From positions 2,850,501-2,914,500 of the forward strand of contig NZ_CP045571.1 of the NCBI RefSeq assembly GCF_009662475.1: a stretch of 64,000 nt of DNA. Reading direction: 5' to 3'. Positions within the stretch are counted from its first letter, which is position 1. Each line of letters begins with the position of its first letter. Positions 1-64,000 of the stretch are shown in pieces. Below the pieces are notes generated by a model. That model made no database searches. It was not told where the DNA came from and was given only the letters and a program-made list of their open reading frames with translations. The position numbers and the translations under genes are program-made. This DNA comes from Acidithiobacillus thiooxidans ATCC 19377. GTDB lineage: Bacteria; Pseudomonadota; Gammaproteobacteria; Acidithiobacillales; Acidithiobacillaceae.

Positions 1-1
1 T

Positions 2-868
2 GCTTGGTTGGAAAACCTAGCAATAACCTTGCTTACGCATGCACAAATACTTTCTGATCAAGATATTACCCTTTCTGAAAGGGAATACAGAAGCGCTCTT
101 GAACAATTAGATGCCCTGGTCGTAAAGCTCGAAACAAAAAGCCTGCCCAGTGTGCGCTTGCACCTGTCCGTAACGCTGAACAGCTTTGCAGAACTGTTTT
201 TGGCGCAAGAGCAAACCACTGATGCCCTTTCATTGATTGATCGGGCACAGGCCGTCCTCAGCGAAACCCCCCAATTCCAGCAAGTGAACGAACTCCCCGA
301 ATGGCGCTTACAGTTTGCCCGACTACAAGGACAACGTGGCCAGGCGCTACTTATTCAGGGCAAACTGCAAAATGCGATACAGCAAAATGGTGAGGCGGAA
401 AAGCTGCTGACCACATTACGCGAACAATTCAAGAATAATGACATGCCCGCTCTAAGCCTGCAGTCCGCCCTCAATCTGAATAATCAGGCTCAAATATTCG
501 CCTGCACCAGCGACCACGAGCAAGTGATTACTTTGCTGGATAAATCAGCGCGCATATTTGAAGAATTGCGGGAAAACATGAATAAAGACTTTGGTCCGCA
601 TTTGTGGATTAGCTTGGCCAAGACTCACCTACAACGAGCCAATTCGGAGTTGGCCATGGGAAAGCCCAAGATTGCACAAACTTCCTGTGAGCACGCCACA
701 ACTATCCTTGAAAACCTGCGCAACCAGGAAAACATCACTCATACATCAGTTCTTTTGCAAACATTGGCCGAGTCTCTTAGCCTACAGGGTAAAATTTACG
801 CGCTCTTGGGTGACACGCAGTCTGCCATGGGGGCTTTTGACCAAGCCGTCAACATACTGTCTGCCTAA
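2..868 (+). CDS. TPR-repeat protein, 5'-truncated by window edge
   Basis: The frame is open from the first bases, so the true start lies upstream; the TTG at position 8 is only the first possible start inside the window. The roughly 289 residues are almost entirely helical, with recurring A-x-x-L-x-x-A patterns about 34-40 residues apart (for example around QAQIFACTSDHEQVITLL and QGKIYALLGDTQSAMGAF), as in tetratricopeptide repeats. No catalytic motif, signal peptide or membrane segment is visible. TPR proteins usually act as protein-binding scaffolds; the partner cannot be told from here. The gene ends convergently with leuA, 57 bp away. Confidence 0.6.
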   Translation, partial: AWLENLAITLLTHAQILSDQDITLSEREYRSALEQLDALVVKLETKSLPSVRLHLSVTLNSFAELFLAQEQTTDALSLIDRAQAVLSETPQFQQVNELPEWRLQFARLQGQRGQALLIQGKLQNAIQQNGEAEKLLTTLREQFKNNDMPALSLQSALNLNNQAQIFACTSDHEQVITLLDKSARIFEELRENMNKDFGPHLWISLAKTHLQRANSELAMGKPKIAQTSCEHATTILENLRNQENITHTSVLLQTLAESLSLQGKIYALLGDTQSAMGAFDQAVNILSA

Positions 869-886
869 GTATTTTGAATGAAGGAT

Positions 887-916
887 GACCCGGCGTTGTC
901 TTGAAACAGTCGGGTC
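887..916. terminator. possible weak bidirectional hairpin between convergent genes
   Basis: GACCCG (887-892) and CGGGTC (911-916) form a 6-bp stem with a long loop between the ends of the TPR gene and leuA. The placement suits a terminator, but there is no clean T-tract, so this is weak. Confidence 0.25.
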
Positions 917-925
917 CGTTCTTTC

Positions 926-2470
926 CTATAGTTGCGGATGCTGGCGATGTGACGGACCCTGCAAACGATTCATCGCCGAAAGGTAAGCCTTGGCACTGGC
1001 CACAACAATATCAGTATCGGCACCCTGTCCATTGACGGCCCGACCACTGGCGTCCTGCAGACGCACGGTCACATCGCCCTGGGCATCGGTACCTGTGGTA
1101 ATAGCATTGACTGAATACAGCAGCAAACGGGTTTCACTTTTCAAAATACTTTCCATGGCCTGGAATGCCGCATCTACCGGCCCGCCACCTACGGCCTTGG
1201 CGGTTTTGGCCACCCCGTCCACCCAGACTTCCACCGTAGCTTCGGGATGTGTACCCATTTCCGAGCAAACCCGCAAATAACCCAGACGATAATGTTCTGC
1301 CTGCTCTTCCTGCAGATCTTCATTGACCAGCGCTTGCAGGTCTTCATCAAATATTTCCGCCTTGCGGTCGGCAAGATCCTTGAAGCGGGCAAAAACCTGA
1401 TCCAGCGTATCTTTGTCCAGATGAATACCCAACGCCTCCAGACGCGCACGTACCGCCGCCCGACCGGAAAGTTTGCCCAGCGTCATGCGATTGGCCGACC
1501 AGCCTACATCTTCCGCACGCATGATCTCATAGGTCTCCCGATGCTTGAGCACACCATCCTGGTGAATGCCTGACTCATGGGCAAAAGCATTCGCTCCGAC
1601 AATGGCCTTGTTGGGCTGGACCGGAAAGCCGGTAATCGTAGACACCAGCTTGCTGGTAGCCACAATCTGGTTGGTATCAATGCGGGTATCACAGGCAAAA
1701 GCATCTTGCCGCGTGCGCACCGCCATCACGATTTCTTCCAGGGCGGCATTACCCGCTCGTTCACCCAGACCGTTGATCGTGCATTCAACCTGTCGGGCAC
1801 CATGCTGCACAGCAGACAGGGAGTTGGCCACCGCCAGGCCCAGATCATTGTGGCAATGTACTGAAAAAATGGCTTGATCGGCGTTGGGAATCCGGTTGCG
1901 CAAATTGGCAATTAGCTGACCAAAGCGATCTGGCAGATTATAACCAACGGTGTCAGGAATATTGATGGTACGGGCTCCCGCTTGAATGACTGCTTCAATC
2001 ACCCGGCACAGGAAATCCTCCTCGGAACGGCCCGCATCTTCCGCTGAAAACTCCACATCATCACAATATTGCCGCGCCAGTTTTACCGCAGCCACTGCAC
2101 GTTCCAGAACCTGCTCCGGGCTCATCCGTAATTTTGCCTGCATATGAATCGGGCTGGTGGCAATGAAGGTATGAATACGTGCAGCATTGGCTTCCTTCAA
2201 CGCCTCACCGGCACGGCGAATGTCTTCATCGCGCGCCCGCGACAGCCCGCATACCCGACTTTCACGTACGGTCCTGGCGATGGCTTGCACGGCGGCAAAG
2301 TCCCCGGGGCTGGCAACTGGAAAACCGGCTTCAATGACATCCACCTGCAAGCGTTCCAAGGCCTGGGCAATACGCAGTTTTTCATCCCGGGTCATGGAAG
2401 CACCCGGGGATTGCTCGCCGTCGCGCAAGGTAGTGTCAAAAATAATCAAATGCTCTTTGGACGTTGTCAT
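926..2470 (-). CDS. leuA: 2-isopropylmalate synthase
   Basis: Condenses acetyl-CoA with 2-oxoisovalerate to give 2-isopropylmalate, the committed step of leucine synthesis, in the cytoplasm. The 514-residue length fits the LeuA type 1 family. The N-terminal HMGL-like TIM barrel carries [13 protein letters not shown] at about residues 11-23 and the metal-binding HCHND at 205-209. The C-terminal third is the regulatory domain that binds leucine in this family. ATG at 2470 follows a GGGAG ribosome site. It appears to be a single-gene unit. Confidence 0.95.
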
Positions 2471-3105
2471 AGCTTGTGTCTCCCAATCAATTGAGAGGAT
2501 TGTACCCCGCTACAGACAATTAACGAAGACAACGCATCTTCTTCGTGAAGGATTCAGGCATCTCGCCGCAACCAGCGATAAACAGTGCGCTCACTGACCC
2601 CGAGGGTTTCCGCCACCCTCCGCCGGTTGCCTTGATACTGACGCAACAAAGCCTCCAGATCATCCGGTTGCGCGCCACCGCGTTGGACTGATGGCGCAGG
2701 TCCAAAATCTCTCACTGCACCCGGCGAAGCCGCATGCGCCGCAAACGCTGGTCTGGCTCCCGTAAAATTCAGATGATTTGCCTGAATAACCGGTCCATCC
2801 GCCAGTGCTGCTGCTTTTTGCAGAATATTGCGCAACTCCCGAACATTTCCCGGAAAATCATAAGTAAACAGGCGCCGTTCTGCATCTTTCGACAGCGTCC
2901 ACTGCCCCCCCCAACTTTTACCAATGCGTTCCAGCAACACCGCCGCAATACCCGCAATATCATCACGACGATCCCGCAAGGGCGGTAAATCAATGGTAAT
3001 AGCCGCGAGACGATAATATAAATCCTCCCGAAATTGTCTTTGCCCGGCCATTTCCAATAAATTACGGTTGGTCGCCGCGATGATACGCACATCGGCATGC
3101 AAGGT

Positions 3106-3114
3106 CTCTGAGCC
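3106..3114. repeat. target-site duplication, left copy
   Basis: CTCTGAGCC lies directly outside the left IS end and is repeated at 4530-4538. A 9-bp duplication fits IS256-family insertion. Confidence 0.93.
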
Positions 3115-3142
3115 GAGCTATAGTCAAATCTGGTGTATGAGC
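3115..3142. repeat. IS terminal inverted repeat, left
   Basis: Starts GAGCTATAGTCAAA and matches the inverted right end (4502-4529) at about 20 of 28 positions. Confidence 0.85.
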
Positions 3143-3157
3143 ATTTTCTGACATAGA

Positions 3158-4420
3158 TCAGGCGGCGGTCTGTTGATCATCCGGCAGGGTGAGGTTAGCC
3201 GGTAAGCCATCGATAAATTTCACCCCTGCAAAAAGCTGCAGGACTTTCTCTGGAGCATAAATCCCAATCCAGCGTTTTTCAGCCTGCTGCAGCATCTTGA
3301 AACCCAATCCCAGAAAGCTGCTGCGTGATACACAGTTCTTCGTCCGGGTAGTCCGGTGGCGTACCGTAGCGAAGGTGGACTCAATGGCATTGGTGGTCCG
3401 GATATGCCGCCAGTGTTCGGCTGGAAAATCATAGAAAGCGAGCAATTCAGCCCGATCTTTTTCCAGTTTAGCCACGGCCTTGGGATACTTTGCCTGGTAA
3501 TTGCGCACAAACACGTCCAGTGCTTTTTCCGCAGCCTGGCGATTGGCGGCCATCCAGATTTCCTGCAACGCTGCCTTGGCTTTGCTCTGTTGGGCTTTGG
3601 GAAGTTCGTTGAGAATGTTGGCGGTCTTATGCACCCAGCAGCGTTGCTGACCAGTTTCGGGATAGGCTTCATCCAGTGCGGCCCAAAACCCCATGGCACC
3701 ATCCCCAATGGCGAGCAAAGGGGCCGCCTCCAGACCGCGCGCCTGCAGGTCACGCAGGATCTCCAGCCAGGAAGCTTTGGATTCGCGCAGGCCGTCACTG
3801 ACACTGACCAGCTCTTTCTTGCCCTCTGCCGTCACGCCGATAATCACCAGCAGGCAGATACGCGGATCCTCCTCCGCACGGAGGTTCGTATAAATACCGT
3901 CTACCCACCAGTAAGCATAGCGCTTTCCCTGTAGGGAGCGGTGTTGCCAATGGGCATACTCTTGCGCCCACTCCGCCTTGAGACGTCCCAACACCGCAGG
4001 TGAAAGTCCCTTGGCCTCATCACCCAGCAAAATGGAAAGGGCTTCCTGCATGTGGCCGGAAGACACCCCATGCAGATAGAGCCAAGGTACTGTAGCGGCT
4101 ACCGTTCGTGATTTGCGTACATACGGAGGCGCCAGTACCGAATTGAATTTGATCCCCGATCCTGAGCGGTCCCGCACCTTGGGTACTTTGACGGGTACCG
4201 GACCCAGAGCGGTCATGATCTCGCGCTCCGGCAGATGCCCATTACGCACGACCGCCTGACGCCCATCAACCATCCGCACTGTCGCAAATTCTTCCAGCAA
4301 TACCGCCACCTCTGCCTCTATGGCCTGCTCAATCAGAGAGCGTGCCGCGCGTCGAAGTATCCCTTCAATGCCCAGACCCAACTCTCCCATCCCACCTGCT
4401 ATTACGGTATTCTTTTCCAC
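3158..4420 (-). CDS. IS256-family (mutator-type) transposase
   Basis: A DDE transposase of about 420 residues, normal for the family. Candidate catalytic residues are the Asp in WVDGIYTNLR, the Asp in AIGDGAMGFW and the Glu in TTNAIEST; a CWVHK motif lies between the last two. The start was taken as the GTG at 4420 because AAGGAG lies just upstream (minus strand); the frame is open further to 4483. No frameshift or stop is seen, so it may be functional. Confidence 0.93.
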   Translation of the reverse strand: MEKNTVIAGGMGELGLGIEGILRRAARSLIEQAIEAEVAVLLEEFATVRMVDGRQAVVRNGHLPEREIMTALGPVPVKVPKVRDRSGSGIKFNSVLAPPYVRKSRTVAATVPWLYLHGVSSGHMQEALSILLGDEAKGLSPAVLGRLKAEWAQEYAHWQHRSLQGKRYAYWWVDGIYTNLRAEEDPRICLLVIIGVTAEGKKELVSVSDGLRESKASWLEILRDLQARGLEAAPLLAIGDGAMGFWAALDEAYPETGQQRCWVHKTANILNELPKAQQSKAKAALQEIWMAANRQAAEKALDVFVRNYQAKYPKAVAKLEKDRAELLAFYDFPAEHWRHIRTTNAIESTFATVRHRTTRTKNCVSRSSFLGLGFKMLQQAEKRWIGIYAPEKVLQLFAGVKFIDGLPANLTLPDDQQTAA

Positions 4421-4501
4421 GGCGTACTCCTTATGTTGCTCTTTGAGTCGGAAACCCTTTGTAGCAACAGTACGCCACCTCATTCAAGCCAGTTGTAACG
4501 C

Positions 4502-4529
4502 GCCCGTACACCACTTTCGAGCATAGCTC
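4502..4529. repeat. IS terminal inverted repeat, right
   Basis: Read on the minus strand it begins GAGCTATGCTCGAAAG; it pairs with the left end at 3115-3142. Confidence 0.85.
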
Positions 4530-4538
4530 CTCTGAGCC
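4530..4538. repeat. target-site duplication, right copy
   Basis: CTCTGAGCC, identical to 3106-3114. Confidence 0.93.
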
Positions 4539-5533
4539 CCCCAAACGCCGGAAAGTCCCGGTTTCCAGAACCCGCAATAATTTAGCCTGCATACTTAAGG
4601 GCAATTCCCCCACCTCATCCAGAAACAGGGTTCCCCGGTCGGCCATTTCATACAGTCCACGCTTACGTCCCAGACAACCTGTGAAAGCCCCTCTTTCATG
4701 ACCCAGGATTTCACTTTCAAAAAGTGTTTCTGGTAGCGAGGTACAATCCACAGTAATAAATGCTTCAGATGCACGTGCAGAAAATTGATGCAGCGCGCTG
4801 GCTGCCAACTCCTTGCCGACCCCACTTTCACCATAAAGCAAAATACTGGCATCCGTACGGCCCGCCATTTCAATGTGATTCAGACATTTCATGAATGCCG
4901 GAGAACGGCCCACCATGCGCATGTCACCACAAGTAATGTCTTCTTCCTGATGCGGCAAGCGAATGATTTCCTCACCAAGATAGGTATTCCCTTCCTGATC
5001 TTTGATGGCATGTCCACGAATACGCACATGTTCAGCATGATTCTGGTGATCATAGTGAATGTGCCGGACATCGTGGGCTTCTCCCGTTGTAAAAACAGCC
5101 TGATGGGGACAATCTTCTCCACGCATATGGCAAGGCACCGGCGAATGGTGGGAAATTTCATGACAGCAACGTCCTATGACCTCGTCGGATTGCACGCCAT
5201 AGGCTTCCTGATAGGCCCGGTTCGCCGCAATGATCCGGTAGTGGTCATCAATCAAAACCATTGGATTCTGCTGAATATTCAAAACACTCTGAACATCCAG
5301 ACCAGTTGCTGACTGATGCTTTTTTGTGGGCTTATGCACATCAGGAGTAGTACGGTCACGATTCTGCATTTCCATAATTTGCCTCGGCGTCTGGTCGGCT
5401 ACTGCTTTTAAGATCTAAAAAATATCCTTTCGTAAATAATACGCATCCTCTTTCTTTTTGGATGCAAGAAAATTTCTATTACCATAACTTAATTATATTT
5501 GTTTATGAACAAGGTGTTCTGCTTGTCAGCACA

Positions 5534-5553
5534 TGTCATGACATGTCATGACA
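5534..5553. promoter_or_regulatory. tandem palindrome pair, candidate activator-binding site (UAS)
   Basis: Two perfect 10-bp palindromes TGTCATGACA abut at 5534-5543 and 5544-5553, one helical turn apart. They lie between the divergent sigma54 activator gene and the dsrE operon. The proximal copy is centred 126 bp upstream of the promoter GG. The variant CGTCATGACA recurs upstream of the DUF3034 gene. This geometry is typical of enhancer sites for sigma54 activators; binding by this particular activator is inferred. Confidence 0.75.
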
Positions 5554-5672
5554 CATTTCATCCGTCGCGATAGATAAATGGGTTAACAATACAGTTAATT
5601 AGTTTATTCTTAATTTTTAATTGTCTAGCGTGATAAGCGAGTTAGCTTCAATCTAATAACGTTCATACAGGC

Positions 5673-5688
5673 TGGCATATTTACTGCT
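5673..5688 (+). promoter_or_regulatory. sigma54-type -24/-12 promoter for dsrE operon
   Basis: TGGCATATTTACTGCT has GG (5674-5675) and GC (5686-5687) exactly 12 bp apart, as sigma54 requires, against the consensus TGGCAC-N5-TTGC. Transcription would start near 5699, about 25 nt before the dsrE ATG. The surrounding 5376-5723 region is AT-rich and holds no other gene. Confidence 0.72.
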
Positions 5689-5723
5689 ATTACTAAACCA
5701 TTCACTTACGATGGGGAGACAAA

Positions 5724-6110
5724 ATGTCAGGCATGTACATCATTTGTTTAAGTGGCGAGCGCGAGAAGTTGCAATTCGCAGCCATGGCGGCGTCCGTAGC
5801 GGCGGTATCCGGAACCGACGTCCATATTTTTCTGTCGATGAACGCCTTCCCCTACTTTGTGAAGGGTCATAGTAAGGAAGCCCCCGCTGAAGGCAAGCTG
5901 GGAGAAGTCATGGCCGAACGTAAAGTGCCCCCCTTCTACCAGATTTTCGAGCAGGCGGTGGAACTGGGCGATGCCAAAATCTGGGCTTGCTCCATGGCTA
6001 TGGATGTTCTCGGCGTCAAAGAGGACGGCATGGAGGAAATCGTAGCCGGGCCTCTGGGCCTGACCAAATTCCTGAGTGACGCCGAAAATGGTCAGATTCT
6101 GACTTTTTAA
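5724..6110 (+). CDS. DsrE-family sulfur-transfer protein
   Basis: A 128-residue cytoplasmic DsrE/DsrF-like protein. Family members accept and pass on persulfide sulfur through a conserved Cys. Here the candidate is Cys89 in [11 protein letters not shown], which resembles the C-x-M-x-M-D pattern of the DsrE2 type; Cys8 is an extra cysteine near the N terminus. GGGGAG precedes the ATG. It is the first gene of the sigma54-type operon and is followed 12 bp later by tusA, its usual partner. The exact DsrE subclass needs a phylogeny. Confidence 0.85.
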
Positions 6111-6122
6111 AAGGAGGAGCAC

Positions 6123-6353
6123 ATGAGTGAACGCGTTGTAGATGCCCGTGGCAGTTTTTGTCCGGGGCCGCTGATGGAACTGATTTCCAACATGAAAATG
6201 ATGCAGGTCGGGGACACCCTGGAATTGTTGTCCACAGATGCCGGTTCTGCTGCGGATGTGCCGGAGTGGATCAAAAAAGTCGGTCACGAAATGGTAGATA
6301 CTGAGCAGGACGGCGAAGGCACCTGGCACATTCGGGTCCGCAAGGCCAAGTAA
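6123..6353 (+). CDS. tusA: TusA-family sulfur-carrier protein
   Basis: A 76-residue protein with the TusA signature SFCPGPLMEL; Cys13 is the residue that carries persulfide sulfur in the family. In sulfur oxidisers, TusA exchanges sulfane sulfur with DsrE and with oxidising enzymes such as Hdr-like complexes or rDsr. AAGGAGGAGC precedes the ATG. Its place between dsrE and an SQR-like gene supports a role in cytoplasmic sulfur trafficking rather than tRNA thiolation. Confidence 0.9.
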   Translation: MSERVVDARGSFCPGPLMELISNMKMMQVGDTLELLSTDAGSAADVPEWIKKVGHEMVDTEQDGEGTWHIRVRKAK

Positions 6354-6398
6354 GCGCACAAACAATCGCAGGCGTAAAACCCTAAGGAGAGTGACATC

Positions 6399-7538
6399 AT
6401 GAGAATTCTGGTCATAGGTGGCGGTATGGGCGGTACTATTTTTGCCAATCATCTGGCACGGCGTATTCACCATGAAATGAAAACCGGCAAGGCACGCATC
6501 ACGATGTTGTCCGCCAGTCATGAGCATGTGTATCAACCCGGCTGGTTGTATGTCGCCATGGGTCGGGCGACGCCCGATGAACTGGTCCGCGAACAGCAAA
6601 GCCTGCTGGAGCCGGGGATTGAATTTCATGTGGATCCGGTTGAAGAATTTCATCTGGCCGAGAACCATGTCAAATGCAAAAGCGGCAAGGTGCATGAGTA
6701 TGACCTCATCGTCATTTCGACCGGTTCGCGTGCCCTGCCCGAGAAAGTTCCCGGTCTCAAGGAAAATTCCATCAACTGCTATACCGCAGAAAATGCCGTC
6801 GAATTCTTCAAGCAACTGTCGGACTTCAAGGGTGGACGCATCGTGGTCACCGTCGGTCTGCCGCACAAGTGCCCGATGATTCCCCTGGAGATCACCTTCG
6901 CCATGCACGACTTCATCAAGGATCGCGGCCTGCTGGACAAGACCGAGTTCTACTACACCTACCCCATTGGCCGGGTGCACAGTCTGGAAAATGTCGCCAA
7001 GTGGGCAGCGCCGGAATTTGACCGGATGGGCATTAAATACGAAACCCTGTTCAACATGAAGGAAGTGGATGGTAAGAATGCCCAGGTACTGAGTGAAGAA
7101 GGCGGAGCAGTGAAATACGATCTGCTGGTAGCCGTGCCGCCCCATAAGGGTCAGGAAGTCATCGAGAAGAACGGTCTGGGTGAAAACGGCTGGATTCCCA
7201 CCAATCGCTCTTCCCTGCACATGGAAGGAGAACATGGCAAGAATGTTCTGGTACTGGGAGATACCACCAATTTGCCCATCAGTAAGGCCGGTTCAACCGC
7301 CCACTTCGAAGCGGAAGTGGCTGCCGAGAATGTGGCGGCGGTCATCAAGATGGGACGGCCGGTGCGCAGTTATGATGGCAAGGTGTTCTGCTTCATTGAG
7401 GCGGGCAAGGACCGGGCAACGTATGCCATGTTCGATTATAAAACCCCACCCCAGCCGAAAGCGCCTACCGGAGCCGTACACGCCTTCAAGATGTCCTATA
7501 ACAAACTCTATTGGGCTACCGCCCGTGGTTTACTCTGA
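6399..7538 (+). CDS. SQR-like FAD-dependent pyridine nucleotide-disulfide oxidoreductase
   Basis: A 379-residue flavoprotein of the sulfide:quinone oxidoreductase / flavocytochrome c family. The N-terminal Rossmann motif is VIGGGMGG (about 5-12) and the second FAD motif is GDTTNLPISKAG (287-298). Cys127, Cys158 (HKCPMIP) and Cys331 lie close to the positions of the three redox cysteines of classical SQR, so sulfide or persulfide chemistry is plausible. There is no export signal. The C terminus (YNKLYWATARGLL) is short, so any membrane contact would be peripheral. AAGGAGAG precedes the ATG. Its partners dsrE, tusA and DUF1641 suggest a sulfur-oxidation complex; whether quinone is the acceptor is unknown. 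Confidence 0.82.
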   Translation: MRILVIGGGMGGTIFANHLARRIHHEMKTGKARITMLSASHEHVYQPGWLYVAMGRATPDELVREQQSLLEPGIEFHVDPVEEFHLAENHVKCKSGKVHEYDLIVISTGSRALPEKVPGLKENSINCYTAENAVEFFKQLSDFKGGRIVVTVGLPHKCPMIPLEITFAMHDFIKDRGLLDKTEFYYTYPIGRVHSLENVAKWAAPEFDRMGIKYETLFNMKEVDGKNAQVLSEEGGAVKYDLLVAVPPHKGQEVIEKNGLGENGWIPTNRSSLHMEGEHGKNVLVLGDTTNLPISKAGSTAHFEAEVAAENVAAVIKMGRPVRSYDGKVFCFIEAGKDRATYAMFDYKTPPQPKAPTGAVHAFKMSYNKLYWATARGLL

Positions 7539-7549
7539 GGAGGTGACGT

Positions 7550-8353
7550 ATGGCTGCGGTCATGGCAGAAACTTCTGAAGATGAACTGCAACGCGCGCAG
7601 GAAGCCCTGGTCCATCTGGTGCAGAACGGGGATCTCGAACGCATTGTGCACCTGGCACGACTGAGTGGTGCGGCAGCAGACTCCATGAGTGATGAGATGG
7701 TGGGTCGTCTGGCGGGGTTGGCCAGCGACGGTCTGGATTTGGTGGATCAGGTCACCCGCAGTCAGGTGGCGCGGGCCCTGCCGGCCATCAGCTCCCTGGT
7801 GGAAAACGGGGATCTGGAGCGCATCGTGCAACTGGCCCGGCTGAGTGGGGCCGCCGCCGATTCCATGAGCGATGAAATGGTGGGTCGCTTGGCCGGTCTG
7901 GCCAGCGATGGCATGGATTTACTGGATCGGGTGAACCGCAGTCAGGTGGTCAATGCTTTACCGGCCATCTCGGCACTGGTCGAAAACGGCGATCTGGAGC
8001 GCATCGTTCATCTGGCCCGCATGGCGGGTGCCGCTGGCGATTCTATGAATGATGAGATGGTCTCACGCCTGGCCACTTTGGCAACCGATGCCATGTGCCT
8101 GCTGGATCGGGCAACGCGCACCGGGGTCATGGACCGTTTGCTCGCTGTCGCTGAGAAAATGGATCAGGATCATATCCTCACCGATTTCCTGCACTGCCTC
8201 AGTGGCGCCACTGAGGAGGCCGCCAGCGCCCCCATTCCCAAGGGAGGAATCGCCGGACTCTGGGACATGATGAAAAAACCGGAAACCCAGCAAACCATCC
8301 AGTTCCTCATGCTGGTCGGCAAACATTTCCGTTCCTGCCGACTCAGGCACTGA
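7550..8353 (+). CDS. DUF1641 protein with three 60-residue internal repeats
   Basis: A 267-residue protein recognised as DUF1641, a family often next to SQR-like or formate-dehydrogenase-like oxidoreductases and of unknown biochemical role. Residues about 26-205 consist of three near-identical 60-residue units beginning NGDLERIVxLAR, each containing SMxDEMVxRLA. Family members usually hold one or two such units, so this is an expanded form. There is no signal peptide; the C terminus (GLWDMMKKPETQQTIQFLM) is amphipathic. GAGGAGGTG precedes the ATG, 11 bp after the SQR-like gene. It is the last gene before a strong terminator. Confidence 0.8.
   Translation: MAAVMAETSEDELQRAQEALVHLVQNGDLERIVHLARLSGAAADSMSDEMVGRLAGLASDGLDLVDQVTRSQVARALPAISSLVENGDLERIVQLARLSGAAADSMSDEMVGRLAGLASDGMDLLDRVNRSQVVNALPAISALVENGDLERIVHLARMAGAAGDSMNDEMVSRLATLATDAMCLLDRATRTGVMDRLLAVAEKMDQDHILTDFLHCLSGATEEAASAPIPKGGIAGLWDMMKKPETQQTIQFLMLVGKHFRSCRLRH
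7625..8164. repeat. three tandem 180-bp coding repeats inside DUF1641 gene
   Basis: Units start at 7625, 7805 and 7985 (AACGGGGATCT or AACGGCGATCT), an exact 180-bp period. Units 1 and 2 are the most alike; unit 3 has diverged more. Confidence 0.92.
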
Positions 8354-8403
8354 TCATGAACTAACTTTTACCGTTTTAACGTGTTCTACTCGCCCCGCTT
8401 GCA

Positions 8404-8428
8404 GCCCCTGTTGTTCAGGGGCTTTTTT
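8404..8428 (+). terminator. rho-independent terminator of dsrE operon
   Basis: GCCCCTG-TTGTT-CAGGGGC (8404-8422) followed by six T. It separates the operon from the convergent HiPIP gene. Confidence 0.92.
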
Positions 8429-8437
8429 ATTTAAGCG

Positions 8438-8737
8438 TTAGCTAGAAATAGGTGTATAGGCAAAGCAATATCCATGTGGGCTGATTTTGCCCGCAACCAC
8501 TTTACAGGTGCCATCCGCACTGGGAGAGGCTCCCGGTACAAAATGCGCGCAATTACTGCACATGTCCTTGCCACTGGGATGATCCTGATAACTGACAGAA
8601 CTTTTGCTTTGCAACCCACCTGCAGTACCAGCCTCAGCCATGGATGAAAACACCAAAGGAGCCACTGCGGCCGCTGCGGCCGCTGCGGCTATTTTACCTG
8701 TTGATTTCAACCATTCACGACGATTCATAGATTTCAT
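8438..8737 (-). CDS. high-potential iron-sulfur protein (HiPIP, Iro-like)
   Basis: A small periplasmic [4Fe-4S] electron carrier of 99 residues. It begins with a twin-arginine signal (NRREWLKSTGK followed by an Ala-rich hydrophobic segment, cleavage probably after AEA near residue 37). The mature part has four cysteines, Cys60, Cys63, Cys78 and Cys91, in HiPIP spacing. The ATG at 8737 was chosen because GGGAG precedes it and it puts the RR motif near the N terminus; the open frame runs further upstream but has no signal there. HiPIPs shuttle electrons between the bc1 complex or sulfur/iron oxidases and terminal oxidases. It lies 124 bp downstream of the YiiX-like gene and may have its own promoter. 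Confidence 0.9.
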   Translation of the reverse strand: MKSMNRREWLKSTGKIAAAAAAAAVAPLVFSSMAEAGTAGGLQSKSSVSYQDHPSGKDMCSNCAHFVPGASPSADGTCKVVAGKISPHGYCFAYTPISS

Positions 8738-8861
8738 AGTATATTCTCCCAAATGATGAATGAGGCGCCTATAAAGGGCCCACTTAGTTCTACGTAATCT
8801 GCGCCGGAATGGATGCAGGCAACAGAAAATTGATCCCCAGCATATATTCATAATTGGACAA

Positions 8862-9377
8862 TCAACTGCGTAGAGTAAAAACATTATTGAATACCGGCTT
8901 CATTCCGATCAAATCTCCCGGAAATACCACCTTCCGCAGCCCTACCAAGGGTATGGATAAAGTACTTAACTCCGCTGAGATCAGGTTGATCTGTATTTGC
9001 AAAAATGCCTTATAAACAAACTCGGAACAATATAATGCCCGATCATCCTGCAAGTCATAATTATCATCAAAAGGAATACGCAACTTCACCTGTTTATGAC
9101 ACCAGTGAAACAAATTTTCACACTGTGGTTCTACCAAGCTAATCGGTATGTAGCCCACTTTTACAGCACGTTCCGGCGCACAAAAATCGTCCAGGCTACC
9201 CATATGCACCCCACCTCGGGTGCGTTCCGTAGACGGTATGCTTTCAAATAAAGCACCACCTACCAAAACCCCGACATGCGTCCAGGGCCCGCGATTTTTG
9301 AGGCGTACCAGGCGTGCCTCCACCCCCAGCCCTTCGCGCAGCAGTAGATATGCCGTCAGTCCACACTCACGAACCAT
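8862..9377 (-). CDS. YiiX/YebB-like permuted NlpC/P60 hydrolase
   Basis: A 171-residue papain-like amidase of the permuted NlpC/P60 type. The expected triad can be seen: His34 in WTHVGVLVG, Glu45 in LFESIP and Cys117 in LYCSEFVYKAF. Family members cleave amide or ester bonds in cell-wall or lipid-linked substrates. The start overlaps the end of the upstream lipoprotein gene by 22 bp, which implies translational coupling. No clear signal peptide is visible with this start, so its location is uncertain. Confidence 0.7.
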   Translation of the reverse strand: MVRECGLTAYLLLREGLGVEARLVRLKNRGPWTHVGVLVGGALFESIPSTERTRGGVHMGSLDDFCAPERAVKVGYIPISLVEPQCENLFHWCHKQVKLRIPFDDNYDLQDDRALYCSEFVYKAFLQIQINLISAELSTLSIPLVGLRKVVFPGDLIGMKPVFNNVFTLRS

Positions 9378-9781
9378 TTCCCGTCCCTGCGTACCAGTTG
9401 CAACGTCGTATTCCGTGGGCTACCTTTCTCAGGAATCAGGCTGATAATCACCGTGGCATGTTCAACGCCATGTATCATGGTCCGTTGGTTTTTGACTATT
9501 TTGGCCTCCTTCAAACCGCCTTCAGCTTGCAGACGCTGATAAGTAGCCATCACATATCCATTCACTTTCGCTTCTTCGAGCCGCATTGCATAGGGTTGTG
9601 CAGGATTTTGCACTTCAGGTCCCCAATAAACCAGTTTGTCTACTTTCTGGATGTCCCCTTTCGCCATACCATGCACAAAATGCATAGCCGTATTCTCTGG
9701 ACCTGAACTCGAAAAAAGTCCACAAGCTGAGATTCCCACTGTTAATCCAGCCACTGTGAGTGTTTTTAGAATACTTCGCAC
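9356..9781 (-). CDS. small lipoprotein, DUF4878-like
   Basis: A 141-residue protein with a lipoprotein signal: a short hydrophobic segment ending in the lipobox ISAC, with lipidated Cys20. The mature part (HFVHGMAKGDIQKVDKLV ... RRDGKWFVSVD) resembles DUF4878/NTF2-like lipoproteins, in which a short alpha-beta cone fold ends in a GKWxV strand. No catalytic motif is visible. It sits in a run of exported genes on the minus strand. Confidence 0.6.
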   Translation of the reverse strand: MRSILKTLTVAGLTVGISACGLFSSSGPENTAMHFVHGMAKGDIQKVDKLVYWGPEVQNPAQPYAMRLEEAKVNGYVMATYQRLQAEGGLKEAKIVKNQRTMIHGVEHATVIISLIPEKGSPRNTTLQLVRRDGKWFVSVD

Positions 9782-9883
9782 ACAAATTCTCCTTGATTAA
9801 AGCGATCCAAAGAAAAACAGGCAATACCATAAGCAGCATCGCCTGTTAATCATGACGTCTTGACTAGTGATTCATCAAGCCAG

Positions 9884-10420
9884 TTATTGCACAGTTTTAC
9901 GTACCTTAATACTGGAATTGATTTCCACGCGCTGATTCAGGAAACGTCCCCGTGGCGTCGCATTGCTGGCGACGGGATCCAGATAGGAATGCCCCTTCGT
10001 CATAATCCGTGAAGCAGCTATACCATGCGCTTCCAGATAACCGGCAACGCTTTGTGCACGTTGCTCAGAGAGTTTTTGATTGTAAGCAAAACTACCTGTT
10101 TTACTGCAGTAACCATTCACATCCAGAACAGCGGCTGAATGTTTATGGGCAAAATCGGCCACCTGATCCAGCACGGCAATATCATGGCTGATCAGTTTGG
10201 AAGAATTGGTCTGGAAATTAATCCCGGTAATGGTAATTGGTTTACTCTCCAGAACCGTATGCTGCACCGGTGCAATAGGTGCCACAGGTGCGGGTTTTGC
10301 GGCTGGAGCCGCCGGTGCGGCCGGGGGAATCCCGGGAGAACAGGCAAAAGGATTAGTACCACAGCCAGCAGCGGCCAAGACCACTGCCACAGCCAGTGTT
10401 TGCTTGTATATTTTTTTCAT
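9884..10420 (-). CDS. OmpA-like peptidoglycan-associated lipoprotein
   Basis: A 178-residue protein starting at ATG 10420 (AAGGAGA upstream). It has a lipoprotein signal with lipobox AAGC at Cys20, a Pro/Ala-rich linker (about 32-55), then an OmpA C-terminal domain. The domain shows INFQTNSSKL, the NGYCSKTGS turn and LSEQRAQSVAGYL, and ends near RVEI, the usual peptidoglycan-binding fold. It probably anchors the outer membrane, or a neighbouring barrel, to the wall. The weak hairpin upstream may reduce read-through from the haemoglobin gene. Confidence 0.85.
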   Translation of the reverse strand: MKKIYKQTLAVAVVLAAAGCGTNPFACSPGIPPAAPAAPAAKPAPVAPIAPVQHTVLESKPITITGINFQTNSSKLISHDIAVLDQVADFAHKHSAAVLDVNGYCSKTGSFAYNQKLSEQRAQSVAGYLEAHGIAASRIMTKGHSYLDPVASNATPRGRFLNQRVEINSSIKVRKTVQ

Positions 10421-10489
10421 ATTACGTCTCCTTAGTAGCTGATTTTTTGGGTAGATGCATTCACTTTCTACAATTTTAATCAACAAATT

Positions 10490-10523
10490 CAATGACAAAA
10501 TAGGCCCCATCCAGGATGGAGCC
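10490..10523 (-). terminator. weak terminator or processing hairpin
   Basis: On the minus strand GGCTCCAT pairs with ATGGGGCC (10503-10523), followed by TATTTTGTCATT. The T-tract is poor, so this may only attenuate transcription between the haemoglobin and OmpA-like genes. Confidence 0.4.
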
Positions 10524-10587
10524 TGAAGTTCCCGATTTTGCTAGCGGGAGGAGGAGACTGCATACAACATTTACTTGATGTCCCTTT

Positions 10588-11064
10588 TCAGCCCAAGGGG
10601 CCGTTAGCGGTGACGATTTGTGGTTCCATGGAAGCCAGAATAGCAATCAGGTAATTCTGCGCCGACATGGGAATCCTTTGGGTTTGCATCGCATCCATCA
10701 TGTCCTGGGCCAGATAGTTGAAGGCTGCCGTAGTAACACCCATCCCTTCATGGGCTTTACGCATACTCAGGCCGGTGTATTTGCAGGGACCGCCCACCGC
10801 CATACACACCTGCTGCACCAATTCGTACTTCAGGTGGGGGATATTGGTATGTGCGAAGTAGTAGTTGATGTGCGGGTCATTAGCAACATTACCCACAAAC
10901 GTATTAATCAGCTTGGTAATGCCCGCCTTACCGCCGTACTGGGCATAGTAATCCTGAGCGGATGCGGTCGAAATTCCCATCATGGCAACAGCCGTATACC
11001 CTGCCGCCAAAGCGACACCCTTGGCTACTGCCGAAAGACGGGAAGAGGTTGGTATAAATGACAT
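10588..11064 (-). CDS. exported group 1 truncated haemoglobin
   Basis: A 158-residue protein. Residues 1-36 form a signal peptide (hydrophobic run AKGVALAAGYTAVAMM, cleavage near ASA). The rest is a 2-on-2 globin: YAQYGGKAGITKLINTFV, YYFAHTN with the CD1 Phe at about 70, and MRKAHEGMGV with proximal His105. Truncated haemoglobins bind O2 or NO; most are cytoplasmic, so export is unusual. AGAGGAG precedes the ATG and the gene starts 22 bp after the DUF3034 gene, so they are co-transcribed. A role in NO/O2 handling or electron transfer in the periplasm is inference. Confidence 0.85.
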   Translation of the reverse strand: MSFIPTSSRLSAVAKGVALAAGYTAVAMMGISTASAQDYYAQYGGKAGITKLINTFVGNVANDPHINYYFAHTNIPHLKYELVQQVCMAVGGPCKYTGLSMRKAHEGMGVTTAAFNYLAQDMMDAMQTQRIPMSAQNYLIAILASMEPQIVTANGPLG

Positions 11065-11086
11065 GGTAAACTCCTCTTAAATTAGG

Positions 11087-12205
11087 TCAAAAGCTGCTGG
11101 TCAGAGATAAATACAGACCGTTTTGGTTCTTTTCTGTGGCAATAGTACCCAAATCCACATAGGCTGCTGTCAGTGAAAGCTGCTTGTAGGGGAACCAAGC
11201 GACATAAACGTCTTTCCAGGCACTCGTTTTGGATACCGCATCACCGACAGCACCCAAATGTAGAGGAATACCTCCTCCCGGCGTAACAACTGTACCAGAA
11301 GCTGCTATGAGTTGATTTTGTGGCATATCTCGATACTCAGCACCCAAGACCACATGGCGGTTCAGAAAAACACCCACCGAAGCAGCCGTCAATACTTTGT
11401 AACCCATACCATTGACGCCACCGAAACCCAGCAAGCCTTGCTGATTGGCGTTGGTAACATCAATATTTACATCCGCTAAAGTCGTCAACCCGAATATACC
11501 GTTAATCCAGACTTTAGTAGCCGATAGATAATAGCTGACGCCATTACGCTTAACACCCAGTGTCGCTGCAAAATCTTTGGGCATCTCATTGTGGTGGAAA
11601 TCGACACCCACGGATACCTGTGGTTCCCACCAGTTTTGATCGTAAATAACATTCCCGAAGAGACGCACCTTCAGACCTACGATATCCTGATTTAAATCGT
11701 AATTGCTACCAAAAAATGCGGGACCCCCGGCAAATGCTTTATCGGCAGTCAAACCCGCTGTGGTCGTCGTTCCGTACGGGAAGGATACACCTGGTGTTGT
11801 TACTGCTGTGCCAAGAATCTTATTATCAAGTACCTGCCCTGTATTACCTAAACTAAACCCCTGCCGGGCAAAAGAGATCTCAACCCGGTTGAATAATCCG
11901 ACCGATGCGCCGTAAGCGTTCAAGTTATAGTTGTTCAGCAATACATGTGAATAAAAAGCGGTCGCGCCAATTTGCTGATTGGTGCCATAACCCGAAATCA
12001 CTGCCCAGGGGTTGATACCACCACCAGCAGCACCGTCTATCGCTGTTACTGCTCCGGTGCCCAAAATACGGCCCTGGCCAAATAAACAGGCCGAACCTAT
12101 CGCCGCATTGGCGGCCACAGGGACCATTGCACCCAACGTGCAGGCCACTGCCAGAATGACTGCTTTTGTAGCGGGTGATTTCGCAGACTTACCCATAATT
12201 TTCAT
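11087..12205 (-). CDS. DUF3034 outer-membrane beta-barrel protein
   Basis: A 372-residue protein with a signal peptide (about 1-34, ending ANA), a barrel-like pattern of alternating aromatic and polar strands, and a terminal Phe (SLTSSF), as recognised by the Bam machinery. The N-terminal EGAAGGGxxPW-like segment (DGAAGGGINPWAVISGYGT) matches my memory of DUF3034, a family of unknown cargo in beta- and gammaproteobacteria. AGGAGGAGG precedes the ATG. It is the first gene behind the sigma54-type promoter at 12262-12277. Confidence 0.78.
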   Translation of the reverse strand: MKIMGKSAKSPATKAVILAVACTLGAMVPVAANAAIGSACLFGQGRILGTGAVTAIDGAAGGGINPWAVISGYGTNQQIGATAFYSHVLLNNYNLNAYGASVGLFNRVEISFARQGFSLGNTGQVLDNKILGTAVTTPGVSFPYGTTTTAGLTADKAFAGGPAFFGSNYDLNQDIVGLKVRLFGNVIYDQNWWEPQVSVGVDFHHNEMPKDFAATLGVKRNGVSYYLSATKVWINGIFGLTTLADVNIDVTNANQQGLLGFGGVNGMGYKVLTAASVGVFLNRHVVLGAEYRDMPQNQLIAASGTVVTPGGGIPLHLGAVGDAVSKTSAWKDVYVAWFPYKQLSLTAAYVDLGTIATEKNQNGLYLSLTSSF

Positions 12206-12261
12206 ACCTCCTCCTAGCCGTTAAGCGGTTCTTGAATGCCAGAGCACTCAAAAAACTTAAG

Positions 12262-12277
12262 AGCAAGAAAGGGGCCA
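12262..12277 (-). promoter_or_regulatory. sigma54-type -24/-12 promoter for DUF3034-haemoglobin cluster
   Basis: Read on the minus strand, TGGCCCCTTTCTTGCT has GG and GC exactly 12 bp apart and a perfect TTGCT -12 box. Transcription would start near 12250, about 45 nt before the DUF3034 ATG. Confidence 0.78.
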
Positions 12278-12395
12278 AAATCTCAGAAACCTCTACAACA
12301 CACAAGAATTATTTGTAACAACTTGTTTATTATGAACAAGCATCAACACATCATACAAATAGAACTGTTTGTATTTCTTCTGATTCTGCATGACA

Positions 12396-12427
12396 CGTCA
12401 TGACATCTCTACAGTTTCGTCATGACA
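12396..12427. promoter_or_regulatory. palindrome pair, candidate activator-binding sites (UAS)
   Basis: CGTCATGACA occurs at 12396-12405 and 12418-12427, centres 22 bp (two helical turns) apart. The copy nearer the promoter is centred 125 bp upstream of its GG, the same distance as at the dsrE operon. Confidence 0.75.
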
Positions 12428-12467
12428 GAAACTGCTGATCTGCCTTCTCTGGCTTAAAATGCAGGAC

Positions 12468-12503
12468 ATAAAAAATCCGGTATCGATGTTACCGATACCG
12501 GAT
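12468..12503 (-). terminator. rho-independent terminator of phosphoribulokinase gene
   Basis: ATCCGGTATCG (12475-12485) pairs with CGATACCGGAT (12493-12503), an 11-bp perfect stem, followed on the minus strand by TTTTTAT. Confidence 0.9.
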
Positions 12504-12529
12504 GTCACCAGGATGAAACTAACGCGCTA

Positions 12530-13402
12530 TCAGAGTGCTTCTTTTTTTTCATCCAGCATCTGTTCAATGCGCGGACCGAGAATCACTTCCATGGCGAAGC
12601 CCATTTTCGTACCCGGAATAACCAGGGTATTGGAGCGCGACATAAAGCTTCCGGGAATCATTTGCAATAAGGTCGGGAAATGCTCAATTTTGTGATCCCG
12701 AAAGCGAATGACTACCATGCTCTCATCAGGTGTGGGAATATCCCGGGCAATGAAAGGATTGGATGTATCCACCAAAGGGACACGTTGAAAGTTGATATGC
12801 GCGCGCGAAAACTGGGGGGTTATATGATTAATATAATCGGGCATGCGGCGCAAAATTGTGTCCACAATGGCTTCCGCTGAATACCCACGCTGGGAATTAT
12901 CACGATGAATTTTCTGGATCCATTCGAGATTCACAACCGGCACGACACCAACCAGAAGATCCACATAATTGGCGACATCCACATCTTCGGTTTTCACCCC
13001 GCCGTGCAGCCCTTCATAAAAAAGCAGATCGGTGCCAGTAGGCATATCCTGCCATGGCGTAAAGGTTCCCGGAGCACTACCCCGCAGTTCCGCTTCCTCA
13101 TCATCATGCACGTAGTAACGCATCTGGCCATGACCGGTCTCTCCGTAACTACGGAACAGACGTTCCAGAGACTCAAAATCATTACCTTCGGGACCAAAGT
13201 GGCTGATGGTCTTACCTTCTGCTGCTGCTTTGGCAATGGCTTCACGCATTTCCGCCCGGTTATAACGGTGAAAACTGTCTCCTTCAATGATGACCGGATT
13301 GACCTTCAGGCGCCGGAAAATGTCATGAAATGCATGTTTGACCGTAGTTGTACCAGCTCCCGAAGAGCCGGTGACCGCAACAACAGGATACTTTTTAGAC
13401 AT
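12530..13402 (-). CDS. prk: phosphoribulokinase, bacterial class I
   Basis: Phosphorylates ribulose 5-phosphate to ribulose 1,5-bisphosphate, the step unique to the Calvin cycle with RuBisCO. The 290-residue length and the start YPVVAVTGSSGAGTTT (Walker A at about 11-18) fit the octameric proteobacterial class. AGAGGTT lies upstream of the ATG. It stands alone here, away from cbb carboxysome or RuBisCO genes, with its own terminator. It shows that the organism fixes CO2. Confidence 0.95.
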   Translation of the reverse strand: MSKKYPVVAVTGSSGAGTTTVKHAFHDIFRRLKVNPVIIEGDSFHRYNRAEMREAIAKAAAEGKTISHFGPEGNDFESLERLFRSYGETGHGQMRYYVHDDEEAELRGSAPGTFTPWQDMPTGTDLLFYEGLHGGVKTEDVDVANYVDLLVGVVPVVNLEWIQKIHRDNSQRGYSAEAIVDTILRRMPDYINHITPQFSRAHINFQRVPLVDTSNPFIARDIPTPDESMVVIRFRDHKIEHFPTLLQMIPGSFMSRSNTLVIPGTKMGFAMEVILGPRIEQMLDEKKEAL

Positions 13403-13491
13403 GGTATGAACCTCTTATAGTGAAAAATTCTTTTGCTGACCAATATATTCCATGGCCGTCTTGAATCCAGTTTAACAAAGGTTATCAGCCG

Positions 13492-13543
13492 GTCAACATA
13501 AAACACGCCATTACCAACGCTTTCGAGGCTTCGATAATGGCGT
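13492..13543 (-). terminator. terminator of metK-ahcY-metF side
   Basis: ACGCCATTA (13505-13513) pairs with TAATGGCGT (13535-13543); on the minus strand TGTTTTATG follows. It lies just after the metF stop. Confidence 0.65.
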
Positions 13544-13552
13544 CAAAAGTAC

Positions 13553-14371
13553 TTAAAGCCCGAGATTCTGCCAGATGGCCGTAGTCGCCTCGGACTGATT
13601 CAGCGTATAAAAATGCAGGCTGGGTGCGCCTTGCGCAAGTAATGTCTCACACTGCCGACTCAGCAACTCAATCCCCAACTGATATTGGGACTGCAGATCT
13701 TCCCCATAAGCTTCCATGCGGCGCCGCAGATATTGCGGTAATTCGGCTCCGCACATGGCCGAAAAACGGGAAATCTGTTCAAAATTTGTGATGGGCATGA
13801 CACCCACTACAATCGGCACCTCAACGCCCCGCCGTTGTAAATCATCCCGGAGCTGCAAGTACGCATCGGGATTATAAAAATACTGGGTGATAACCGCATC
13901 TGCACCCGACTGCACCTTTTCCACTAGATGCTGCAAATCCTCTTCAGCAGAAACGGCCTTGGGATGCACTTCCGGATAACCGGCTACATAAATTTTAAAA
14001 CCGCCGAACTGACGGATAAAACCCACCAGATCGGCTGCATATTCAAAATGACCAGGGTTACTCATGCCTTCTGGTAAATCACCACGCAGGGCGACAATGC
14101 GCTGAATACCTTGGGCCCGGTAATCTTCCAGAATCTCCCGGATACCCGATTCCGTTGAGCCAATGCACGAAAGATGCGGAACAGCTTCCAGATCATAGTC
14201 CTTGCGGATCATGTCCACCGTGGCAAAAGTTCGTTCACGGGTGGAACCACCAGCCCCAAAAGTCACTGAGGCATATTCCGGCCCCAAAGGTAACAGAGCA
14301 GCAATGGTTTCGCGCAGGCGCTCCTCGCCTGCAGCATTTTTGGGCGGAAAAAACTCGACGGAGTGCGCCAT
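13553..14371 (-). CDS. metF: methylenetetrahydrofolate reductase
   Basis: A flavoenzyme reducing 5,10-methylene-THF to 5-methyl-THF for methionine synthesis. At 272 residues it has the length of bacterial MetF. Typical segments are VEFFPPKNAAGEE at the N terminus, VTFGAGGSTRERT and DAVITQYFYN. The start overlaps the ahcY stop by one base (TGATG), so the two genes are translationally coupled. It provides the methyl group used to rebuild methionine after AhcY releases homocysteine. Confidence 0.95.
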   Translation of the reverse strand: MAHSVEFFPPKNAAGEERLRETIAALLPLGPEYASVTFGAGGSTRERTFATVDMIRKDYDLEAVPHLSCIGSTESGIREILEDYRAQGIQRIVALRGDLPEGMSNPGHFEYAADLVGFIRQFGGFKIYVAGYPEVHPKAVSAEEDLQHLVEKVQSGADAVITQYFYNPDAYLQLRDDLQRRGVEVPIVVGVMPITNFEQISRFSAMCGAELPQYLRRRMEAYGEDLQSQYQLGIELLSRQCETLLAQGAPSLHFYTLNQSEATTAIWQNLGL

Positions 14372-15777
14372 CAGTAACGATACGCGTCGTTCTTGAAAGG
14401 CCCGTGGACGTCAACGCCCAGATATTCGGCTTGAGCTGTTGTCAACTGGGTCAGCACCCCGGCAAAACCTTCCACCATGTAACGGGCCACTTCTTCATCC
14501 AGGGTTTTCGGCAGGACGGTGACGCTGATGTGCGAAGACTTCTGTGCGGCAGGCAGATCAGCAAAGCGCTCCCCGTAAAGATGTATCTGCGCCAACACCT
14601 GATCGGCAAAAGAACCATCCATGATGCGACTGGGATGCCCGGTAGCATTGCCCAGATTCACCAGTCTGCCTTCAGAAAGGAGAATCAGGTAATCATCACT
14701 GTCTGCATCAAAGTCCCTGCCTGCCGGCGCATCACGATACACTTTATGCACCTGAGCCTTAACCTCGTCCCAGGCCCAGTTCGCACGCATGAAAGCCGTA
14801 TCAATTTCATTATCGAAATGACCAATATTACAAACGACAGCGCCTTTCTTGAGGGCCTTCAACATGCCCGCATCGCAGACATTGTAATTACCGGTAGCAG
14901 TAACCAGTAAGTCCGTCTGGCCCAGCAGATCCCGATCAATACAGGCATCGGTACCATCGTTGATACCCTTTTTGTAGGGCGAAACCACTTCATACCCATC
15001 CATGCAGGCCTGCATGGCACAAATGGGATCCACTTCGGTGACGCGCACAATCATGCCTTCCTGACGCAGGGAGGCTGCCGAGCCCTTGCCCACATCCCCA
15101 TAGCCCAGAACCAGGGCGCGCTTACCAGACAACAAATGGTCCGTGGCTCGCTTGATGGCATCATTGAGGGAGTGACGACAACCGTATTTGTTGTCATTTT
15201 TGCTTTTGGTCACCGAGTCGTTGACATTGATGGCCGGCACCTTGAGCTTGCCTTCCCTGGCCATTTCCCAAAGACGATGCACACCTGTGGTCGTTTCTTC
15301 GGAAACACCATGGATGCCCTCCAGCAACTCGGGATACTTCTCATGGAGCAATCCTGTGAGGTCTCCACCATCATCCAGCAGCATATTGGGGCGCCAGCCG
15401 TCAGGACCCATAATGGTCTGTTCTACGCACCACCAGTATTCTTCCTCGCTTTCGCCCTTCCAGGCAAAAACAGGAACGCCTGCGGCTGCAACAGCTGCTG
15501 CAGCCTGATCCTGCGTAGAAAAAATGTTGCAGGAAGACCAGCGCACTTCAGCCCCCAAAGCCACCAGGGTTTCGATAAGTACAGCGGTCTGGATGGTCAT
15601 ATGAATGCAGCCCGCAATACGCGCACCCTGCAAGGGCTGCTGAGCCTGATATTTCCGGCGGATAGCCATCAATGCCGGCATTTCCGTTTCAGCAATACGG
15701 ACTTCCTTACGTCCCCAGGCGGCCAGAGACATATCAGCCACTTTAAAGTCTTCACCCGTTTTAAGCACAGCATTCAT
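14371..15777 (-). CDS. ahcY: adenosylhomocysteinase
   Basis: Hydrolyses S-adenosylhomocysteine to adenosine and homocysteine using bound NAD. It is 468 residues from ATG 15777, chosen because AAAGGA lies at good spacing (the frame extends 7 codons further). The NAD-binding glycine motif [10 protein letters not shown] and the C-terminal PFKNDAYRY tail, which contributes to the neighbouring active site, are present. An SAH riboswitch precedes the gene, so it should be induced when SAH builds up. Confidence 0.95.
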
Positions 15778-15830
15778 GTAGGTAGTTCCTTTGATCATGA
15801 AAGCGAGCGCGGTTTTACACGAAGGAAAAC

Positions 15831-15880
15831 GGGCCGAGCCTGACCACCAGAGACCTGGCGACTGCAGCGCTCCTCGGCCC
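15831..15880 (-). ncRNA. SAH riboswitch in the ahcY leader
   Basis: The minus strand between metK and ahcY has the conserved SAH-aptamer core CCGAGGAGCGCTGCAG, an internal hairpin (CCAG-GTCT-CTGG), and TCAGGCTCGG closing the main stem GGGCCGAG/CTCGGCCC. In this class SAH binding switches expression on. It lies about 54 nt upstream of the ahcY ATG. Confidence 0.88.
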
Positions 15881-15918
15881 GAACTTCCGGCGGAGAGGTT
15901 CTCCGCGCAGAGGTCTTT

Positions 15919-17088
15919 TTATCGCAATCCAGCAGCATCCCGCAAGGCTGCAGCCTTGTCGGTACGTTCCCAGGTAAATTCCGGTTCTTCACGACCGAAA
16001 TGCCCATAAGCAGCGGTTTTACCATAAATCGGACGGAGCAGATCCAGCATCTGAATAATACCCTTGGGACGCAGATCAAAATGCTCACGGACCAGCGCCG
16101 CGATGCGATCATCATCAATTTTACCGGTGCCAAAAGTATCAACCATCAGGCTGACCGGCTGGGATACCCCAATGGCATAAGCCACCTGAACTTCACAGCG
16201 ACTCGCCAGACCTGCAGCAACAATATTTTTAGCAACGTAACGACCGGCGTAAGAAGAAGATCGGTCTACCTTGGAAGGATCCTTACCTGAAAAAGCACCA
16301 CCACCGTGACTGCCCTGACCACCGTAGGTGTCTACAATGATTTTGCGGCCCGTCAGGCCACAATCGCCTACGGGTCCGCCAATGACAAAGCGTCCGGTGG
16401 GGTTGATCAGATATTTGGTATCCTTGTGCAGCATTTCCGGCGGCAATACCGGCTTGATGATTTCTTCCCGCACCGCTTCCACCAGATCGGCATGACTGAT
16501 ATCTGGGCTGTGCTGGGTGGAGAGGACGACGGCATCAATAGCCACCGGGCGACCATCTTCGTAGCGCACCGTCACTTGACTTTTGGCGTCGGGACGTAAC
16601 CAGGGCAAGCGGCCATCCTTGCGTACCAAAGCCTGGCGCTCGGTCAGACGATGGGCGAAATAAATAGGAGTTGGCATCAGCACGTCGGTTTCATCACAGG
16701 CAAAACCGAACATGAGGCCCTGATCACCAGCACCCTGGTCCAGATCCAGACCAGCCCCTTCATTCACACCCTGGGCAATATCCGGAGACTGCTTGTCGAG
16801 CGTCTGCATCACTGCGCAGGAGGCCCAGTCAAAGCCCATTTCCGATGAATCATAGCCAATCCGGCGCACCGTCTGACGGGCAACGTCTGCATAATCGACG
16901 GTAGCCGTCGTCGTAATTTCACCCGCCAGAACAATAAGGCCGGTAGTAATGAGAGTTTCAGCAGCTACCCGACCACGCGGATCCTGCGCCAGAATGGCAT
17001 CAAGGATGGCATCGGAAATCTGGTCTGCGACCTTATCGGGATGACCTTCGGAAACAGACTCAGAAGTAAAAAGATGGCTTTTGGACAT
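15919..17088 (-). CDS. metK: S-adenosylmethionine synthetase
   Basis: Makes SAM from methionine and ATP. It is 389 residues from ATG 17088 (AAGGAG upstream; the open frame runs 20 codons further). Signatures present are [23 protein letters not shown] (ATP-binding hexapeptide region) and [16 protein letters not shown]. The order metK-ahcY-metF on one strand assembles the SAM cycle. I looked for a SAM riboswitch upstream and saw none. Confidence 0.96.
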
Positions 17089-17216
17089 GCGTTCAGGCTC
17101 CTTGCTGGCGTGGCCGATGAATTGATCGTCGACGGGGACAGAGCGCACTATAGCAAAGGATACACGGCCAAGCGAAGTGAAAGACGCTCACCCCGCAAAC
17201 AAAATCCACTCAAGCT

Positions 17217-17822
17217 TCAGGGATGGGAAGGACCGATGACTGGAAAGGCAGATTTTTTGCTGCCGCCCCAAAAATAGGAAATACCGCCCGTCACCTGCAC
17301 ATTGTTGAGGTTTGCGGCGCTGGGCGTCGGGGTATTGAACAGCAGTTGATCTTGGACATCCAGGCGCAACCCAAAATGATCCCCCAGGGAATATTGATAA
17401 CCCAGTCCCAATACGCCCATCAGCGAAGTACCGCGCCCCAGATCCTGATTAAAGCGATTACTGGAAGCACCCAGACCCAGAGAAACATAGGGGGTGTTCG
17501 GACTGGCAAAGGCATACACATTGCCGAGCAGCGCGCCACTGTACTGGTTAGCGTCAGCATTGGGTGCAGCATCCTGCAAATGGGCAAAAGCCGCAGCAAC
17601 CTGCGCCTCGACACCCAGGTGCGCACTGAGACGCTGCCCGAAACGCAATCCCAGCACCGTATTACCATCATGATGAGCAAGTCCACTGGCACCACTGAGA
17701 AAAGTATTACCCCCGAAAAGGTTCACATAGGTCTGATCATGGGCAGCAGAACCCGCAGCCCAGGCCGGAACGGCAAAAGCCAGCATGGCAACCGCCAGTA
17801 ATGTACACAGACCCCTGTTCAT
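17217..17822 (-). CDS. small outer-membrane beta-barrel protein
   Basis: About 201 residues from ATG 17822 (a GTG four codons earlier is possible). A signal peptide ends near AWA (about 23). The rest alternates Gly/aromatic beta-strands (VNLFGGNTFL, YVSLGLGASSNRF, GGISYFWG), as in eight-stranded OmpA/OmpW-type porin-like barrels. It does not end in Phe but in a Pro/Ser tail after YFWG. Function unknown. It is divergent from the adenosine kinase gene. Confidence 0.6.
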   Translation of the reverse strand: MNRGLCTLLAVAMLAFAVPAWAAGSAAHDQTYVNLFGGNTFLSGASGLAHHDGNTVLGLRFGQRLSAHLGVEAQVAAAFAHLQDAAPNADANQYSGALLGNVYAFASPNTPYVSLGLGASSNRFNQDLGRGTSLMGVLGLGYQYSLGDHFGLRLDVQDQLLFNTPTPSAANLNNVQVTGGISYFWGGSKKSAFPVIGPSHP

Positions 17823-17944
17823 GACCAGACCCACCCCGGACAGGACAACACAATTCGTAAAAACCTGTTATGATAATAGCCTGTTTTCAGCAAAAATACC
17901 ACACCCAACCCAACAATTTGACAAAAACCCAACAAGGAGTTGCC

Positions 17945-18886
17945 ATGTCCACACTCGTCTGCGGATCACTGGCCTTTGATACCATTATGGTGTTTCAGGA
18001 CCGTTTCAAGGCCCACATCCTGCCTGAGCAGGTACACATGTTGAATGTGTCTTTTACCGTACCGGAAATGCGTCGCGATTTTGGCGGTTGTGCCGGTAAC
18101 ATTGCTTACAATCTCAAGCTGCTGGGAGGAAACCCCGTCATTGCCGGCACCGCTGGCCAGGATTTCACACCCTACCTTGAGCACATCAAACAGCAGGGCC
18201 TGGATACCCATCTGATTCGCATCCTCCCCGATCATTATACGGCGCAGGCCTTTATCACCACCGATCTGGACGACAATCAGATCACCGCTTTTCATCCCGG
18301 TGCGATGTTCATGGCCCAGGAAAATCATCTGGACGGGCAAATCCCCAGCGATGTGCACTGGGCCATTGTCTCACCCGATGGTTTGGGGGCCATGATCCAG
18401 CATCTGGAAGACTTGACCCGCGCGGGCATCCCCACACTGTTTGACCCCGGACAGGGACTGCCGCTGTTTGACGCAGCAACCCTGACCCGTCTCATTGATA
18501 TGGCCGACTATCTGACGGTCAATGACTACGAATGCCAGATGGTTCAGGCCCGTACCGGCTTAAGCGTCGCGGAGTTACGCCAGCGCCTGAAAGCGCTGAT
18601 CGTTACCAAAGGCGAACAGGGTTCCGTCATCTATCACGAAGACCAGGAAACCCACATTCCTACGGCCAAACCCAGGGCTGTGATTGATCCCACCGGTTGC
18701 GGCGACGCCTATCGGGCCGGTTTGCTTTACGGCCTTGAACATAATCTGGGCTGGGAAACCAGTGGCAAGATTGCCTCGTTGATGGGCGCCTACAAAATCG
18801 AAACGGCTGGCACCCAAAATCATCATTTCACTTGGAGCGAATTCAAAAAACGTTACCAGGAAAATTTTGGAAGCCAGATTGAGTAA
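17945..18886 (+). CDS. PfkB-family adenosine kinase
   Basis: A 313-residue ribokinase-fold protein starting at ATG 17945 (AAGGAG upstream). The N terminus (VCGSLAFDTIM), GGCAGNIAYNLKLLGG and the anion-hole/catalytic motif DPTGCGDAYRAG fit the family. The overall pattern, including PGAMFMAQ and FDPGQGLPL, resembles the actinobacterial adenosine kinase type (AdoK) more than sugar kinases. It would phosphorylate the adenosine released by AhcY to AMP and so pull SAH hydrolysis forward. The substrate is inferred from similarity and from the metK-ahcY-metF neighbourhood. Confidence 0.8.
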   Translation: MSTLVCGSLAFDTIMVFQDRFKAHILPEQVHMLNVSFTVPEMRRDFGGCAGNIAYNLKLLGGNPVIAGTAGQDFTPYLEHIKQQGLDTHLIRILPDHYTAQAFITTDLDDNQITAFHPGAMFMAQENHLDGQIPSDVHWAIVSPDGLGAMIQHLEDLTRAGIPTLFDPGQGLPLFDAATLTRLIDMADYLTVNDYECQMVQARTGLSVAELRQRLKALIVTKGEQGSVIYHEDQETHIPTAKPRAVIDPTGCGDAYRAGLLYGLEHNLGWETSGKIASLMGAYKIETAGTQNHHFTWSEFKKRYQENFGSQIE

Positions 18887-18898
18887 TTGATGCCGTCG

Positions 18899-18933
18899 CT
18901 TCAATCGGGCCGCTGCCAGCGGCCCGATTGAAG
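18899..18933. terminator. 16-bp perfect hairpin between convergent genes
   Basis: CTTCAATCGGGCCGCT (18899-18914) pairs perfectly with AGCGGCCCGATTGAAG (18918-18933) around a 3-nt loop. It lies 12 bp after the adenosine kinase and 9 bp after the rhodanese gene. There is no T-tract on either side, so it may end both transcripts by another mechanism or protect 3' ends. Confidence 0.5.
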
Positions 18934-18942
18934 GTCAACGCA

Positions 18943-19329
18943 TCATGTCACAATGGGCTTATCTTCTGCATCCCAGACATTGATGCCACCACCCAGGTTA
19001 TACACCTCGTTAAAACCCATTTCCTGCAAAGTGACGGCAGAAAGTGCGGAACGCGTTCCGCTGTCACAATACAACACCACCACCTGATCCCGCGCCTGGG
19101 ATAACACCGGGTGGCAATGCCCGTAATCCGGATCAGCAAGGGCTTCCAGATAGCCTCGGGGAACATGAATAGCGTCCGGTAGATGCCCCTCGACAAAAGC
19201 ATGGGCTTCCCGCACATCCACCAGCACCAAGTCGTCGCGGGTACGCAACCAGTCTTCCAGAGTATCGCAATCCACTTCACGAATCTGACTGCGCGCACTG
19301 CGTATAAAATCCGCCAAAGATTTAGCCAT
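18943..19329 (-). CDS. single-domain rhodanese-like protein
   Basis: A 128-residue cytoplasmic sulfurtransferase domain. It has LVDVREAHAFVEGHLPDAIHVP and the active-site loop YCDSGTRS with the catalytic Cys, then GFNEVYNLGGGINVW. It probably moves sulfane sulfur to a small thiol acceptor; in this organism TusA or glutathione persulfide are candidates. AAAGGAG precedes the ATG. It forms a single-gene unit. Confidence 0.88.
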   Translation of the reverse strand: MAKSLADFIRSARSQIREVDCDTLEDWLRTRDDLVLVDVREAHAFVEGHLPDAIHVPRGYLEALADPDYGHCHPVLSQARDQVVVLYCDSGTRSALSAVTLQEMGFNEVYNLGGGINVWDAEDKPIVT

Positions 19330-19540
19330 GGACGACTCCTTTTCAAGGACATGAATTGCTGACCTGATTAATGCTCAGCAACACCTTTACGACTGCAAGA
19401 TTAGCATCTTTATCGTGCTTGCCTGAAATGGCGATCAAGCATGAATCGTCACTGAATTCAGACCTCACATTCCCTTTCATTTCTCCATAACATCATTCTA
19501 TGATGGGGGTGTCGACCATCCGCATATGAGGAACTGCTTC

Positions 19541-22027
19541 ATGCCTGCCAGACGCCCCGCTAAAAACGCCTGTGTCTTACCACCCCTGGGAATGGATGCC
19601 AGCAGCCTGTGCTCAGATACCCGTCATTACCTCTTTCATACCCTCGGTGCCGAAGAAGAAACCGGCTCGAAAAAAGATCTCTATACTGCGCTATCCATGA
19701 GCCTGCGTGATCGTCTGGTGGAACGCTGGAAAAAAACCCACAAGAAAGTTATGGAAGAGAAAGGCAAACGTACTTTCTACCTGTCCCTCGAATTTTTGCT
19801 GGGCCGCACCATGGGTAACGCCCTACTTAATCTGGGGTTGGAAGAAGCCGCAGGAGCAGCGCTTGAACAGGAACACCGGCAGTTGACGGACATCATTGAG
19901 ACCGAACCCGATGCCGGCTTGGGAAATGGCGGTTTGGGTCGTCTGGCTGCCTGCTTTCTCGATAGTTGTGCGTCACTGGGGCTCCCCGTCACGGGTTATG
20001 GCATACGCTACAGTTATGGCATGTTTCGTCAGGAAATTCGGGCGGGCGAGCAGGTCGAAGAACCCGACCACTGGCTGAAAAATGGTTACCCCTGGGAACT
20101 GAAACGACCAGAACGCGTGCGTCATATTCATTTTTTCGGGCGCAGCGATGTCTATAAGGATGCTCAGGGCAAATTACATCATCGTTGGGTGGATACCCAC
20201 GATGTCCTCGCTGTCCCTTATGACATTCCCATACCGGGTTATCGCAATGAGGTCGTCAACACCCTGCGGCTATGGCGCGCCGCCTCCACCGACATATTTG
20301 ATCTCGGCGAATTCAATGCGGGTGCCTATCCCGAAGCTGTAGCAGCTAAAAATAATGCTGAACATATCAGCATGGTGCTTTATCCCAATGACAGCAGTGA
20401 AAATGGCAAGGAACTACGCTTGCGTCAGCAGTATTTTCTGGCCTCAGCCAGTCTTCAGGATGTGATGGCCGACTGGGTCGCTGTACATGGTGAAAATTTT
20501 ACCCATTTTGCCGAACATCACTGTTTTCAGCTCAACGATACGCATCCCAGTTGCGCAGTACCGGAACTGATGCGCCTGTTGATGGATGAACATGGCCTGG
20601 ACTGGGATAGCGCCTGGAAAATTACCAGCCACACCATGGCCTATACCAACCATACCCTGCTTCCAGAAGCTCTGGAACGCTGGCCGGTACGCCTGTTTCG
20701 CCAGCTCCTGCCACGCCTTCTGGAAATCATTTTTGAAATCAATGGCCGTTTCCTGCAGGAAGTGGCCCGTCGGGCGCCAGGGGATAATGCCTTGCTACAA
20801 CGCCTGTCCATCATCGAGGAAAATGGCGAACAAATGGTCCGCATGGCCCACCTGGCCGTGGTGGGGAGCTTTTCCGTCAACGGCGTAGCCGCACTGCACA
20901 CGGAACTGCTTTGCGACGAACTGTTCGCCGACTTCCATAAGCTCTGGCCCCAAAAGTTCAACAACAAAACCAATGGCGTCACGCCCCGGCGCTGGTTGCA
21001 GTGGGCCAACCCCGCCTTGCGGGAACTGCTTACCGAGCAAATTGGTCCTGACTGGAAGAACGACCTGGATCATCTCAAGGCTCTGGCCCCCTTTGCAGAA
21101 GACGCCACGTTCCGCAAACGTTGGGATGCGGTCCGCCAAATCAACAAGGCCCGCCTCGCCAGGCTGGTTCTGGAACAAACCGGTGTGCATTTTATTCCGG
21201 GTGCCATGCTTGATACCCAGGTCAAACGCATTCATGAATACAAACGGCAGCTGCTCAACGCCCTCCATGTCATTCACCTTTACGATCGCATCAAACGCGG
21301 TGAAGGCTCCGAAGTCACCCCGCGTAATGTGCTATTCGCCGGGAAAGCCGCCCCCGGTTATTTCATGGCCAAGCGGATCATCAAACTCATCAATAACATT
21401 GCCAACGTGGTCAATCATGATGCCGATACTGCCGGTCGCTTGCGGGTCTGTTTCCTGCCGGATTACCGGGTTTCCCTTATGGAACAGATTTGTGCAGCCA
21501 CCGATTTGTCCGAGCAAATTTCCACGGCAGGCAAGGAAGCCTCAGGAACCGGCAACATGAAGTTCATGATGAACGGCGCACTGACGATTGGTACGCTGGA
21601 TGGTGCCAATATTGAAATACGCGATGCCGTCGGGCCCGAACACTTTTTTCTGTTTGGCCTGAATGCCCAGGAAGTCAGTCAGTTAAGGGGCAACTATCAT
21701 CCAGAAGTTTATTTGCAGGCCGACCACGATCTGCAGAGAGTGATGGATCTCCTGCACAGCGGGTATTTCAATGCCTTTGAACCGGGCATTTTTGATCCCA
21801 TCATGCACACCCTCAATAATCCGCATGATCCCTGGATGGTACTGGCCGACTTCACCAGCTATAAGCTGAAACAACAGGAGGCAGCAGCATTGTGGCGTGA
21901 CCAGACGGAATGGCAGCGTCTGAGTATTTTGAACAGTGCTGCCAGCGGTGTATTTTCCAGCGACCGCACCATTCGGGAATATAATGCCGATATCTGGCAT
22001 CTCAAACCCCTGGTGATGACCCCATGA
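19541..22027 (+). CDS. glgP: glycogen/maltodextrin phosphorylase
   Basis: Releases glucose 1-phosphate from storage glucan, using PLP. About 828 residues from ATG 19541 (GAGGA upstream; another ATG lies 5 codons earlier). Family landmarks: GNGGLGRLAACFLDS near residue 125, HEYKRQLLNALHVI, and the PLP-lysine segment EASGTGNMKFMMNGALTIG. It is followed 66 bp later by gpmI, linking glycogen breakdown with glycolysis. Confidence 0.95.
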   Translation: MPARRPAKNACVLPPLGMDASSLCSDTRHYLFHTLGAEEETGSKKDLYTALSMSLRDRLVERWKKTHKKVMEEKGKRTFYLSLEFLLGRTMGNALLNLGLEEAAGAALEQEHRQLTDIIETEPDAGLGNGGLGRLAACFLDSCASLGLPVTGYGIRYSYGMFRQEIRAGEQVEEPDHWLKNGYPWELKRPERVRHIHFFGRSDVYKDAQGKLHHRWVDTHDVLAVPYDIPIPGYRNEVVNTLRLWRAASTDIFDLGEFNAGAYPEAVAAKNNAEHISMVLYPNDSSENGKELRLRQQYFLASASLQDVMADWVAVHGENFTHFAEHHCFQLNDTHPSCAVPELMRLLMDEHGLDWDSAWKITSHTMAYTNHTLLPEALERWPVRLFRQLLPRLLEIIFEINGRFLQEVARRAPGDNALLQRLSIIEENGEQMVRMAHLAVVGSFSVNGVAALHTELLCDELFADFHKLWPQKFNNKTNGVTPRRWLQWANPALRELLTEQIGPDWKNDLDHLKALAPFAEDATFRKRWDAVRQINKARLARLVLEQTGVHFIPGAMLDTQVKRIHEYKRQLLNALHVIHLYDRIKRGEGSEVTPRNVLFAGKAAPGYFMAKRIIKLINNIANVVNHDADTAGRLRVCFLPDYRVSLMEQICAATDLSEQISTAGKEASGTGNMKFMMNGALTIGTLDGANIEIRDAVGPEHFFLFGLNAQEVSQLRGNYHPEVYLQADHDLQRVMDLLHSGYFNAFEPGIFDPIMHTLNNPHDPWMVLADFTSYKLKQQEAAALWRDQTEWQRLSILNSAASGVFSSDRTIREYNADIWHLKPLVMTP

Positions 22028-22093
22028 CAGAATTCGCCTGATCTGCTTTAATGCGTCCTTAATTTGTATTCCTTCCCGGTTTAGAGGAAATTG

Positions 22094-23623
22094 ATGGCCC
22101 ACACACCGCGCCCCGTACTGTTGCTGATCCTGGATGGCTGGGGTTATCGCGAAGATCCTGAAAACAATGCCATTGCCCTGGCCCATACGCCTAACTGGGA
22201 CGGCTGGTGGCGTAGCCATCCTCATAACCTCCTCAATGCCTCCGGGGCTTCCGTAGGGTTGCCCGGCGGACAGATGGGCAACAGTGAAGTCGGGCATATC
22301 AATATCGGGGCCGGACGGGTTGTTTACCAGGAATACGAACGCATCAACCGTGGCATCATGGACGCAAGTTTCTATAAAAACAGCGCACTTTGTGCGGCAG
22401 TTGATACGGCCAAAGCTCAGGGCGGAGCGGTCCATATCCTTGGATTACTCTCGGCGGGGGGGGTTCATTCCCACGAAGAACACCTGTTTGCCGCCCTGCG
22501 TCTGGCTCGAAGTCGGGGAGCGGAACGGGTGTACGTACATGCTTTTCTGGATGGACGCGACACCCTACCCCGCTGCGCGGAAAATTCTCTGGAAAAACTG
22601 TCAGCCGAATTGAAAACCCACGGTGGCGAACTGGCCTCGCTGATTGGTAGGTTTTATGCCATGGATCGGGATCATCGCTGGGATCGGGTACAACAGGCTT
22701 ATGATTTGCTTACTCTTGGCAAAGGTACCCACTATGCCACGGGTCAGGAGGCGCTGGCCGCCGCTTATGCCCGGGGCGAAAGTGATGAATTTGTTGCCCC
22801 CTCACAAATCGGCGGCACACCCATCTGTATTAAGGATCATGACGCCGTCCTGTTCATGAACTTTCGTTCTGATCGCGCCCGGCAGATTACCCGCCCCTTC
22901 ATTGAGCCCGACTTCGACGGCTTTCCCCGTCAGGCCACGCCCAAACTCGCAGATTTTGTGACACTCACTGAATATAGTGAACATTTTGACGTCCATGTGG
23001 CTTTTCCTCCGACCCGGCTCAAAAACACCTTCGGGGAATGGCTTGCCCAACACGGATTACATCAGTTACGCATTGCCGAAACAGAAAAATACGCGCATGT
23101 AACCTTCTTTCTGAATGGTGGCGACGAAACCGTTTATCCTGGCGAAGACCGGATTTTGATTCCTTCTCCCAAGGTCACCACCTACGATCTGCAGCCGGAA
23201 ATGAGTGTGAACGCTCTGACGGATGCGCTGGTAGAGCAGGTGGAAAGTCGCCGATATGATGCCATCATCTGCAATATTGCCAACCCCGATATGGTTGGTC
23301 ACAGCGGCAAACTCAGTGCCGCCATTGCGGCAGTAGAGGCCGTCGATCAAAGCCTCGGACGTATTGTCAGCGCCGTACGTAATGTCGGTGGAGAAGTTCT
23401 GATTACCGCAGACCATGGGAATGTTGAGCAGATGCTGGATACCGAAAGTGGTCAGGCACACACTTCGCATACCTGCAACCCGGTCCCCCTGTTGTATATT
23501 GGACGTCCTGCCGAGCTATTGTCGGGCGGTGCTCTGGAAGATCTGGCGCCAACGCTTCTGCATCTTATGGGTTTGCCCAAACCACCGGAAATGGGCGGAA
23601 AAAATCTGGTGCAGACTGCCTAA
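22094..23623 (+). CDS. gpmI: 2,3-bisphosphoglycerate-independent phosphoglycerate mutase
   Basis: Interconverts 3- and 2-phosphoglycerate with two Mn ions. At 509 residues it has normal length. It has the metal site LILDGWG, the catalytic Ser64 in [13 protein letters not shown], and the C-terminal metal ligands in ADHGN and [10 protein letters not shown]. The ATG at 22094 is preceded by GAGGAAATTG. The stop is immediately followed by the ATG of the EnvC-like gene, so translation is coupled. Confidence 0.96.
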
Positions 23624-25111
23624 ATGACCTCGAGGATTTTGCTCCGTTCGGTTACTCTGCTGATACTGACCGGATTACTCCCACTGGGAGCAGATGCCAG
23701 TTCGCTTCAGGAAAAAATCCAAAACAGTCGCGAAAAACTGGAGCATCTCCACGAGAATCTGGGGCAAATTCAGGCCCATCTGAACGCCGGTCAAAAAACC
23801 CAGGCGGAGCTGCGCGACGAAATCAAAACGCTTGATCTAAAAATTGCGACGACCCGAAAAAAGCTGGCTGACATTCAGGCGCAACAACAACAAACCCAAT
23901 TAAAACTGAATGAACTGAAACAAAAAATAACGGCATTGCAGGCAGAGTTGGTCCAGCAGAAAGAAATTCTGGGTAAACAATTGCGGGGGGCTTACATGCT
24001 CGGTGGGACAACCCCCCTCGCGGTCTGGCTACAAACCGAAAAGCCCGGAGAATTGGGACGGATGAGTGTTTATTACGCTTCCCTGGCCAAAGCCCGCAGC
24101 ACGCTCATTGTAAAAACCCAAAATACGGCGGCACAAATCGTTCAGACACAACACCAGGTAGAGCTGAGAGAAGCGGGATTAGTGAAACTCGCCACGCAAA
24201 TCCAGGCCCAGGAAAATACCCTGAACCAGCAGCGTCAGCAACATGCCACTCTCGAAAATCAGCTGACCGACCGGATCGCCAAAGACAAGGCCAAAATTGC
24301 CGAATTACAGGCTAACGCCAATATTCTTAATGGCTTGGTGAGTCGCCTGGTGGTTCAGTTCCGACACCAGGAGGCTGTTGCCGAAGCAGCGCGACGCAAG
24401 GCAGCGGCCGAAGCGGCGGCGCGTGCGGCAGCGCAAGCACGCGCCGCCGCCGAGGCAAGAGCTGCCCAACAACGCCGCCTGGCTGCGGAAAAGCGTGCCG
24501 AACAACGCGCTGCAGCCGTGCAAAAAGCCGAGGAACAACAGCGTGCGGAACAAGTCCAACGTGCTGCCGAAAATGCTGCACCTCCGACGACCGAAGTTCA
24601 TCCGCCGCACATTACCACGGTTCCCCAGAAACCTGTTCCGGCAGCGGTCTCACCCTCGACACCTCCGCCGCCAGCACCTCGGCCTGCTCCCAGCCCGAGC
24701 ATCAGCCCGCCCAGCACCCCGATCATCGGCCATGGCCGTTATCCGGCACCCGTTAACGGTCCCATTACCGCACGCTATGGCAGTCCGCGCGTAACCGGCG
24801 GTCTCGACTGGCAGGGTATTACTTTTCAGGCGGCACAAGGAACACCGGTTCGCGCCATTGCTCCCGGCATGGTACTTTATGCTGGCCCGCTCAGAGGTTA
24901 CGGACAAATTGTGATTGTCCAGATTGGTCATAGCCTGCTCAGCATCTATGGACATCTGGGTTCCACCGATGCCCATGTCGGTGAACAAATCGCTGCAGGG
25001 CATCAGGTAGGCACGGTAGGCAGTGGCGGTGAACTGGGTAATGATGGACTTTACTTTGAAATTCGCAACGCCGGTCATCCCGTCAATCCTCTGGATTACA
25101 TTCACAACTGA
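23624..25111 (+). CDS. envC: EnvC-like murein hydrolase activator (degenerate LytM)
   Basis: A 495-residue exported protein. It has a signal peptide (about 1-25), a long coiled coil (about 26-225), an Ala/Arg-rich helix (about 250-320), a Pro-rich linker and a C-terminal LytM/M23 domain. The zinc ligands of active LytM enzymes are missing: the usual HxGxD region reads GGLDWQG and the final LHFEI reads LYFEIR. This matches EnvC, which activates amidases rather than cutting wall itself. The start directly abuts gpmI, a common gammaproteobacterial gene order together with ctpA downstream. Confidence 0.87.
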   Translation: MTSRILLRSVTLLILTGLLPLGADASSLQEKIQNSREKLEHLHENLGQIQAHLNAGQKTQAELRDEIKTLDLKIATTRKKLADIQAQQQQTQLKLNELKQKITALQAELVQQKEILGKQLRGAYMLGGTTPLAVWLQTEKPGELGRMSVYYASLAKARSTLIVKTQNTAAQIVQTQHQVELREAGLVKLATQIQAQENTLNQQRQQHATLENQLTDRIAKDKAKIAELQANANILNGLVSRLVVQFRHQEAVAEAARRKAAAEAAARAAAQARAAAEARAAQQRRLAAEKRAEQRAAAVQKAEEQQRAEQVQRAAENAAPPTTEVHPPHITTVPQKPVPAAVSPSTPPPPAPRPAPSPSISPPSTPIIGHGRYPAPVNGPITARYGSPRVTGGLDWQGITFQAAQGTPVRAIAPGMVLYAGPLRGYGQIVIVQIGHSLLSIYGHLGSTDAHVGEQIAAGHQVGTVGSGGELGNDGLYFEIRNAGHPVNPLDYIHN

Positions 25112-25171
25112 ATTTCATCCGGATCCTCCGATTCCTGGAAACCGGACCCATGCTTTTTGGAGAAATGCATT

Positions 25172-26623
25172 ATGATCCCGCTCAATCGCATCCTGTCGCG
25201 CCCAGCTGGCACATGGCTCAAGCTCAGTGTTGTGTTGATGCTGGGCCTGGGCAGCAGTTACGCGGGTAGTGCTTACGCAGATGCGGATCAGAACCACATC
25301 CCCCTGGAACAAATCCAGACCCTCAGTCAGGTCTTTGAAATCGTCAAATCCAATTATGTGGACCCTACTTCTGACAAAAAATTAATGACCGGTGCCATCA
25401 GTGGCATGGTCAGCGCCCTCGACCCGCACTCCGCTTACCTGACGCCCAAAGAATTCAAGGAGATGCAGGTGGTCACCGATGGCAAGTTTGGTGGCCTCGG
25501 CATTGAAGTGACCGGAGATCATGGTGTGCTTAAGGTCGTCGCTCCTATTGATGGCACTCCTGCCGCCAAAGCTGGCGTCGAACCCGGAGACCTGATTGTC
25601 AAAATTGACGGCAAGGCACTGCAGGGTATTGGTCTGCAAAAAACCGTGGACATGATGCGCGGCAAACCGGGCACTCAGGTCACCCTGACCATTTTGCGTC
25701 CGCATCAGAATCAGCCCATCCACTTGACCCTTACCCGCGCCATTATCAAGGTTCAGAGTGTACGCTCAGCCATGCTGGCACCGGATTATGGCTATATTCG
25801 CATCAGTCAGTTCCAGGAAAACACCGGTCGGAAAACGCGCCAGGCCGTGGAGCAACTGGAAAAAACCGCTCATGGACACCTGAAAGGTCTGATTCTGGAT
25901 TTACGTAATAATCCCGGTGGGGTCCTTGGCGCCGGTGTAGAAACCGCAGATACCTTTTTAAACAAGGGACTGATTGTTTACACCAAAGGGCGAACCCCCG
26001 ACAGCGACATGCGCTTTACGGCACATGGCCCGGATTATCTTCACGGCGCGCCCATGATCGTCTTGATCAATGGCGGCTCTGCTTCGGCTGCCGAAATTGT
26101 CACTGGCGCACTCAAGGACGACCACCGTGCCCTCGTCATGGGGCAGCGCAGTTTTGGTAAAGGTTCTGTCCAGACCGTCATCCCCCTGAGTAATGGTGGC
26201 GCGCTCAAACTGACCACCGCTCTGTACTACACGCCGGCGGGTTGCTCCATTCAAAGTCAGGGCATTGTGCCCAATGTAGAAATTCAGCCTGCCAATCCCC
26301 AGCTGCGAGCGATGGATGAAGATCTGCTCAAGGAATCGGAATTACAGGGCGTTCTCAAAGCTCCCGACACTTGCAGCAAGGTAAAACCGCAGTACACCAT
26401 TACGGCACCGGCCAGCAAGCCCGCCCTCGTCACAGCAAAAACCAGTAGTGGCTCTGCTTCGGAAGAGGCCATGGAAGCTGCCAGCGTCCTCAAACCGAAT
26501 CTGGGAAAAGATTATGTTTTGCGCGAGGCTTTGGCAATTCTCGAAAAACAGGCAGTACCTGTTGATGAAAATGGTCATAGCGTTCAGGAAGTGATTCCCT
26601 TGTCTGTTGCCTCTGGCCAATAA
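25172..26623 (+). CDS. ctpA: C-terminal processing peptidase, S41 family
   Basis: A periplasmic serine protease of 483 residues from ATG 25172 (GGAGA upstream; a TTG lies 5 codons earlier). It has a signal peptide ending near AYA, an N-terminal helical part, a PDZ domain (GGLGIEVTGDHGVLKVVAP to LTLTR, about 95-190) and an S41 core with the catalytic Ser in GGSASAAEI and Lys in SFGKGSVQ. Family members degrade or trim periplasmic proteins and often act on wall hydrolases, which fits the EnvC-like neighbour. Confidence 0.93.
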   Translation: MIPLNRILSRPAGTWLKLSVVLMLGLGSSYAGSAYADADQNHIPLEQIQTLSQVFEIVKSNYVDPTSDKKLMTGAISGMVSALDPHSAYLTPKEFKEMQVVTDGKFGGLGIEVTGDHGVLKVVAPIDGTPAAKAGVEPGDLIVKIDGKALQGIGLQKTVDMMRGKPGTQVTLTILRPHQNQPIHLTLTRAIIKVQSVRSAMLAPDYGYIRISQFQENTGRKTRQAVEQLEKTAHGHLKGLILDLRNNPGGVLGAGVETADTFLNKGLIVYTKGRTPDSDMRFTAHGPDYLHGAPMIVLINGGSASAAEIVTGALKDDHRALVMGQRSFGKGSVQTVIPLSNGGALKLTTALYYTPAGCSIQSQGIVPNVEIQPANPQLRAMDEDLLKESELQGVLKAPDTCSKVKPQYTITAPASKPALVTAKTSSGSASEEAMEAASVLKPNLGKDYVLREALAILEKQAVPVDENGHSVQEVIPLSVASGQ

Positions 26624-26732
26624 ATTTGAATCGGGATAAATCCCATGAAAATGCGGTCAAAGCACCGTGGTTTCTGAAATGAGCGGATTTGGTAATCATG
26701 CACTTAGGTAAAAATTACGAGGTTGCTGTCTA

Positions 26733-27296
26733 ATGTCTTCAGCCATTCAGGTACTCATACCGGTCGCCGACGGCTTTGAAGATATGGAAGTCGTTATTTG
26801 TAGTGACATTCTGCGCCGTGCCGGATGTCAGGTGACGATCGTCGCGTTGCGCCCGGGGCCGGTCACCGGTGGTCGCGGCCTCTGCCTGATCCCCGACACC
26901 ACCTGGGATGAGCTGGCCGCTACCGAGGTGGACGTGATTGTGCTTCCCGGAGGAGCAGCCGGCGTTGAAAACCTCGAAAAACACAGCCCTCTTCGGGAGT
27001 TGCTGCTTCAGCGGAAACAGCAGGGGAAACTGATTGCGGCCATTTGTGCGGCACCGGGTTTGCTGGCCCGCCAACACTTGTTGGAAAACCGCCATGTAAC
27101 GGCCTACCCGGGAGTGCTGGATCCGCTCAGCAAGGAATATCATTATGAAAGTTCTGCCGTAGTCGTTGATGGTCCACTAATCAGTTCACGTGGTCCCGGT
27201 ACGGCTATGGACTTTGCCCTTACCTTGGTGGAACTCCTTCTGGGTCCTGAAAAAAGACAGGAAACAGAAATTCCACTGCAACGTAGTTCCTGCTAA
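26733..27296 (+). CDS. DJ-1/PfpI family protein
   Basis: A 187-residue flavodoxin-like protein of the YajL/ThiJ branch. It has the nucleophile-elbow Cys in IAAICAAPGLL and an upstream Glu in ADGFEDMEVV. Members act as deglycase-like, glyoxalase-like or redox-stress proteins; the activity here cannot be assigned. GAGG lies about 10 nt before the ATG. It lies between ctpA and a parvulin gene with short gaps. Confidence 0.87.
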   Translation: MSSAIQVLIPVADGFEDMEVVICSDILRRAGCQVTIVALRPGPVTGGRGLCLIPDTTWDELAATEVDVIVLPGGAAGVENLEKHSPLRELLLQRKQQGKLIAAICAAPGLLARQHLLENRHVTAYPGVLDPLSKEYHYESSAVVVDGPLISSRGPGTAMDFALTLVELLLGPEKRQETEIPLQRSSC

Positions 27297-27359
27297 CACT
27301 TCCCCTTTGTCTGTGACTATGGATAATAGGGGAGCATTACTTAACCTGAAGGAAAATTT

Positions 27360-28136
27360 ATGAAACTTCGCGCGGTCATTCTTGCTGCCACTCTCAGCGC
27401 TTTTGCAGTACCTGCTTTTGCTGCTCCTGTAGCCACTGTCAACGGTACCCCCATCGACAATAGTGAAGTCCAGGCCATCATGTCCATGAGTCCGGCGCTG
27501 GCCAAAGAGCCCAATGCCCACGAGCAGGTCGTGCAGAATCTGGTCAACATGGAAGTCCTGTCCCAGTATGCCACCAGCCATAACCTGGCTCAGTCTCCTG
27601 ATGTCAAAGAACGACTGGCTATGGCCAAGCGCCAGATATTGGCAGATGCCGCTGTAGATCAATATGTTCAGGAGCATCCAGTTCCCGAATCCGATATTCA
27701 GGCGGCGTACAACAAATTTGTGCAGGCCATGGGCAAAAAAGAATACGAAGTCCGGCATATTCTGGTCAAAACCAAGGCAGAAGCCGACAAGATCATGGCT
27801 GAACTCAAGGCTGGCAAGAAATTTTCAACCTTGGCAGAAAAAGACTCCATCGACAAGGCCAGTGCAGCCCATGGCGGCGAACTCGGCTGGATTGTTCCTG
27901 GTATGGTGGTACCGCCTTTCGCCCAGGCTATCGAAACCGCGCCGATTGACAAGCCTGTAGGTCCGGTACAGACCCAGTTCGGCTACCATGTCATTGAAGT
28001 ACAGGCGACGCGTGCTCTGACCCCGCCGCCTCTGAGTGCCATGAAGGATCGTATCAAGGCCCAGCTTTCCCAGCAGGAAGCCGCCAAGTTCGTATCCCAG
28101 CTGCGTAGTCAGGCGAAAATCAACATTACCAAGTAA
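27360..28136 (+). CDS. periplasmic parvulin-type peptidyl-prolyl isomerase
   Basis: A 258-residue protein with a signal peptide (about 1-20, ending AFA), a SurA/PrsA-like N-terminal helical region and a parvulin domain (YEVRHILVKTKAEADKI to GYHVIEV, about 122-215). It probably helps fold exported or outer-membrane proteins. GGAAAATTT precedes the ATG. A strong terminator closes the unit. Confidence 0.92.
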   Translation: MKLRAVILAATLSAFAVPAFAAPVATVNGTPIDNSEVQAIMSMSPALAKEPNAHEQVVQNLVNMEVLSQYATSHNLAQSPDVKERLAMAKRQILADAAVDQYVQEHPVPESDIQAAYNKFVQAMGKKEYEVRHILVKTKAEADKIMAELKAGKKFSTLAEKDSIDKASAAHGGELGWIVPGMVVPPFAQAIETAPIDKPVGPVQTQFGYHVIEVQATRALTPPPLSAMKDRIKAQLSQQEAAKFVSQLRSQAKINITK

Positions 28137-28159
28137 TTGCAGCAGTTTTGCATCTGCTG

Positions 28160-28188
28160 GCGCCGGGATTTTCCCGGCGCTTTTTTTT
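28160..28188 (+). terminator. rho-independent terminator after parvulin gene
   Basis: GCGCCGGG-ATTTT-CCCGGCGC followed by eight T. Confidence 0.95.
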
Positions 28189-28309
28189 GTCGGTGCCCGC
28201 CCCCATATCCAATCGAGCCTGAGCTGTTTGTTTAAGCGGTTTCGCCTTGCCAGCGGTCGGGGCAGACGCCACAATGGAGGCAGACAAAGTAAATCATGGA
28301 GCTTGGGAA

Positions 28310-28618
28310 ATGAGTAAAACGCAGCATCGCCGCAGTACGATCCTGGAGCGTGATCCGAAGACGGAAGAGCCGAGGATGTACAAGGTATTGCTGATGAATG
28401 ATGACTTCACGCCGATGGATTATGTCGTGCATGTTCTTGAAGCCTATTTCCATAAACCTCATGAGGAAGCCGTTGCGGTGATGATGTCCGTACATCATCA
28501 GGGTAAGGGTCTCTGCGGTATATTCCCTTATGATCTGGCCGAAACCAAGGTCGCACTGGTCACGGCAGATGCCCGGCAACACCAGCACCCACTCCGCTGC
28601 ATCATGGAAAAGGAGTAA
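28310..28618 (+). CDS. clpS: ClpS adaptor protein
   Basis: A 102-residue adaptor that brings N-degron substrates to ClpAP. It has YKVLLMNDDFTPMDYVVHVL and the Clp-binding VHHQGKGLCGIFPYDLAETK. The start at 28310 gives normal ClpS length; ATGs further upstream in frame are possible. clpA follows 5 bp later, the usual arrangement. Confidence 0.95.
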   Translation: MSKTQHRRSTILERDPKTEEPRMYKVLLMNDDFTPMDYVVHVLEAYFHKPHEEAVAVMMSVHHQGKGLCGIFPYDLAETKVALVTADARQHQHPLRCIMEKE

Positions 28619-28623
28619 TCCCG

Positions 28624-30882
28624 ATGATTGACAAGGCCTTGGAAAAATCCATCAACCAGGCATTTCAGATTGCCCGTCAATACGGTCATGAGTATGCGTC
28701 GGTAGAACATTTGCTGCTGGCTCTGCTGGACAACCCAGAAGGGCTGGATGTACTCAAGGCCTGTGGCGGGAATGCCGAGCATCTATCCATGGAATTGCAA
28801 AACTTTCTGGAGCGCAAGGTGCCCGCCATGGGCCCCGCCGGAACCGTCAACACCCAGCCCTCCGTAGGGTTTCAGCGGGTCATTCAGCGCGCCCTCTACC
28901 ATGTCCAATCCGCAGGCAAGGATGCCGTTTCCGGGGCCAATGTTATTGTCGCCATGTTTGCCGAGCGCGAATCTCATGCGGTTTACTTCTTGCAGAAAGA
29001 ACACGTTACCCGACTTGACGTTGTCAACTATCTGGCGCACGGAATGCGCAAGGATGAAGCCATGGACGAGGAAGAAGAAGAAGTCGAAGGGAGTACCGAA
29101 AAAAAGGGCAACAGCAAGGACCCTCTGCAGGCTTATGCACGCAATCTCAATGCTATGGCCCGTGCCGGACGCCTGGACCCGCTGATCGGGCGTCAGGAGG
29201 AAGTCATCAGAGCCTTGCAGGTATTGGCGCGTCGCCGCAAAAACAATCCCTTGTTTGTCGGCGAACCGGGGGTCGGCAAGACGGCTATTGTGGAAGGCAT
29301 TGCCAGAGCCATTGTCGCCGGGAAAGTGCCGGAAATGCTGGAGAATGTCACGATTTACGCGCTGGATCTGGGTGCCCTGATTGCCGGATCCCGCTATCGG
29401 GGAGATTTTGAGGAACGCCTCAAGGCGGTTTTGAAAGCGCTGCGCAAACAGCCGGGCAGCATTCTCTTCATTGATGAAATTCACACTCTGATTGGTGCCG
29501 GAGCAGCCTCCGGAGGCGCCATGGATGCTTCCAACCTGCTCAAGCCGGCGTTGGCCTCCGGCGAGCTCAAATGCATTGGCGCCACTACTTATCAGGAGTT
29601 CCGCCAGCATTTCGAGAAAGACCGGGCGCTTACCCGGCGCTTCCAGAAAATTGATGTTCCAGAGCCCTCTCAGGAGGAATCTGTGCAAATACTACGCGGA
29701 CTGAAAGGTCAGTTTGAGCAGCACCACAATCTCCGCTACACCGATACGGCGCTGCGGGCAGCAGTGGAGCTTTCGGTCAAGCATATTCATGATCGCCATC
29801 TGCCTGACAAGGCCATTGATCTGATTGACGAAGTGGGTGCAGCTCAGGCATTACTGCCTCCCTCGCGGCGGAAAAAAAGCATTGGCGTCCACGACATTGA
29901 AGAAATGGTGGCCCGCGTAGCGCGCATTCCCGGCAAAAATGTTTCTTTAGATGATCGTCAGGCGCTGAAAAATCTGGAAAGAGATCTGGGTCTGGTCATC
30001 TACGGACAGGCAAAAGCCATTCATGAGCTTTCCGCAGCCATCAAAATGGCCCGGGCCGGGCTCCGGCATCACGAAAAACCGGTGGGCACATTCCTGTTTT
30101 CCGGACCCACTGGCGTGGGCAAAACCGAACTCAGCCGCCAGTTGTCCAGCCTGCTGGGTATCCCGTTATTGCGCTTCGACATGAGTGAATACATGGAGCG
30201 CCATACGGTATCCCGTCTCATTGGCGCGCCTCCGGGTTATGTGGGGCATGATCAGGCCGGTCAACTGACGGAAGCGGTCAGTCGTAACCCCCATTCCGTG
30301 CTGCTGCTCGACGAAATTGAAAAAGCCCATCCGGATATTTTCAATGTATTGCTCCAAGTCATGGACCACGGCAAGCTGACCGATGCTGGCGGTCGTTCGG
30401 TAGATTTCCGCAATGTCGTCCTGATCATGACCACCAATGCCGGCGCCGAGACCCGAAACAAGGCCAGCATTGGCTTCATGAAGCCCGCAGAACTGGAAGG
30501 TGGTCAGGAAATGGAAACCATCCGGCGGGTATTTTCACCGGAATTCCGAAATCGTCTGGATGCGGTTGTGCCCTTCAGCGCCCTGTCTCGGGACACCATT
30601 CTTCATGTGGTCGACAAATTCATCATGGAACTGGATGAGCAACTCCTCAGCAAGGGATACAGTCTCGAAATCAGTCCTGAACTCCGGCAATGGCTGGGCG
30701 ATAAGGGCTATGATCCGCAAATGGGCGCACGGCCCATGGCGCGCGTCATTCAGGAACACCTGAAAAAGCCTCTGGCCGAGCATATTCTTTTTGGAGATCT
30801 GCCCAAGGGCACCCGGATCAGCGCCACATTGGAAGATGGTGCAGTGAAGTTGCGGATTCCCGAAGCGGTGACCCAGGAATGA
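28624..30882 (+). CDS. clpA: ClpA AAA+ unfoldase subunit of ClpAP
   Basis: A 752-residue protein with an N-terminal Clp repeat domain (about 1-145), an acidic linker (EEEEEVEG) and two AAA+ modules with Walker [10 protein letters not shown] (about 217) and [10 protein letters not shown] (about 496). It unfolds proteins for ClpP in the cytoplasm. AAGGAG precedes the ATG. ClpP is not in this window. Confidence 0.96.
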
Positions 30883-30893
30883 AGCTGAAAACA

Positions 30894-30964
30894 GCAGAGG
30901 GTCCGGCGGCTTTGCCGCAATTTTGGCCCGTACCGTTAGCACAGAAAGCCTCCGGGCCCTCTGC
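30894..30964. terminator. nested inverted repeat after clpA
   Basis: The outer arms GCAGAGGGTCCGG (30894-30906) and CCGGGCCCTCTGC (30952-30964) pair with a single T-G mismatch. Inside is GCGGC-TTT-GCCGC followed by AATTTTGG. It could end clpA transcription or shape the selO leader. Confidence 0.45.
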
Positions 30965-30989
30965 CAAATTCTGGATACTTCGATAAATC

Positions 30990-32465
30990 ATGAGCACTTA
31001 CGGCTTTCATTTTGACAATAGCTACGCCCGCGAACTGGAGGGATTTTTCGCCCCCTGGCAAGCGGCAATGGTGCCTTCCCCACATATGTTGCTTCTCAAC
31101 CATGCTCTGGCGACGCAACTGGGACTGGACGCTGCCGCCCTGGAGAGTGACCAGGGCGCTGCTATTTTTTCCGGCAATGAAATTCCGCAGGGTGCGCAGC
31201 CTTTGGCCCAGGCTTATGCCGGGCATCAGTTTGGCAATCTATCCCCGCAATTGGGAGATGGTCGAGCCTTGTTGCTGGGTGAACTACTCGACCCGAACGG
31301 TCGGCGCTGGGACCTCCAGCTCAAAGGCTCCGGACGCACCCCTTTTTCGCGCGGTGGGGACGGCAAAGCAGCCATTGGCCCCGTACTCCGGGAATACCTC
31401 ATGGGTGAAGCCATGGCCGCGCTCGGCATTCCCAGCACCCGTGCACTGGCGGCCGTCAGCACCGGTGAAATTATTCATCGCGACACGCCTCTGCCCGGTG
31501 CCATTTTGGCCCGTGTTGCTGCCAGTCATATTCGCGTCGGTACTTTTCAGTTTTTTGCGATTCGCAATGATCAGGAAAAAGTCAGGCAACTGGCCGATTA
31601 TACGATTGCCCGTCATTATCCTGCAGTACAAAGCGTTACCAATCCCTATCTCGCCCTGTTTAATGCCGTCGCCGACCGGCAGGCAGCGCTGCTTGCCCGC
31701 TGGATGCTGGTGGGATTCATCCATGGCGTCATGAACACCGATAACATGAGCATTGCCGGAGAGACCATTGATTACGGTCCCTGTGCTTTCATGGACCGCT
31801 ACGATCCTGCCGCCGTATTCAGCTCTATCGACAGTCAGGGACGCTATGCCTACGGCAATCAACCGCTGATAGCCCAGTGGAATCTGACCCGTTTTGCGGA
31901 AACTCTAGTCGAACTGGTTGATCCTGACAGCGAGGTCGCCATTCACCAGCTGACCGCAGCCATCAACCATTTCCCGAAAGTTTATGCAGATTACTGGTTA
32001 CAGGGTATGCGGGCCAAACTGGGCCTACACACAGAGGAAGAACAGGACCAGGAATTGGCCCAGGACTTTCTGACGACGCTGGAAGGTCGATCCGTGGATT
32101 ATACGCGGGCATTCCGGAGCCTCTCGGCAGTAGTCTTGGGGAACCCTGCAGCGTTGCGCAGCCAGTTTGACGATGCCGAAACTGTGGATGCCTGGTTGCA
32201 ACGCTGGCAGGATCGTCTGGCACGGGAACCCATGCAGGCTGAGGAAATAGCGCGAGATATGGATCAGGTGAATCCCATCTATATCCCGCGCAATCATAAA
32301 GTGGAAGAAGCCCTGAATGCAGCCACCCAAAACCGCGATCTCGGTCTTTTCCGCCAGCTGCTCGAAGTCCTCGCCGAGCCCTTTACTGAACGCCCCGGTC
32401 TGGAAAGCTACGCGCAGCCCGCACCCGAAAGCTTCGGAGTTTACAAAACCTTCTGTGGCACCTGA
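30990..32465 (+). CDS. selO: SelO/YdiU protein AMPylase
   Basis: A pseudokinase-fold enzyme of 491 residues that transfers AMP to protein Ser/Thr/Tyr in oxidative stress. Family segments: AYAGHQFGNLSPQLGDGRA, KGSGRTPFSRGGDGKA and HGVMNTDNMS with metal-binding DYGPCAFMD. The C terminus ends FCGT, placing Cys at the antepenultimate position where some homologues carry selenocysteine. Its 3' end overlaps the convergent amidotransferase gene by 25 bp. Confidence 0.93.
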   Translation: MSTYGFHFDNSYARELEGFFAPWQAAMVPSPHMLLLNHALATQLGLDAAALESDQGAAIFSGNEIPQGAQPLAQAYAGHQFGNLSPQLGDGRALLLGELLDPNGRRWDLQLKGSGRTPFSRGGDGKAAIGPVLREYLMGEAMAALGIPSTRALAAVSTGEIIHRDTPLPGAILARVAASHIRVGTFQFFAIRNDQEKVRQLADYTIARHYPAVQSVTNPYLALFNAVADRQAALLARWMLVGFIHGVMNTDNMSIAGETIDYGPCAFMDRYDPAAVFSSIDSQGRYAYGNQPLIAQWNLTRFAETLVELVDPDSEVAIHQLTAAINHFPKVYADYWLQGMRAKLGLHTEEEQDQELAQDFLTTLEGRSVDYTRAFRSLSAVVLGNPAALRSQFDDAETVDAWLQRWQDRLAREPMQAEEIARDMDQVNPIYIPRNHKVEEALNAATQNRDLGLFRQLLEVLAEPFTERPGLESYAQPAPESFGVYKTFCGT

Positions 32466-33148
32466 GTGCTGAGAAAATCCAGAACGCGCTGAACCTGTGC
32501 GTGGATTTGCTCATAAGCGTCTGAAGGAGCATCCAGCATCTGCTCCACACTCTGAATGGTCGGCTGATCGGGAATAATTTCATCCGCACAGTGCCGGATC
32601 AGGGCATCAATGCTGAACGCCGTACTTTCCAGGTGGAATTGTAATCCTATGATTTGATTTCCTATCTGAAAAGCCTGATTCTCACAGGCGGCGCTATGGG
32701 CCAGACGGGTCGCTCCAGGCGGCAAATCAAAAGTCTCGCCATGCCAATGGAAAGCCTGTATTTGCCGGGGAAATTGAAAATGATCGGCGTCAGATACTTC
32801 CGCATATACGGGAAACCAGCCAATCTCCTTCTGCTTGCCCGGAACAACCTGCGCCCCGCAGACATTAGCAACAAGCTGCGCACCCAGACAAATGCCCAGA
32901 ATCGGCAAATCCGCTGCTATGGTTTCACCAATAAAGCGTTTTTCCGCAGACAACCAGGGATAAGTCGCTTCATCGTGAATACTCATTGGACCACCGAGAA
33001 TAATCAGTAAATCAAACTCTGTGGTTGCTGGCAATGCGCTATTTTCATAAAAGCGCGTCCAGGACACTCTGGCTTTGCGGTCCTCAAGCCAGGTTTCCAT
33101 ACTACCCAGTCCTTCAAAAGCCACATGCTGGAGAACATGAACGCGCAT
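32441..33148 (-). CDS. GMP synthase-like class I glutamine amidotransferase
   Basis: A 235-residue protein with the class I triad: the Cys in LGICLGAQLVA, and His and Glu in GLQFHLE. It has no fused synthetase domain, so it resembles the stand-alone YfeJ/PuuD-like group. The substrate is unknown. A run-on into the selO 3' end (25-bp convergent overlap) is present. Confidence 0.85.
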   Translation of the reverse strand: MRVHVLQHVAFEGLGSMETWLEDRKARVSWTRFYENSALPATTEFDLLIILGGPMSIHDEATYPWLSAEKRFIGETIAADLPILGICLGAQLVANVCGAQVVPGKQKEIGWFPVYAEVSDADHFQFPRQIQAFHWHGETFDLPPGATRLAHSAACENQAFQIGNQIIGLQFHLESTAFSIDALIRHCADEIIPDQPTIQSVEQMLDAPSDAYEQIHAQVQRVLDFLSTQVPQKVL

Positions 33149-33237
33149 CGCTGAAAATCCTCCTAAGATATTTCTCCCGACCCTTGAGATTATGCCCTGA
33201 ATGGGGAGGATTCAACTGAAAATGTTTTTGATTGAAT

Positions 33238-33280
33238 TAAAAACATAAGCCCCGTCAAATCCGGATGAACCTGACGGGGC
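33238..33280 (-). terminator. terminator of peroxiredoxin gene
   Basis: GCCCCGTCA (33249-33257) pairs with TGACGGGGC (33272-33280); on the minus strand TTATGTTTTTAA follows. Confidence 0.87.
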
Positions 33281-33304
33281 CATGACTACAGCACTTAGCA
33301 GCCC

Positions 33305-33961
33305 TTATTTTTTAGGGGCTTTAGCCATCCGTAAGTAGGGCAGCTTGATATTGATATCGCCAAACTTGTCTTTGGCCTGTTCATCATTGAGGGACAGCGC
33401 CACGATCACATCCTGACCGGGTACCCAGTTGGCCGGGGTGGCAATCGGCACCCCATCGGTAATCTGAATGGCATCCAGAGCCCGCAGAATTTCCGCAAAG
33501 TTGCGGCCTACTGACATGGGGTAGAGCATGGTGAGCCGTATTTTCTTGTCGGGTCCGATGATAAATACCGAGCGAACCGTTGCCGTATTGGCTGCCGTCC
33601 GGCTGTCCGGAAGATAGGCATCCGCAGGGAGCATGTCGTAGAGCTTGGAAACGTGCAGAGAAGTGTCATCGATAATCGGGAAATCGGCAGGTGCGCCAGC
33701 AAAGGCTTCAATATCCCGCTTCCACTTTTTGTGCTCTTCCACATTGTCCACGGAGACGCCCATGACCTTGGTGTTGCGTTTGGCGAATTCGGGAGCCAGT
33801 TGGGCTACCGCACCAAATTCGGTGGTGCAAACCGGGGTGAAGTCACGCGGGTGGGAGAAGAGAATGGCGTAGCTATCGCCAATCCACTCATGGAGATTAA
33901 TCTTTCCGGCTGTGGAGTCAACGGTAAAATCTGGAGCAACATCATTAATACGAATCGTCAT
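33305..33961 (-). CDS. 1-Cys peroxiredoxin (Prx6 type)
   Basis: A 218-residue peroxidase. The peroxidatic Cys45 lies in HPRDFTPVCTTEFG, the Prx6-type signature, and the long C-terminal domain (GQDVIVALSLNDEQAKDKFG) is typical of that group. ATG 33961 is chosen because AGAGAGG lies 9 nt upstream; the nearer ATG at 33970 abuts the Shine-Dalgarno. It is a single-gene unit with its own terminator and would detoxify peroxides in the cytoplasm. Confidence 0.93.
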   Translation of the reverse strand: MTIRINDVAPDFTVDSTAGKINLHEWIGDSYAILFSHPRDFTPVCTTEFGAVAQLAPEFAKRNTKVMGVSVDNVEEHKKWKRDIEAFAGAPADFPIIDDTSLHVSKLYDMLPADAYLPDSRTAANTATVRSVFIIGPDKKIRLTMLYPMSVGRNFAEILRALDAIQITDGVPIATPANWVPGQDVIVALSLNDEQAKDKFGDINIKLPYLRMAKAPKK

Positions 33962-34105
33962 CTGAGTCATCCTCTCTATATAACCAACGAAGCAACGGGT
34001 CAGGAACTGCTCAACTTCACTACGGGGGTCAATATCCCACAACGGATTTAGACTGTCAATATATATTTTATTAGTTAAATAGTAGACTAATTATAAATTA
34101 TGAGT

Positions 34106-34489
34106 TCAAGCACTACGCCAGTAGGGAGCCAATAACAAAGCCTCTGGCACCAGCGTCTTGATGGCGGCAGGAATTTCGAGGGTTAGACCGGGGCGAGGGC
34201 GTATACTCACCCAGAGCAAATTGGTGCGCATGTTCATATCTGCAAATACCACCCAGGCATCATAATGTTTGAGTACTGCATTGATAATACGCAAGGTATG
34301 CTGCTGACGCAGGCCGCTACGATCCCGTAATCCGGGGATAAGCATACGAAAATCAGCGAGAAGATGACCGTTTTCGTCACGACTGGGAACCCTTCGCCAG
34401 AGCGGCACGTCAGGGTGCAGGGCGGCATGAAAGGAGTTTTTCAGGCCTTTTTGTTGCGGTTGCCGGGATACTGGCGGTGCTGCAGACAT
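34106..34489 (-). CDS. hypothetical protein, 127 residues
   Basis: Not recognised. A soluble, basic-to-neutral protein with no signal peptide or membrane segment. It begins with a Pro/Gln-rich tail and then forms what looks like one alpha/beta domain (RIINAVLKHYDAWVVFADM ... LLWVSIRPRPGLTLEIPAAI). GGAGACA precedes the ATG. It lies 92 bp downstream of ppa on the same strand, separated by a strong hairpin. The beta-strand IRPRPGLTLEIPAAIK near the end is unusually clean and may help in a remote homology search. Confidence 0.55.
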   Translation of the reverse strand: MSAAPPVSRQPQQKGLKNSFHAALHPDVPLWRRVPSRDENGHLLADFRMLIPGLRDRSGLRQQHTLRIINAVLKHYDAWVVFADMNMRTNLLWVSIRPRPGLTLEIPAAIKTLVPEALLLAPYWRSA

Positions 34490-34531
34490 GGGGTTGTCTC
34501 CTGCATGTGCGAGTCACCTCCCTAGTCTGCC

Positions 34532-34566
34532 TGCTCTGCCTAGGGGCGGCAAGCCCCGGCAGAGCA
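34532..34566. terminator. strong hairpin after ppa
   Basis: TGCTCTGCC (34532-34540) pairs with GGCAGAGCA (34558-34566), with an inner GGGGC/GCCCC stem. No T-tract on either strand. Confidence 0.4.
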
Positions 34567-34581
34567 ACGCGATGAAAAAAC

Positions 34582-35103
34582 CTAACCGTGTCTTTTGACG
34601 TCGGCTTCGATGATTTTGCGGGCTTCGGCCAAGTTAGCCCAGTCCTTCATTTTCACCCATTTGCCTGGCTCCAAGTCCTTGTAATGTTCAAAGAAATGCC
34701 GAATCTGCTGACGAATGTTTTCCGGCAGATCTTCGACATCGCGAATGTCCGCATAGCCTCCAGCCACCTTTTCATGGGGTACGGCGACAATTTTTGCATC
34801 TATACCGTGTTCATCTTCCATCATCAGTACACCAACCGGACGCGCCCGAATCACCGTACCGGGAGCCACCGGCTGGGGTGACCAAACCAGACAATCGGTG
34901 GGATCACCATCATCAGACAGGGTGTTGGGAATAAATCCGTAATTGAGAGGGTAGTGCATGGCAGTGAACAGAAAACGATCCACAAAGACTGCGCCCGCTT
35001 CTTTATCCATTTCATACTTGACGGAAGAACCCTGGGGGACTTCAATCACCACATTGATATCATCTGGCAAGGACTTACCAGCCGGTATTTTTTTCAGATC
35101 CAT
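34582..35103 (-). CDS. ppa: inorganic pyrophosphatase, family I
   Basis: Hydrolyses PPi and so drives biosynthesis. A 173-residue protein with the family I active site: [13 protein letters not shown], the Asp-rich loop [10 protein letters not shown] and the downstream [14 protein letters not shown]. Fits the hexameric bacterial type. AAGGAGTG lies upstream of the ATG. It follows kdsB by 21 bp. Confidence 0.96.
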
Positions 35104-35124
35104 ACGACACTCCTTGAGGTTGGT

Positions 35125-35883
35125 TTAAGAAAAAAGGGTACGCACCCGCTCCAGATCAGCTACCGTATCAACCCCAGATGCCGGGGCTTCTGCTGCGCAA
35201 TATACCGCAATTTGCACGCCGCGCTCCAACGCCCGCATTTGTTCCAGGGATTCAATCTGCTCCAGGGCACTGGCGGGCCATTGCGCATAATCCTGGAGAA
35301 ATCCAACGCGATAAGCATATAGGCCCAAATGGCGCCACCAATTTCCGGAATCAGGAAGAGCTGCTCCCGCCCGCAGGGGAAATTGCTCCCGGTACCAGGG
35401 AATAGGCGCGCGGGAAAAATACTGGGCATGGCCCAGATCATTGCGGATCAGTTTCACGACATGAGGATCTGCCAGTTCATCCCAGTGCCCAATGGGAACA
35501 GCAGCCGTAGCCATCTGCAAGCCGGCATCGTCCAGTAATAGTTGGGCCGTAGCCTGCAAAAGTGCGGGATTCATGCCGGGCTCATCTCCCTGCAGATTGA
35601 CGATAATTGCCTCCGCAGGCAATTCCAGCAGACGCGCAGCTTCGGCAAGACGTTCCGTACCGCAAACATGGGCCGTGGACGTCAGTACTGCTTCGCCATC
35701 GTAGCTCTGTATACATTCAACGATTTCCGGATGATCAGCGGCAACAACAACCCGGGAAGCTCCACTTTCGAGCGCCCGGCGCCGTACCTGTTCAATCATG
35801 GGCAAACCACCAACATCCAGCATGACCTTGCGCGGCAGGCGCGTAGATGCCAGGCGCGCCGGAATAAGCACACAAAAACTCAT
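35125..35883 (-). CDS. kdsB: 3-deoxy-manno-octulosonate cytidylyltransferase
   Basis: Activates KDO to CMP-KDO for lipopolysaccharide core synthesis. It has 252 residues, with the N-terminal IPARLASTRLPRK nucleotide-binding motif, VNLQGDEPGM and the conserved YFSRAPIPW. The start overlaps the Trm112-like gene stop (ATGA). It is part of the envelope operon comEC-exbB-exbD-lpxK-ycaR-kdsB. Confidence 0.96.
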   Translation of the reverse strand: MSFCVLIPARLASTRLPRKVMLDVGGLPMIEQVRRRALESGASRVVVAADHPEIVECIQSYDGEAVLTSTAHVCGTERLAEAARLLELPAEAIIVNLQGDEPGMNPALLQATAQLLLDDAGLQMATAAVPIGHWDELADPHVVKLIRNDLGHAQYFSRAPIPWYREQFPLRAGAALPDSGNWWRHLGLYAYRVGFLQDYAQWPASALEQIESLEQMRALERGVQIAVYCAAEAPASGVDTVADLERVRTLFS

Positions 35884-36062
35884 GCGGGTTTATCCTCGTA
35901 GGGCTTGGCTTCATCCAGTAAAAGAACAGGAATATCATCGCGAATGGGATATTGCAGATGACAACGCGGGCAACACAGGGACTGACGCTGGGCACAAGGT
36001 TGCAGACTCCCTTTGCATTGGGGGCAGGCCAACAAATCCAGCAAACGACGATCAATGCTCAT
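35880..36062 (-). CDS. Trm112 family protein (YcaR-like)
   Basis: A 60-residue zinc-ribbon-like protein: [11 protein letters not shown] and [10 protein letters not shown] supply two Cys pairs, followed by [16 protein letters not shown] 36062 overlaps the lpxK end by 11 bp and gives the normal length. It is nearly always between lpxK and kdsB; its precise role in bacteria is not settled. Confidence 0.92.
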
Positions 36063-37065
36063 GGTTCCTCCAGTTTGATAGCGCCCTTTCCAGCCAGGGC
36101 ATGAAATCCGGTGCCAGTTCGGCGCTAATCCGCAAGGCCCAATCATCAGGCTGCGCAAATTTCCGACATTTTACGGCATCTTTTTCGGTCATGACGAGGG
36201 GGCGCGACAGTGCCTCAAGATCTACCCGCGTAAATACATGATGATCCGGAAAAAACCGGGCATCTGCATCTACGTCCGCCCCCAGAGTAGCCAAGGTATC
36301 CACGAAGCGTTGTGGGCGGGCTATTCCCGTAACCACCGTCCAGTGTTCTCCGGTCAGACTGTCCAGGCTGCGGGTAAGTTGTGGATCCGCAACCGCCTGT
36401 AAATCCTGAGGACGCACCTGAAAACCGAATTGGGGGGGAGATTCAGTCTGCGCCAGGGCACTGGCTGCGGCAGCATCCACCAGCAAGGCGTCAGCCGCCG
36501 CCAGGGCCACCCGGGGCTCGCGCAATGGCCCAGCGGGAAGACAGTAGCCGTTGCCAAAAGGCTGCTCTCCAGACATCACCAGCAGCCGCAAGCTCGGATG
36601 CAAGGCAAGGTGCTGGAAACCATCATCCAGCAAAGCGAGATCAAAGCCGTCGGCTACGGCTGCAGCAATAGCCTGGTGACGATCGGGACAAATGTATACC
36701 GCCTGGGTTTGATGCTGCAGTTGCGCCAGGAGCAGTGGTTCGTCACCGGCACGCTCGGGAGAATCATGCGCCTGAACCCGATAGGGCCAATGCGGTGGAT
36801 GCGCGCCGTAACCGCGACTGATGATGGCAACCTGCCATCCAGCCTGCTGCAGCACCTGTGCCAAGGCTGCCACCAAGGGCGTCTTGCCACTGCCGCCCAC
36901 ACTCAGGTTGCCGACCACAACGGTCGGAATATCTGCTTCCCGACCATGGATATGGCGCCGCCGCCAGGTGGCAACCGCGCCCGTCAGCCCCCCCAGCGGT
37001 CGTAAACTCGTGGCGAGCCAGCCACCCTCTTGCCATTGCTGTTCGAGGGTCTGGCGGAAACTCAC
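36052..37065 (-). CDS. lpxK: tetraacyldisaccharide 4'-kinase
   Basis: Phosphorylates the lipid A precursor at the inner membrane. A 337-residue protein with Walker [19 protein letters not shown] (about 51-68), the DDGFQH motif and TEKDAVKCR near the C terminus, all typical of LpxK. An N-terminal amphipathic/hydrophobic segment serves for membrane contact in this family. Its start overlaps the WaaA-like gene by 4 bp. Confidence 0.95.
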
Positions 37066-38207
37066 CAGTCAAAAACCCGCTGCAAAAATTCCGGAAGACG
37101 TTCTCCCGCCAGGCGTCGCTCCTGCCAGAAAACCCGGCGGGTTGCGTCGCCGCGTTGCCGTGCTTGCATCACATCGGCATATAGATCCTGCCAGTGCTGA
37201 AGCACCTGACTGGGATTATTGAGGACTTGCACAGCACCGGCTTCGAGTTGTCGGGCGGCATTGAGGACAACTCCGGGGTGCACGCTCACCGGTCGGGAGC
37301 CCGCATAAACCTGCCACTGCAGGAAAGGTGCGGCAGACTGCAGATGCACCGCCTGAGCAGCCGCCGCCAAGGCGGGATACCAGCGGTCTTCATCCACGGC
37401 CAGGACAGAACCGGCGGGCAGGGGCTGACGCGGCCATTTTGATAACAGCGGTAAGTCTTCCGGCCTTTCAGCTCCACCCAGAAACAGCAACCCCTGGCGA
37501 GAAAGTGGCGAAGCCGCCCAGGCCTGGCGCCAGTCCTGCCATTGTTTTCCGGTCAAACCCTCCACCCACCACAGCAATCCCTCATCCGTACCACTGATCA
37601 TGCTGCGGAAATTGGGGTCGACCTGGGCAATGGTAAAAAGCGTCGCAAAATCGACCGGTTCCTGCAGCACCGCTGCGCTGACTTTACCCTGCCACTGCTC
37701 TGCCTGTTGCGCATCCCGGGGATATACGGCTTCGAGCAGAGTCGGCACAAGGTTTTTGGGGTCTGCAGCCATCAGCACGCTGGGGATTTGTCGCTGCTTC
37801 AGAGCAGCACTCAGCCCCTTGCGCGGCATCTGACCCAAGGCCAGGTAACGCAGCGGTTTGAGTTTATCCAGAGTCCGCTCCACAGCCTGAGCATGATCGC
37901 AGGGTCCAAAACCATAGCCCAGCCGCTCCAGGGATTCGGTATGCTGCTGCAATAACTGCGGATATTCCGTTTCAAAAGTCATGACCATACGCAGGTCCCG
38001 GCGTTTTTCAGCAATGGCTCTGGACAGCTCAATACCCAGACGCTGATTGTCGGGATCGCTGAAACTCTGCATCCAGAGAATAGGTCCGCGCTCACCGGGA
38101 GCTTTAATCCAGCCCCAGCGCGCATTGGCCTGTCCTCTGCGACCGGCACGGGCATCCTGCCAACTTGCCCAGCGGCCGCGCAACAAACCATTTTCGTAAT
38201 AGCTCAT
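37062..38207 (-). CDS. divergent WaaA-like (KDO transferase-type) glycosyltransferase
   Basis: A 381-residue protein placed exactly where an LPS-core gene would be expected. The N-terminal region ([18 protein letters not shown] ... [14 protein letters not shown]) recalls the N-terminal lobe of GT30 KDO transferases (SVGE and TTTTPTG segments), and [12 protein letters not shown] near the end could be the equivalent of the C-terminal NxxE/LExG region. Key WaaA residues are poorly conserved and the usual N-terminal membrane anchor is missing. It could be a paralogue with another substrate. Function is inferred mainly from context. Confidence 0.5.
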
Positions 38208-38210
38208 AAT

Positions 38211-38882
38211 TTAATCATACTCACGGCCCACCAGCGTGTCGGCCTGTTTGCGCAAATCAATCATGCTTGTTTCCAGTTGCTTCTGCAGCTCGGTTTGGAG
38301 AAGATCGTCGGCATTTCGGGGAATGTACAGCGCCTCACCCCAGGTAACGACAAGACGTGTTGCTAACCGGGGCAGCAAAAAACCATCCCAACTGGAAAAG
38401 CGCCTGGCTCGCCGCGCAGAATAACTCACCGGGATGATCGGCAGGCCGGAAATGCGGGCGAGATCAATGACCCCTTTCTGCAGCACCTCCCGAGGACCTC
38501 TGGGACCATCAGGAGTAATCGCCAGAGTTCGCCCACTCAGAGCAGCCTTGAGCATCCCTCTCCCCCCTTTTACCGCACCCCGACGCGTTGAGCCGCGTAT
38601 GGCGGAATATCCCCAGTAAGCCAGGGTCATGGCAATGAGTTCACCGTCCCGATGTTCGCTGATGAGCACATCAATATCACGACCACCCACCCGTCGGTAA
38701 GCTTCCGTAATCATCACCCCGCGTCCATGCCAGAAGGCCAGAATAAAAGGTTTTCCAGCAACAATCAGTTGCCGCACCTGGGCATCGCCAAACTCTTCCC
38801 AGCGCAAAGTCGCAGATATACCCCTGATCAGATAGGCCGCCAGTCGGGCAGCCAAGCGCAGGGAACGCCCTTCCAGCCGCAC
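38211..38882 (-). CDS. DUF374/LPLAT-type acyltransferase
   Basis: A 223-residue lysophospholipid-acyltransferase-like protein: FILAFWHGRGVMI takes the place of the HxxxxD region, followed by STRRGAVKGGRGML and the substrate motif TPDGPRGPREVLQKG, characteristic of DUF374. It probably acylates a lipid A or core precursor at the inner membrane. The start is a GTG at 38882. It sits 3 bp after exbD and 3 bp before the WaaA-like gene. Confidence 0.85.
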   Translation of the reverse strand: MRLEGRSLRLAARLAAYLIRGISATLRWEEFGDAQVRQLIVAGKPFILAFWHGRGVMITEAYRRVGGRDIDVLISEHRDGELIAMTLAYWGYSAIRGSTRRGAVKGGRGMLKAALSGRTLAITPDGPRGPREVLQKGVIDLARISGLPIIPVSYSARRARRFSSWDGFLLPRLATRLVVTWGEALYIPRNADDLLQTELQKQLETSMIDLRKQADTLVGREYD

Positions 38883-38885
38883 TGC

Positions 38886-39290
38886 TCAGCGATTACTCAA
38901 AGTGGCAAAACTGATCCGGGTCAGCCCCGCTTCCTGGGCCGCATCCAACACATCAATCACATATTGCTGCGTGGTGTTTTTATCCGCACGCAACACAATC
39001 ACGCGTTGCGGATCTTTTGCCGCAAGAGCCTTGAGCCGTCCCAGCAAATCCGTCATGGGCACGGGCTGCTTGTCCATCTGCACCTGTCCAGTGGCGCTGA
39101 GATCAATCGTGATGGGCGTTTTCGGCAAACCGGCGGCGGCCTGCTGGGCTTTGGGTAATTGCATGGATAAATGGGATTGATGCTCAAAACTGCTGGTCAC
39201 CATAAAAAAAAGCAGCAGCACCAGCACGATGTCGACCATGGACACCACATTGATGTCGGGCTCTTCATTGACGCGCGGGCGCAGATTCAT
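38886..39290 (-). CDS. exbD: ExbD/TolR-family transport protein
   Basis: A 134-residue inner-membrane protein: short cytoplasmic N terminus, one membrane segment (VSMVDIVLVLLLFFMVTSSF, about 15-34) carrying the conserved Asp used in proton transfer, then a periplasmic domain. It overlaps exbB by 4 bp (ATGA). The pair energises an outer-membrane or lipid transport process; in this operon type the usual suspicion is LPS-precursor or TonB-linked transport. Confidence 0.92.
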   Translation of the reverse strand: MNLRPRVNEEPDINVVSMVDIVLVLLLFFMVTSSFEHQSHLSMQLPKAQQAAAGLPKTPITIDLSATGQVQMDKQPVPMTDLLGRLKALAAKDPQRVIVLRADKNTTQQYVIDVLDAAQEAGLTRISFATLSNR

Positions 39291-39925
39291 TTTCCTGCTC
39301 CTCCGGAAAGGGTGTTCACCACTTTCAGGGCTTCTTTTTCTATGGCCAGGACCATTCCATCTACTTGTCCCTTGAAATAACGATAGAACATCAGACTGGG
39401 GATGGCGACAATAAGACCGCTGGCAGTAGTAATAAGCGCCTCGGCAATGCCGCTGGCCAGGGCCTTGGGATCACCCGCCCCGACCATGCCAATGGCCGCG
39501 AAGGCATGCATGATGCCGAAAACCGTGCCCAGCAAACCCAGCAGGGGCGAAACCCCGGCAATACTTCCCAGAAAATTCAGGAAACGGTCGAGATGGGCGA
39601 CTTCCTGGCGACCACTTTCTTCGACGGTTTCCTTGATGGCATCCCGGGATTGCCCTGCCTGTTGCAAGGCTACCAGCATCAGCCGCGCCAATGGGGTATC
39701 ATTTTCATAGAGCAGCTTGACGGCTTGCTGCACTTTTCCCGACTCCACCAGATCAGTGACCCGGGGGGCGAGATCCTTGGGCGCAATGCGGGCCTTACGC
39801 AGGACCCAGAAACGGTTTCCGATAATCGCCAGGGCGATGACGGCCAGCAGAATCAGAAGGGGTAGGACAAAACCACCCAGTTTAAATAACTGCAGCAACT
39901 CCTGCACACCGCCTCCAGCATTCAA
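39287..39925 (-). CDS. exbB: MotA/TolQ/ExbB proton channel protein
   Basis: A 212-residue inner-membrane protein with three membrane segments: FVLPLLILLAVIALAII (about 18-34), GSIAGVSPLLGLLGTVFGIM (about 115-135) and ASGLIVAIPSLMFYRYF (about 168-185). This is the ExbB/TolQ pattern. It forms the motor with ExbD encoded next to it. Confidence 0.93.
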   Translation of the reverse strand: MNAGGGVQELLQLFKLGGFVLPLLILLAVIALAIIGNRFWVLRKARIAPKDLAPRVTDLVESGKVQQAVKLLYENDTPLARLMLVALQQAGQSRDAIKETVEESGRQEVAHLDRFLNFLGSIAGVSPLLGLLGTVFGIMHAFAAIGMVGAGDPKALASGIAEALITTASGLIVAIPSLMFYRYFKGQVDGMVLAIEKEALKVVNTLSGGAGK

Positions 39926-39991
39926 TCAGATTGGACGAAGCAGGAATATAGCACAAGACCCGACAAACGGCAGTGGCAGCAATCTGATTTT

Positions 39992-42205
39992 TCAATCCTC
40001 TATTTGCCAGTAAGCCCGCACTGGAGAAACAGATTGGACAAAATGCCGGTTTTGCCAGGACCATACCCCGGATGGGTCGTCCCCCGCATAGTGAATGGCT
40101 GCATTGGGCATGAGCCCGGCCAGAAAAGCCCGCTCTGCAGTCACGAAACTGGCTGGCGCGAAAGCCAGTTTTACCTGCCGAAAAGACAAAGACCCAACTT
40201 TTCCGAAGCGCTGTAGCGTAGCCAAATCCATGTCTCCCAGAATCAGCAGATCAGGACCTGCTCCCCAGGATAAAATACAGGGCTGGACGGCTTTACCCAA
40301 ATCCACAAAATGCATTCCAGCAGGCGCATCAGAGGCATTTGCGCGACAAACAGAAAGCGCTCCGATATTTTGCGGGTAGTTCCTTGCGCCTGGCGGCCCC
40401 CACTGATGTATTGCCGATAGGGCGGGCAAGGGTGTGGAAATATCGGTGCGCACCCAGTCCGAGACCCGGGTCAGTCCTTTTTGCTGCAAAACTGCCGAAA
40501 GTCCCTGACCGGCTTCACGCCGCGTAGCAGATTTCCAGAGATTGGCCGTCACCACGCCGCTATGCTGGGCTTTTTGCCAAAACAGGACCATACCGGATTG
40601 CACCGGGAGATTGCGCAGCTCAAAATTCGTATTCCCTTCAGCGGGCACCAGAAGTGGCACCAGTCCGAGTAGTGCCAGAGGGCGACCGGGCCAACCTTTG
40701 GGAAGAAAGAAAATACTGAGTCCGGCTGTCGCTGCCAGTAAAGCCCAGATCCGCCCTGTGCCCGTCCGCACCTGGGCAAAAGGAATATGGAGCAAGGCGC
40801 TGAGGAGCGCCGTAATCCCGTCCATCTGCACGGCCACCAGGCGAAAAAGTATCCGACTGAGCCATTCCATATCCATCAGCGCCAGAAGGGTTCCCAACAA
40901 GGCAAGAGGAACCGCCAGCAGCTCGACCAGAGGAATCACCAGAATATTGGCCAGCGGCGAAACCAGTGAAATCTGCCCGAAAAGGCCCGCCAGGATCGGC
41001 AGCAAGCCAATAAATACAGCCCATTGACTGCGCAGCAGGGTACGCCAGCCCCCTTCCCCATAGCCCACCGCCACCAAGGCCGCTACCGCCCCCAGAGAGA
41101 GCCAGAAACCAACATCCACCATAGCTCCGGGGTTCCCTAAAACAATCAGCAGCGCGGCCAGAGCCAAGCCCTGCCAGGCCTGATGCGACCTGCCCAGCAA
41201 CCAGGCTATTGCCGCTGCGCTGATCATCCAAGCAGCGCGTTCGCCGGGAATCTGCATACCCGCAAAACTGGCGTAAGCCCAAGCGGCTGGGATGCTGGCG
41301 AGTACTCCCGCCATTTGTGCCGGCCAACGCGTTACCAGCCAGGGGATACGCCGCCAGCCCCATTGCACCAGCCACAAAATCAGACCAGCGACTACCGCCA
41401 CATGCGAACCGGAAATCACCAGCAGATGGGCCGTACCCGTATCCCGGTAAACCTGCCAGATTTCCGGGGAAAGCTGGTTACCCACCCCCACGCTGAGGGC
41501 CTGGACGAATCCGGCTGATTCACGGTCCAGGGCCATGTTGGTCGCCTGCAGCACGGCCTGGCGGGCAGCAGCAATCTGATCACCCAGATTCCACAAAGAA
41601 GGGGGCAACAGTCGGGCATTTTCGATGCGTGCCACGCCCCCAATACCCTCCCAGAAGCGCTTACGGTCAAGATCCGCAAAGGGACTTTTGGGCAAAGTGC
41701 TGAGTGCTTCACTATGCAATTGCAGCTGCCAACGCTGACCCACCACAGGCAGTTCAGGAAGGGATCCATGAATCTGCAAAATGACGGGATGTTTTCCGGC
41801 AGGAGACTCGCCCGACCAACGCTCGGGAGTCAGTTGAAAGCGATAATCGCGCCCGCCCAATTGGGGAATGGAGCTGATGCGTCCCTCCACCGAAAAAGTC
41901 CGGGCGCTGGTCCAATGCACGGCGAGGCGCGACTCAGCCTGCCAGATTCCCCAAGAGAAAGCCGCCGCAGCCAGAGTCAACAACACCCCATGTCGCCATT
42001 TCCAGGCAAGGGGCAATGACACAAGGCATAAGAGCAAGGAAATCCACAGCGGGGGTAACTGCCGAAAACTGTGAAAAAGCCCCATTCCCAGACCAGCAGC
42101 CAGCACCACCAGAACCAAAGACGGCCAGGATTTGGTTCCAGGCAAGAGCTTGGCTACACTAGGGCGAATATTGTTGTGGAAATATCCCATTGCGCCTACC
42201 CGCAT
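39992..42205 (-). CDS. comEC: ComEC/Rec2 family DNA-uptake channel protein, nuclease-like domain degenerate
   Basis: A 737-residue polytopic inner-membrane protein. It has N-terminal membrane helices and an OB-like soluble part (about 60-190), then the competence domain with VISGSHVAVVAGLI, PGERAAWMISA and several helices. The C-terminal region (about 500-737) is where a metallo-beta-lactamase-like domain normally sits, but no HxHxDH metal motif can be seen. DNA import across the inner membrane is the family role. An alternative ATG lies at 42190. The 5' end overlaps the divergent DUF2062 gene. Confidence 0.88.
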   Translation of the reverse strand: MRVGAMGYFHNNIRPSVAKLLPGTKSWPSLVLVVLAAGLGMGLFHSFRQLPPLWISLLLCLVSLPLAWKWRHGVLLTLAAAAFSWGIWQAESRLAVHWTSARTFSVEGRISSIPQLGGRDYRFQLTPERWSGESPAGKHPVILQIHGSLPELPVVGQRWQLQLHSEALSTLPKSPFADLDRKRFWEGIGGVARIENARLLPPSLWNLGDQIAAARQAVLQATNMALDRESAGFVQALSVGVGNQLSPEIWQVYRDTGTAHLLVISGSHVAVVAGLILWLVQWGWRRIPWLVTRWPAQMAGVLASIPAAWAYASFAGMQIPGERAAWMISAAAIAWLLGRSHQAWQGLALAALLIVLGNPGAMVDVGFWLSLGAVAALVAVGYGEGGWRTLLRSQWAVFIGLLPILAGLFGQISLVSPLANILVIPLVELLAVPLALLGTLLALMDMEWLSRILFRLVAVQMDGITALLSALLHIPFAQVRTGTGRIWALLAATAGLSIFFLPKGWPGRPLALLGLVPLLVPAEGNTNFELRNLPVQSGMVLFWQKAQHSGVVTANLWKSATRREAGQGLSAVLQQKGLTRVSDWVRTDISTPLPALSAIHQWGPPGARNYPQNIGALSVCRANASDAPAGMHFVDLGKAVQPCILSWGAGPDLLILGDMDLATLQRFGKVGSLSFRQVKLAFAPASFVTAERAFLAGLMPNAAIHYAGDDPSGVWSWQNRHFVQSVSPVRAYWQIED

Positions 42206-42753
42206 TTGTCCGCCTTCCCACCCGTGAGGAAATCCTCAAAAAACGTCCCCTCGGACGTTTTACCCATTATCTGGCGCGCCCGGTGCTCTGGCACCCGCAT
42301 CGCCATAGTGTCGCCCGTGCTGCCGCCATTGGGACTTTTATTGGAAGCCTGCCTTTTTTTGGGCATTTACTCAGCATCACTTTGCTCTGCCTCTGGCGCA
42401 GAGCCTATATTCCCATCGGCTGGGTTATGCCCTGGGTGGTCACGGGTCCGTTGACTATCATACCGTTTTTTTTCGCTTGTTATGAATTCGGTTTCTGGCT
42501 ACTCACCCAGTTAGGCATCGCACCTGCCATCACCATTCATTATCATGATATTCATCAAATATTTCATGGTGATATCGGCATCATGGCGATGGGGGACCGA
42601 CTCTGGCATGCCTACCTGGTTACCTGGATAGGCAGCCTGATACTGGGGGCAGCCCTCGCCCTGATTACTTATTTTGGCATCATGCAGGGCTGGCGCATCT
42701 GGGTGATCTGGCGCCTGCACCGCAGACGGCTGCGTCAGAGCAGAGTGGGTTAA
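42190..42753 (+). CDS. DUF2062 membrane protein
   Basis: A 187-residue inner-membrane protein recognised as DUF2062: an N-terminal basic part (REEILKKRPLGRF), HSVARAAAIGTFIGSLPFFGH, WVVTGPLTIIPFFFACYEFG, and a last membrane segment (IGSLILGAALALITYFGI) before a very basic tail. The function is unknown. The start appears to be the TTG at 42190, which overlaps the divergent comEC start. Confidence 0.85.
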   Translation: MRLPAFVRLPTREEILKKRPLGRFTHYLARPVLWHPHRHSVARAAAIGTFIGSLPFFGHLLSITLLCLWRRAYIPIGWVMPWVVTGPLTIIPFFFACYEFGFWLLTQLGIAPAITIHYHDIHQIFHGDIGIMAMGDRLWHAYLVTWIGSLILGAALALITYFGIMQGWRIWVIWRLHRRRLRQSRVG

Positions 42754-43319
42754 AAACGCACGTTAACAATTTTTTGACGCACCAATTTAAGACCAATTGT
42801 CATTGCCGAAGAAGCAATTACCAGGCTTGCCAATCCCTGAACAACAAGCATCCAGGAATTTTCAGACGTTTCAAAGAGGAGCCATACGGATAACAATGCT
42901 GACACAGAAAAGAAGATAAAAATCATAAAATTAAAGTATAAAAATCGTGAAGGCATCCTCATCGACACTGCGCCAGGATTCAACGAACTCACAAATCTGA
43001 AAGATATTTTCTGTTTAAGTAAAAACATACCCGCAATCCCAGAAAATATAAAACCAATCGATATCGCCAGTGCGGGGAAAACAATATATTGGTTGACGAT
43101 ATTTTCTAATAACTTTAAAAAATAGTTGACAACAGGAATGAGGGACAGCACTATAAAAATACTGAATGAGACCATATCGCCGTAGATGCGTCCAATTTTT
43201 AAGAAAACATCTTCAGAGTTAGAATTATCTATTATTATATAAACCGGGACTAAGAAATTAGTGGTAAGATAAGTGATATCATTTTTTCTCTTTAAATTAA
43301 AAAACAGATTGCCAAACAT
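42750..43319 (-). CDS. hypothetical AT-rich membrane protein, 189 residues
   Basis: Not recognised. Four hydrophobic stretches suggest an inner-membrane protein (for example SFSIFIVLSLIPVVNYF, FPALAISIGFIFSGIAGMF, FNFMIFIFFSVSALLSVWL and VVQGLASLVIASSAMTIGL). AAAAGGAG precedes the ATG. Base composition is clearly more AT-rich than the flanking genes, which points to recent acquisition. Its stop overlaps that of the convergent DUF2062 gene. Confidence 0.55.
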   Translation of the reverse strand: MFGNLFFNLKRKNDITYLTTNFLVPVYIIIDNSNSEDVFLKIGRIYGDMVSFSIFIVLSLIPVVNYFLKLLENIVNQYIVFPALAISIGFIFSGIAGMFLLKQKISFRFVSSLNPGAVSMRMPSRFLYFNFMIFIFFSVSALLSVWLLFETSENSWMLVVQGLASLVIASSAMTIGLKLVRQKIVNVRF

Positions 43320-43436
43320 GATAATCTCCTTTTGGGTCGATCGCTATCTCAATAGGCAAACTGCGATCTAGCATAGCCGGGTGAGGCATGCCAATGAAAT
43401 TTATGTAAACACAAAAAACCATCCTCCATGATATCT

Positions 43437-43631
43437 TTACTTGTTAATCCTGTTGATCCATATTTTTATTAAGCCAAAAATAATACGAAGCATCAACAAC
43501 ACAATGATAGCAACCCAGCATATGATTACATATGCTGGCAAGCTTCCTGAAGGCCATAAAAAATAAATTATAAATGCTCCACATAAAAGCAGCACAAAAC
43601 TTATTAATCTATTTCTAGGATTGTCGGCCAT
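43437..43631 (-). CDS. small two-helix membrane protein, 64 residues
   Basis: Not recognised. ATG 43631 follows GGAG at 5-6 nt. Two hydrophobic segments (LISFVLLLCGAFIIYFLW and YVIICWVAIIVLLMLRII) are joined by a short loop; the C terminus is basic (KIWINRINK). This hairpin topology occurs in many small accessory membrane proteins, including holin- or immunity-like ones, but nothing assigns it here. Confidence 0.5.
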   Translation of the reverse strand: MADNPRNRLISFVLLLCGAFIIYFLWPSGSLPAYVIICWVAIIVLLMLRIIFGLIKIWINRINK

Positions 43632-43706
43632 ACATGCTCCATTACAGCACATGGAATTTATAGCATCGAAAAACTCTCTCGGTCAAATCAAACTGACTAT
43701 AGTTTT

Positions 43707-44684
43707 TCATTGCTGTTCATTGGATGCGAGCCTCCTATCACTACGACGTTTCGAAATCATTGAGTATTTCCGTTTTCCCCACAAAACAGTCCGCCTTATC
43801 AACCACCCAATTAAAACAAGAAAGAAAGCTAAAAGTGGCATCACAAAAAGTCCATCACGAAATCCAGCACCTCCAATTCCATTTAATGTGTATGGAAACA
43901 TGATATTAAATTGAAATAATGACATCTTAAAATATACGTCAATCAAAAGTACCGAAAGAAAAGCGAGCACATAAATAACTCCCGCCTCGAATCCGAGAGT
44001 CCCTATAAGCATTAGAAACAATATAAATCCTATTGATAGTACAATACTACCATGAAACCCAATGCTATCATGATTGGTTGATGCAGTTACGTATGGATAA
44101 GAGCAGCAAGAAAACAATATAACAAAAAAAAAAGATAAAATCAGCGTATTTTTAAGCCAGTTTTTAATAAACATCTTCCTACGGATTATAAGTATCACCA
44201 GCGATACAAGCGCAGGAATTCCAAAACCAACAGCCGCGTTTAACTTATCGGCCTTACTATAAAAAAATAATAAATTTTCTATCGCGGCAATTATAAAGCT
44301 ATTTTTTTCTAGAAAAATAATATTAGCAGTAATAAAATTTGAGCCAAACTGTCGCCTCATCTCATGAGGAATATGAGTATTTCTCACATAATCTATGTAA
44401 GTCTTTTGCTCAAGCGTAGTAACTATTAAAAAAGATTCGTCCTTTACGTAAATGTTAACATGCTTTCTTTTTAATATTTGATTCGTCAATTTTTGGCGAT
44501 AAACCAGGGTACTGAAATAGGTGCTTGAATAAGCAAACAATAAAGCGTTTAACAACATTAGTATTGCTAATAATATTTTATATTTAGTTTTACAACAGTT
44601 ATCCGATAACGAATGGAATTTGCGGGCAATTTGTGATAAATAATTATAGGCCCGTGAATATCGTTGGGATAAAAAACGCTGCAT
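43707..44684 (-). CDS. hypothetical AT-rich polytopic membrane protein, about 325 residues
   Basis: Not recognised. ATG 44684 follows GAGGGAA at about 9 nt. One N-terminal membrane segment (ILLAILMLLNALLFAYSS) is followed by a roughly 110-residue, probably extracytoplasmic domain, then at least five more segments. The tail is basic (KRRSDRRLASNEQQ). Composition is AT-rich, with many Lys/Ile/Phe/Asn codons, unlike its neighbours. It could be part of an exchange island together with the two genes downstream. Confidence 0.55.
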   Translation of the reverse strand: MQRFLSQRYSRAYNYLSQIARKFHSLSDNCCKTKYKILLAILMLLNALLFAYSSTYFSTLVYRQKLTNQILKRKHVNIYVKDESFLIVTTLEQKTYIDYVRNTHIPHEMRRQFGSNFITANIIFLEKNSFIIAAIENLLFFYSKADKLNAAVGFGIPALVSLVILIIRRKMFIKNWLKNTLILSFFFVILFSCCSYPYVTASTNHDSIGFHGSIVLSIGFILFLMLIGTLGFEAGVIYVLAFLSVLLIDVYFKMSLFQFNIMFPYTLNGIGGAGFRDGLFVMPLLAFFLVLIGWLIRRTVLWGKRKYSMISKRRSDRRLASNEQQ

Positions 44685-44829
44685 TGATTTGATTCCCTCA
44701 GCCAAACCGCAAAACCCAAGGCAGCCGACACCACACACCCGGCTTCAACAACATGACTTCCCTCATGCTGGGTAAAACGCTTTTCCAGCTACCCACTAGA
44801 ATTGTCGGAGAACCTTGCCCGAGGTACTC

Positions 44830-46737
44830 TCACAACCCCGTAGTTGAGGCCAGACAAACTAAATTTTGTTGTGCCCTATTTCCCGCAAACCCCTCCTGAC
44901 TGATGGCATAAGCCTGACTGACCAGCTTATAGAGGTCGGGATACTGTTCCGGGCTATACACCAAATGGGCCAGTGCCATGTGGTAGGTCACCTGCAATTG
45001 CCCGGCACTGAGGGGGTCAATGGTTTCGGTAAATCCCCCGGCGGCATTCTTGACCTGTTCCGTGTGTTTCTGCACTTTCCAGGAGAAGCCCTTGGGCAAG
45101 GTCACCACCGTGCTCCATTCGCCATGACCGTAGGGCATGAACGCTGGATATTTGACCGTGGGACTGCTGAGCCGGGCGGTCAGGTTGCGCAGGGAAGCGG
45201 TATTCAGGCCATAGTGCAGATGAATGCGCGTGCCATTACTGAGGAGCACGCCAGGTGCCGTCTGCCAGTTTGCGTGAATGATGAAGGGTTCGTTCAGACT
45301 ATGGGTGGAAGAGGTCTTCAGGGAACTGCTCTGGGCCATGACACCGGTTCGAGCCAATGCCTGATGCAGGACGGCTCCATATTCACTCATGGGTACACGG
45401 GCCAGCAGATCTTTCCAGATCCAGGCGCCATAACCCGTCAGGTGCAGAGATTCGCTGGCGTCCAGACTGCCATCCGCGTGGACGCTGACTTGCTCCGTGC
45501 CGGTCATGCCACTGGCTGCGGGACTATCGCCGGGGGTAGTGGCCATTTTTGAGTGATCGCTCACCAGGATGACCGGATGGTAGACATCCGGAAAAGGAAT
45601 GGTGCCCATGGGGGCGTAACCCGAGGTGGCATCCAGATAGAGATCATACTGAGGGACATAGACGATGACATGATTGAAGCGCTGGAGATTGGCGACTTTC
45701 TGCAGACCGAAATCGTTTCCAGCCCGAATAATGACCGGCTGGGCTTCAATATGGCGGGCTTGCAACAGGGCCACCAATAAAGCGGCAGCGGCCTTACAGT
45801 CGCCATAGCGCTGTGTCAGGGTTGTATCTGCCGGATAGGGTTTATAACCACTCAATCCCGTTTCCACGCCCACCCAGCGGATATGATGGACGGTCCAGTC
45901 ATAAAGGGCTTGTACCGCTGCCTTACCCGTTTTATCGCCGGCGATCTTATCCGCCAGTTTTTGTACTTCCGGCGTTACTTTTTCAGCGGGTTCGGCGTAT
46001 TTCCAGTAGGCATCACCAATAGCTTCCCAGTTGGGGAAGGTGCTGAGCGTGAAGGTCGGGCTGATCTGATAGGGACTCACGGCATTGGGCTGCAAATGCT
46101 CGGGATGCGCCTGTTTGAGCGTGGCGCTGATGGTCTGGGTATTCCCCTGAATACTGTGGGTGTCCTGATAAGCGCCGGAGCCGGCCCAGTACAGTTTCAT
46201 ATCCGCCGGAGCATGGACCACAATGTGGACCTGTTCGGCTTGCAGGAAATACGGGACCGTATGGCTGATACTGACCTGATTCGGGAAATACGGTTTTTTG
46301 AAATCTTCCTGCCAGTCTGAAACCAGATCATCCCCCACGGCCACATGGGGAAACACCACCGTGATCGCCTTGGCGTCACTAAATTCCGGCGCATCGGCGA
46401 CTACCGGCAGGGTCCGGGTATAAATCCTATTTTTATCAACAACGTATTTTTTACCGGAAGGACTGAGAGTATAAGCCTTGTTGACCTGCAAATCCGCCAT
46501 TTTGGCCGGGTACTTTTTATGGAACTGGGCAAGACTCTGGACGCCGAAGTGGCTGAGCGGCGAAATAATCTCGTGAATCCGGGCGGTGTAACTGCCATTG
46601 GGGTGGAGGTTGTAGGTGGCATCATAAGCTACAATCTTGAAAGGCAGGCCCTCGGTGGCCGCCTGGGCACTGGAAAAGGCGCTGAAACCCAGCACACTGA
46701 TAGCGACTGCCAAAGGTAGTTTACGAATGGATAGCAT
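44830..46737 (-). CDS. exported DUF3857/transglutaminase-like protein
   Basis: A 635-residue protein with a signal peptide (about 1-26, ending AQA), a DUF3857 beta-rich domain (about 40-215) and a transglutaminase-like core with the Cys/His/Asp triad: Cys in YGDCKAAAALL, His in RFNHVIVY and Asp in YLDATSGY. Family members are periplasmic or surface cysteine proteases/transamidases. GAGGAG precedes the ATG. The upstream gap holds a near-palindrome TAACACAGCTATGTTA (46803-46818), a possible operator. Confidence 0.82.
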   Translation of the reverse strand: MLSIRKLPLAVAISVLGFSAFSSAQAATEGLPFKIVAYDATYNLHPNGSYTARIHEIISPLSHFGVQSLAQFHKKYPAKMADLQVNKAYTLSPSGKKYVVDKNRIYTRTLPVVADAPEFSDAKAITVVFPHVAVGDDLVSDWQEDFKKPYFPNQVSISHTVPYFLQAEQVHIVVHAPADMKLYWAGSGAYQDTHSIQGNTQTISATLKQAHPEHLQPNAVSPYQISPTFTLSTFPNWEAIGDAYWKYAEPAEKVTPEVQKLADKIAGDKTGKAAVQALYDWTVHHIRWVGVETGLSGYKPYPADTTLTQRYGDCKAAAALLVALLQARHIEAQPVIIRAGNDFGLQKVANLQRFNHVIVYVPQYDLYLDATSGYAPMGTIPFPDVYHPVILVSDHSKMATTPGDSPAASGMTGTEQVSVHADGSLDASESLHLTGYGAWIWKDLLARVPMSEYGAVLHQALARTGVMAQSSSLKTSSTHSLNEPFIIHANWQTAPGVLLSNGTRIHLHYGLNTASLRNLTARLSSPTVKYPAFMPYGHGEWSTVVTLPKGFSWKVQKHTEQVKNAAGGFTETIDPLSAGQLQVTYHMALAHLVYSPEQYPDLYKLVSQAYAISQEGFAGNRAQQNLVCLASTTGL

Positions 46738-47091
46738 TGCGGCTCCTCATTTCGGCTAATGCCGATAGTTTGCGGGCTAAAACCTACATGTTGAATGAAC
46801 CATAACACAGCTATGTTACAGTTTTATGAATCCTTGCTTGACATCTGTCACAAAATGAGAATTGATTGCCCAGGGGCGGCGAGCAGAAGCCCCGTAATGG
46901 GGAGATGTCCCACACGTTCTTTCAGGACCCGACAAATGCAGGCGCCTCTTGTCAACTCTCAGGATGCTTATGGGTAGCAGGATGATTTCCTGCCAATCCA
47001 AAACCGTCTAATATTAGCGTTAAGGACCGAGTGGATGGCCAAGTGGATGTTTGTCCCGCACCGATGCTCGATACCCAGAGGAGTACCAGCA
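46738..47091. other. gene-free stretch before accessory zone
   Basis: No gene is supported here. The only structures seen are the near-palindrome at 46803-46818 and a TTGACA at about 46837 without a convincing -10 partner. Confidence 0.4.
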
Positions 47092-47199
47092 ATGCATTCC
47101 GTCTTACCTTCTATCAGAAGTAATGGCATAGGAGATCAGAGAGTTAAACGGCAGCGTTGCATTTCAAAATTGAAACCGTCAAGCTTTAAGAGGCTTTAA
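47092..47199 (+). CDS. possible 35-residue basic small protein or leader peptide
   Basis: ATG at 47092 has AGAGGAG about 9 nt upstream and the frame runs 36 codons to TAA, 2 bp before the next gene. The product is strongly basic (VKRQRCISKLKPSSFKRL). Good ribosome site and spacing are in favour; lack of any recognised family is against. Confidence 0.35.
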   Translation: MHSVLPSIRSNGIGDQRVKRQRCISKLKPSSFKRL

Positions 47200-47201
47200 T
47201 C

Positions 47202-47420
47202 ATGACCAACAACCTTGAAAACCTCCTCCTGGAGCATCTTCGCGCCATTCGCTCGGAACAGTCTGCTATGCGCGACGACATCCGCGAAATAAAATCAAGG
47301 CTGATCAGCCTTGAACGGACAATGGCAGGCAACTATGCGGATATTGTTGATCAACACGTAAAATATGATCGGATCACTGAACGCCTGGAGCGCATTGAGC
47401 GCCGCCTCGAACTCTCCTGA
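47202..47420 (+). CDS. small coiled-coil protein, 72 residues
   Basis: Not assigned to a function. Heptad-like spacing of Leu/Ile (LLLEHLRAIRSEQ ... IREIKSRLISLERTM ... ITERLERIERRLEL) predicts a coiled coil over most of the length. AAGAGGCTTTA precedes the ATG. Similar short coiled-coil proteins are common passengers in accessory regions. Confidence 0.65.
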   Translation: MTNNLENLLLEHLRAIRSEQSAMRDDIREIKSRLISLERTMAGNYADIVDQHVKYDRITERLERIERRLELS

Positions 47421-47521
47421 AAGACCATAAAATGAGCGGCAGCTGCTTTTGGTCCCATAACGACTCAAATCAAGCAGCAGCCGGGTCCACCATACCACTC
47501 AAAATAGAGAAGGGCTGGGGA

Positions 47522-48106
47522 ATGCATGAAAAGGGAAATAATAAAAGCCTTATGTGGCCGCAAGAAATTCAAATTGATCCATCGCTAAGTATTACTGTGC
47601 TGGCGGTTGGACACACAGAAAAAATCTTTGCTTTGATTGATGAAAACAGGGAATATCTAGCCCGTTGGCTCCCGTGGGTTGATGAAACCCGTTGTGTTGA
47701 TGATACAAGGAATCATATCCTGAAAGCTCCTGTTCAGCTTCAGCAGGGAACGGATGTTAATTACGTCATTAAATTCAATCATGCGATCGTGGGACGTGTA
47801 GGTTTTCATTATGTTGAACCGTTTTCGGGCGCTGGCCGATTGGGATACTGGTTGAGCGAAGAAAGCCAGGGGCGAGGAATCATGTCACGAGTCTGTAATT
47901 CTTTAACAGAAGAGGCTTTATGTCGCCAAGGTATTCGTCGTGTGGAAATTCGATGCGCAGTCGAAAATAGCCAGAGTCGGCGCATTCCCGAACGTCTTGG
48001 CTACCGTTTTCATGGGTTTCGCAAGGAGGCTGAATGCCTGCGAGGGCGGTACGTTGACCATGCCGTGTACTTTGCGGAATGGGATTGGTGGGTTAGCTCC
48101 TGCTAG
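47522..48106 (+). CDS. GNAT N-acetyltransferase, RimL-like
   Basis: About 194 residues. The acetyl-CoA-binding region reads LGYWLSEESQGRGIMSRV, with the GNAT Q/RxxGxG/A-like QGRGIM, followed by RVEIRCAVENSQSRRIPERLGY. This matches RimL/YdaF-type acetyltransferases acting on protein N termini or small amines. The start at 47522 is the best by homology to the family N terminus but its ribosome site is too close; other starts are possible. Confidence 0.85.
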   Translation: MHEKGNNKSLMWPQEIQIDPSLSITVLAVGHTEKIFALIDENREYLARWLPWVDETRCVDDTRNHILKAPVQLQQGTDVNYVIKFNHAIVGRVGFHYVEPFSGAGRLGYWLSEESQGRGIMSRVCNSLTEEALCRQGIRRVEIRCAVENSQSRRIPERLGYRFHGFRKEAECLRGRYVDHAVYFAEWDWWVSSC

Positions 48107-48195
48107 AAGCCGGATCGTTCCAGATCCCAGATGCTTTTCCTCACGCAGCAAACTGATTATCCTCACAGGACAAGCCAACATAGGGGGGGTGTCCC

Positions 48196-48462
48196 ATGGC
48201 TACGGCAAGACAGCTTGATCAATCCACAACGAGTTTGTATGAACAGGATTTCTTTATCCAAGGACAGCGTAGAGAACTCGCAAGACTTATAAAACAATCT
48301 CCCAGCCTGAAAGCTTTCATTCCTGAAGTTCTGAATGAGCTTTGGCAGGATGCCCGCGAGGATGCGGAAATAGAGACCGGGATGCCAATTCAAACCTTCC
48401 CTAAATCCTGTCCGTGGGATACAAACGAACAAATACTCAATAAAACCTGGTGGCCAGAATGA
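48196..48462 (+). CDS. DUF29 protein with internal deletion
   Basis: An 88-residue protein. The N-terminal LYEQDFF and the C-terminal part (RRELARLIKQSPSLKAF, EDAEIETGMPIQTFPKSCPW) match the two ends of DUF29, but the middle of the family domain (roughly 50-60 residues, the conserved EIESMG/LLKW region) is absent and the frame is kept. It may be a decayed gene or a minimal variant. The function of DUF29 is unknown; it is often in accessory regions. Confidence 0.6.
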   Translation: MATARQLDQSTTSLYEQDFFIQGQRRELARLIKQSPSLKAFIPEVLNELWQDAREDAEIETGMPIQTFPKSCPWDTNEQILNKTWWPE

Positions 48463-48549
48463 GCAGATGCACCGTAATGACTCATAATCTGCCCTCCTGG
48501 GTAGCAGGGAAACCGAGTAAAACCGGGCGATCTGCCGTTCGGGGTTTTG

Positions 48550-48596
48550 GGGCCACGAGACAGAATGGTGCATTCTGTCTCGAAACAAAATTTTTA
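48550..48596. repeat. hairpin repeat flanking zinc-ribbon gene, left copy
   Basis: A perfect 12-bp stem, CGAGACAGAATG (48556-48567) and CATTCTGTCTCG (48571-48582), loop GTG, then AAACAAAATTTTT. A related copy occurs at 48834-48874. The left copy could also end transcripts. Confidence 0.6.
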
Positions 48597-48606
48597 CTGG
48601 GGGTCC

Positions 48607-48828
48607 ATGCTCGTGGAAATAATATTAGAATCAGTAATCACTTGTCCTAAATGCGGGCATCAAGAAACAGAAACGATGCCAACGGATGCATGCCAATGGT
48701 TTTATGATTGCAAAAACTGCGGTGCAATCCTAAGCCCGAAGGAAGGTGATTGTTGTGTTTTCTGTTCTTTCGGTACAGTTCCCTGTCCACCCATTCAAAA
48801 AAACTCCAGCATTTGCTGTACGCCTTAA
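48607..48828 (+). CDS. small Cys-rich GDCC-motif zinc-ribbon protein
   Basis: A 73-residue protein. One Cys pair in ITCPKCGHQE and another in YDCKNCGAIL form a zinc-ribbon-like core; the C-terminal GDCCVFCSFGTVPCPPIQ is a compact Cys-rich motif of a small conserved family (GDCCVFCSYG-type) often next to metal-resistance genes. The role is unknown. ATG 48607 was chosen to start at the conserved region. It is bracketed by two related hairpin repeats. Confidence 0.65.
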   Translation: MLVEIILESVITCPKCGHQETETMPTDACQWFYDCKNCGAILSPKEGDCCVFCSFGTVPCPPIQKNSSICCTP

Positions 48829-48833
48829 TTTTT

Positions 48834-48874
48834 GCGCCCACGAAACATAATGGCGCGTTTCGGTTAATAAAATG
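48834..48874. repeat. hairpin repeat flanking zinc-ribbon gene, right copy
   Basis: CCACGAAACATAATGGCGC (48838-48856) matches 16 of 19 bases of CCACGAGACAGAATGGTGC (48553-48571) and likewise runs into a short stem (CGAAAC/GTTTCG) and an AT-rich end. Confidence 0.55.
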
Positions 48875-48902
48875 ATCGAAAGTCTCGACAGGTGAAAATG
48901 GT

Positions 48903-49253
48903 GTGGCCTTCTTCGGCACTGCGCTGACGCTGCTGCGCGTCTTCGTGTTGTTTGTGGTCACAGCCCTTGCCGAGATCATCGGCTGCTATCTGCCGTGGCT
49001 TGTGATCAAACAGGACAAACCGCTCTGGCTGCTGTTGCCCGCAGCCATCTCGCTCGGTGCCTTCGCCTGGTTGTTGACCCTGCATCCGACCGCCGCCGGG
49101 CGTACCTATGCCGCGTATGGCGGCGTGTACATCGCGGTTGCCATTGGGTGGCTTTGGGTGGTGGAGGGAATACGCCCAAGTTTTTGGGACGTTATCGGCA
49201 GCCTTCTTGCCCTGACGGGTATGGCCGTTATTATGTTCGCACCCAGAAGCTAA
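48903..49253 (+). CDS. YnfA/UPF0060 family membrane protein
   Basis: A 116-residue protein with four membrane segments and the family motifs [50 protein letters not shown] and [16 protein letters not shown]. It resembles small multidrug-resistance-like exporters, but the substrate is unknown. Start GTG 48903 with AGGTGA 7 nt upstream. A short inverted copy of its middle part lies at 49962-50042. Confidence 0.9.
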
Positions 49254-49352
49254 CGCGCTCGCAATCAACAGGTATTTTCGATTGCAAGCCGTTACACTTA
49301 TGGTGAAGGCGCTTTTGAAGATCGCAGTAACACTCAAAAAAGGAGAGATGCC

Positions 49353-49910
49353 GTGAATAGAAGACAGTTGTTAAAGTCGATATTGTCGGCACTGGCTGTG
49401 GCAGGTTATGTGCAGGCAGACCGAGCTAGTGCCTCGGGTATGGGCGGCATGATGGGAAACATGATGGGTGATAATGCGCCTGACCACGAAGGCATGCGTG
49501 CCATGATGTCACCGGAGAATCGTGGACCCATGCGTACCGGGATGGAGTTGTTCCAGGTCCATGCAGAGGTACATCGCAAAGTGACTTTTCTGCCCAATGG
49601 AATACATGCGGTCACGATTTCGGCCGAGCCACATACGGTTGCTTTACTCCAGGCGCATGTGACCCAGATGTATCAGCGCCTGGCGGAAGACCAACCTTTC
49701 CCTTATCCGGCCAGTCGAAGCGTTCCCGTCATGTTCGCTCATCCAACGCTATACCAGCGAAAACTGGACTATCTCAAGGATGGGGTGGCGGTGACAGAAA
49801 CGTCGTCAGATCCAGAAATGATCCAGGTGATTCATGCCCACGCACGTGAAATTACGCGCTTTGTCAAAGAAGGCATGCCTGCGATGATGCGGAGAATGAT
49901 GTCCTCATGA
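49353..49910 (+). CDS. TAT-exported Met-rich protein
   Basis: A 185-residue protein. It starts with a twin-arginine-like signal ([20 protein letters not shown]). A Met/Gly-rich segment ([12 protein letters not shown]) follows, then a conserved-looking domain with several His ([24 protein letters not shown]). Met- and His-rich exported proteins often bind copper or other soft metals; that is inference. AAAAAGGAGAG precedes the GTG/ATG region; the start is GTG 49353. Confidence 0.65.
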
Positions 49911-49961
49911 GACGCAGGGATGCGGACTCAATGTCCAATATATAGATATAGGATATTCTTG

Positions 49962-50042
49962 GCCGGCAACGGTGGGATGCAGGGTCAACAACCAGGCGAA
50001 GACCCCAAGCGAGATAGCTGCGGGCAACAACAGCCAGATTTG
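49962..50042 (-). pseudogene. ynfA fragment (inverted partial copy)
   Basis: On the minus strand [20 protein letters not shown] followed by HPTVAG repeats the middle of the YnfA protein encoded at 48903-49253, with a few changes. There is no matching N- or C-terminal part. It is a relic of duplication or recombination. Confidence 0.8.
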
Positions 50043-50224
50043 TATTATTGAGACCATCGGATTGATAATCCGATGGTCTATCCAGATAAAAACCAGCAGT
50101 AAAAGGCGTTTTAGCCTGCGCCATGCCGTGATTATTGGCGCCTTGCCCAAAATGCGCCCAAGTGCCCCGAAAACACCCGTTAATTGCGAGCACGCCGTGT
50201 TTGGTTGCAAGCCGCTACACCTGC

Positions 50225-50359
50225 TTAGCTGAAAAGCTCGCTGAGTGAGCCAAGCCGTGCAAGTTTGAGCGTATGGGTATTCGACTTGCGGTAGATCAGT
50301 AGCAAGTCGGGCTTCACATGACATTCCCGATAACCTGCCCAATCGCCGCTATGATGAAG
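50225..50359 (-). pseudogene. YafQ-type toxin, 5'-truncated fragment
   Basis: Just downstream of the RelB/DinJ-type antitoxin, the minus strand encodes [20 protein letters not shown] and then [21 protein letters not shown] to a TAA. This is the C-terminal half of YafQ-family mRNA interferases, including the DxxxIY region. The N-terminal half is missing and no start codon with a ribosome site is present, so it should be inactive. Confidence 0.75.
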
Positions 50360-50364
50360 ACCGG

Positions 50365-50631
50365 TCAATCGCCCGCATGCAGGTCTGCCATCAGATCATC
50401 AACGCTGGCGAAGCGCTTCCCTTTCCCGGCCTCCAGCTCGGCAATGGCCTTGCGGGTGGTCGTATTAGGTACCTTTACCTCGAAAGGCAAACGGCGCTCA
50501 TCGGCTATGCGCAACATCAGCAAGCGAATAGCATCAGAGACGGACAGGCCCATCGCTTCGAGGGCTTCGGCGGCGCGTTCCTTAGTGTTAGTGTCGATGC
50601 GAGCGCGGACATAGGTATCGGTGGTACTCAT
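50365..50631 (-). CDS. RelB/DinJ-family antitoxin, orphan
   Basis: An 88-residue protein with an N-terminal ribbon-helix-helix domain (YVRARIDTNTKERAAEALEAMGLSVSDAIRLL) that binds its own promoter in the family, and a C-terminal toxin-binding tail. Its partner toxin gene is reduced to a fragment, so it remains as an orphan antitoxin, perhaps still a repressor. Confidence 0.85.
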   Translation of the reverse strand: MSTTDTYVRARIDTNTKERAAEALEAMGLSVSDAIRLLMLRIADERRLPFEVKVPNTTTRKAIAELEAGKGKRFASVDDLMADLHAGD

Positions 50632-50768
50632 GGTGATTTCCCATAAATCGGTTTCAGAGTTTCTAATGTAGTCTTCTTGTGACTACAAATCAAAGGCCGC
50701 CGCTGGATCGCCCCCCCCTGCTTCGTTCGTCGGAAATTTCGGCAGTTCATTGGACCATCGGGAATGGA

Positions 50769-51458
50769 TCAGCTTTCAAGTGTCTGCAGTACACCATTCT
50801 GCAGGCGCAACACCCGCCCCATATGTGCCGCCAGCGCGGGCTCATGGGTGACAATAACCAGCGCGGTGCCCAATTCCCGGTTCAGGCTGAGCATCAGGTC
50901 ATGGACACTCTCGGCCGATTCACTGTCCAGATTCCCCGTCGGTTCATCGGCCAGAAGCAAGGCTGGTCGGGTTACCAGGGCACGGGCCAGGGCCACCCGC
51001 TGCCTTTCGCCTCCGGACAACATGCCTGGCTTGTGCTGCAAGCGCTCACCCAGACCGACCCGTGCCAGAATTTCTTCGCCCCAGGCCTGCACCGAATGCC
51101 GGGGCACCCGACGAATCAGGAGCGGCAAGAGCACATTTTCCAGGGCGGTAAACTCCGGCAACAGGCGATGTAACTGATACACAAAGCCGACACTCTGGTT
51201 GCGCAGGCGGCTGCGGGCAGATTCCCGGAGTTTGTAGATTTCCTGACCGAGAATGCGGACCACCCCCCCTGAGGGTTTTTCCAGTCCCCCCATCAGATGC
51301 ATCAGGGTACTTTTGCCCTGCCCCGATGCGCCGACAATGGCCAGGCTTTCGCCTTTGCGGATTTGCAAATTGATGTCGCGGATGACTTCCAGCTTGTCTC
51401 TGCCAATGGCAAAACTCTGACGCAAATGCTCTACGGACAGGACCAATTCATCATTCAT
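50769..51458 (-). CDS. lolD: lipoprotein-releasing system ATPase
   Basis: The ABC ATPase that powers extraction of outer-membrane lipoproteins from the inner membrane. 229 residues from ATG 51458. Walker A GASGQGKSTL, Q-loop area, signature LSGGERQRVALARAL and Walker B LLLADEPTGNLD are all present. The start overlaps the LolC/E gene end by 8 bp. Confidence 0.94.
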   Translation of the reverse strand: MNDELVLSVEHLRQSFAIGRDKLEVIRDINLQIRKGESLAIVGASGQGKSTLMHLMGGLEKPSGGVVRILGQEIYKLRESARSRLRNQSVGFVYQLHRLLPEFTALENVLLPLLIRRVPRHSVQAWGEEILARVGLGERLQHKPGMLSGGERQRVALARALVTRPALLLADEPTGNLDSESAESVHDLMLSLNRELGTALVIVTHEPALAAHMGRVLRLQNGVLQTLES

Positions 51459-52695
51459 AGCGTAAAGCCTCCGCCGGGGCGACCCGTGATGCCCTCCAGG
51501 AGGGGTACAAGGTGGCAATCCAGCTCATGATCAGGGCCGCCACAGCTACATGCACCACATCCCAGGGTTCGAGCTTGGAGGGCAACTGACTGATGGAATA
51601 CACCTCCGGAGAGATGAACTGGGTATGCAGTAATTGTTCAAGGGCGGGCACCAGAGTGGGAATATTCAGGGCCAGCAGGACGCCAAAAAACACCCCCAGC
51701 AAAGTCCCGACCAGACCGATCACTGCTCCCTGCACCATGAAAATCAGCATGATACTGCGTGGCGTGACGCCCAGAGTGCGCAAAATGGCAATATCGGTTT
51801 CCTTGTCGGTCACCACCATGACCAGGGTCGCCACAATGTTGAATGCCGCCACCGCAATAATCAGGGATAAAATGACGAACATGACCAGTTTTTCCATGCT
51901 CAGGGCCTTGAAAAAGTTTTCATGGGTCTGGGTCCAGTCCTGAATATAAAAGGCTGGCCCCAGTTGTTTCTGGAGATGGGCGGCAAAAGCTGGTGCAGCA
52001 AAGGGATTTTTGATCTGCATACGCAGGCCGGTCACCCCTTTATCCAGCCCATAAAGGCGCTGGGCATCCCCCAGATTGATGTACGCCATGCCGCTGTCGT
52101 AGGCGTAAATACCCACAGAAAACAGACCGACCACGGTAAACTGGCGCAAGGACGGACTCACGCCCAGAGGGGTGACTCCGCCCTGGGGCGAAATCAGGGT
52201 GATCTTATCGCCTACGGTGACTCCCAATTGCCGGGCCAGAGCCGTACCCAGCACAATACTCCAGGGATGACTTTGCAGGCTTTGCAGCTTGCCTACTTTC
52301 ATATCCTTGGCCAGCTTGTCCACTCTCCCTTCCAGAGCAGGATCAATGCCCTCAATCATCGCTCCACTGACCAGACCATCATGGGAAATCAGTGCCTGCG
52401 CCTGCACATAGGGTGCCACGCCAGTCACATCCGGCACCCGCGACAAACGTCGGGTAGCGGTCTGCCAGTCCATGACCGGCACCCCGTTGCCCTGAATGAT
52501 GACATCGGAGGTCACCGCCAGGATCCGCGAACGCAGGGTGTGGTCAAAACCATTCATGACCGCCATGACCGCAATCAGGGCGGCTACCCCGATGACCATT
52601 CCGAGGATGGCCGTTCCGGTAATAAAAGAAATGAAATGATTATTTCTTTTGGCCCGGGTATAGCGCAACCCGATCCACAACTCATAAGGGCGCAT
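51451..52695 (-). CDS. lolC: lipoprotein-releasing system permease
   Basis: A 414-residue inner-membrane permease with one N-terminal membrane segment (FISFITGTAILGMVIGVAALIAVMAVM), a large periplasmic domain (about 50-260) and three C-terminal segments (MFVILSLIIAVAAFNIV and on). A single permease gene serves for both LolC and LolE here, as in many species (often called LolF or LolC/E). It lies 2 bp after lysS and couples to lolD. Confidence 0.92.
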   Translation of the reverse strand: MRPYELWIGLRYTRAKRNNHFISFITGTAILGMVIGVAALIAVMAVMNGFDHTLRSRILAVTSDVIIQGNGVPVMDWQTATRRLSRVPDVTGVAPYVQAQALISHDGLVSGAMIEGIDPALEGRVDKLAKDMKVGKLQSLQSHPWSIVLGTALARQLGVTVGDKITLISPQGGVTPLGVSPSLRQFTVVGLFSVGIYAYDSGMAYINLGDAQRLYGLDKGVTGLRMQIKNPFAAPAFAAHLQKQLGPAFYIQDWTQTHENFFKALSMEKLVMFVILSLIIAVAAFNIVATLVMVVTDKETDIAILRTLGVTPRSIMLIFMVQGAVIGLVGTLLGVFFGVLLALNIPTLVPALEQLLHTQFISPEVYSISQLPSKLEPWDVVHVAVAALIMSWIATLYPSWRASRVAPAEALRYE

Positions 52696-52697
52696 GA

Positions 52698-54179
52698 TTA
52701 TTCCGGTCGCAAGTGCGGGAAGAGAATGACTTCACGAATACTGGGCTGATCCGCCAGCAACATGACCAGACGATCAATACCCAGCCCGACACCCGCAGTG
52801 GGTGGCATTCCATACTCCAGGGCGCGGATATAATCGGCATCATAGAACATGGCTTCTTCATCACCGGCATCCTTGGCCTCTACCTGGGCGCGGAACCGGG
52901 CGGCCTGATCTTCGGGATCATTGAGCTCCGAAAAACCATTGGCCAGCTCTCGTCCGGCAATCATCAACTCAAAGCGGTCGGTCACCTCCGGGTCCAGATC
53001 ATTACGGCGCGCCAGGGGGCTGACTTCCAGAGGATACTCGGTAATGAACGTCGGTTGCTGCAAATTCCCTTCCACGGTCTTTTCAAAAATTTCGATCAGC
53101 CTTTTGCCCCAGCCCCAGGAAGCTTCACAGGGCACGCGTAACTGCGCCAGCTTGGCAGCCAGGACTTCCGGATCACGCAGATCGGCGTCGGCCAGATCCG
53201 GATTGTAGGCGCGCACCGACTCGCTCACGCTCATCCGCACAAAAGCCTTGCCCAGATCAATTTCCAGGCCCTGATACTGAATCCGGGTGTCACCCAGGGC
53301 CGCTTGTGCCGCAGCGCGAATCAGGGTTTCGGTCAAATCCATGGCATCCCGATAATCGGCATAGGCCTCATACCATTCGAGCATGGTGAATTCCGGATTA
53401 TGGCGGGTGGAAACTCCTTCATTACGAAAATTACGGTTGATTTCAAAGACCTGCTCAATACCACCCACTACCAGGCGCTTCAGGTAAAGTTCCGGGGCAA
53501 TGCGCAGGTACAGCGTCATATCCAGGGCATGATGATGGGTCATGAAAGGACGCGCTGTGGCGCCACCGGGAATGACATGCATCATGGGCGTTTCTGCTTC
53601 AAAAAACCCGCGCTGGCGCAAGCCTTCGCGGAGAGCGGCCACAGTTTCCGCCCGGATCTGAAACGTCCGGCGGGCCGATTCGGTGACGATGAGATCCACA
53701 TAACGCTGCCGAAAACGGGTTTCAGGATCACTCAGCCCATGCCATTTTTCCGGCAGGGGACGCAGGGCTTTACTGAGCAATTGCAGACTATGGACTTTCA
53801 GGGACAATTCGCCGGTTTTGGTGCGGAACAAAATCCCTTCCACGCCGATAATGTCGCCAAAATCCAGGGCCTTGAAACGCGCATAGTGCTCTTCCCCCAA
53901 GGCATCACGACTGACAAAAAGCTGAATACGTCCGGACTGATCCTGAATATCGGCAAAACTGGCTTTGCCCATGACCCGCCGGGTCATCAGACGTCCACCC
54001 AGGCGGGCCTGGATCGGCTCCAGCTCCAGCGCCAAGGCATCCATATCGTTATAGCGCGCCTGCAGATCTCCCGCCAGGGCATCGCGCCGAAAGTGGTTGG
54101 GGTAGGCCTGTCCCTCATGCCGCCACTGGGTCAGCTTGTCCTGGCGTACCTGCATCTGATCATTCAGTTCCTGATCCAC
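52698..54179 (-). CDS. lysS: lysyl-tRNA synthetase, class II
   Basis: A 493-residue cytoplasmic enzyme charging tRNA-Lys. It has the N-terminal OB anticodon-binding domain (about 55-165), class II motif 2 [16 protein letters not shown] and motif 3 [10 protein letters not shown]. The start is a GTG with AGGAGA upstream. The order prfB-lysS on one strand is the same as in E. coli. Confidence 0.96.
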
Positions 54180-54215
54180 TTTGTTCTCCTCGCGCCAATT
54201 GTGCGTGACTGCATT

Positions 54216-55314
54216 TTATAAGCCGGCCTTCAGTGCCGCTTCGATAAACAGGTCCAGTGCCCCATCCAGAACTTTCTGGGTATCTCCCACTTCGACCCCG
54301 GTGCGGAGGTCTTTGATCCGTGACTGGTCAAGCACATAAGAACGAATCTGATGCCCCCAGCCAATGTCACTCTTGCTGTCTTCCAGCGCCTGTTTTTCCG
54401 CATCACGCTTTTTCATTTCCATTTCAAAAAGCTTGGAGCGCAACATACGCATGGCTTCGGCCCGGTTTTTATGCTGGGAACGATCCGTCTGACAGGCGAC
54501 AATAATGCCCGATGGGACGTGGGTAATCCGAATGGCCGAATCCGTCTTGTTGACGTGCTGCCCACCGGCACCACTGGCGCGGTAGGTATCCACCTTGAGG
54601 TCTGCTGGATTAATTTCGATTTCAAAGCTGTCGTCAATTTCGGGATAAATGAACACGCTGGCGAAACTGGTATGACGACGATTTCCTGAATCAAAGGGCG
54701 ATTTGCGCACCAGACGATGCACACCGGTTTCACTACGCAGCCAGCCGAAGGCATGATCGCCCTTGACGTGAATACTGGCCGACTTGATACCCGCCACTTC
54801 TCCTTCCGAGACTTCCACCAGTTCCGCAGCAAAACCGTGCTGCTCACACCAGCGCAAGTACATGCGCAAAATCATCTCTGCCCAATCCTGGGCTTCGGTA
54901 CCGCCCGCCCCCGCCTGAATATCGACAAAGCAATCGGAAGCATCATGCTCTCCCGAAAACATCCGCTGAAATTCCAGTTTTTCGACCATCGCCAGGGCCG
55001 TATCCAGATCGGCATCCACTGAAGCCAGCAGTTCCTGATCCTGCTCACTGAGCGCAAGTTCCAGCATTTCGTTACCGTCCGCCAGACTGGCACTCAACTT
55101 GTCCATCGGTCCGATGATGGCTTCCAGAGCCGCTCGTTCCCGTCCCAATTCCTGGGCTTTTTCAGCCTGGGTCCAGATGCCCGGATCTTCCAGTTCGCGC
55201 TGAACTTCTTCTAAACGGCCACGCTTTTCTTCGAGGTCAAAGATACCCCCTCAGGCCGCTCACCCGGGCCTGGAGATCTTCGTGCAACGCACGCATCTCA
55301 TTCACTTCTCTCAT
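54216..55314 (-). CDS. prfB: peptide chain release factor 2 (programmed +1 frameshift)
   Basis: Terminates translation at UGA and UAA. The start ATG 55314 (AAGGAA upstream) gives 25 codons ending ...RGYL, then an in-frame TGA (55237-55239). The classic frameshift signal is present: AGGGGG, then CTT TGA C. A +1 shift joins to the main frame beginning DLEEKRGRL. The anticodon-like SPFDSG and the catalytic GGQ ([14 protein letters not shown]) follow. RF2 thus controls its own synthesis. Confidence 0.96.
55237..55252 (-). promoter_or_regulatory. prfB programmed frameshift site
   Basis: On the minus strand AGGGGGTATCTTTGA carries the internal Shine-Dalgarno, the slippery CUU and the UGA stop with the 3-nt spacing known from E. 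coli prfB. Confidence 0.95.
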
Positions 55315-55446
55315 GATTATTCCTTTTCCAGCGGACTGCGCCGGGATCAAACCCGCGCCAGGCCGTTCACCTAGCACACAAAGCCCATAATTATGCGCAG
55401 TTTCGGTGCTGATCTCCAGTGGAGTTTTGACGGTGTTGAGAGCAGG

Positions 55447-55734
55447 TCATGCCGTTACCCAGTTTTCTACCTGCAAGCCTTCCACCCGGCAAAACTCGCG
55501 TTCGTTATTGGTAACCAAAATCCAGCCTTCGGCGCGGGCGTGTGCTGCTATCCTTAAATCATTATTACCAATGGGTTGTCCACAGCTTTCCAGAGCAGGG
55601 CGGATCCGCCCATATTGGATCCCAACCTGAGGGGTGAGTTGGGCTACCCGAATGCTCTCCTGCAGATTTTGAATACTGGCCAGGGCCTTATCCCGCGCCT
55701 GACTTTTTTTCACCCCCCAGCTTAATTCACCAAG
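55447..55734 (-). pseudogene. VapC/PIN-domain toxin, 5'-truncated
   Basis: The minus strand encodes LGELSWGVKKSQ, then PIGNNDLRIAAHARAEGWIL and VTNNEREFCRVEGLQVENW, matching the C-terminal two thirds of VapC toxins, with the conserved D and TNN residues. The N-terminal strand with the first catalytic Asp (LDTN) is missing; the frame upstream has unrelated sequence. There is no vapB next to it. It is probably inactive. Confidence 0.75.
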
Positions 55735-55842
55735 AGTTCGGCATTGAGGTTGACGATGCCCTGGAAATGGCCGAGCAAACCGAAGTGTAACGAAATTGAT
55801 GTCAACCTTGATATGGTGCAATGATTTCCCTACTATGAAGCC

Positions 55843-56079
55843 ATGACCAACTACTCCGTAGGGGATGACTGGCGTATACGCATCAATGGCCGGGAGCAGC
55901 ATCCGCTTCCGCACGTCCATGTGCAGTTTCGTGACGGATCCCGTGTGTCGCTGGCCATTGAAACAGGCGCGCTTCTAGTCGGCTATGTCTCGCCCCGAAA
56001 GCGATTGGAACCGGTGCGGACCTGGATTGAGGCGCATCGGGATGCCCTATTGACGGAATATCGGAGGTTGAATCCATGA
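55843..56079 (+). CDS. DUF4160 protein
   Basis: A 78-residue protein: MTNYSVGDDWRIRINGREQ, HPLPHVHVQFRDGSRVSLAI and a C-terminal helix. It matches DUF4160, a small family with the pattern EHxPPHVHV that is nearly always paired with DUF2442. Its stop overlaps the start of the next gene (ATGA), so the two are translated together. The function is unknown; toxin-antitoxin-like behaviour has been suspected from the pairing but not shown here. Confidence 0.82.
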   Translation: MTNYSVGDDWRIRINGREQHPLPHVHVQFRDGSRVSLAIETGALLVGYVSPRKRLEPVRTWIEAHRDALLTEYRRLNP

Positions 56080-56525
56080 ATCAAGCACCCAAAATTGAAA
56101 CGGCGACGATTACTGGCCTGTTCCAGGTAGAAATCCATTGGTCCACCGGAGAAGTGTTTACCACGGATCTTAAGGATCTTATTGGCCCTTCACGGGCGGA
56201 AGATCCCTTTTGTGCACTCCATGATCCGGCTTTCTTCGCTCAGGGGCATACAGATGACTGGGGCGATGGTCTGAGTTGGCCCGGCGGACTGGATCTGGGC
56301 GCAGACAGTCTCTATGCCTTGGGGAGGAAACAGGCCGGATTACCAACACGTGAGGATTTCATCCTGTGGATGGAGCGGAACAAGCTCAGCTTAAGCCGTG
56401 CGGCGGAAGCCATCGGTATGACTCGGCGCATGATGGCCTACTACAAAAATGGCTCCCGCCCGATACCAAAGACCGTTTGGCTGGCCTGCATCGGTTATGA
56501 GGTGATTGAACGCCACGCAGCTTGA
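56076..56525 (+). CDS. DUF2442-HTH protein
   Basis: A 149-residue protein. The N-terminal about 85 residues fit DUF2442 (VEIHWSTGEVFTTDLKDLI), and residues about 98-140 form an XRE-like helix-turn-helix (LSLSRAAEAIGMTRRMMAYYKNG). The fusion of DUF2442 with a DNA-binding domain suggests that it represses its own two-gene unit, with DUF4160 upstream. Confidence 0.78.
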   Translation: MNQAPKIETATITGLFQVEIHWSTGEVFTTDLKDLIGPSRAEDPFCALHDPAFFAQGHTDDWGDGLSWPGGLDLGADSLYALGRKQAGLPTREDFILWMERNKLSLSRAAEAIGMTRRMMAYYKNGSRPIPKTVWLACIGYEVIERHAA

Positions 56526-56860
56526 ATAAGGTGAATAATGGGCGATTTTGCAGCGGAAGCGGTCATTCAGCGGGCTGACTGTCATGATTTTGAAACTCTC
56601 TACCATGGCTGAAAAACCGCAGTTAGTGTAGCGCTACAATCTTGATGAATCTTAAGGTTGATCATTAGAGTCAACAGGTTTTTTGCTTAATCCCTGTTAA
56701 TCAGCGTCATTCGTTTGCCAACTGTCAGCATCAGGTGTTTACCACCGCATCTCGCGGAAAATGAATCATTAATCCGTTGAAATATTATGTGCATTAGCGA
56801 AATACCGAGGTTCCAAAAGGGGAACAATCTAAACGCTGATTTCTGCTGAAAAATGGCTAA
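56526..56860. other. gene-free stretch in accessory zone
   Basis: No gene supported. The sequence is AT-richer than its flanks and contains only short open frames without ribosome sites. Confidence 0.4.
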
Positions 56861-56998
56861 TCACCAGCGCTGTTTGACAACCGTGAAAAACGTGCCTTGG
56901 CCGAAGGTGTGCTTACCGACGGCGGAGAGGGCACAACATTTCCTTCCAGTGAGGAGCTGCTCTCCTTAATGCGTGAGGCACATATTCCCAAGAGTTGA
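56861..56998 (+). pseudogene. possible 3' gene fragment of unknown family
   Basis: After an in-frame TAA the frame reads SPALFDNREKRALAEGVLTD, then PSSEELLSLMREAHIPKS to a TGA. The amino-acid pattern looks like a real protein C terminus rather than random sequence, but there is no start codon with a ribosome site. It may be the remains of a gene removed by recombination. Confidence 0.35.
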
Positions 56999-57039
56999 GG
57001 CTTGAAAAGCGGGTTTGGGTAATACTACTTCTACTGCAT

Positions 57040-58839
57040 TCATGTAGCGACTCGCTGAACCATCACCGGTTTCCCTGCAATAACCACCGCATGGCGGACG
57101 CGCAATTGCAAGGACGTCTCGTCTCTGAAGGTATTGGCCTCCAGCTCGAAAGTTACCCGGACAAGCTGCCCCGTTTCCACGGGACACACTCCATCACGAA
57201 CCGCCCCAAACCAGATGGCATCGAATCGATTTGGCCCGATGCCCAGCAACAATTTGAGGTGGGTGCCATCCCCGACGGGACGCACACTGAGAATCTGACC
57301 TTCCGTACAGAAGACGGGCGCCTCCCATTGCCGACCGAAAGGCTCCAACAGCGCGAACTCTTTGAGCAGTTCCAAACTTGGGAGCTGTTCGAGCGCCCCA
57401 TCACTCAGTATCCGGGGGCCCGGGGTCCACGCTGCCAGGGCACGGGTTGCAGCTGCATTGAAGGCTGTCGCGAAACGATCAAACCCCTCACGTTTCAAGG
57501 TGACGCCGCCAGCACCGGCATGACCGCCCCAGGCAACGAAGTCGTCCGGATAGGATTCTGCAATCCCTGCCAGCGCGTTGCGTATATGAAATCCAGGCAC
57601 GGTGCGCAGCGAAGCGGTGATATGCTCGCTTTCCTGCTTGGGCGAGAAATAGGCAGCAGGCCGTCCATAGGCTTCCACCAGACGGGCAGCGCAGACCCCA
57701 TGTACGCCCGGATGCCCTTCCGGATCGAACACGGTAATGGCCATAGCCCCGTCCACCGCCTGCTCCTCCGCCAATGGCAGGATACGGCGCAGCATCTTGG
57801 ATTGGACCCGCTTGCGCTCGCTATTGTGCTCCACCAAAACATGCGCCAGGCGTATGGCTTCCGCCTCGTCGTCGCACATCAACAGGTCGACGGCCCCCAG
57901 TGCGCAATCCAGCCTGCCCCGGGCATTGATGATCGGCCCGAAGGTAAAACTCAATGTCGCCGCTGTAATCGGGCCGCTGCAACGAGAGACCTTGTACAGG
58001 GCACGCCACACAGGTCGCGCCTCCGGTACGTTCATCAATGCGAGGCCGCGTGTCAGAACCGCACGATTATTCGCCGAGCGGGCCAGATCAACACAATCCG
58101 CCATGGTTCCCAGCGCAACCAGGTCGAGGAGACCGCCCAGACGGGGCGCATTGGCCGGAAGGTGCCCCCAGTCGATGAGCTTTTGCCGTACAGCACAGCA
58201 GAGTAGCCAGGCCACATGCACGCCCGCGATGTAGGGGTCGGCAAAGCTTGAATCCGTGCGGACGGGATTGACACAGGCGATGGCGGCGTGCGGCGGGCCT
58301 TGCTCTGGAACCCCATGGTGGTCCGTCACTATTGTCGTCAGACCATGATCGCGGAGCTTCTTGATGCGATCATGGTCCGAACTGCCCTGGTCCGCAGTAA
58401 TGACAAGTGCAGGACGCGGTGCCGAGTCCAGAATCCGCTGGGTGACGCTTTCCGATACGCCATACCCTTCCCGCAGGCGATGGCCGATGTAGCTGTGTAT
58501 CCGGTGTTCGGGCACACCGAAGTAGTCACGCAACGCAAACTTCAGCACCGCGTGCCCGGACGCTCCATCACAGTCGAAGTCCGACAGCAGAATCAACGGC
58601 AACCCTTGTTTCACAGCCCTTGCTACAGCCTCAGCGGCGACGTTGATGTCGGGTAAACGGTCTGGTGGATCGAGCGCACTCAGCGGCGGGCGCACAAGCA
58701 ATCCCACCCTTCCCGCATCCTCATCACCCAATCGACCGGCGATGATACGCGATTGGAGTGGCGTATAACCAGCCGCTACTGCCGCATTAAAAACATCTTG
58801 TGACAATGGCCTGTCGATGATTTTTATGGGTTCTGGCAT
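57040..58839 (-). CDS. recJ: RecJ-like DHH-family single-strand DNA exonuclease, divergent
   Basis: About 599 residues from ATG 58839. DHH motif I reads LLSDFDCDGASG (usual RecJ: DYDxDG), followed by IVTDHHGVPE, and a DHHA1 domain with GGHAGAGGVTL. The length fits RecJ, a 5'-3' ssDNA exonuclease in repair and recombination. The location between prfB-lysS and the thr genes is the usual recJ neighbourhood, but the sequence differs from typical proteobacterial RecJ and the flank is full of accessory fragments. It may be a replacement copy of foreign origin. Confidence 0.83.
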   Translation of the reverse strand: MPEPIKIIDRPLSQDVFNAAVAAGYTPLQSRIIAGRLGDEDAGRVGLLVRPPLSALDPPDRLPDINVAAEAVARAVKQGLPLILLSDFDCDGASGHAVLKFALRDYFGVPEHRIHSYIGHRLREGYGVSESVTQRILDSAPRPALVITADQGSSDHDRIKKLRDHGLTTIVTDHHGVPEQGPPHAAIACVNPVRTDSSFADPYIAGVHVAWLLCCAVRQKLIDWGHLPANAPRLGGLLDLVALGTMADCVDLARSANNRAVLTRGLALMNVPEARPVWRALYKVSRCSGPITAATLSFTFGPIINARGRLDCALGAVDLLMCDDEAEAIRLAHVLVEHNSERKRVQSKMLRRILPLAEEQAVDGAMAITVFDPEGHPGVHGVCAARLVEAYGRPAAYFSPKQESEHITASLRTVPGFHIRNALAGIAESYPDDFVAWGGHAGAGGVTLKREGFDRFATAFNAAATRALAAWTPGPRILSDGALEQLPSLELLKEFALLEPFGRQWEAPVFCTEGQILSVRPVGDGTHLKLLLGIGPNRFDAIWFGAVRDGVCPVETGQLVRVTFELEANTFRDETSLQLRVRHAVVIAGKPVMVQRVAT

Positions 58840-58923
58840 CACGCGCTACTCTTGTTCTGATTGACTCCGTGCAACTTATCGCGCTCCTTTGACCACGCCC
58901 GCCTCGGGTATTTTCACAGCCAT

Positions 58924-59889
58924 TCACCAGACTCCCGGAAGCGCATGACCCGGTCGGGCTAGCCTGCGCCAGAAGCGCCAGCGATCAGCACTGCGCAGGG
59001 TCAGTCGCTCCACCCCACCATGGGCGAGCACGCCGGTCAAACATTGCAGAGTTCCACCCCGGCGCCAGAAGTTTTGCAGGGCAGGATGCAGCGCCGCGAA
59101 TGATTTTGCGGCATCGGGATACAACCAGGCTCCGGACCAGACCCAGAGCAGATTATCGGGAAGTTTACCGGCTGCTTGCAGTGCTTTAGGATAAGCGAGC
59201 GGTAACCCAAGCCAGGCAGCAGCGGCCTGCAGATAATCGGCCTCCGCCGCCAAACTTTGCCACTTTGTCAGCGGACGCTGTTCCGGCAAGCAACCCTCCC
59301 CCCAGGCCCAGAACAAACACCAGGATTCCATTCCCACTGCATGGATATCCTGATTGACGGGATGGGCCGCCAGAAACATCTGCAATTCATTGAGAAAGGC
59401 ATTCCAGCGCCGGGCATCCGCCCCGGTGACCTGCAAAGCCAGAGGCTCACGGCCCCACACCTGTTCCGGATCAGGACAGTGCAGATCGGGACTTGTACTG
59501 CTCAGCACATACCAGCGCCGCGCTCCACGCTTTAAAATCCAGGGTGTTTCTGCCAAAAATTCGACCGCAGCGTCAAACAACGCCACCGCATCACTTTCTT
59601 CCAGACCCGGCAACGGCTGCAATACCGCCCGCCCTGCCTGACCGCGAAAAGCTACCGGCTCCAGAGCAATGACCCAATGTCCGGCGGTATTTATCCCTTC
59701 GGCTTCTGCCAGGAGCGCCGCCGCCGGGAGTGCTCCGGCAAATCCCAGCAAACGACCGGCCACTTCCAGAGAAGATTCCGCTACCAATCGGGTGCGCTGC
59801 CCACGCCCCCAGTAGCGCGGTAATACTGCGCCCAGGTCCTCCTCCGGCATGCCGTGCAACCCCGACAGCCAGAGGCAGACATCGGCCAT
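58924..59889 (-). CDS. phosphoglycerate mutase-like (ApgM-type remnant) protein
   Basis: About 321 residues from ATG 59889, which overlaps the thrC stop by one base (TGATG). Proteins at this position in thr operons of many proteobacteria are annotated as cofactor-independent phosphoglycerate mutase-like. Trp-rich segments (VNQDIHAVGMESWCLFWAWG) agree with that group. The metal-binding motifs of true iPGM (DGWG, NSEVGH) cannot be seen, so real mutase activity is doubtful, and a bona fide gpmI lies at 22094. Confidence 0.6.
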   Translation of the reverse strand: MADVCLWLSGLHGMPEEDLGAVLPRYWGRGQRTRLVAESSLEVAGRLLGFAGALPAAALLAEAEGINTAGHWVIALEPVAFRGQAGRAVLQPLPGLEESDAVALFDAAVEFLAETPWILKRGARRWYVLSSTSPDLHCPDPEQVWGREPLALQVTGADARRWNAFLNELQMFLAAHPVNQDIHAVGMESWCLFWAWGEGCLPEQRPLTKWQSLAAEADYLQAAAAWLGLPLAYPKALQAAGKLPDNLLWVWSGAWLYPDAAKSFAALHPALQNFWRRGGTLQCLTGVLAHGGVERLTLRSADRWRFWRRLARPGHALPGVW

Positions 59890-61019
59890 CAGCGATCCAG
59901 TATGGCGCGCTGTACCGCATCCAGAGTGGCATTGACGGTCACCACCTCGCCGCCCTGGGAAATGGCCGTGTCGGGATCCTTGAGACCATGTCCGGTAAGC
60001 GTACAAACCACCGTAGCCCCCGCCTCGATTTTTCCGGCGCGGGCAGCAGCAACAACGCCCGCCACCGAAGTGGCGGAGGCAGGCTCACAAAACACGCCTT
60101 CAAATTTGGCTAACCAGCGCTGGGCTTCGAGGATTTGAGCATCGCTGTGGCTGCCAAACCAGCCACCACTTTCTTCCTGCACCCGATGCGCCTGATCCCA
60201 GGACATGGGATGCCCGATACGAATGGCCGTCGCAATGGTTTCCGGATTTTTCACAAACTCACCGGCCATAAACGGCGCGCTGCCCTCTGCCTGAAAACCG
60301 AGCATCTTCGGACGTTTTCCGGGTTTGCCATGACCATAGCGACACACCCCGTTGCAGAATTTGCAGGCCGTGGTCAACACCTGAGAGACATCAGCACGGC
60401 CATCGGTGGCTTCGCAATAACCCATCCAGTGCGCGGTAATATTACCCGCATTACCTACTGGCAATACGTGATAATCAGGCGCCTCGCCCAAGGCCTCGAT
60501 AATTTCAAAGGCAGCGGTTTTCTGTCCCTGCAGACGGTAGGGGTTCACGGAATTGACCAGGGTAATGGGCGCATTGGCAGCCACTTCCTGCACAATCTGC
60601 ATGCCTTCGTCAAAATTGCCGCGAATTTGCAAGACCAACGCGCCGTGCATCATGGCCTGAGATAACTTGCCCAAAGCAATTTTCCCTTCCGGGATCACCA
60701 CAAAAGCCTGCATTCCGGCCCGCGCAGCATAGGCCGCTGCAGCCGCAGAAGTATTTCCCGTAGAAGCGCAGATGACCATCTCACTGCCATCTTCCTTGGC
60801 CTTGGTCACCGCCATGGTCATGCCCCGATCCTTGAAAGAACCGGTGGGATTCAGCCCTTCGAATTTGAGAAACAAGCGGATATCCACCCCCAATTGGCGC
60901 GGAAGATTCAGACATTCGATGAGCGGTGTATTCCCCTCACCGAGGCTGACTGCCTGGGTATCCGGGGCCAGAGGCAAAAAATCACGGTAACGATCAATAA
61001 TACCGGTGTAACGCGTCAT
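59889..61019 (-). CDS. thrC: threonine synthase
   Basis: PLP enzyme making threonine from O-phosphohomoserine. 376 residues from ATG 61019 (CAGGAAT upstream). It has LKFEGLNPTGSFKDRGMTMAV with the PLP lysine (KDRG), CASTGNTSAAAAAYAAR and the phosphate-binding PVGNAGNITAHWMG. This is the shorter, bacterial/plant-like class. It directly follows hom in the pathway and in the operon. Confidence 0.95.
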   Translation of the reverse strand: MTRYTGIIDRYRDFLPLAPDTQAVSLGEGNTPLIECLNLPRQLGVDIRLFLKFEGLNPTGSFKDRGMTMAVTKAKEDGSEMVICASTGNTSAAAAAYAARAGMQAFVVIPEGKIALGKLSQAMMHGALVLQIRGNFDEGMQIVQEVAANAPITLVNSVNPYRLQGQKTAAFEIIEALGEAPDYHVLPVGNAGNITAHWMGYCEATDGRADVSQVLTTACKFCNGVCRYGHGKPGKRPKMLGFQAEGSAPFMAGEFVKNPETIATAIRIGHPMSWDQAHRVQEESGGWFGSHSDAQILEAQRWLAKFEGVFCEPASATSVAGVVAAARAGKIEAGATVVCTLTGHGLKDPDTAISQGGEVVTVNATLDAVQRAILDR

Positions 61020-61062
61020 AACTAATTCCTGAAGCAATAAAAAATGGATTCGGAAAGCGGAT

Positions 61063-62388
61063 TCACTGTTCGGCCAGACTTTCGACACGCAGCCGTAAAA
61101 CGGGACGAGCCACTACCGGAAGGGCTTCAATCCGGCGGATAGCCTGCTCCAGATCGCCTTCACGGCAACGGTGCAGCAACAGAACGATAGGAACCGTATC
61201 GGCTTCCGGCGATTCTTTTTGCAGCAAAGCCTCAATGGAAATCTGGTGTTCCGCCAGCATGGTCGCCACCTGGGCTAAAACACCAGCACGATTATGGGCA
61301 TGAATGCGCAAATAGTAAGCGCTCTCCACTTCGGCCATGGGCAGCAGCGGCAAGGCACTCAAGGCATCCGGCTGAAAGGCCAGATGCGGCACGCGGTTGC
61401 TGGGGTCGGCCGTCATCGTCCGGGCCACATCCACCAGATCAGCCACCACCGCGCTGGCCGTAGGATCACCGCCCGCACCGCGCCCGTAATACAGGCTCTG
61501 TCCGGCCGCATCGCTTTCGACGAGAATGGCGTTGAAGGGTCCTTCGACATTGGCCAGCAAATGACTTTCGGGAATCAGGGTCGGATGAACGCGCAGTTCC
61601 ACACCATCGGCGCGACGCCGGGAGATACCCAGCAGCTTGATGCGATAACCGAGTTCTGCTGCATACACCACATCATCCCGCTCCAGAGCACGAATGCCCT
61701 CGACATGGCAGTGAGCGAAGTCCACCGGGATGCCGAAAGCGATGGAGGCCATCAGCGTGATTTTGTGGGCTGCATCTCCCCCGTCCACATCCAGTCCGGG
61801 GTCCGCTTCGGCGTAGCCCAGGCGCTGGGCCTCGGTCAGCGCCTGCTGAAAATCCCAGCCTTCACGGAACATCTGGGTCAGAATATAGTTACTGGTGCCG
61901 TTGATGATACCCGCCAGCCATTGAATGCGGTTACCTGCCAAACCTTCGCGGATGGCTTTGATAATCGGAATGGCTCCGGCTACGGCTGCTTCAAAGGCCA
62001 CCATCACCCCCTGTTGCTGGGCGGCGGCAAAAATTTCGTTACCATGTTCAGCCAGCAGGGCTTTATTGGCTGTCACCACATGCTTGCCTGCGGCAATAGC
62101 TGCCAGAATCAGTTCCCTGGCCAGCCCCGTACCGCCCATGACTTCCACCAGCACATCCACTTCCGGATCGCGCACCACGGCCCAGGGATCGGTGCTGATC
62201 CGCGCCTGCAGGTCCAATGCTTCCAGACGCGCCGGATTACGCACCGCAGCATGGACTACCCGTAAATCCCGACCGACCCGACGGGTGATTTCTTCGGCAT
62301 TACGTGCCAGCACCCGCACCGTGCCCTGACCGACAGTGCCCATTCCCAGAATACCAATACGCACAGGATCCATGCTGTCGCTCATCAT
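61063..62388 (-). CDS. hom: homoserine dehydrogenase
   Basis: Reduces aspartate semialdehyde to homoserine for threonine and methionine. A 441-residue monofunctional enzyme: NAD(P) motif [12 protein letters not shown] (about 13-24), a catalytic domain with [17 protein letters not shown]-like [11 protein letters not shown], and a C-terminal ACT domain for feedback by threonine ([20 protein letters not shown]). Its start overlaps the aminotransferase gene (ATGA). Confidence 0.96.
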
Positions 62389-63566
62389 AAATCCTCACGG
62401 AACATTTGTTTGATTCCACGGATGGCCTGACGGGTACGATGTTCGTTTTCCACCAGACCAAAACGCACATATTCGTCACCCAGTTCACCAAAGCCAATAC
62501 CGGGACTGACCGCCACCTTGGCCCGGTCCAACACCAGCTTGGAAAACTCCAGCGAACCCATTTTGCGCAGATTTTCCGGAATACGCGCCCAGACAAACAT
62601 GGTTGCCATGGGCTTTTCCACCACCCAACCTGCTGCATCCAGCCCCTCGCAAAGCACATCGCGGCGTTGTTCATACATCAGGCGAATGTCTTCCACACAA
62701 TCCTGAGGACCTTCCAGTGCCGTAATGGCCGCCACCTGAATGGGGGTGAAGGTGCCGTAATCCAGATAGCTTTTCATGCGCGCCAGGGCACCCACCAGCT
62801 TGGGATTACCTACGGCAAAGCCGACCCGCCAGCCGGGCATGTTATAGCTCTTGGACAGTGTGAAAAATTCCACCCCCACATCTTTGGCCCCCGGCACCTG
62901 CAAAAAGCTGGGCGCCTTATAGCCATCAAAGACGATGTCAGCATAAGCCAGATCATGCACCACCCAGATGCGATGCTCCTTGGCAAACTCCACAATCCGC
63001 CTGAAGAAATCCAGATCGACCACCGCTGCCGTCGGATTATGCGGGAAATTGATGACCAGCATTTTCGGCTTGGGCCAGGCGGCCTTGACGGCCTTTTCCA
63101 GTTCTTCGAAAAAATCCACGCCCGGCAGCATCGGCACATGGCGCACGTCTGCGCCGGCAATCACAAAACCGTAGGGATGTATGGGATAAGTCGGACTGGG
63201 AACCAGCACCGTATCCCCGGGGCCCATGGTAGCCAGGGCCAGATGCGCAATACCTTCCTTGGAGCCAATGGTCACTATGGCCTCTGATTCAGGATCAAGA
63301 GCCACCCCGAAGCGCTGTTCGTACCAGGTCGTGATAGCGCGCCGCAGCCGGGGAATACCCCGGGATACGCTGTAACGATGGGTATCCCCGCGCTGGGCGG
63401 TCTCGCAGAGCTTATCGACAATATTCTGGGGCGTGGGCTGGTCGGGATTTCCCATACCAAAGTCGATAATATCCTCACCGCGCTTACGGGCCTGATTTTT
63501 CAGGTCAGTGACAATATTAAACACGTAAGGGGGCAAACGGCGGATACGTTCAAAATCACTGTTCAT
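62385..63566 (-). CDS. alaC: alanine/aspartate-type class I aminotransferase
   Basis: A 393-residue PLP enzyme. The PLP lysine lies in [17 protein letters not shown]; other class I marks are NFPHNPTA and VHDLAYADI. The sequence fits the AlaC (YfdZ) subfamily, which makes alanine from pyruvate and glutamate. It stands at the head of the hom-thrC operon, the usual arrangement in beta- and gammaproteobacteria. Confidence 0.93.
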
Positions 63567-63661
63567 GGGACACAGGCCTTCAAGGGTTGTCGTGAATACC
63601 GAAACCGAAGAACAATAGAGAGGCTACGCTGGCCTGTCAATCCGCATCATGGAGGAAAGTC

Positions 63662-64000
63662 ATGAAATTACACCTGCAACAGGACGCCCAATACAATCTC
63701 ATCAATGGCTATGGACAAGACGGCATCGTGGTACGCGGCCAGCATTACCGCCATGGATTGTTGGTAGCGGCGGACTGGCTGCAGAGCCCCTGGGGACCGG
63801 AAAGTGCTGAAGGGCTCGGCCTGGAGCATTTTAACGAAGTGCTCGCCCGCAAGCCCGACGTCATGCTCCTGGGCACCGGTAAAAAACAGCATTTTCCTTT
63901 GCAACTGATGGCAGCCCTGCGCGATGCCGGCATTCCTGTGGAAGTCATGGATACCAGCGCAGCCTGTCGGACCTACAATATTTTAATGGCCGAAGACCGC
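63662..64000 (+). CDS. Mth938/DUF498 domain protein, 3'-truncated by window edge
   Basis: 113 codons are visible from ATG 63662; the frame runs off the window. LINGYGQDGIVVRGQHYRHGLLV, LLGTGKKQHFP and MDTSAACRTYNIL fit the Mth938/NDUFAF3-like fold, a small family of uncertain function. GAGGAAAGTC precedes the ATG. It is divergent from alaC. Confidence 0.82.
   Translation, partial: MKLHLQQDAQYNLINGYGQDGIVVRGQHYRHGLLVAADWLQSPWGPESAEGLGLEHFNEVLARKPDVMLLGTGKKQHFPLQLMAALRDAGIPVEVMDTSAACRTYNILMAEDR

What the first reader, a model, noticed from the sequence alone, without database searches (positions are those of the whole stretch)
5534..12427. A predicted sigma54 regulon joins the sulfur operon to an exported haemoglobin/HiPIP envelope cluster
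The palindrome TGTCATGACA / CGTCATGACA occurs twice upstream of dsrE and twice upstream of the DUF3034-haemoglobin cluster. In both places the nearer palindrome centre lies 125-126 bp from the GG of a sigma54-type promoter, though the two operons are 6.5 kb apart and on opposite strands. Palindrome centres are 10 bp apart in one case and 22 bp in the other, one and two helical turns. Matching motif, distance and phasing are hard to explain by chance. The module would couple persulfide transfer in the cytoplasm with an outer-membrane barrel, an exported globin, lipoproteins and perhaps a HiPIP; I know of no described system with this set.
Basis: partly seen in the sequence, partly recalled or inferred. 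Interest (0 to 1): 0.85.

Follow-up and report, generated by a model that had tools for sequence, protein, structure and literature searches.

The report
Persulfide-sensor regulon includes exported haemoglobin
In this acid-loving sulfur bacterium and its relatives, one DNA signal read by a sulfur-stress sensor of a known type appears to switch on both a sulfide/persulfide-handling operon and envelope genes for an exported haemoglobin, and in this strain the sensor gene itself has been split by a jumping gene.

Summary
Two TGTCATGACA palindromes (10 bp apart) lie upstream of dsrE and two CGTCATGACA (22 bp apart) upstream of DUF3034-globin, each pair about 124 bp from a sigma54 box. Single palindromes occur at 7 other places in the genome. 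Spaced pairs occur at three loci only: these two promoters and a second own-genome site where dsrE and DUF3034 are divergent and share the sites. In 40 genomes the pair pattern has 29 forward hits, 26 at these operons or beside an activator copy; the reversed control has 0. In an unselected scan of 369 genomes, 7 of 17 pair loci outside the family adjoin a FisR-like and/or SQR-like gene, though the reversed control rings in 11 genomes. In this strain an IS256-type element splits the activator. Outside the family, DUF3034 sits with an exported globin (10 of 16) or with FisR (4 of 16), never both; in Acidithiobacillaceae the two merge. Shared control is well supported by sequence; binding, signal and the globin's job are untested. 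New variant of a known kind.

The parts
4530..5375 (-). FisR-type activator, 5' part: PAS domain with C-x10-C-x6-C triad and first part of the AAA+ sigma54-interaction domain
   Evidence: Pfam PAS_4 and Sigma54_activat over cut-off; intact orthologues in relatives
3115..4529 (-). IS256-type element (Mutator-family transposase ORF 3158-4483) splitting the activator; 9-bp duplication CTCTGAGCC at 3106-3114 and 4530-4538
   Evidence: Transposase_mut over cut-off; 99.6% identical over 1419 bp to another copy in the genome; duplication read by eye from the flanks
2554..3114 (-). Activator, 3' part: end of AAA+ domain, lid, Fis-type HTH
   Evidence: Pfam AAA_lid_14 and HTH_8 over cut-off
5534..5553 (.). 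Tandem enhancer palindromes TGTCATGACA x2, centres 10 bp apart
5673..5688 (+). sigma54 -24/-12 box TGGCATATTTACTGCT of the dsrE operon
   Evidence: TGGCA and CTGCT invariant in the 14 upstream regions aligned
5724..6110 (+). dsrE (DsrE-family sulfurtransferase-like)
   Evidence: Pfam DrsE_2 and DsrE over cut-off
6123..6353 (+). tusA
   Evidence: Pfam TusA over cut-off
6399..7538 (+). SQR-like flavoprotein; nearest NCBIfam model is type III SQR, below its cut-off
   Evidence: Pfam Pyr_redox_2; NCBIfam 294.8 of 525 bits; solved SQRs E 9e-31
7550..8353 (+). 267-aa protein with internal repeats, no Pfam family (my working label DUF1641-like is recalled and not confirmed)
   Evidence: 0 families; self-similar stretches
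8438..8737 (-). HiPIP-like protein with Tat-like signal, last gene of the envelope cluster
   Evidence: Pfam HIPIP 20.5 of 22 bits, Iro 73.3 of 100 bits, solved HiPIPs E 1.9e-11
8862..9377 (-). Peptidase_C92 (YaeF/YiiX-type) protein
   Evidence: Pfam over cut-off
9356..9781 (-). Lipoprotein-like protein
   Evidence: no Pfam family; lipobox by eye
9884..10420 (-). OmpA-family lipoprotein-like protein
   Evidence: Pfam OmpA over cut-off; lipobox by eye
10588..11064 (-). Exported truncated globin, group 1 (HbN-like)
   Evidence: Pfam Bac_globin over cut-off; nearest solved HbN E 3.8e-14; N-terminal signal by eye
11087..12205 (-). DUF3034 protein, probable outer-membrane barrel
   Evidence: Pfam DUF3034; C-terminal aromatic beta-signal-like end in most of the 22 copies listed; structure prediction failed
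12262..12277 (-). sigma54 box TGGCCCCTTTCTTGCT of the DUF3034 operon
   Evidence: conserved but for one base in the 6 genus promoters aligned
12396..12427 (.). Enhancer palindromes CGTCATGACA x2, centres 22 bp apart; a degenerate third copy at 12386-12395

Best explanation
The palindromes are the enhancer site of the FisR-type sigma54 activator encoded beside dsrE. A persulfide or polysulfide signal modifies the three cysteines of its PAS domain (inferred from FisR); the bound activator then hydrolyses ATP and opens sigma54-RNA polymerase at two promoters. One drives dsrE-tusA-SQR-like-(unknown), which handles sulfide and persulfide in the cytoplasm. The other drives the envelope set: DUF3034 barrel, exported group 1 globin, lipoproteins, C92 protein and HiPIP-like protein. 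Shown from sequence: sites, boxes, their conservation, gene content, sensor architecture. Inferred: DNA binding, the signal, co-expression, and the envelope set's role (most likely protecting the periplasm while sulfide is oxidised). In this strain an IS element splits the activator, so both operons are probably not inducible unless a paralogue substitutes.
For: Pair pattern: 29 forward hits in 14 of 40 genomes, 26 at dsrE, DUF3034 or an activator copy; reversed control 0. G022, the own-genome duplicate and G004:C34 have dsrE and DUF3034 divergent over one shared palindrome cluster. Own-genome duplicate: coding DNA 99.56% identical over 2714 bp, upstream DNA without BLAST similarity but with the palindromes. 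19 of 19 intact orthologue copies keep C-x10-C-x6-C. Of 32 related loci examined (of 80 returned), 6 of 10 activators with the triad and 0 of 22 without have upstream palindromes. Unselected scan: 5 of 17 outside-family pair loci adjoin a FisR-like gene with the triad and 2 more adjoin SQR-like genes. DUF3034 in four genomes of three other families sits by a FisR-like gene, with a palindrome or its core 75-79 bp from a sigma54 box. Operon copies without a palindrome: 7 of 7 unlinked copies outside the DUF3034-sharing loci.
Against: No binding or expression data. The C. metallidurans FisR-like locus (L263) and a Pseudoalteromonas one (L264) show no such palindrome; 4 of the 10 triad-bearing relatives lack it. 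Outside the family the reversed control is not far below the real count (11 against 19 of 369 genomes). Three DUF3034-globin-hipip copies of another gene order lack the site. Some dsrE operons exist without activator or site. A. baumannii FisR lacks the cysteines yet mediates the sulfide response (PMC7315123). The activator is split here.
Confidence: 0.75

Rival explanations
1. The palindromes bind another regulator, for example the FisR paralogue (G000 1209845-1211209) or an unrelated dimeric factor, and linkage to this activator is incidental.
For: The paralogue also has the cysteine spacing and is intact here, while the linked activator is split; relatives of FisR near cytochrome bd show the palindrome once (L055) or not (L264).
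Against: Pairs track the linked orthologue: 12 of the 14 genomes with pairs have it, and G005, G012 and G013, which have only the paralogue, have no pairs and no palindrome at the dsrE operon. Distant homologues carry the palindromes directly upstream.
Confidence: 0.12
2. The envelope set answers nitric oxide or low oxygen rather than sulfide; the shared control reflects cross-talk of these signals.
For: The nearest solved globin is HbN, known to me as an NO dioxygenase (recalled). In other bacteria DUF3034-globin loci carry GGDEF-EAL sensors (3 of 3 scanned).
Against: The activator carries a FisR-type triad, and its homologues' neighbours are SQR-like, PDO-like (by eye) and cytochrome bd genes; DUF3034 itself sits by FisR and SQR-like genes in other families.
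Confidence: 0.25
3. The similarity of the two promoters is only inherited from one ancestral promoter or a local duplication, without present function.
For: The two operons are neighbours and are divergent over one site cluster in some genomes.
Against: Sites and boxes are conserved islands in diverged DNA; the duplicate keeps them in dissimilar DNA; copies away from the system lack them.
Confidence: 0.05

Closest known systems
FisR regulon (Cupriavidus pinatubonensis; Acinetobacter baumannii)
   Same: sigma54 activator with N-terminal sensor, AAA+ and Fis-type HTH, divergent from sulfide-oxidation genes; in Cupriavidus three sensing cysteines (PMC9774590, PMC12170894, PMC7315123: passages)
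   Different: Known targets in the passages seen are pdo, sqr and neighbours, with no DsrE-TusA, DUF3034, globin or HiPIP; the original C. pinatubonensis paper is not held, so its DNA site was not compared
TspS/TspR and RsrS/RsrR of Acidithiobacillus
   Same: Sulfur regulation in the same group; TspR is sigma54-dependent (PMC6335251, passages)
   Different: Two-component systems for sox and tetH; TspR site TGTCCCAAATGGGACA differs; the activator here has no receiver domain
Cable-bacteria periplasmic truncated-haemoglobin cytochromes
   Same: Extracytoplasmic truncated globin in a sulfide oxidiser (PMC11976967, passages)
   Different: There fused to a multihaem cytochrome and proposed as oxygen reductase; here a separate small globin beside DUF3034
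DUF3034-globin loci with GGDEF-EAL sensors in other Gammaproteobacteria
   Same: Adjacent DUF3034 and exported globin genes (10 of 16 outside-family DUF3034 genomes)
   Different: No FisR-like gene found near them in the stretches fetched

Membership tests
FisR-type sigma54 activator | N-terminal PAS-like sensor, AAA+ sigma54 domain, Fis HTH, no receiver | tested here: met
   Pfam on both fragments; intact orthologues 445-489 aa by my start choice
FisR-type sigma54 activator | Three sensor cysteines spaced C-x10-C-x6-C | tested here: met
   19 of 19 orthologue copies; C. metallidurans homologue at 53/64/71. That C. pinatubonensis FisR uses 53/64/71 is recalled
FisR-type sigma54 activator | Divergent from sulfide/persulfide oxidation genes | tested here: met
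   dsrE-tusA-SQR-like here; SQR-like in Thiobacillus/Hydrogenophilus
FisR-type sigma54 activator | Activated by sulfane sulfur | not testable with these tools
   no experiment
FisR-type sigma54 activator | Binds the DNA site of characterised FisR | tested here: inconclusive
   characterised site not available; no TGTCATGACA at the C. metallidurans locus
sigma54-dependent promoters | -24 GG and -12 GC with standard spacing, conserved | tested here: met
   G023, left out, has CGGCA in place of TGGCA
High-potential iron-sulfur protein | Match over curated cut-off | tested here: not met
   Pfam 20.5 of 22 bits, Iro 73.3 of 100 bits; solved HiPIPs match; called HiPIP-like only
Type III sulfide:quinone reductase | Match over curated cut-off | tested here: not met
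   NF049943 294.8 of 525 bits, a model of the selenoprotein subtype; called SQR-like only
Truncated haemoglobin group 1 | Globin profile and nearest relatives of group 1 | tested here: met
   Pfam 43.4 of 21 bits; best solved matches HbN and group 1 globins

The most novel reading that the evidence does not exclude
In acidophilic sulfur oxidisers a persulfide sensor installs a dedicated envelope redox chain (DUF3034 outer-membrane barrel, exported group 1 globin, HiPIP-like carrier) that captures sulfide, oxygen or NO outside the cytoplasmic membrane and passes electrons on, in step with cytoplasmic SQR-DsrE-TusA: a sulfide-induced extracytoplasmic haemoglobin system.
Probability: 0.25. Interest if true: 0.8.

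Novelty: new variant of a known kind. Interest (0 to 1): 0.62.

Why it matters
It would give Acidithiobacillaceae a persulfide-sensing regulon with a defined enhancer, testable by one deletion in a tractable relative. It would tie a family of unknown outer-membrane proteins (DUF3034) and their exported globins to sulfide stress, so their function can be asked directly. Paired TGTCATGACA sites would also flag candidate FisR-type targets in other Gammaproteobacteria.

Tried and rejected
Strict phasing (10 or 22 bp) and strict 124-bp distance: not general. Composite palindrome-plus-box pattern: 46 hits in 27 of 40 genomes (control 4), of which by coordinates 18 are at these promoters; the rest were not examined, so it is weaker than the pair pattern. 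Third own-genome composite hit (1985724): falls inside a 348-aa reading frame, set aside. Pair hits in G011 (650498, 2348631) and G007 (C82): not followed. IHF-like sites between enhancer and box: only one-mismatch matches, not pursued. DUF3034 fold: single-sequence prediction failed, mean pLDDT 28; no fold search run. L183 was misframed in the alignment and is disregarded there. In one search I aligned 14 dsrE upstream regions, leaving out G022, G023, G003 (contig cut) and the duplicates. Two distant DUF3034 copies (G002, G013; 39%) were not examined. Literature: the C. pinatubonensis FisR paper is not held, so whether this site is in print for FisR is unknown. FisR with Acidithiobacillus: 4 papers, of which I opened one in passages. 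DUF3034: 2 papers, neither opened. One search returned crystallography noise.
Full report
WHAT IS THERE. The window is 64 kb of a 3.42-Mb one-contig genome (G000). Acidithiobacillus-like is my inference from gene content; no call names the organism. The activator reads leftward from 5375. dsrE-tusA-SQR-like-(267-aa protein) reads rightward from 5724. A convergent cluster reads leftward from 12205: DUF3034, globin, OmpA-type lipoprotein, lipoprotein, C92 protein, HiPIP-like.

IS IT MORE THAN CHANCE. A single YGTCATGACA is not specific: 11 places in the genome, 7 outside the window, of which 6 lie in reading frames and 1 is intergenic. The spaced pair is specific. GTCATGAC-N2..32-GTCATGAC is at 3 own-genome loci, and in 40 genomes (own included) it has 29 forward hits in 14 genomes against 0 for the reversed control. 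By position 26 of 29 are at dsrE, at DUF3034 or beside an activator copy; the other three (two in G011, one in G007) were not followed.

CONSERVATION. In 14 aligned dsrE upstream regions TGGCA and CTGCT of the box are invariant; G023, left out, has CGGCA. In 6 DUF3034 promoters of the genus the palindromes, a degenerate third copy and the box (but one base) are invariant islands. The distance from nearest palindrome centre (one mismatch or less) to TGG is 122.5-125.5 bp at 14 of 15 primary genus promoters (8 of 9 dsrE, 6 of 6 DUF3034; G014 dsrE 132.5), 88.5-144.5 bp elsewhere in the family, and 127.5, 128.5, 183.5 and 254.5 bp at the duplicated loci. Of the 15 close DUF3034 copies in the family, 12 have the palindromes; the 3 in hipip-globin-DUF3034 order do not.

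SHARED SITE CLUSTERS. In G022 dsrE and DUF3034 are divergent with palindromes between them and a box on each side. The same holds in a second copy in the own genome (L137) and in G004:C34 (L150). The own duplicate of the dsrE operon is 99.56% identical over 2714 bp, starting 9 bp before the dsrE start; upstream of that BLAST found no similarity, yet three palindrome cores 10 bp apart and a box are there.

WHO READS THE SITE. The activator is PAS-AAA+-Fis without a receiver. There are 20 orthologue copies in 19 of 40 genomes at 59% identity or more; only the window's is split. All 19 intact copies, and 2 of 2 paralogues looked at, have C-x10-C-x6-C. A C. metallidurans CH34 homologue (40% identical) has it at residues 53, 64 and 71 beside a gene I read as persulfide dioxygenase (not scanned). 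Reviews say FisR senses reactive sulfur through three conserved cysteines (PMC9774590, PMC12170894, passages). Against: A. baumannii FisR lacks them (PMC7315123, passages), and the C. metallidurans locus shows no such palindrome.

REACH OF THE SITE. Of 80 loci returned for the activator alignment I examined 32: 6 of 10 with the triad have palindromes upstream, 0 of 22 without (one has the bare core). In five Thiobacillus/Hydrogenophilales loci they stand 65-98 bp from sigma54 boxes, in front of SQR-like genes. In 369 genomes of the class, 19 have a pair, against 11 for the reversed control, so part of the outside-family count is background. Even so, of 17 outside-family loci (one per genome) 5 adjoin a FisR-like gene and 2 more an SQR-like gene; 5 of 5 of those activators keep the triad.

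NEGATIVE CONTROLS. Seven other copies of the sulfur operon with visible upstream DNA, away from the activator (G005 twice, G012, G013, second copies of G011 and G014, and G025:C3), show no palindrome; G005, G012 and G013 lack the activator. Two G003 copies are cut at a contig end and say nothing. The unlinked copies that share an intergenic region with DUF3034 (L137, L150) do have it.

DUF3034 HAS TWO PARTNERSHIPS. PF11231 is in 18 of 369 class genomes, 16 outside the family. Ten sit beside a globin with a signal- or lipoprotein-like start (by eye); 3 of 3 scanned neighbours there are dCache-GGDEF-EAL proteins. Four (G025, G181, G283, G291) sit near a FisR-like gene, with a palindrome or its core 75-79 bp from a sigma54 box. 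One has neither and one is cut by a contig end. Outside the family the two sets do not overlap; in Acidithiobacillaceae they are merged.

THE STRAIN'S ACTIVATOR IS BROKEN. An IS256-type element at 3115-4529, flanked by a 9-bp duplication, splits the AAA+ domain. The next relative in the genome is a 46% paralogue beside genes I read as a metallo-beta-lactamase-fold protein and cytochrome bd. Unless it reads the same site, both operons should be uninducible here.

HOW IT LIKELY WORKS. Persulfide made during sulfide or sulfur oxidation modifies the sensor cysteines (inferred from FisR). The activator at the paired palindromes opens both sigma54 promoters. SQR-like, TusA and DsrE handle sulfide and persulfide in the cytoplasm. 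The envelope set probably handles sulfide, oxygen or NO in the periplasm with the HiPIP-like protein as carrier; this last step is a guess. The globin's closest solved relatives are HbN-type group 1 globins, so NO chemistry is a serious alternative. In cable bacteria a periplasmic truncated-globin cytochrome is proposed to reduce oxygen (PMC11976967, passages).

WHAT IS KNOWN. The 2025 sigma-factor survey of Acidithiobacillia has 0 occurrences of FisR in its text (PMC12194929, passages seen). So has the 2019 review, which describes TspR and RsrR (PMC6335251, passages). A. ferrooxidans has two SQRs, AFE_0267 and AFE_1792 (PMC12016491, passages); whether one is this gene was not tested. I file the regulator as FisR-type with its signal untested, and the regulon as a new variant with new content.

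Noticed in passing
window 3106-4538: IS256-type element with a 9-bp target duplication splits the activator; near-identical copies of the element are present elsewhere in the genome (L139, L141).
   Followed up: yes
L137 4491-17436 (G000 3244491-3257436): Second copy of the dsrE operon (99.56% nucleotide identity) divergent from a second DUF3034-globin pair, and a third hipip-globin-DUF3034 cluster nearby without palindromes.
   Followed up: partly
L146 6107-11209 (G000 about 1206107-1211209): FisR paralogue with the same cysteine spacing, beside genes that look like a metallo-beta-lactamase-fold dioxygenase and cydAB; its intergenic region holds TGTCAAAAATGACA.
   Followed up: partly
L286-L296: DUF3034 and an exported globin are neighbours in 10 genomes outside the family, several with a dCache-GGDEF-EAL protein, suggesting a wider unexplored envelope module; G381 (L296) also has a HiPIP-like gene.
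   Followed up: partly
window 7550-8353: 267-aa protein with tandem internal repeats of about 60 residues and no Pfam family.
   Followed up: no
L142, L144, L145 (G000 1378498, 2377052, 2571952): Three near-identical gene starts carry TGTCATGACA at the start codon, in recurring repeated segments; the product looks hemerythrin-like by eye.
   Followed up: no
L152, L159, L163, L164: In 4 of 8 globin-only loci a one-mismatch palindrome lies about 270 bp upstream of the globin, without a sigma54 box passing my filter.
   Followed up: no
L318 1220-2196 (G005:C24): In a genome lacking the activator a different sigma54-activator-like gene lies just upstream of tusA, so the operon may have changed regulator.
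   Followed up: no
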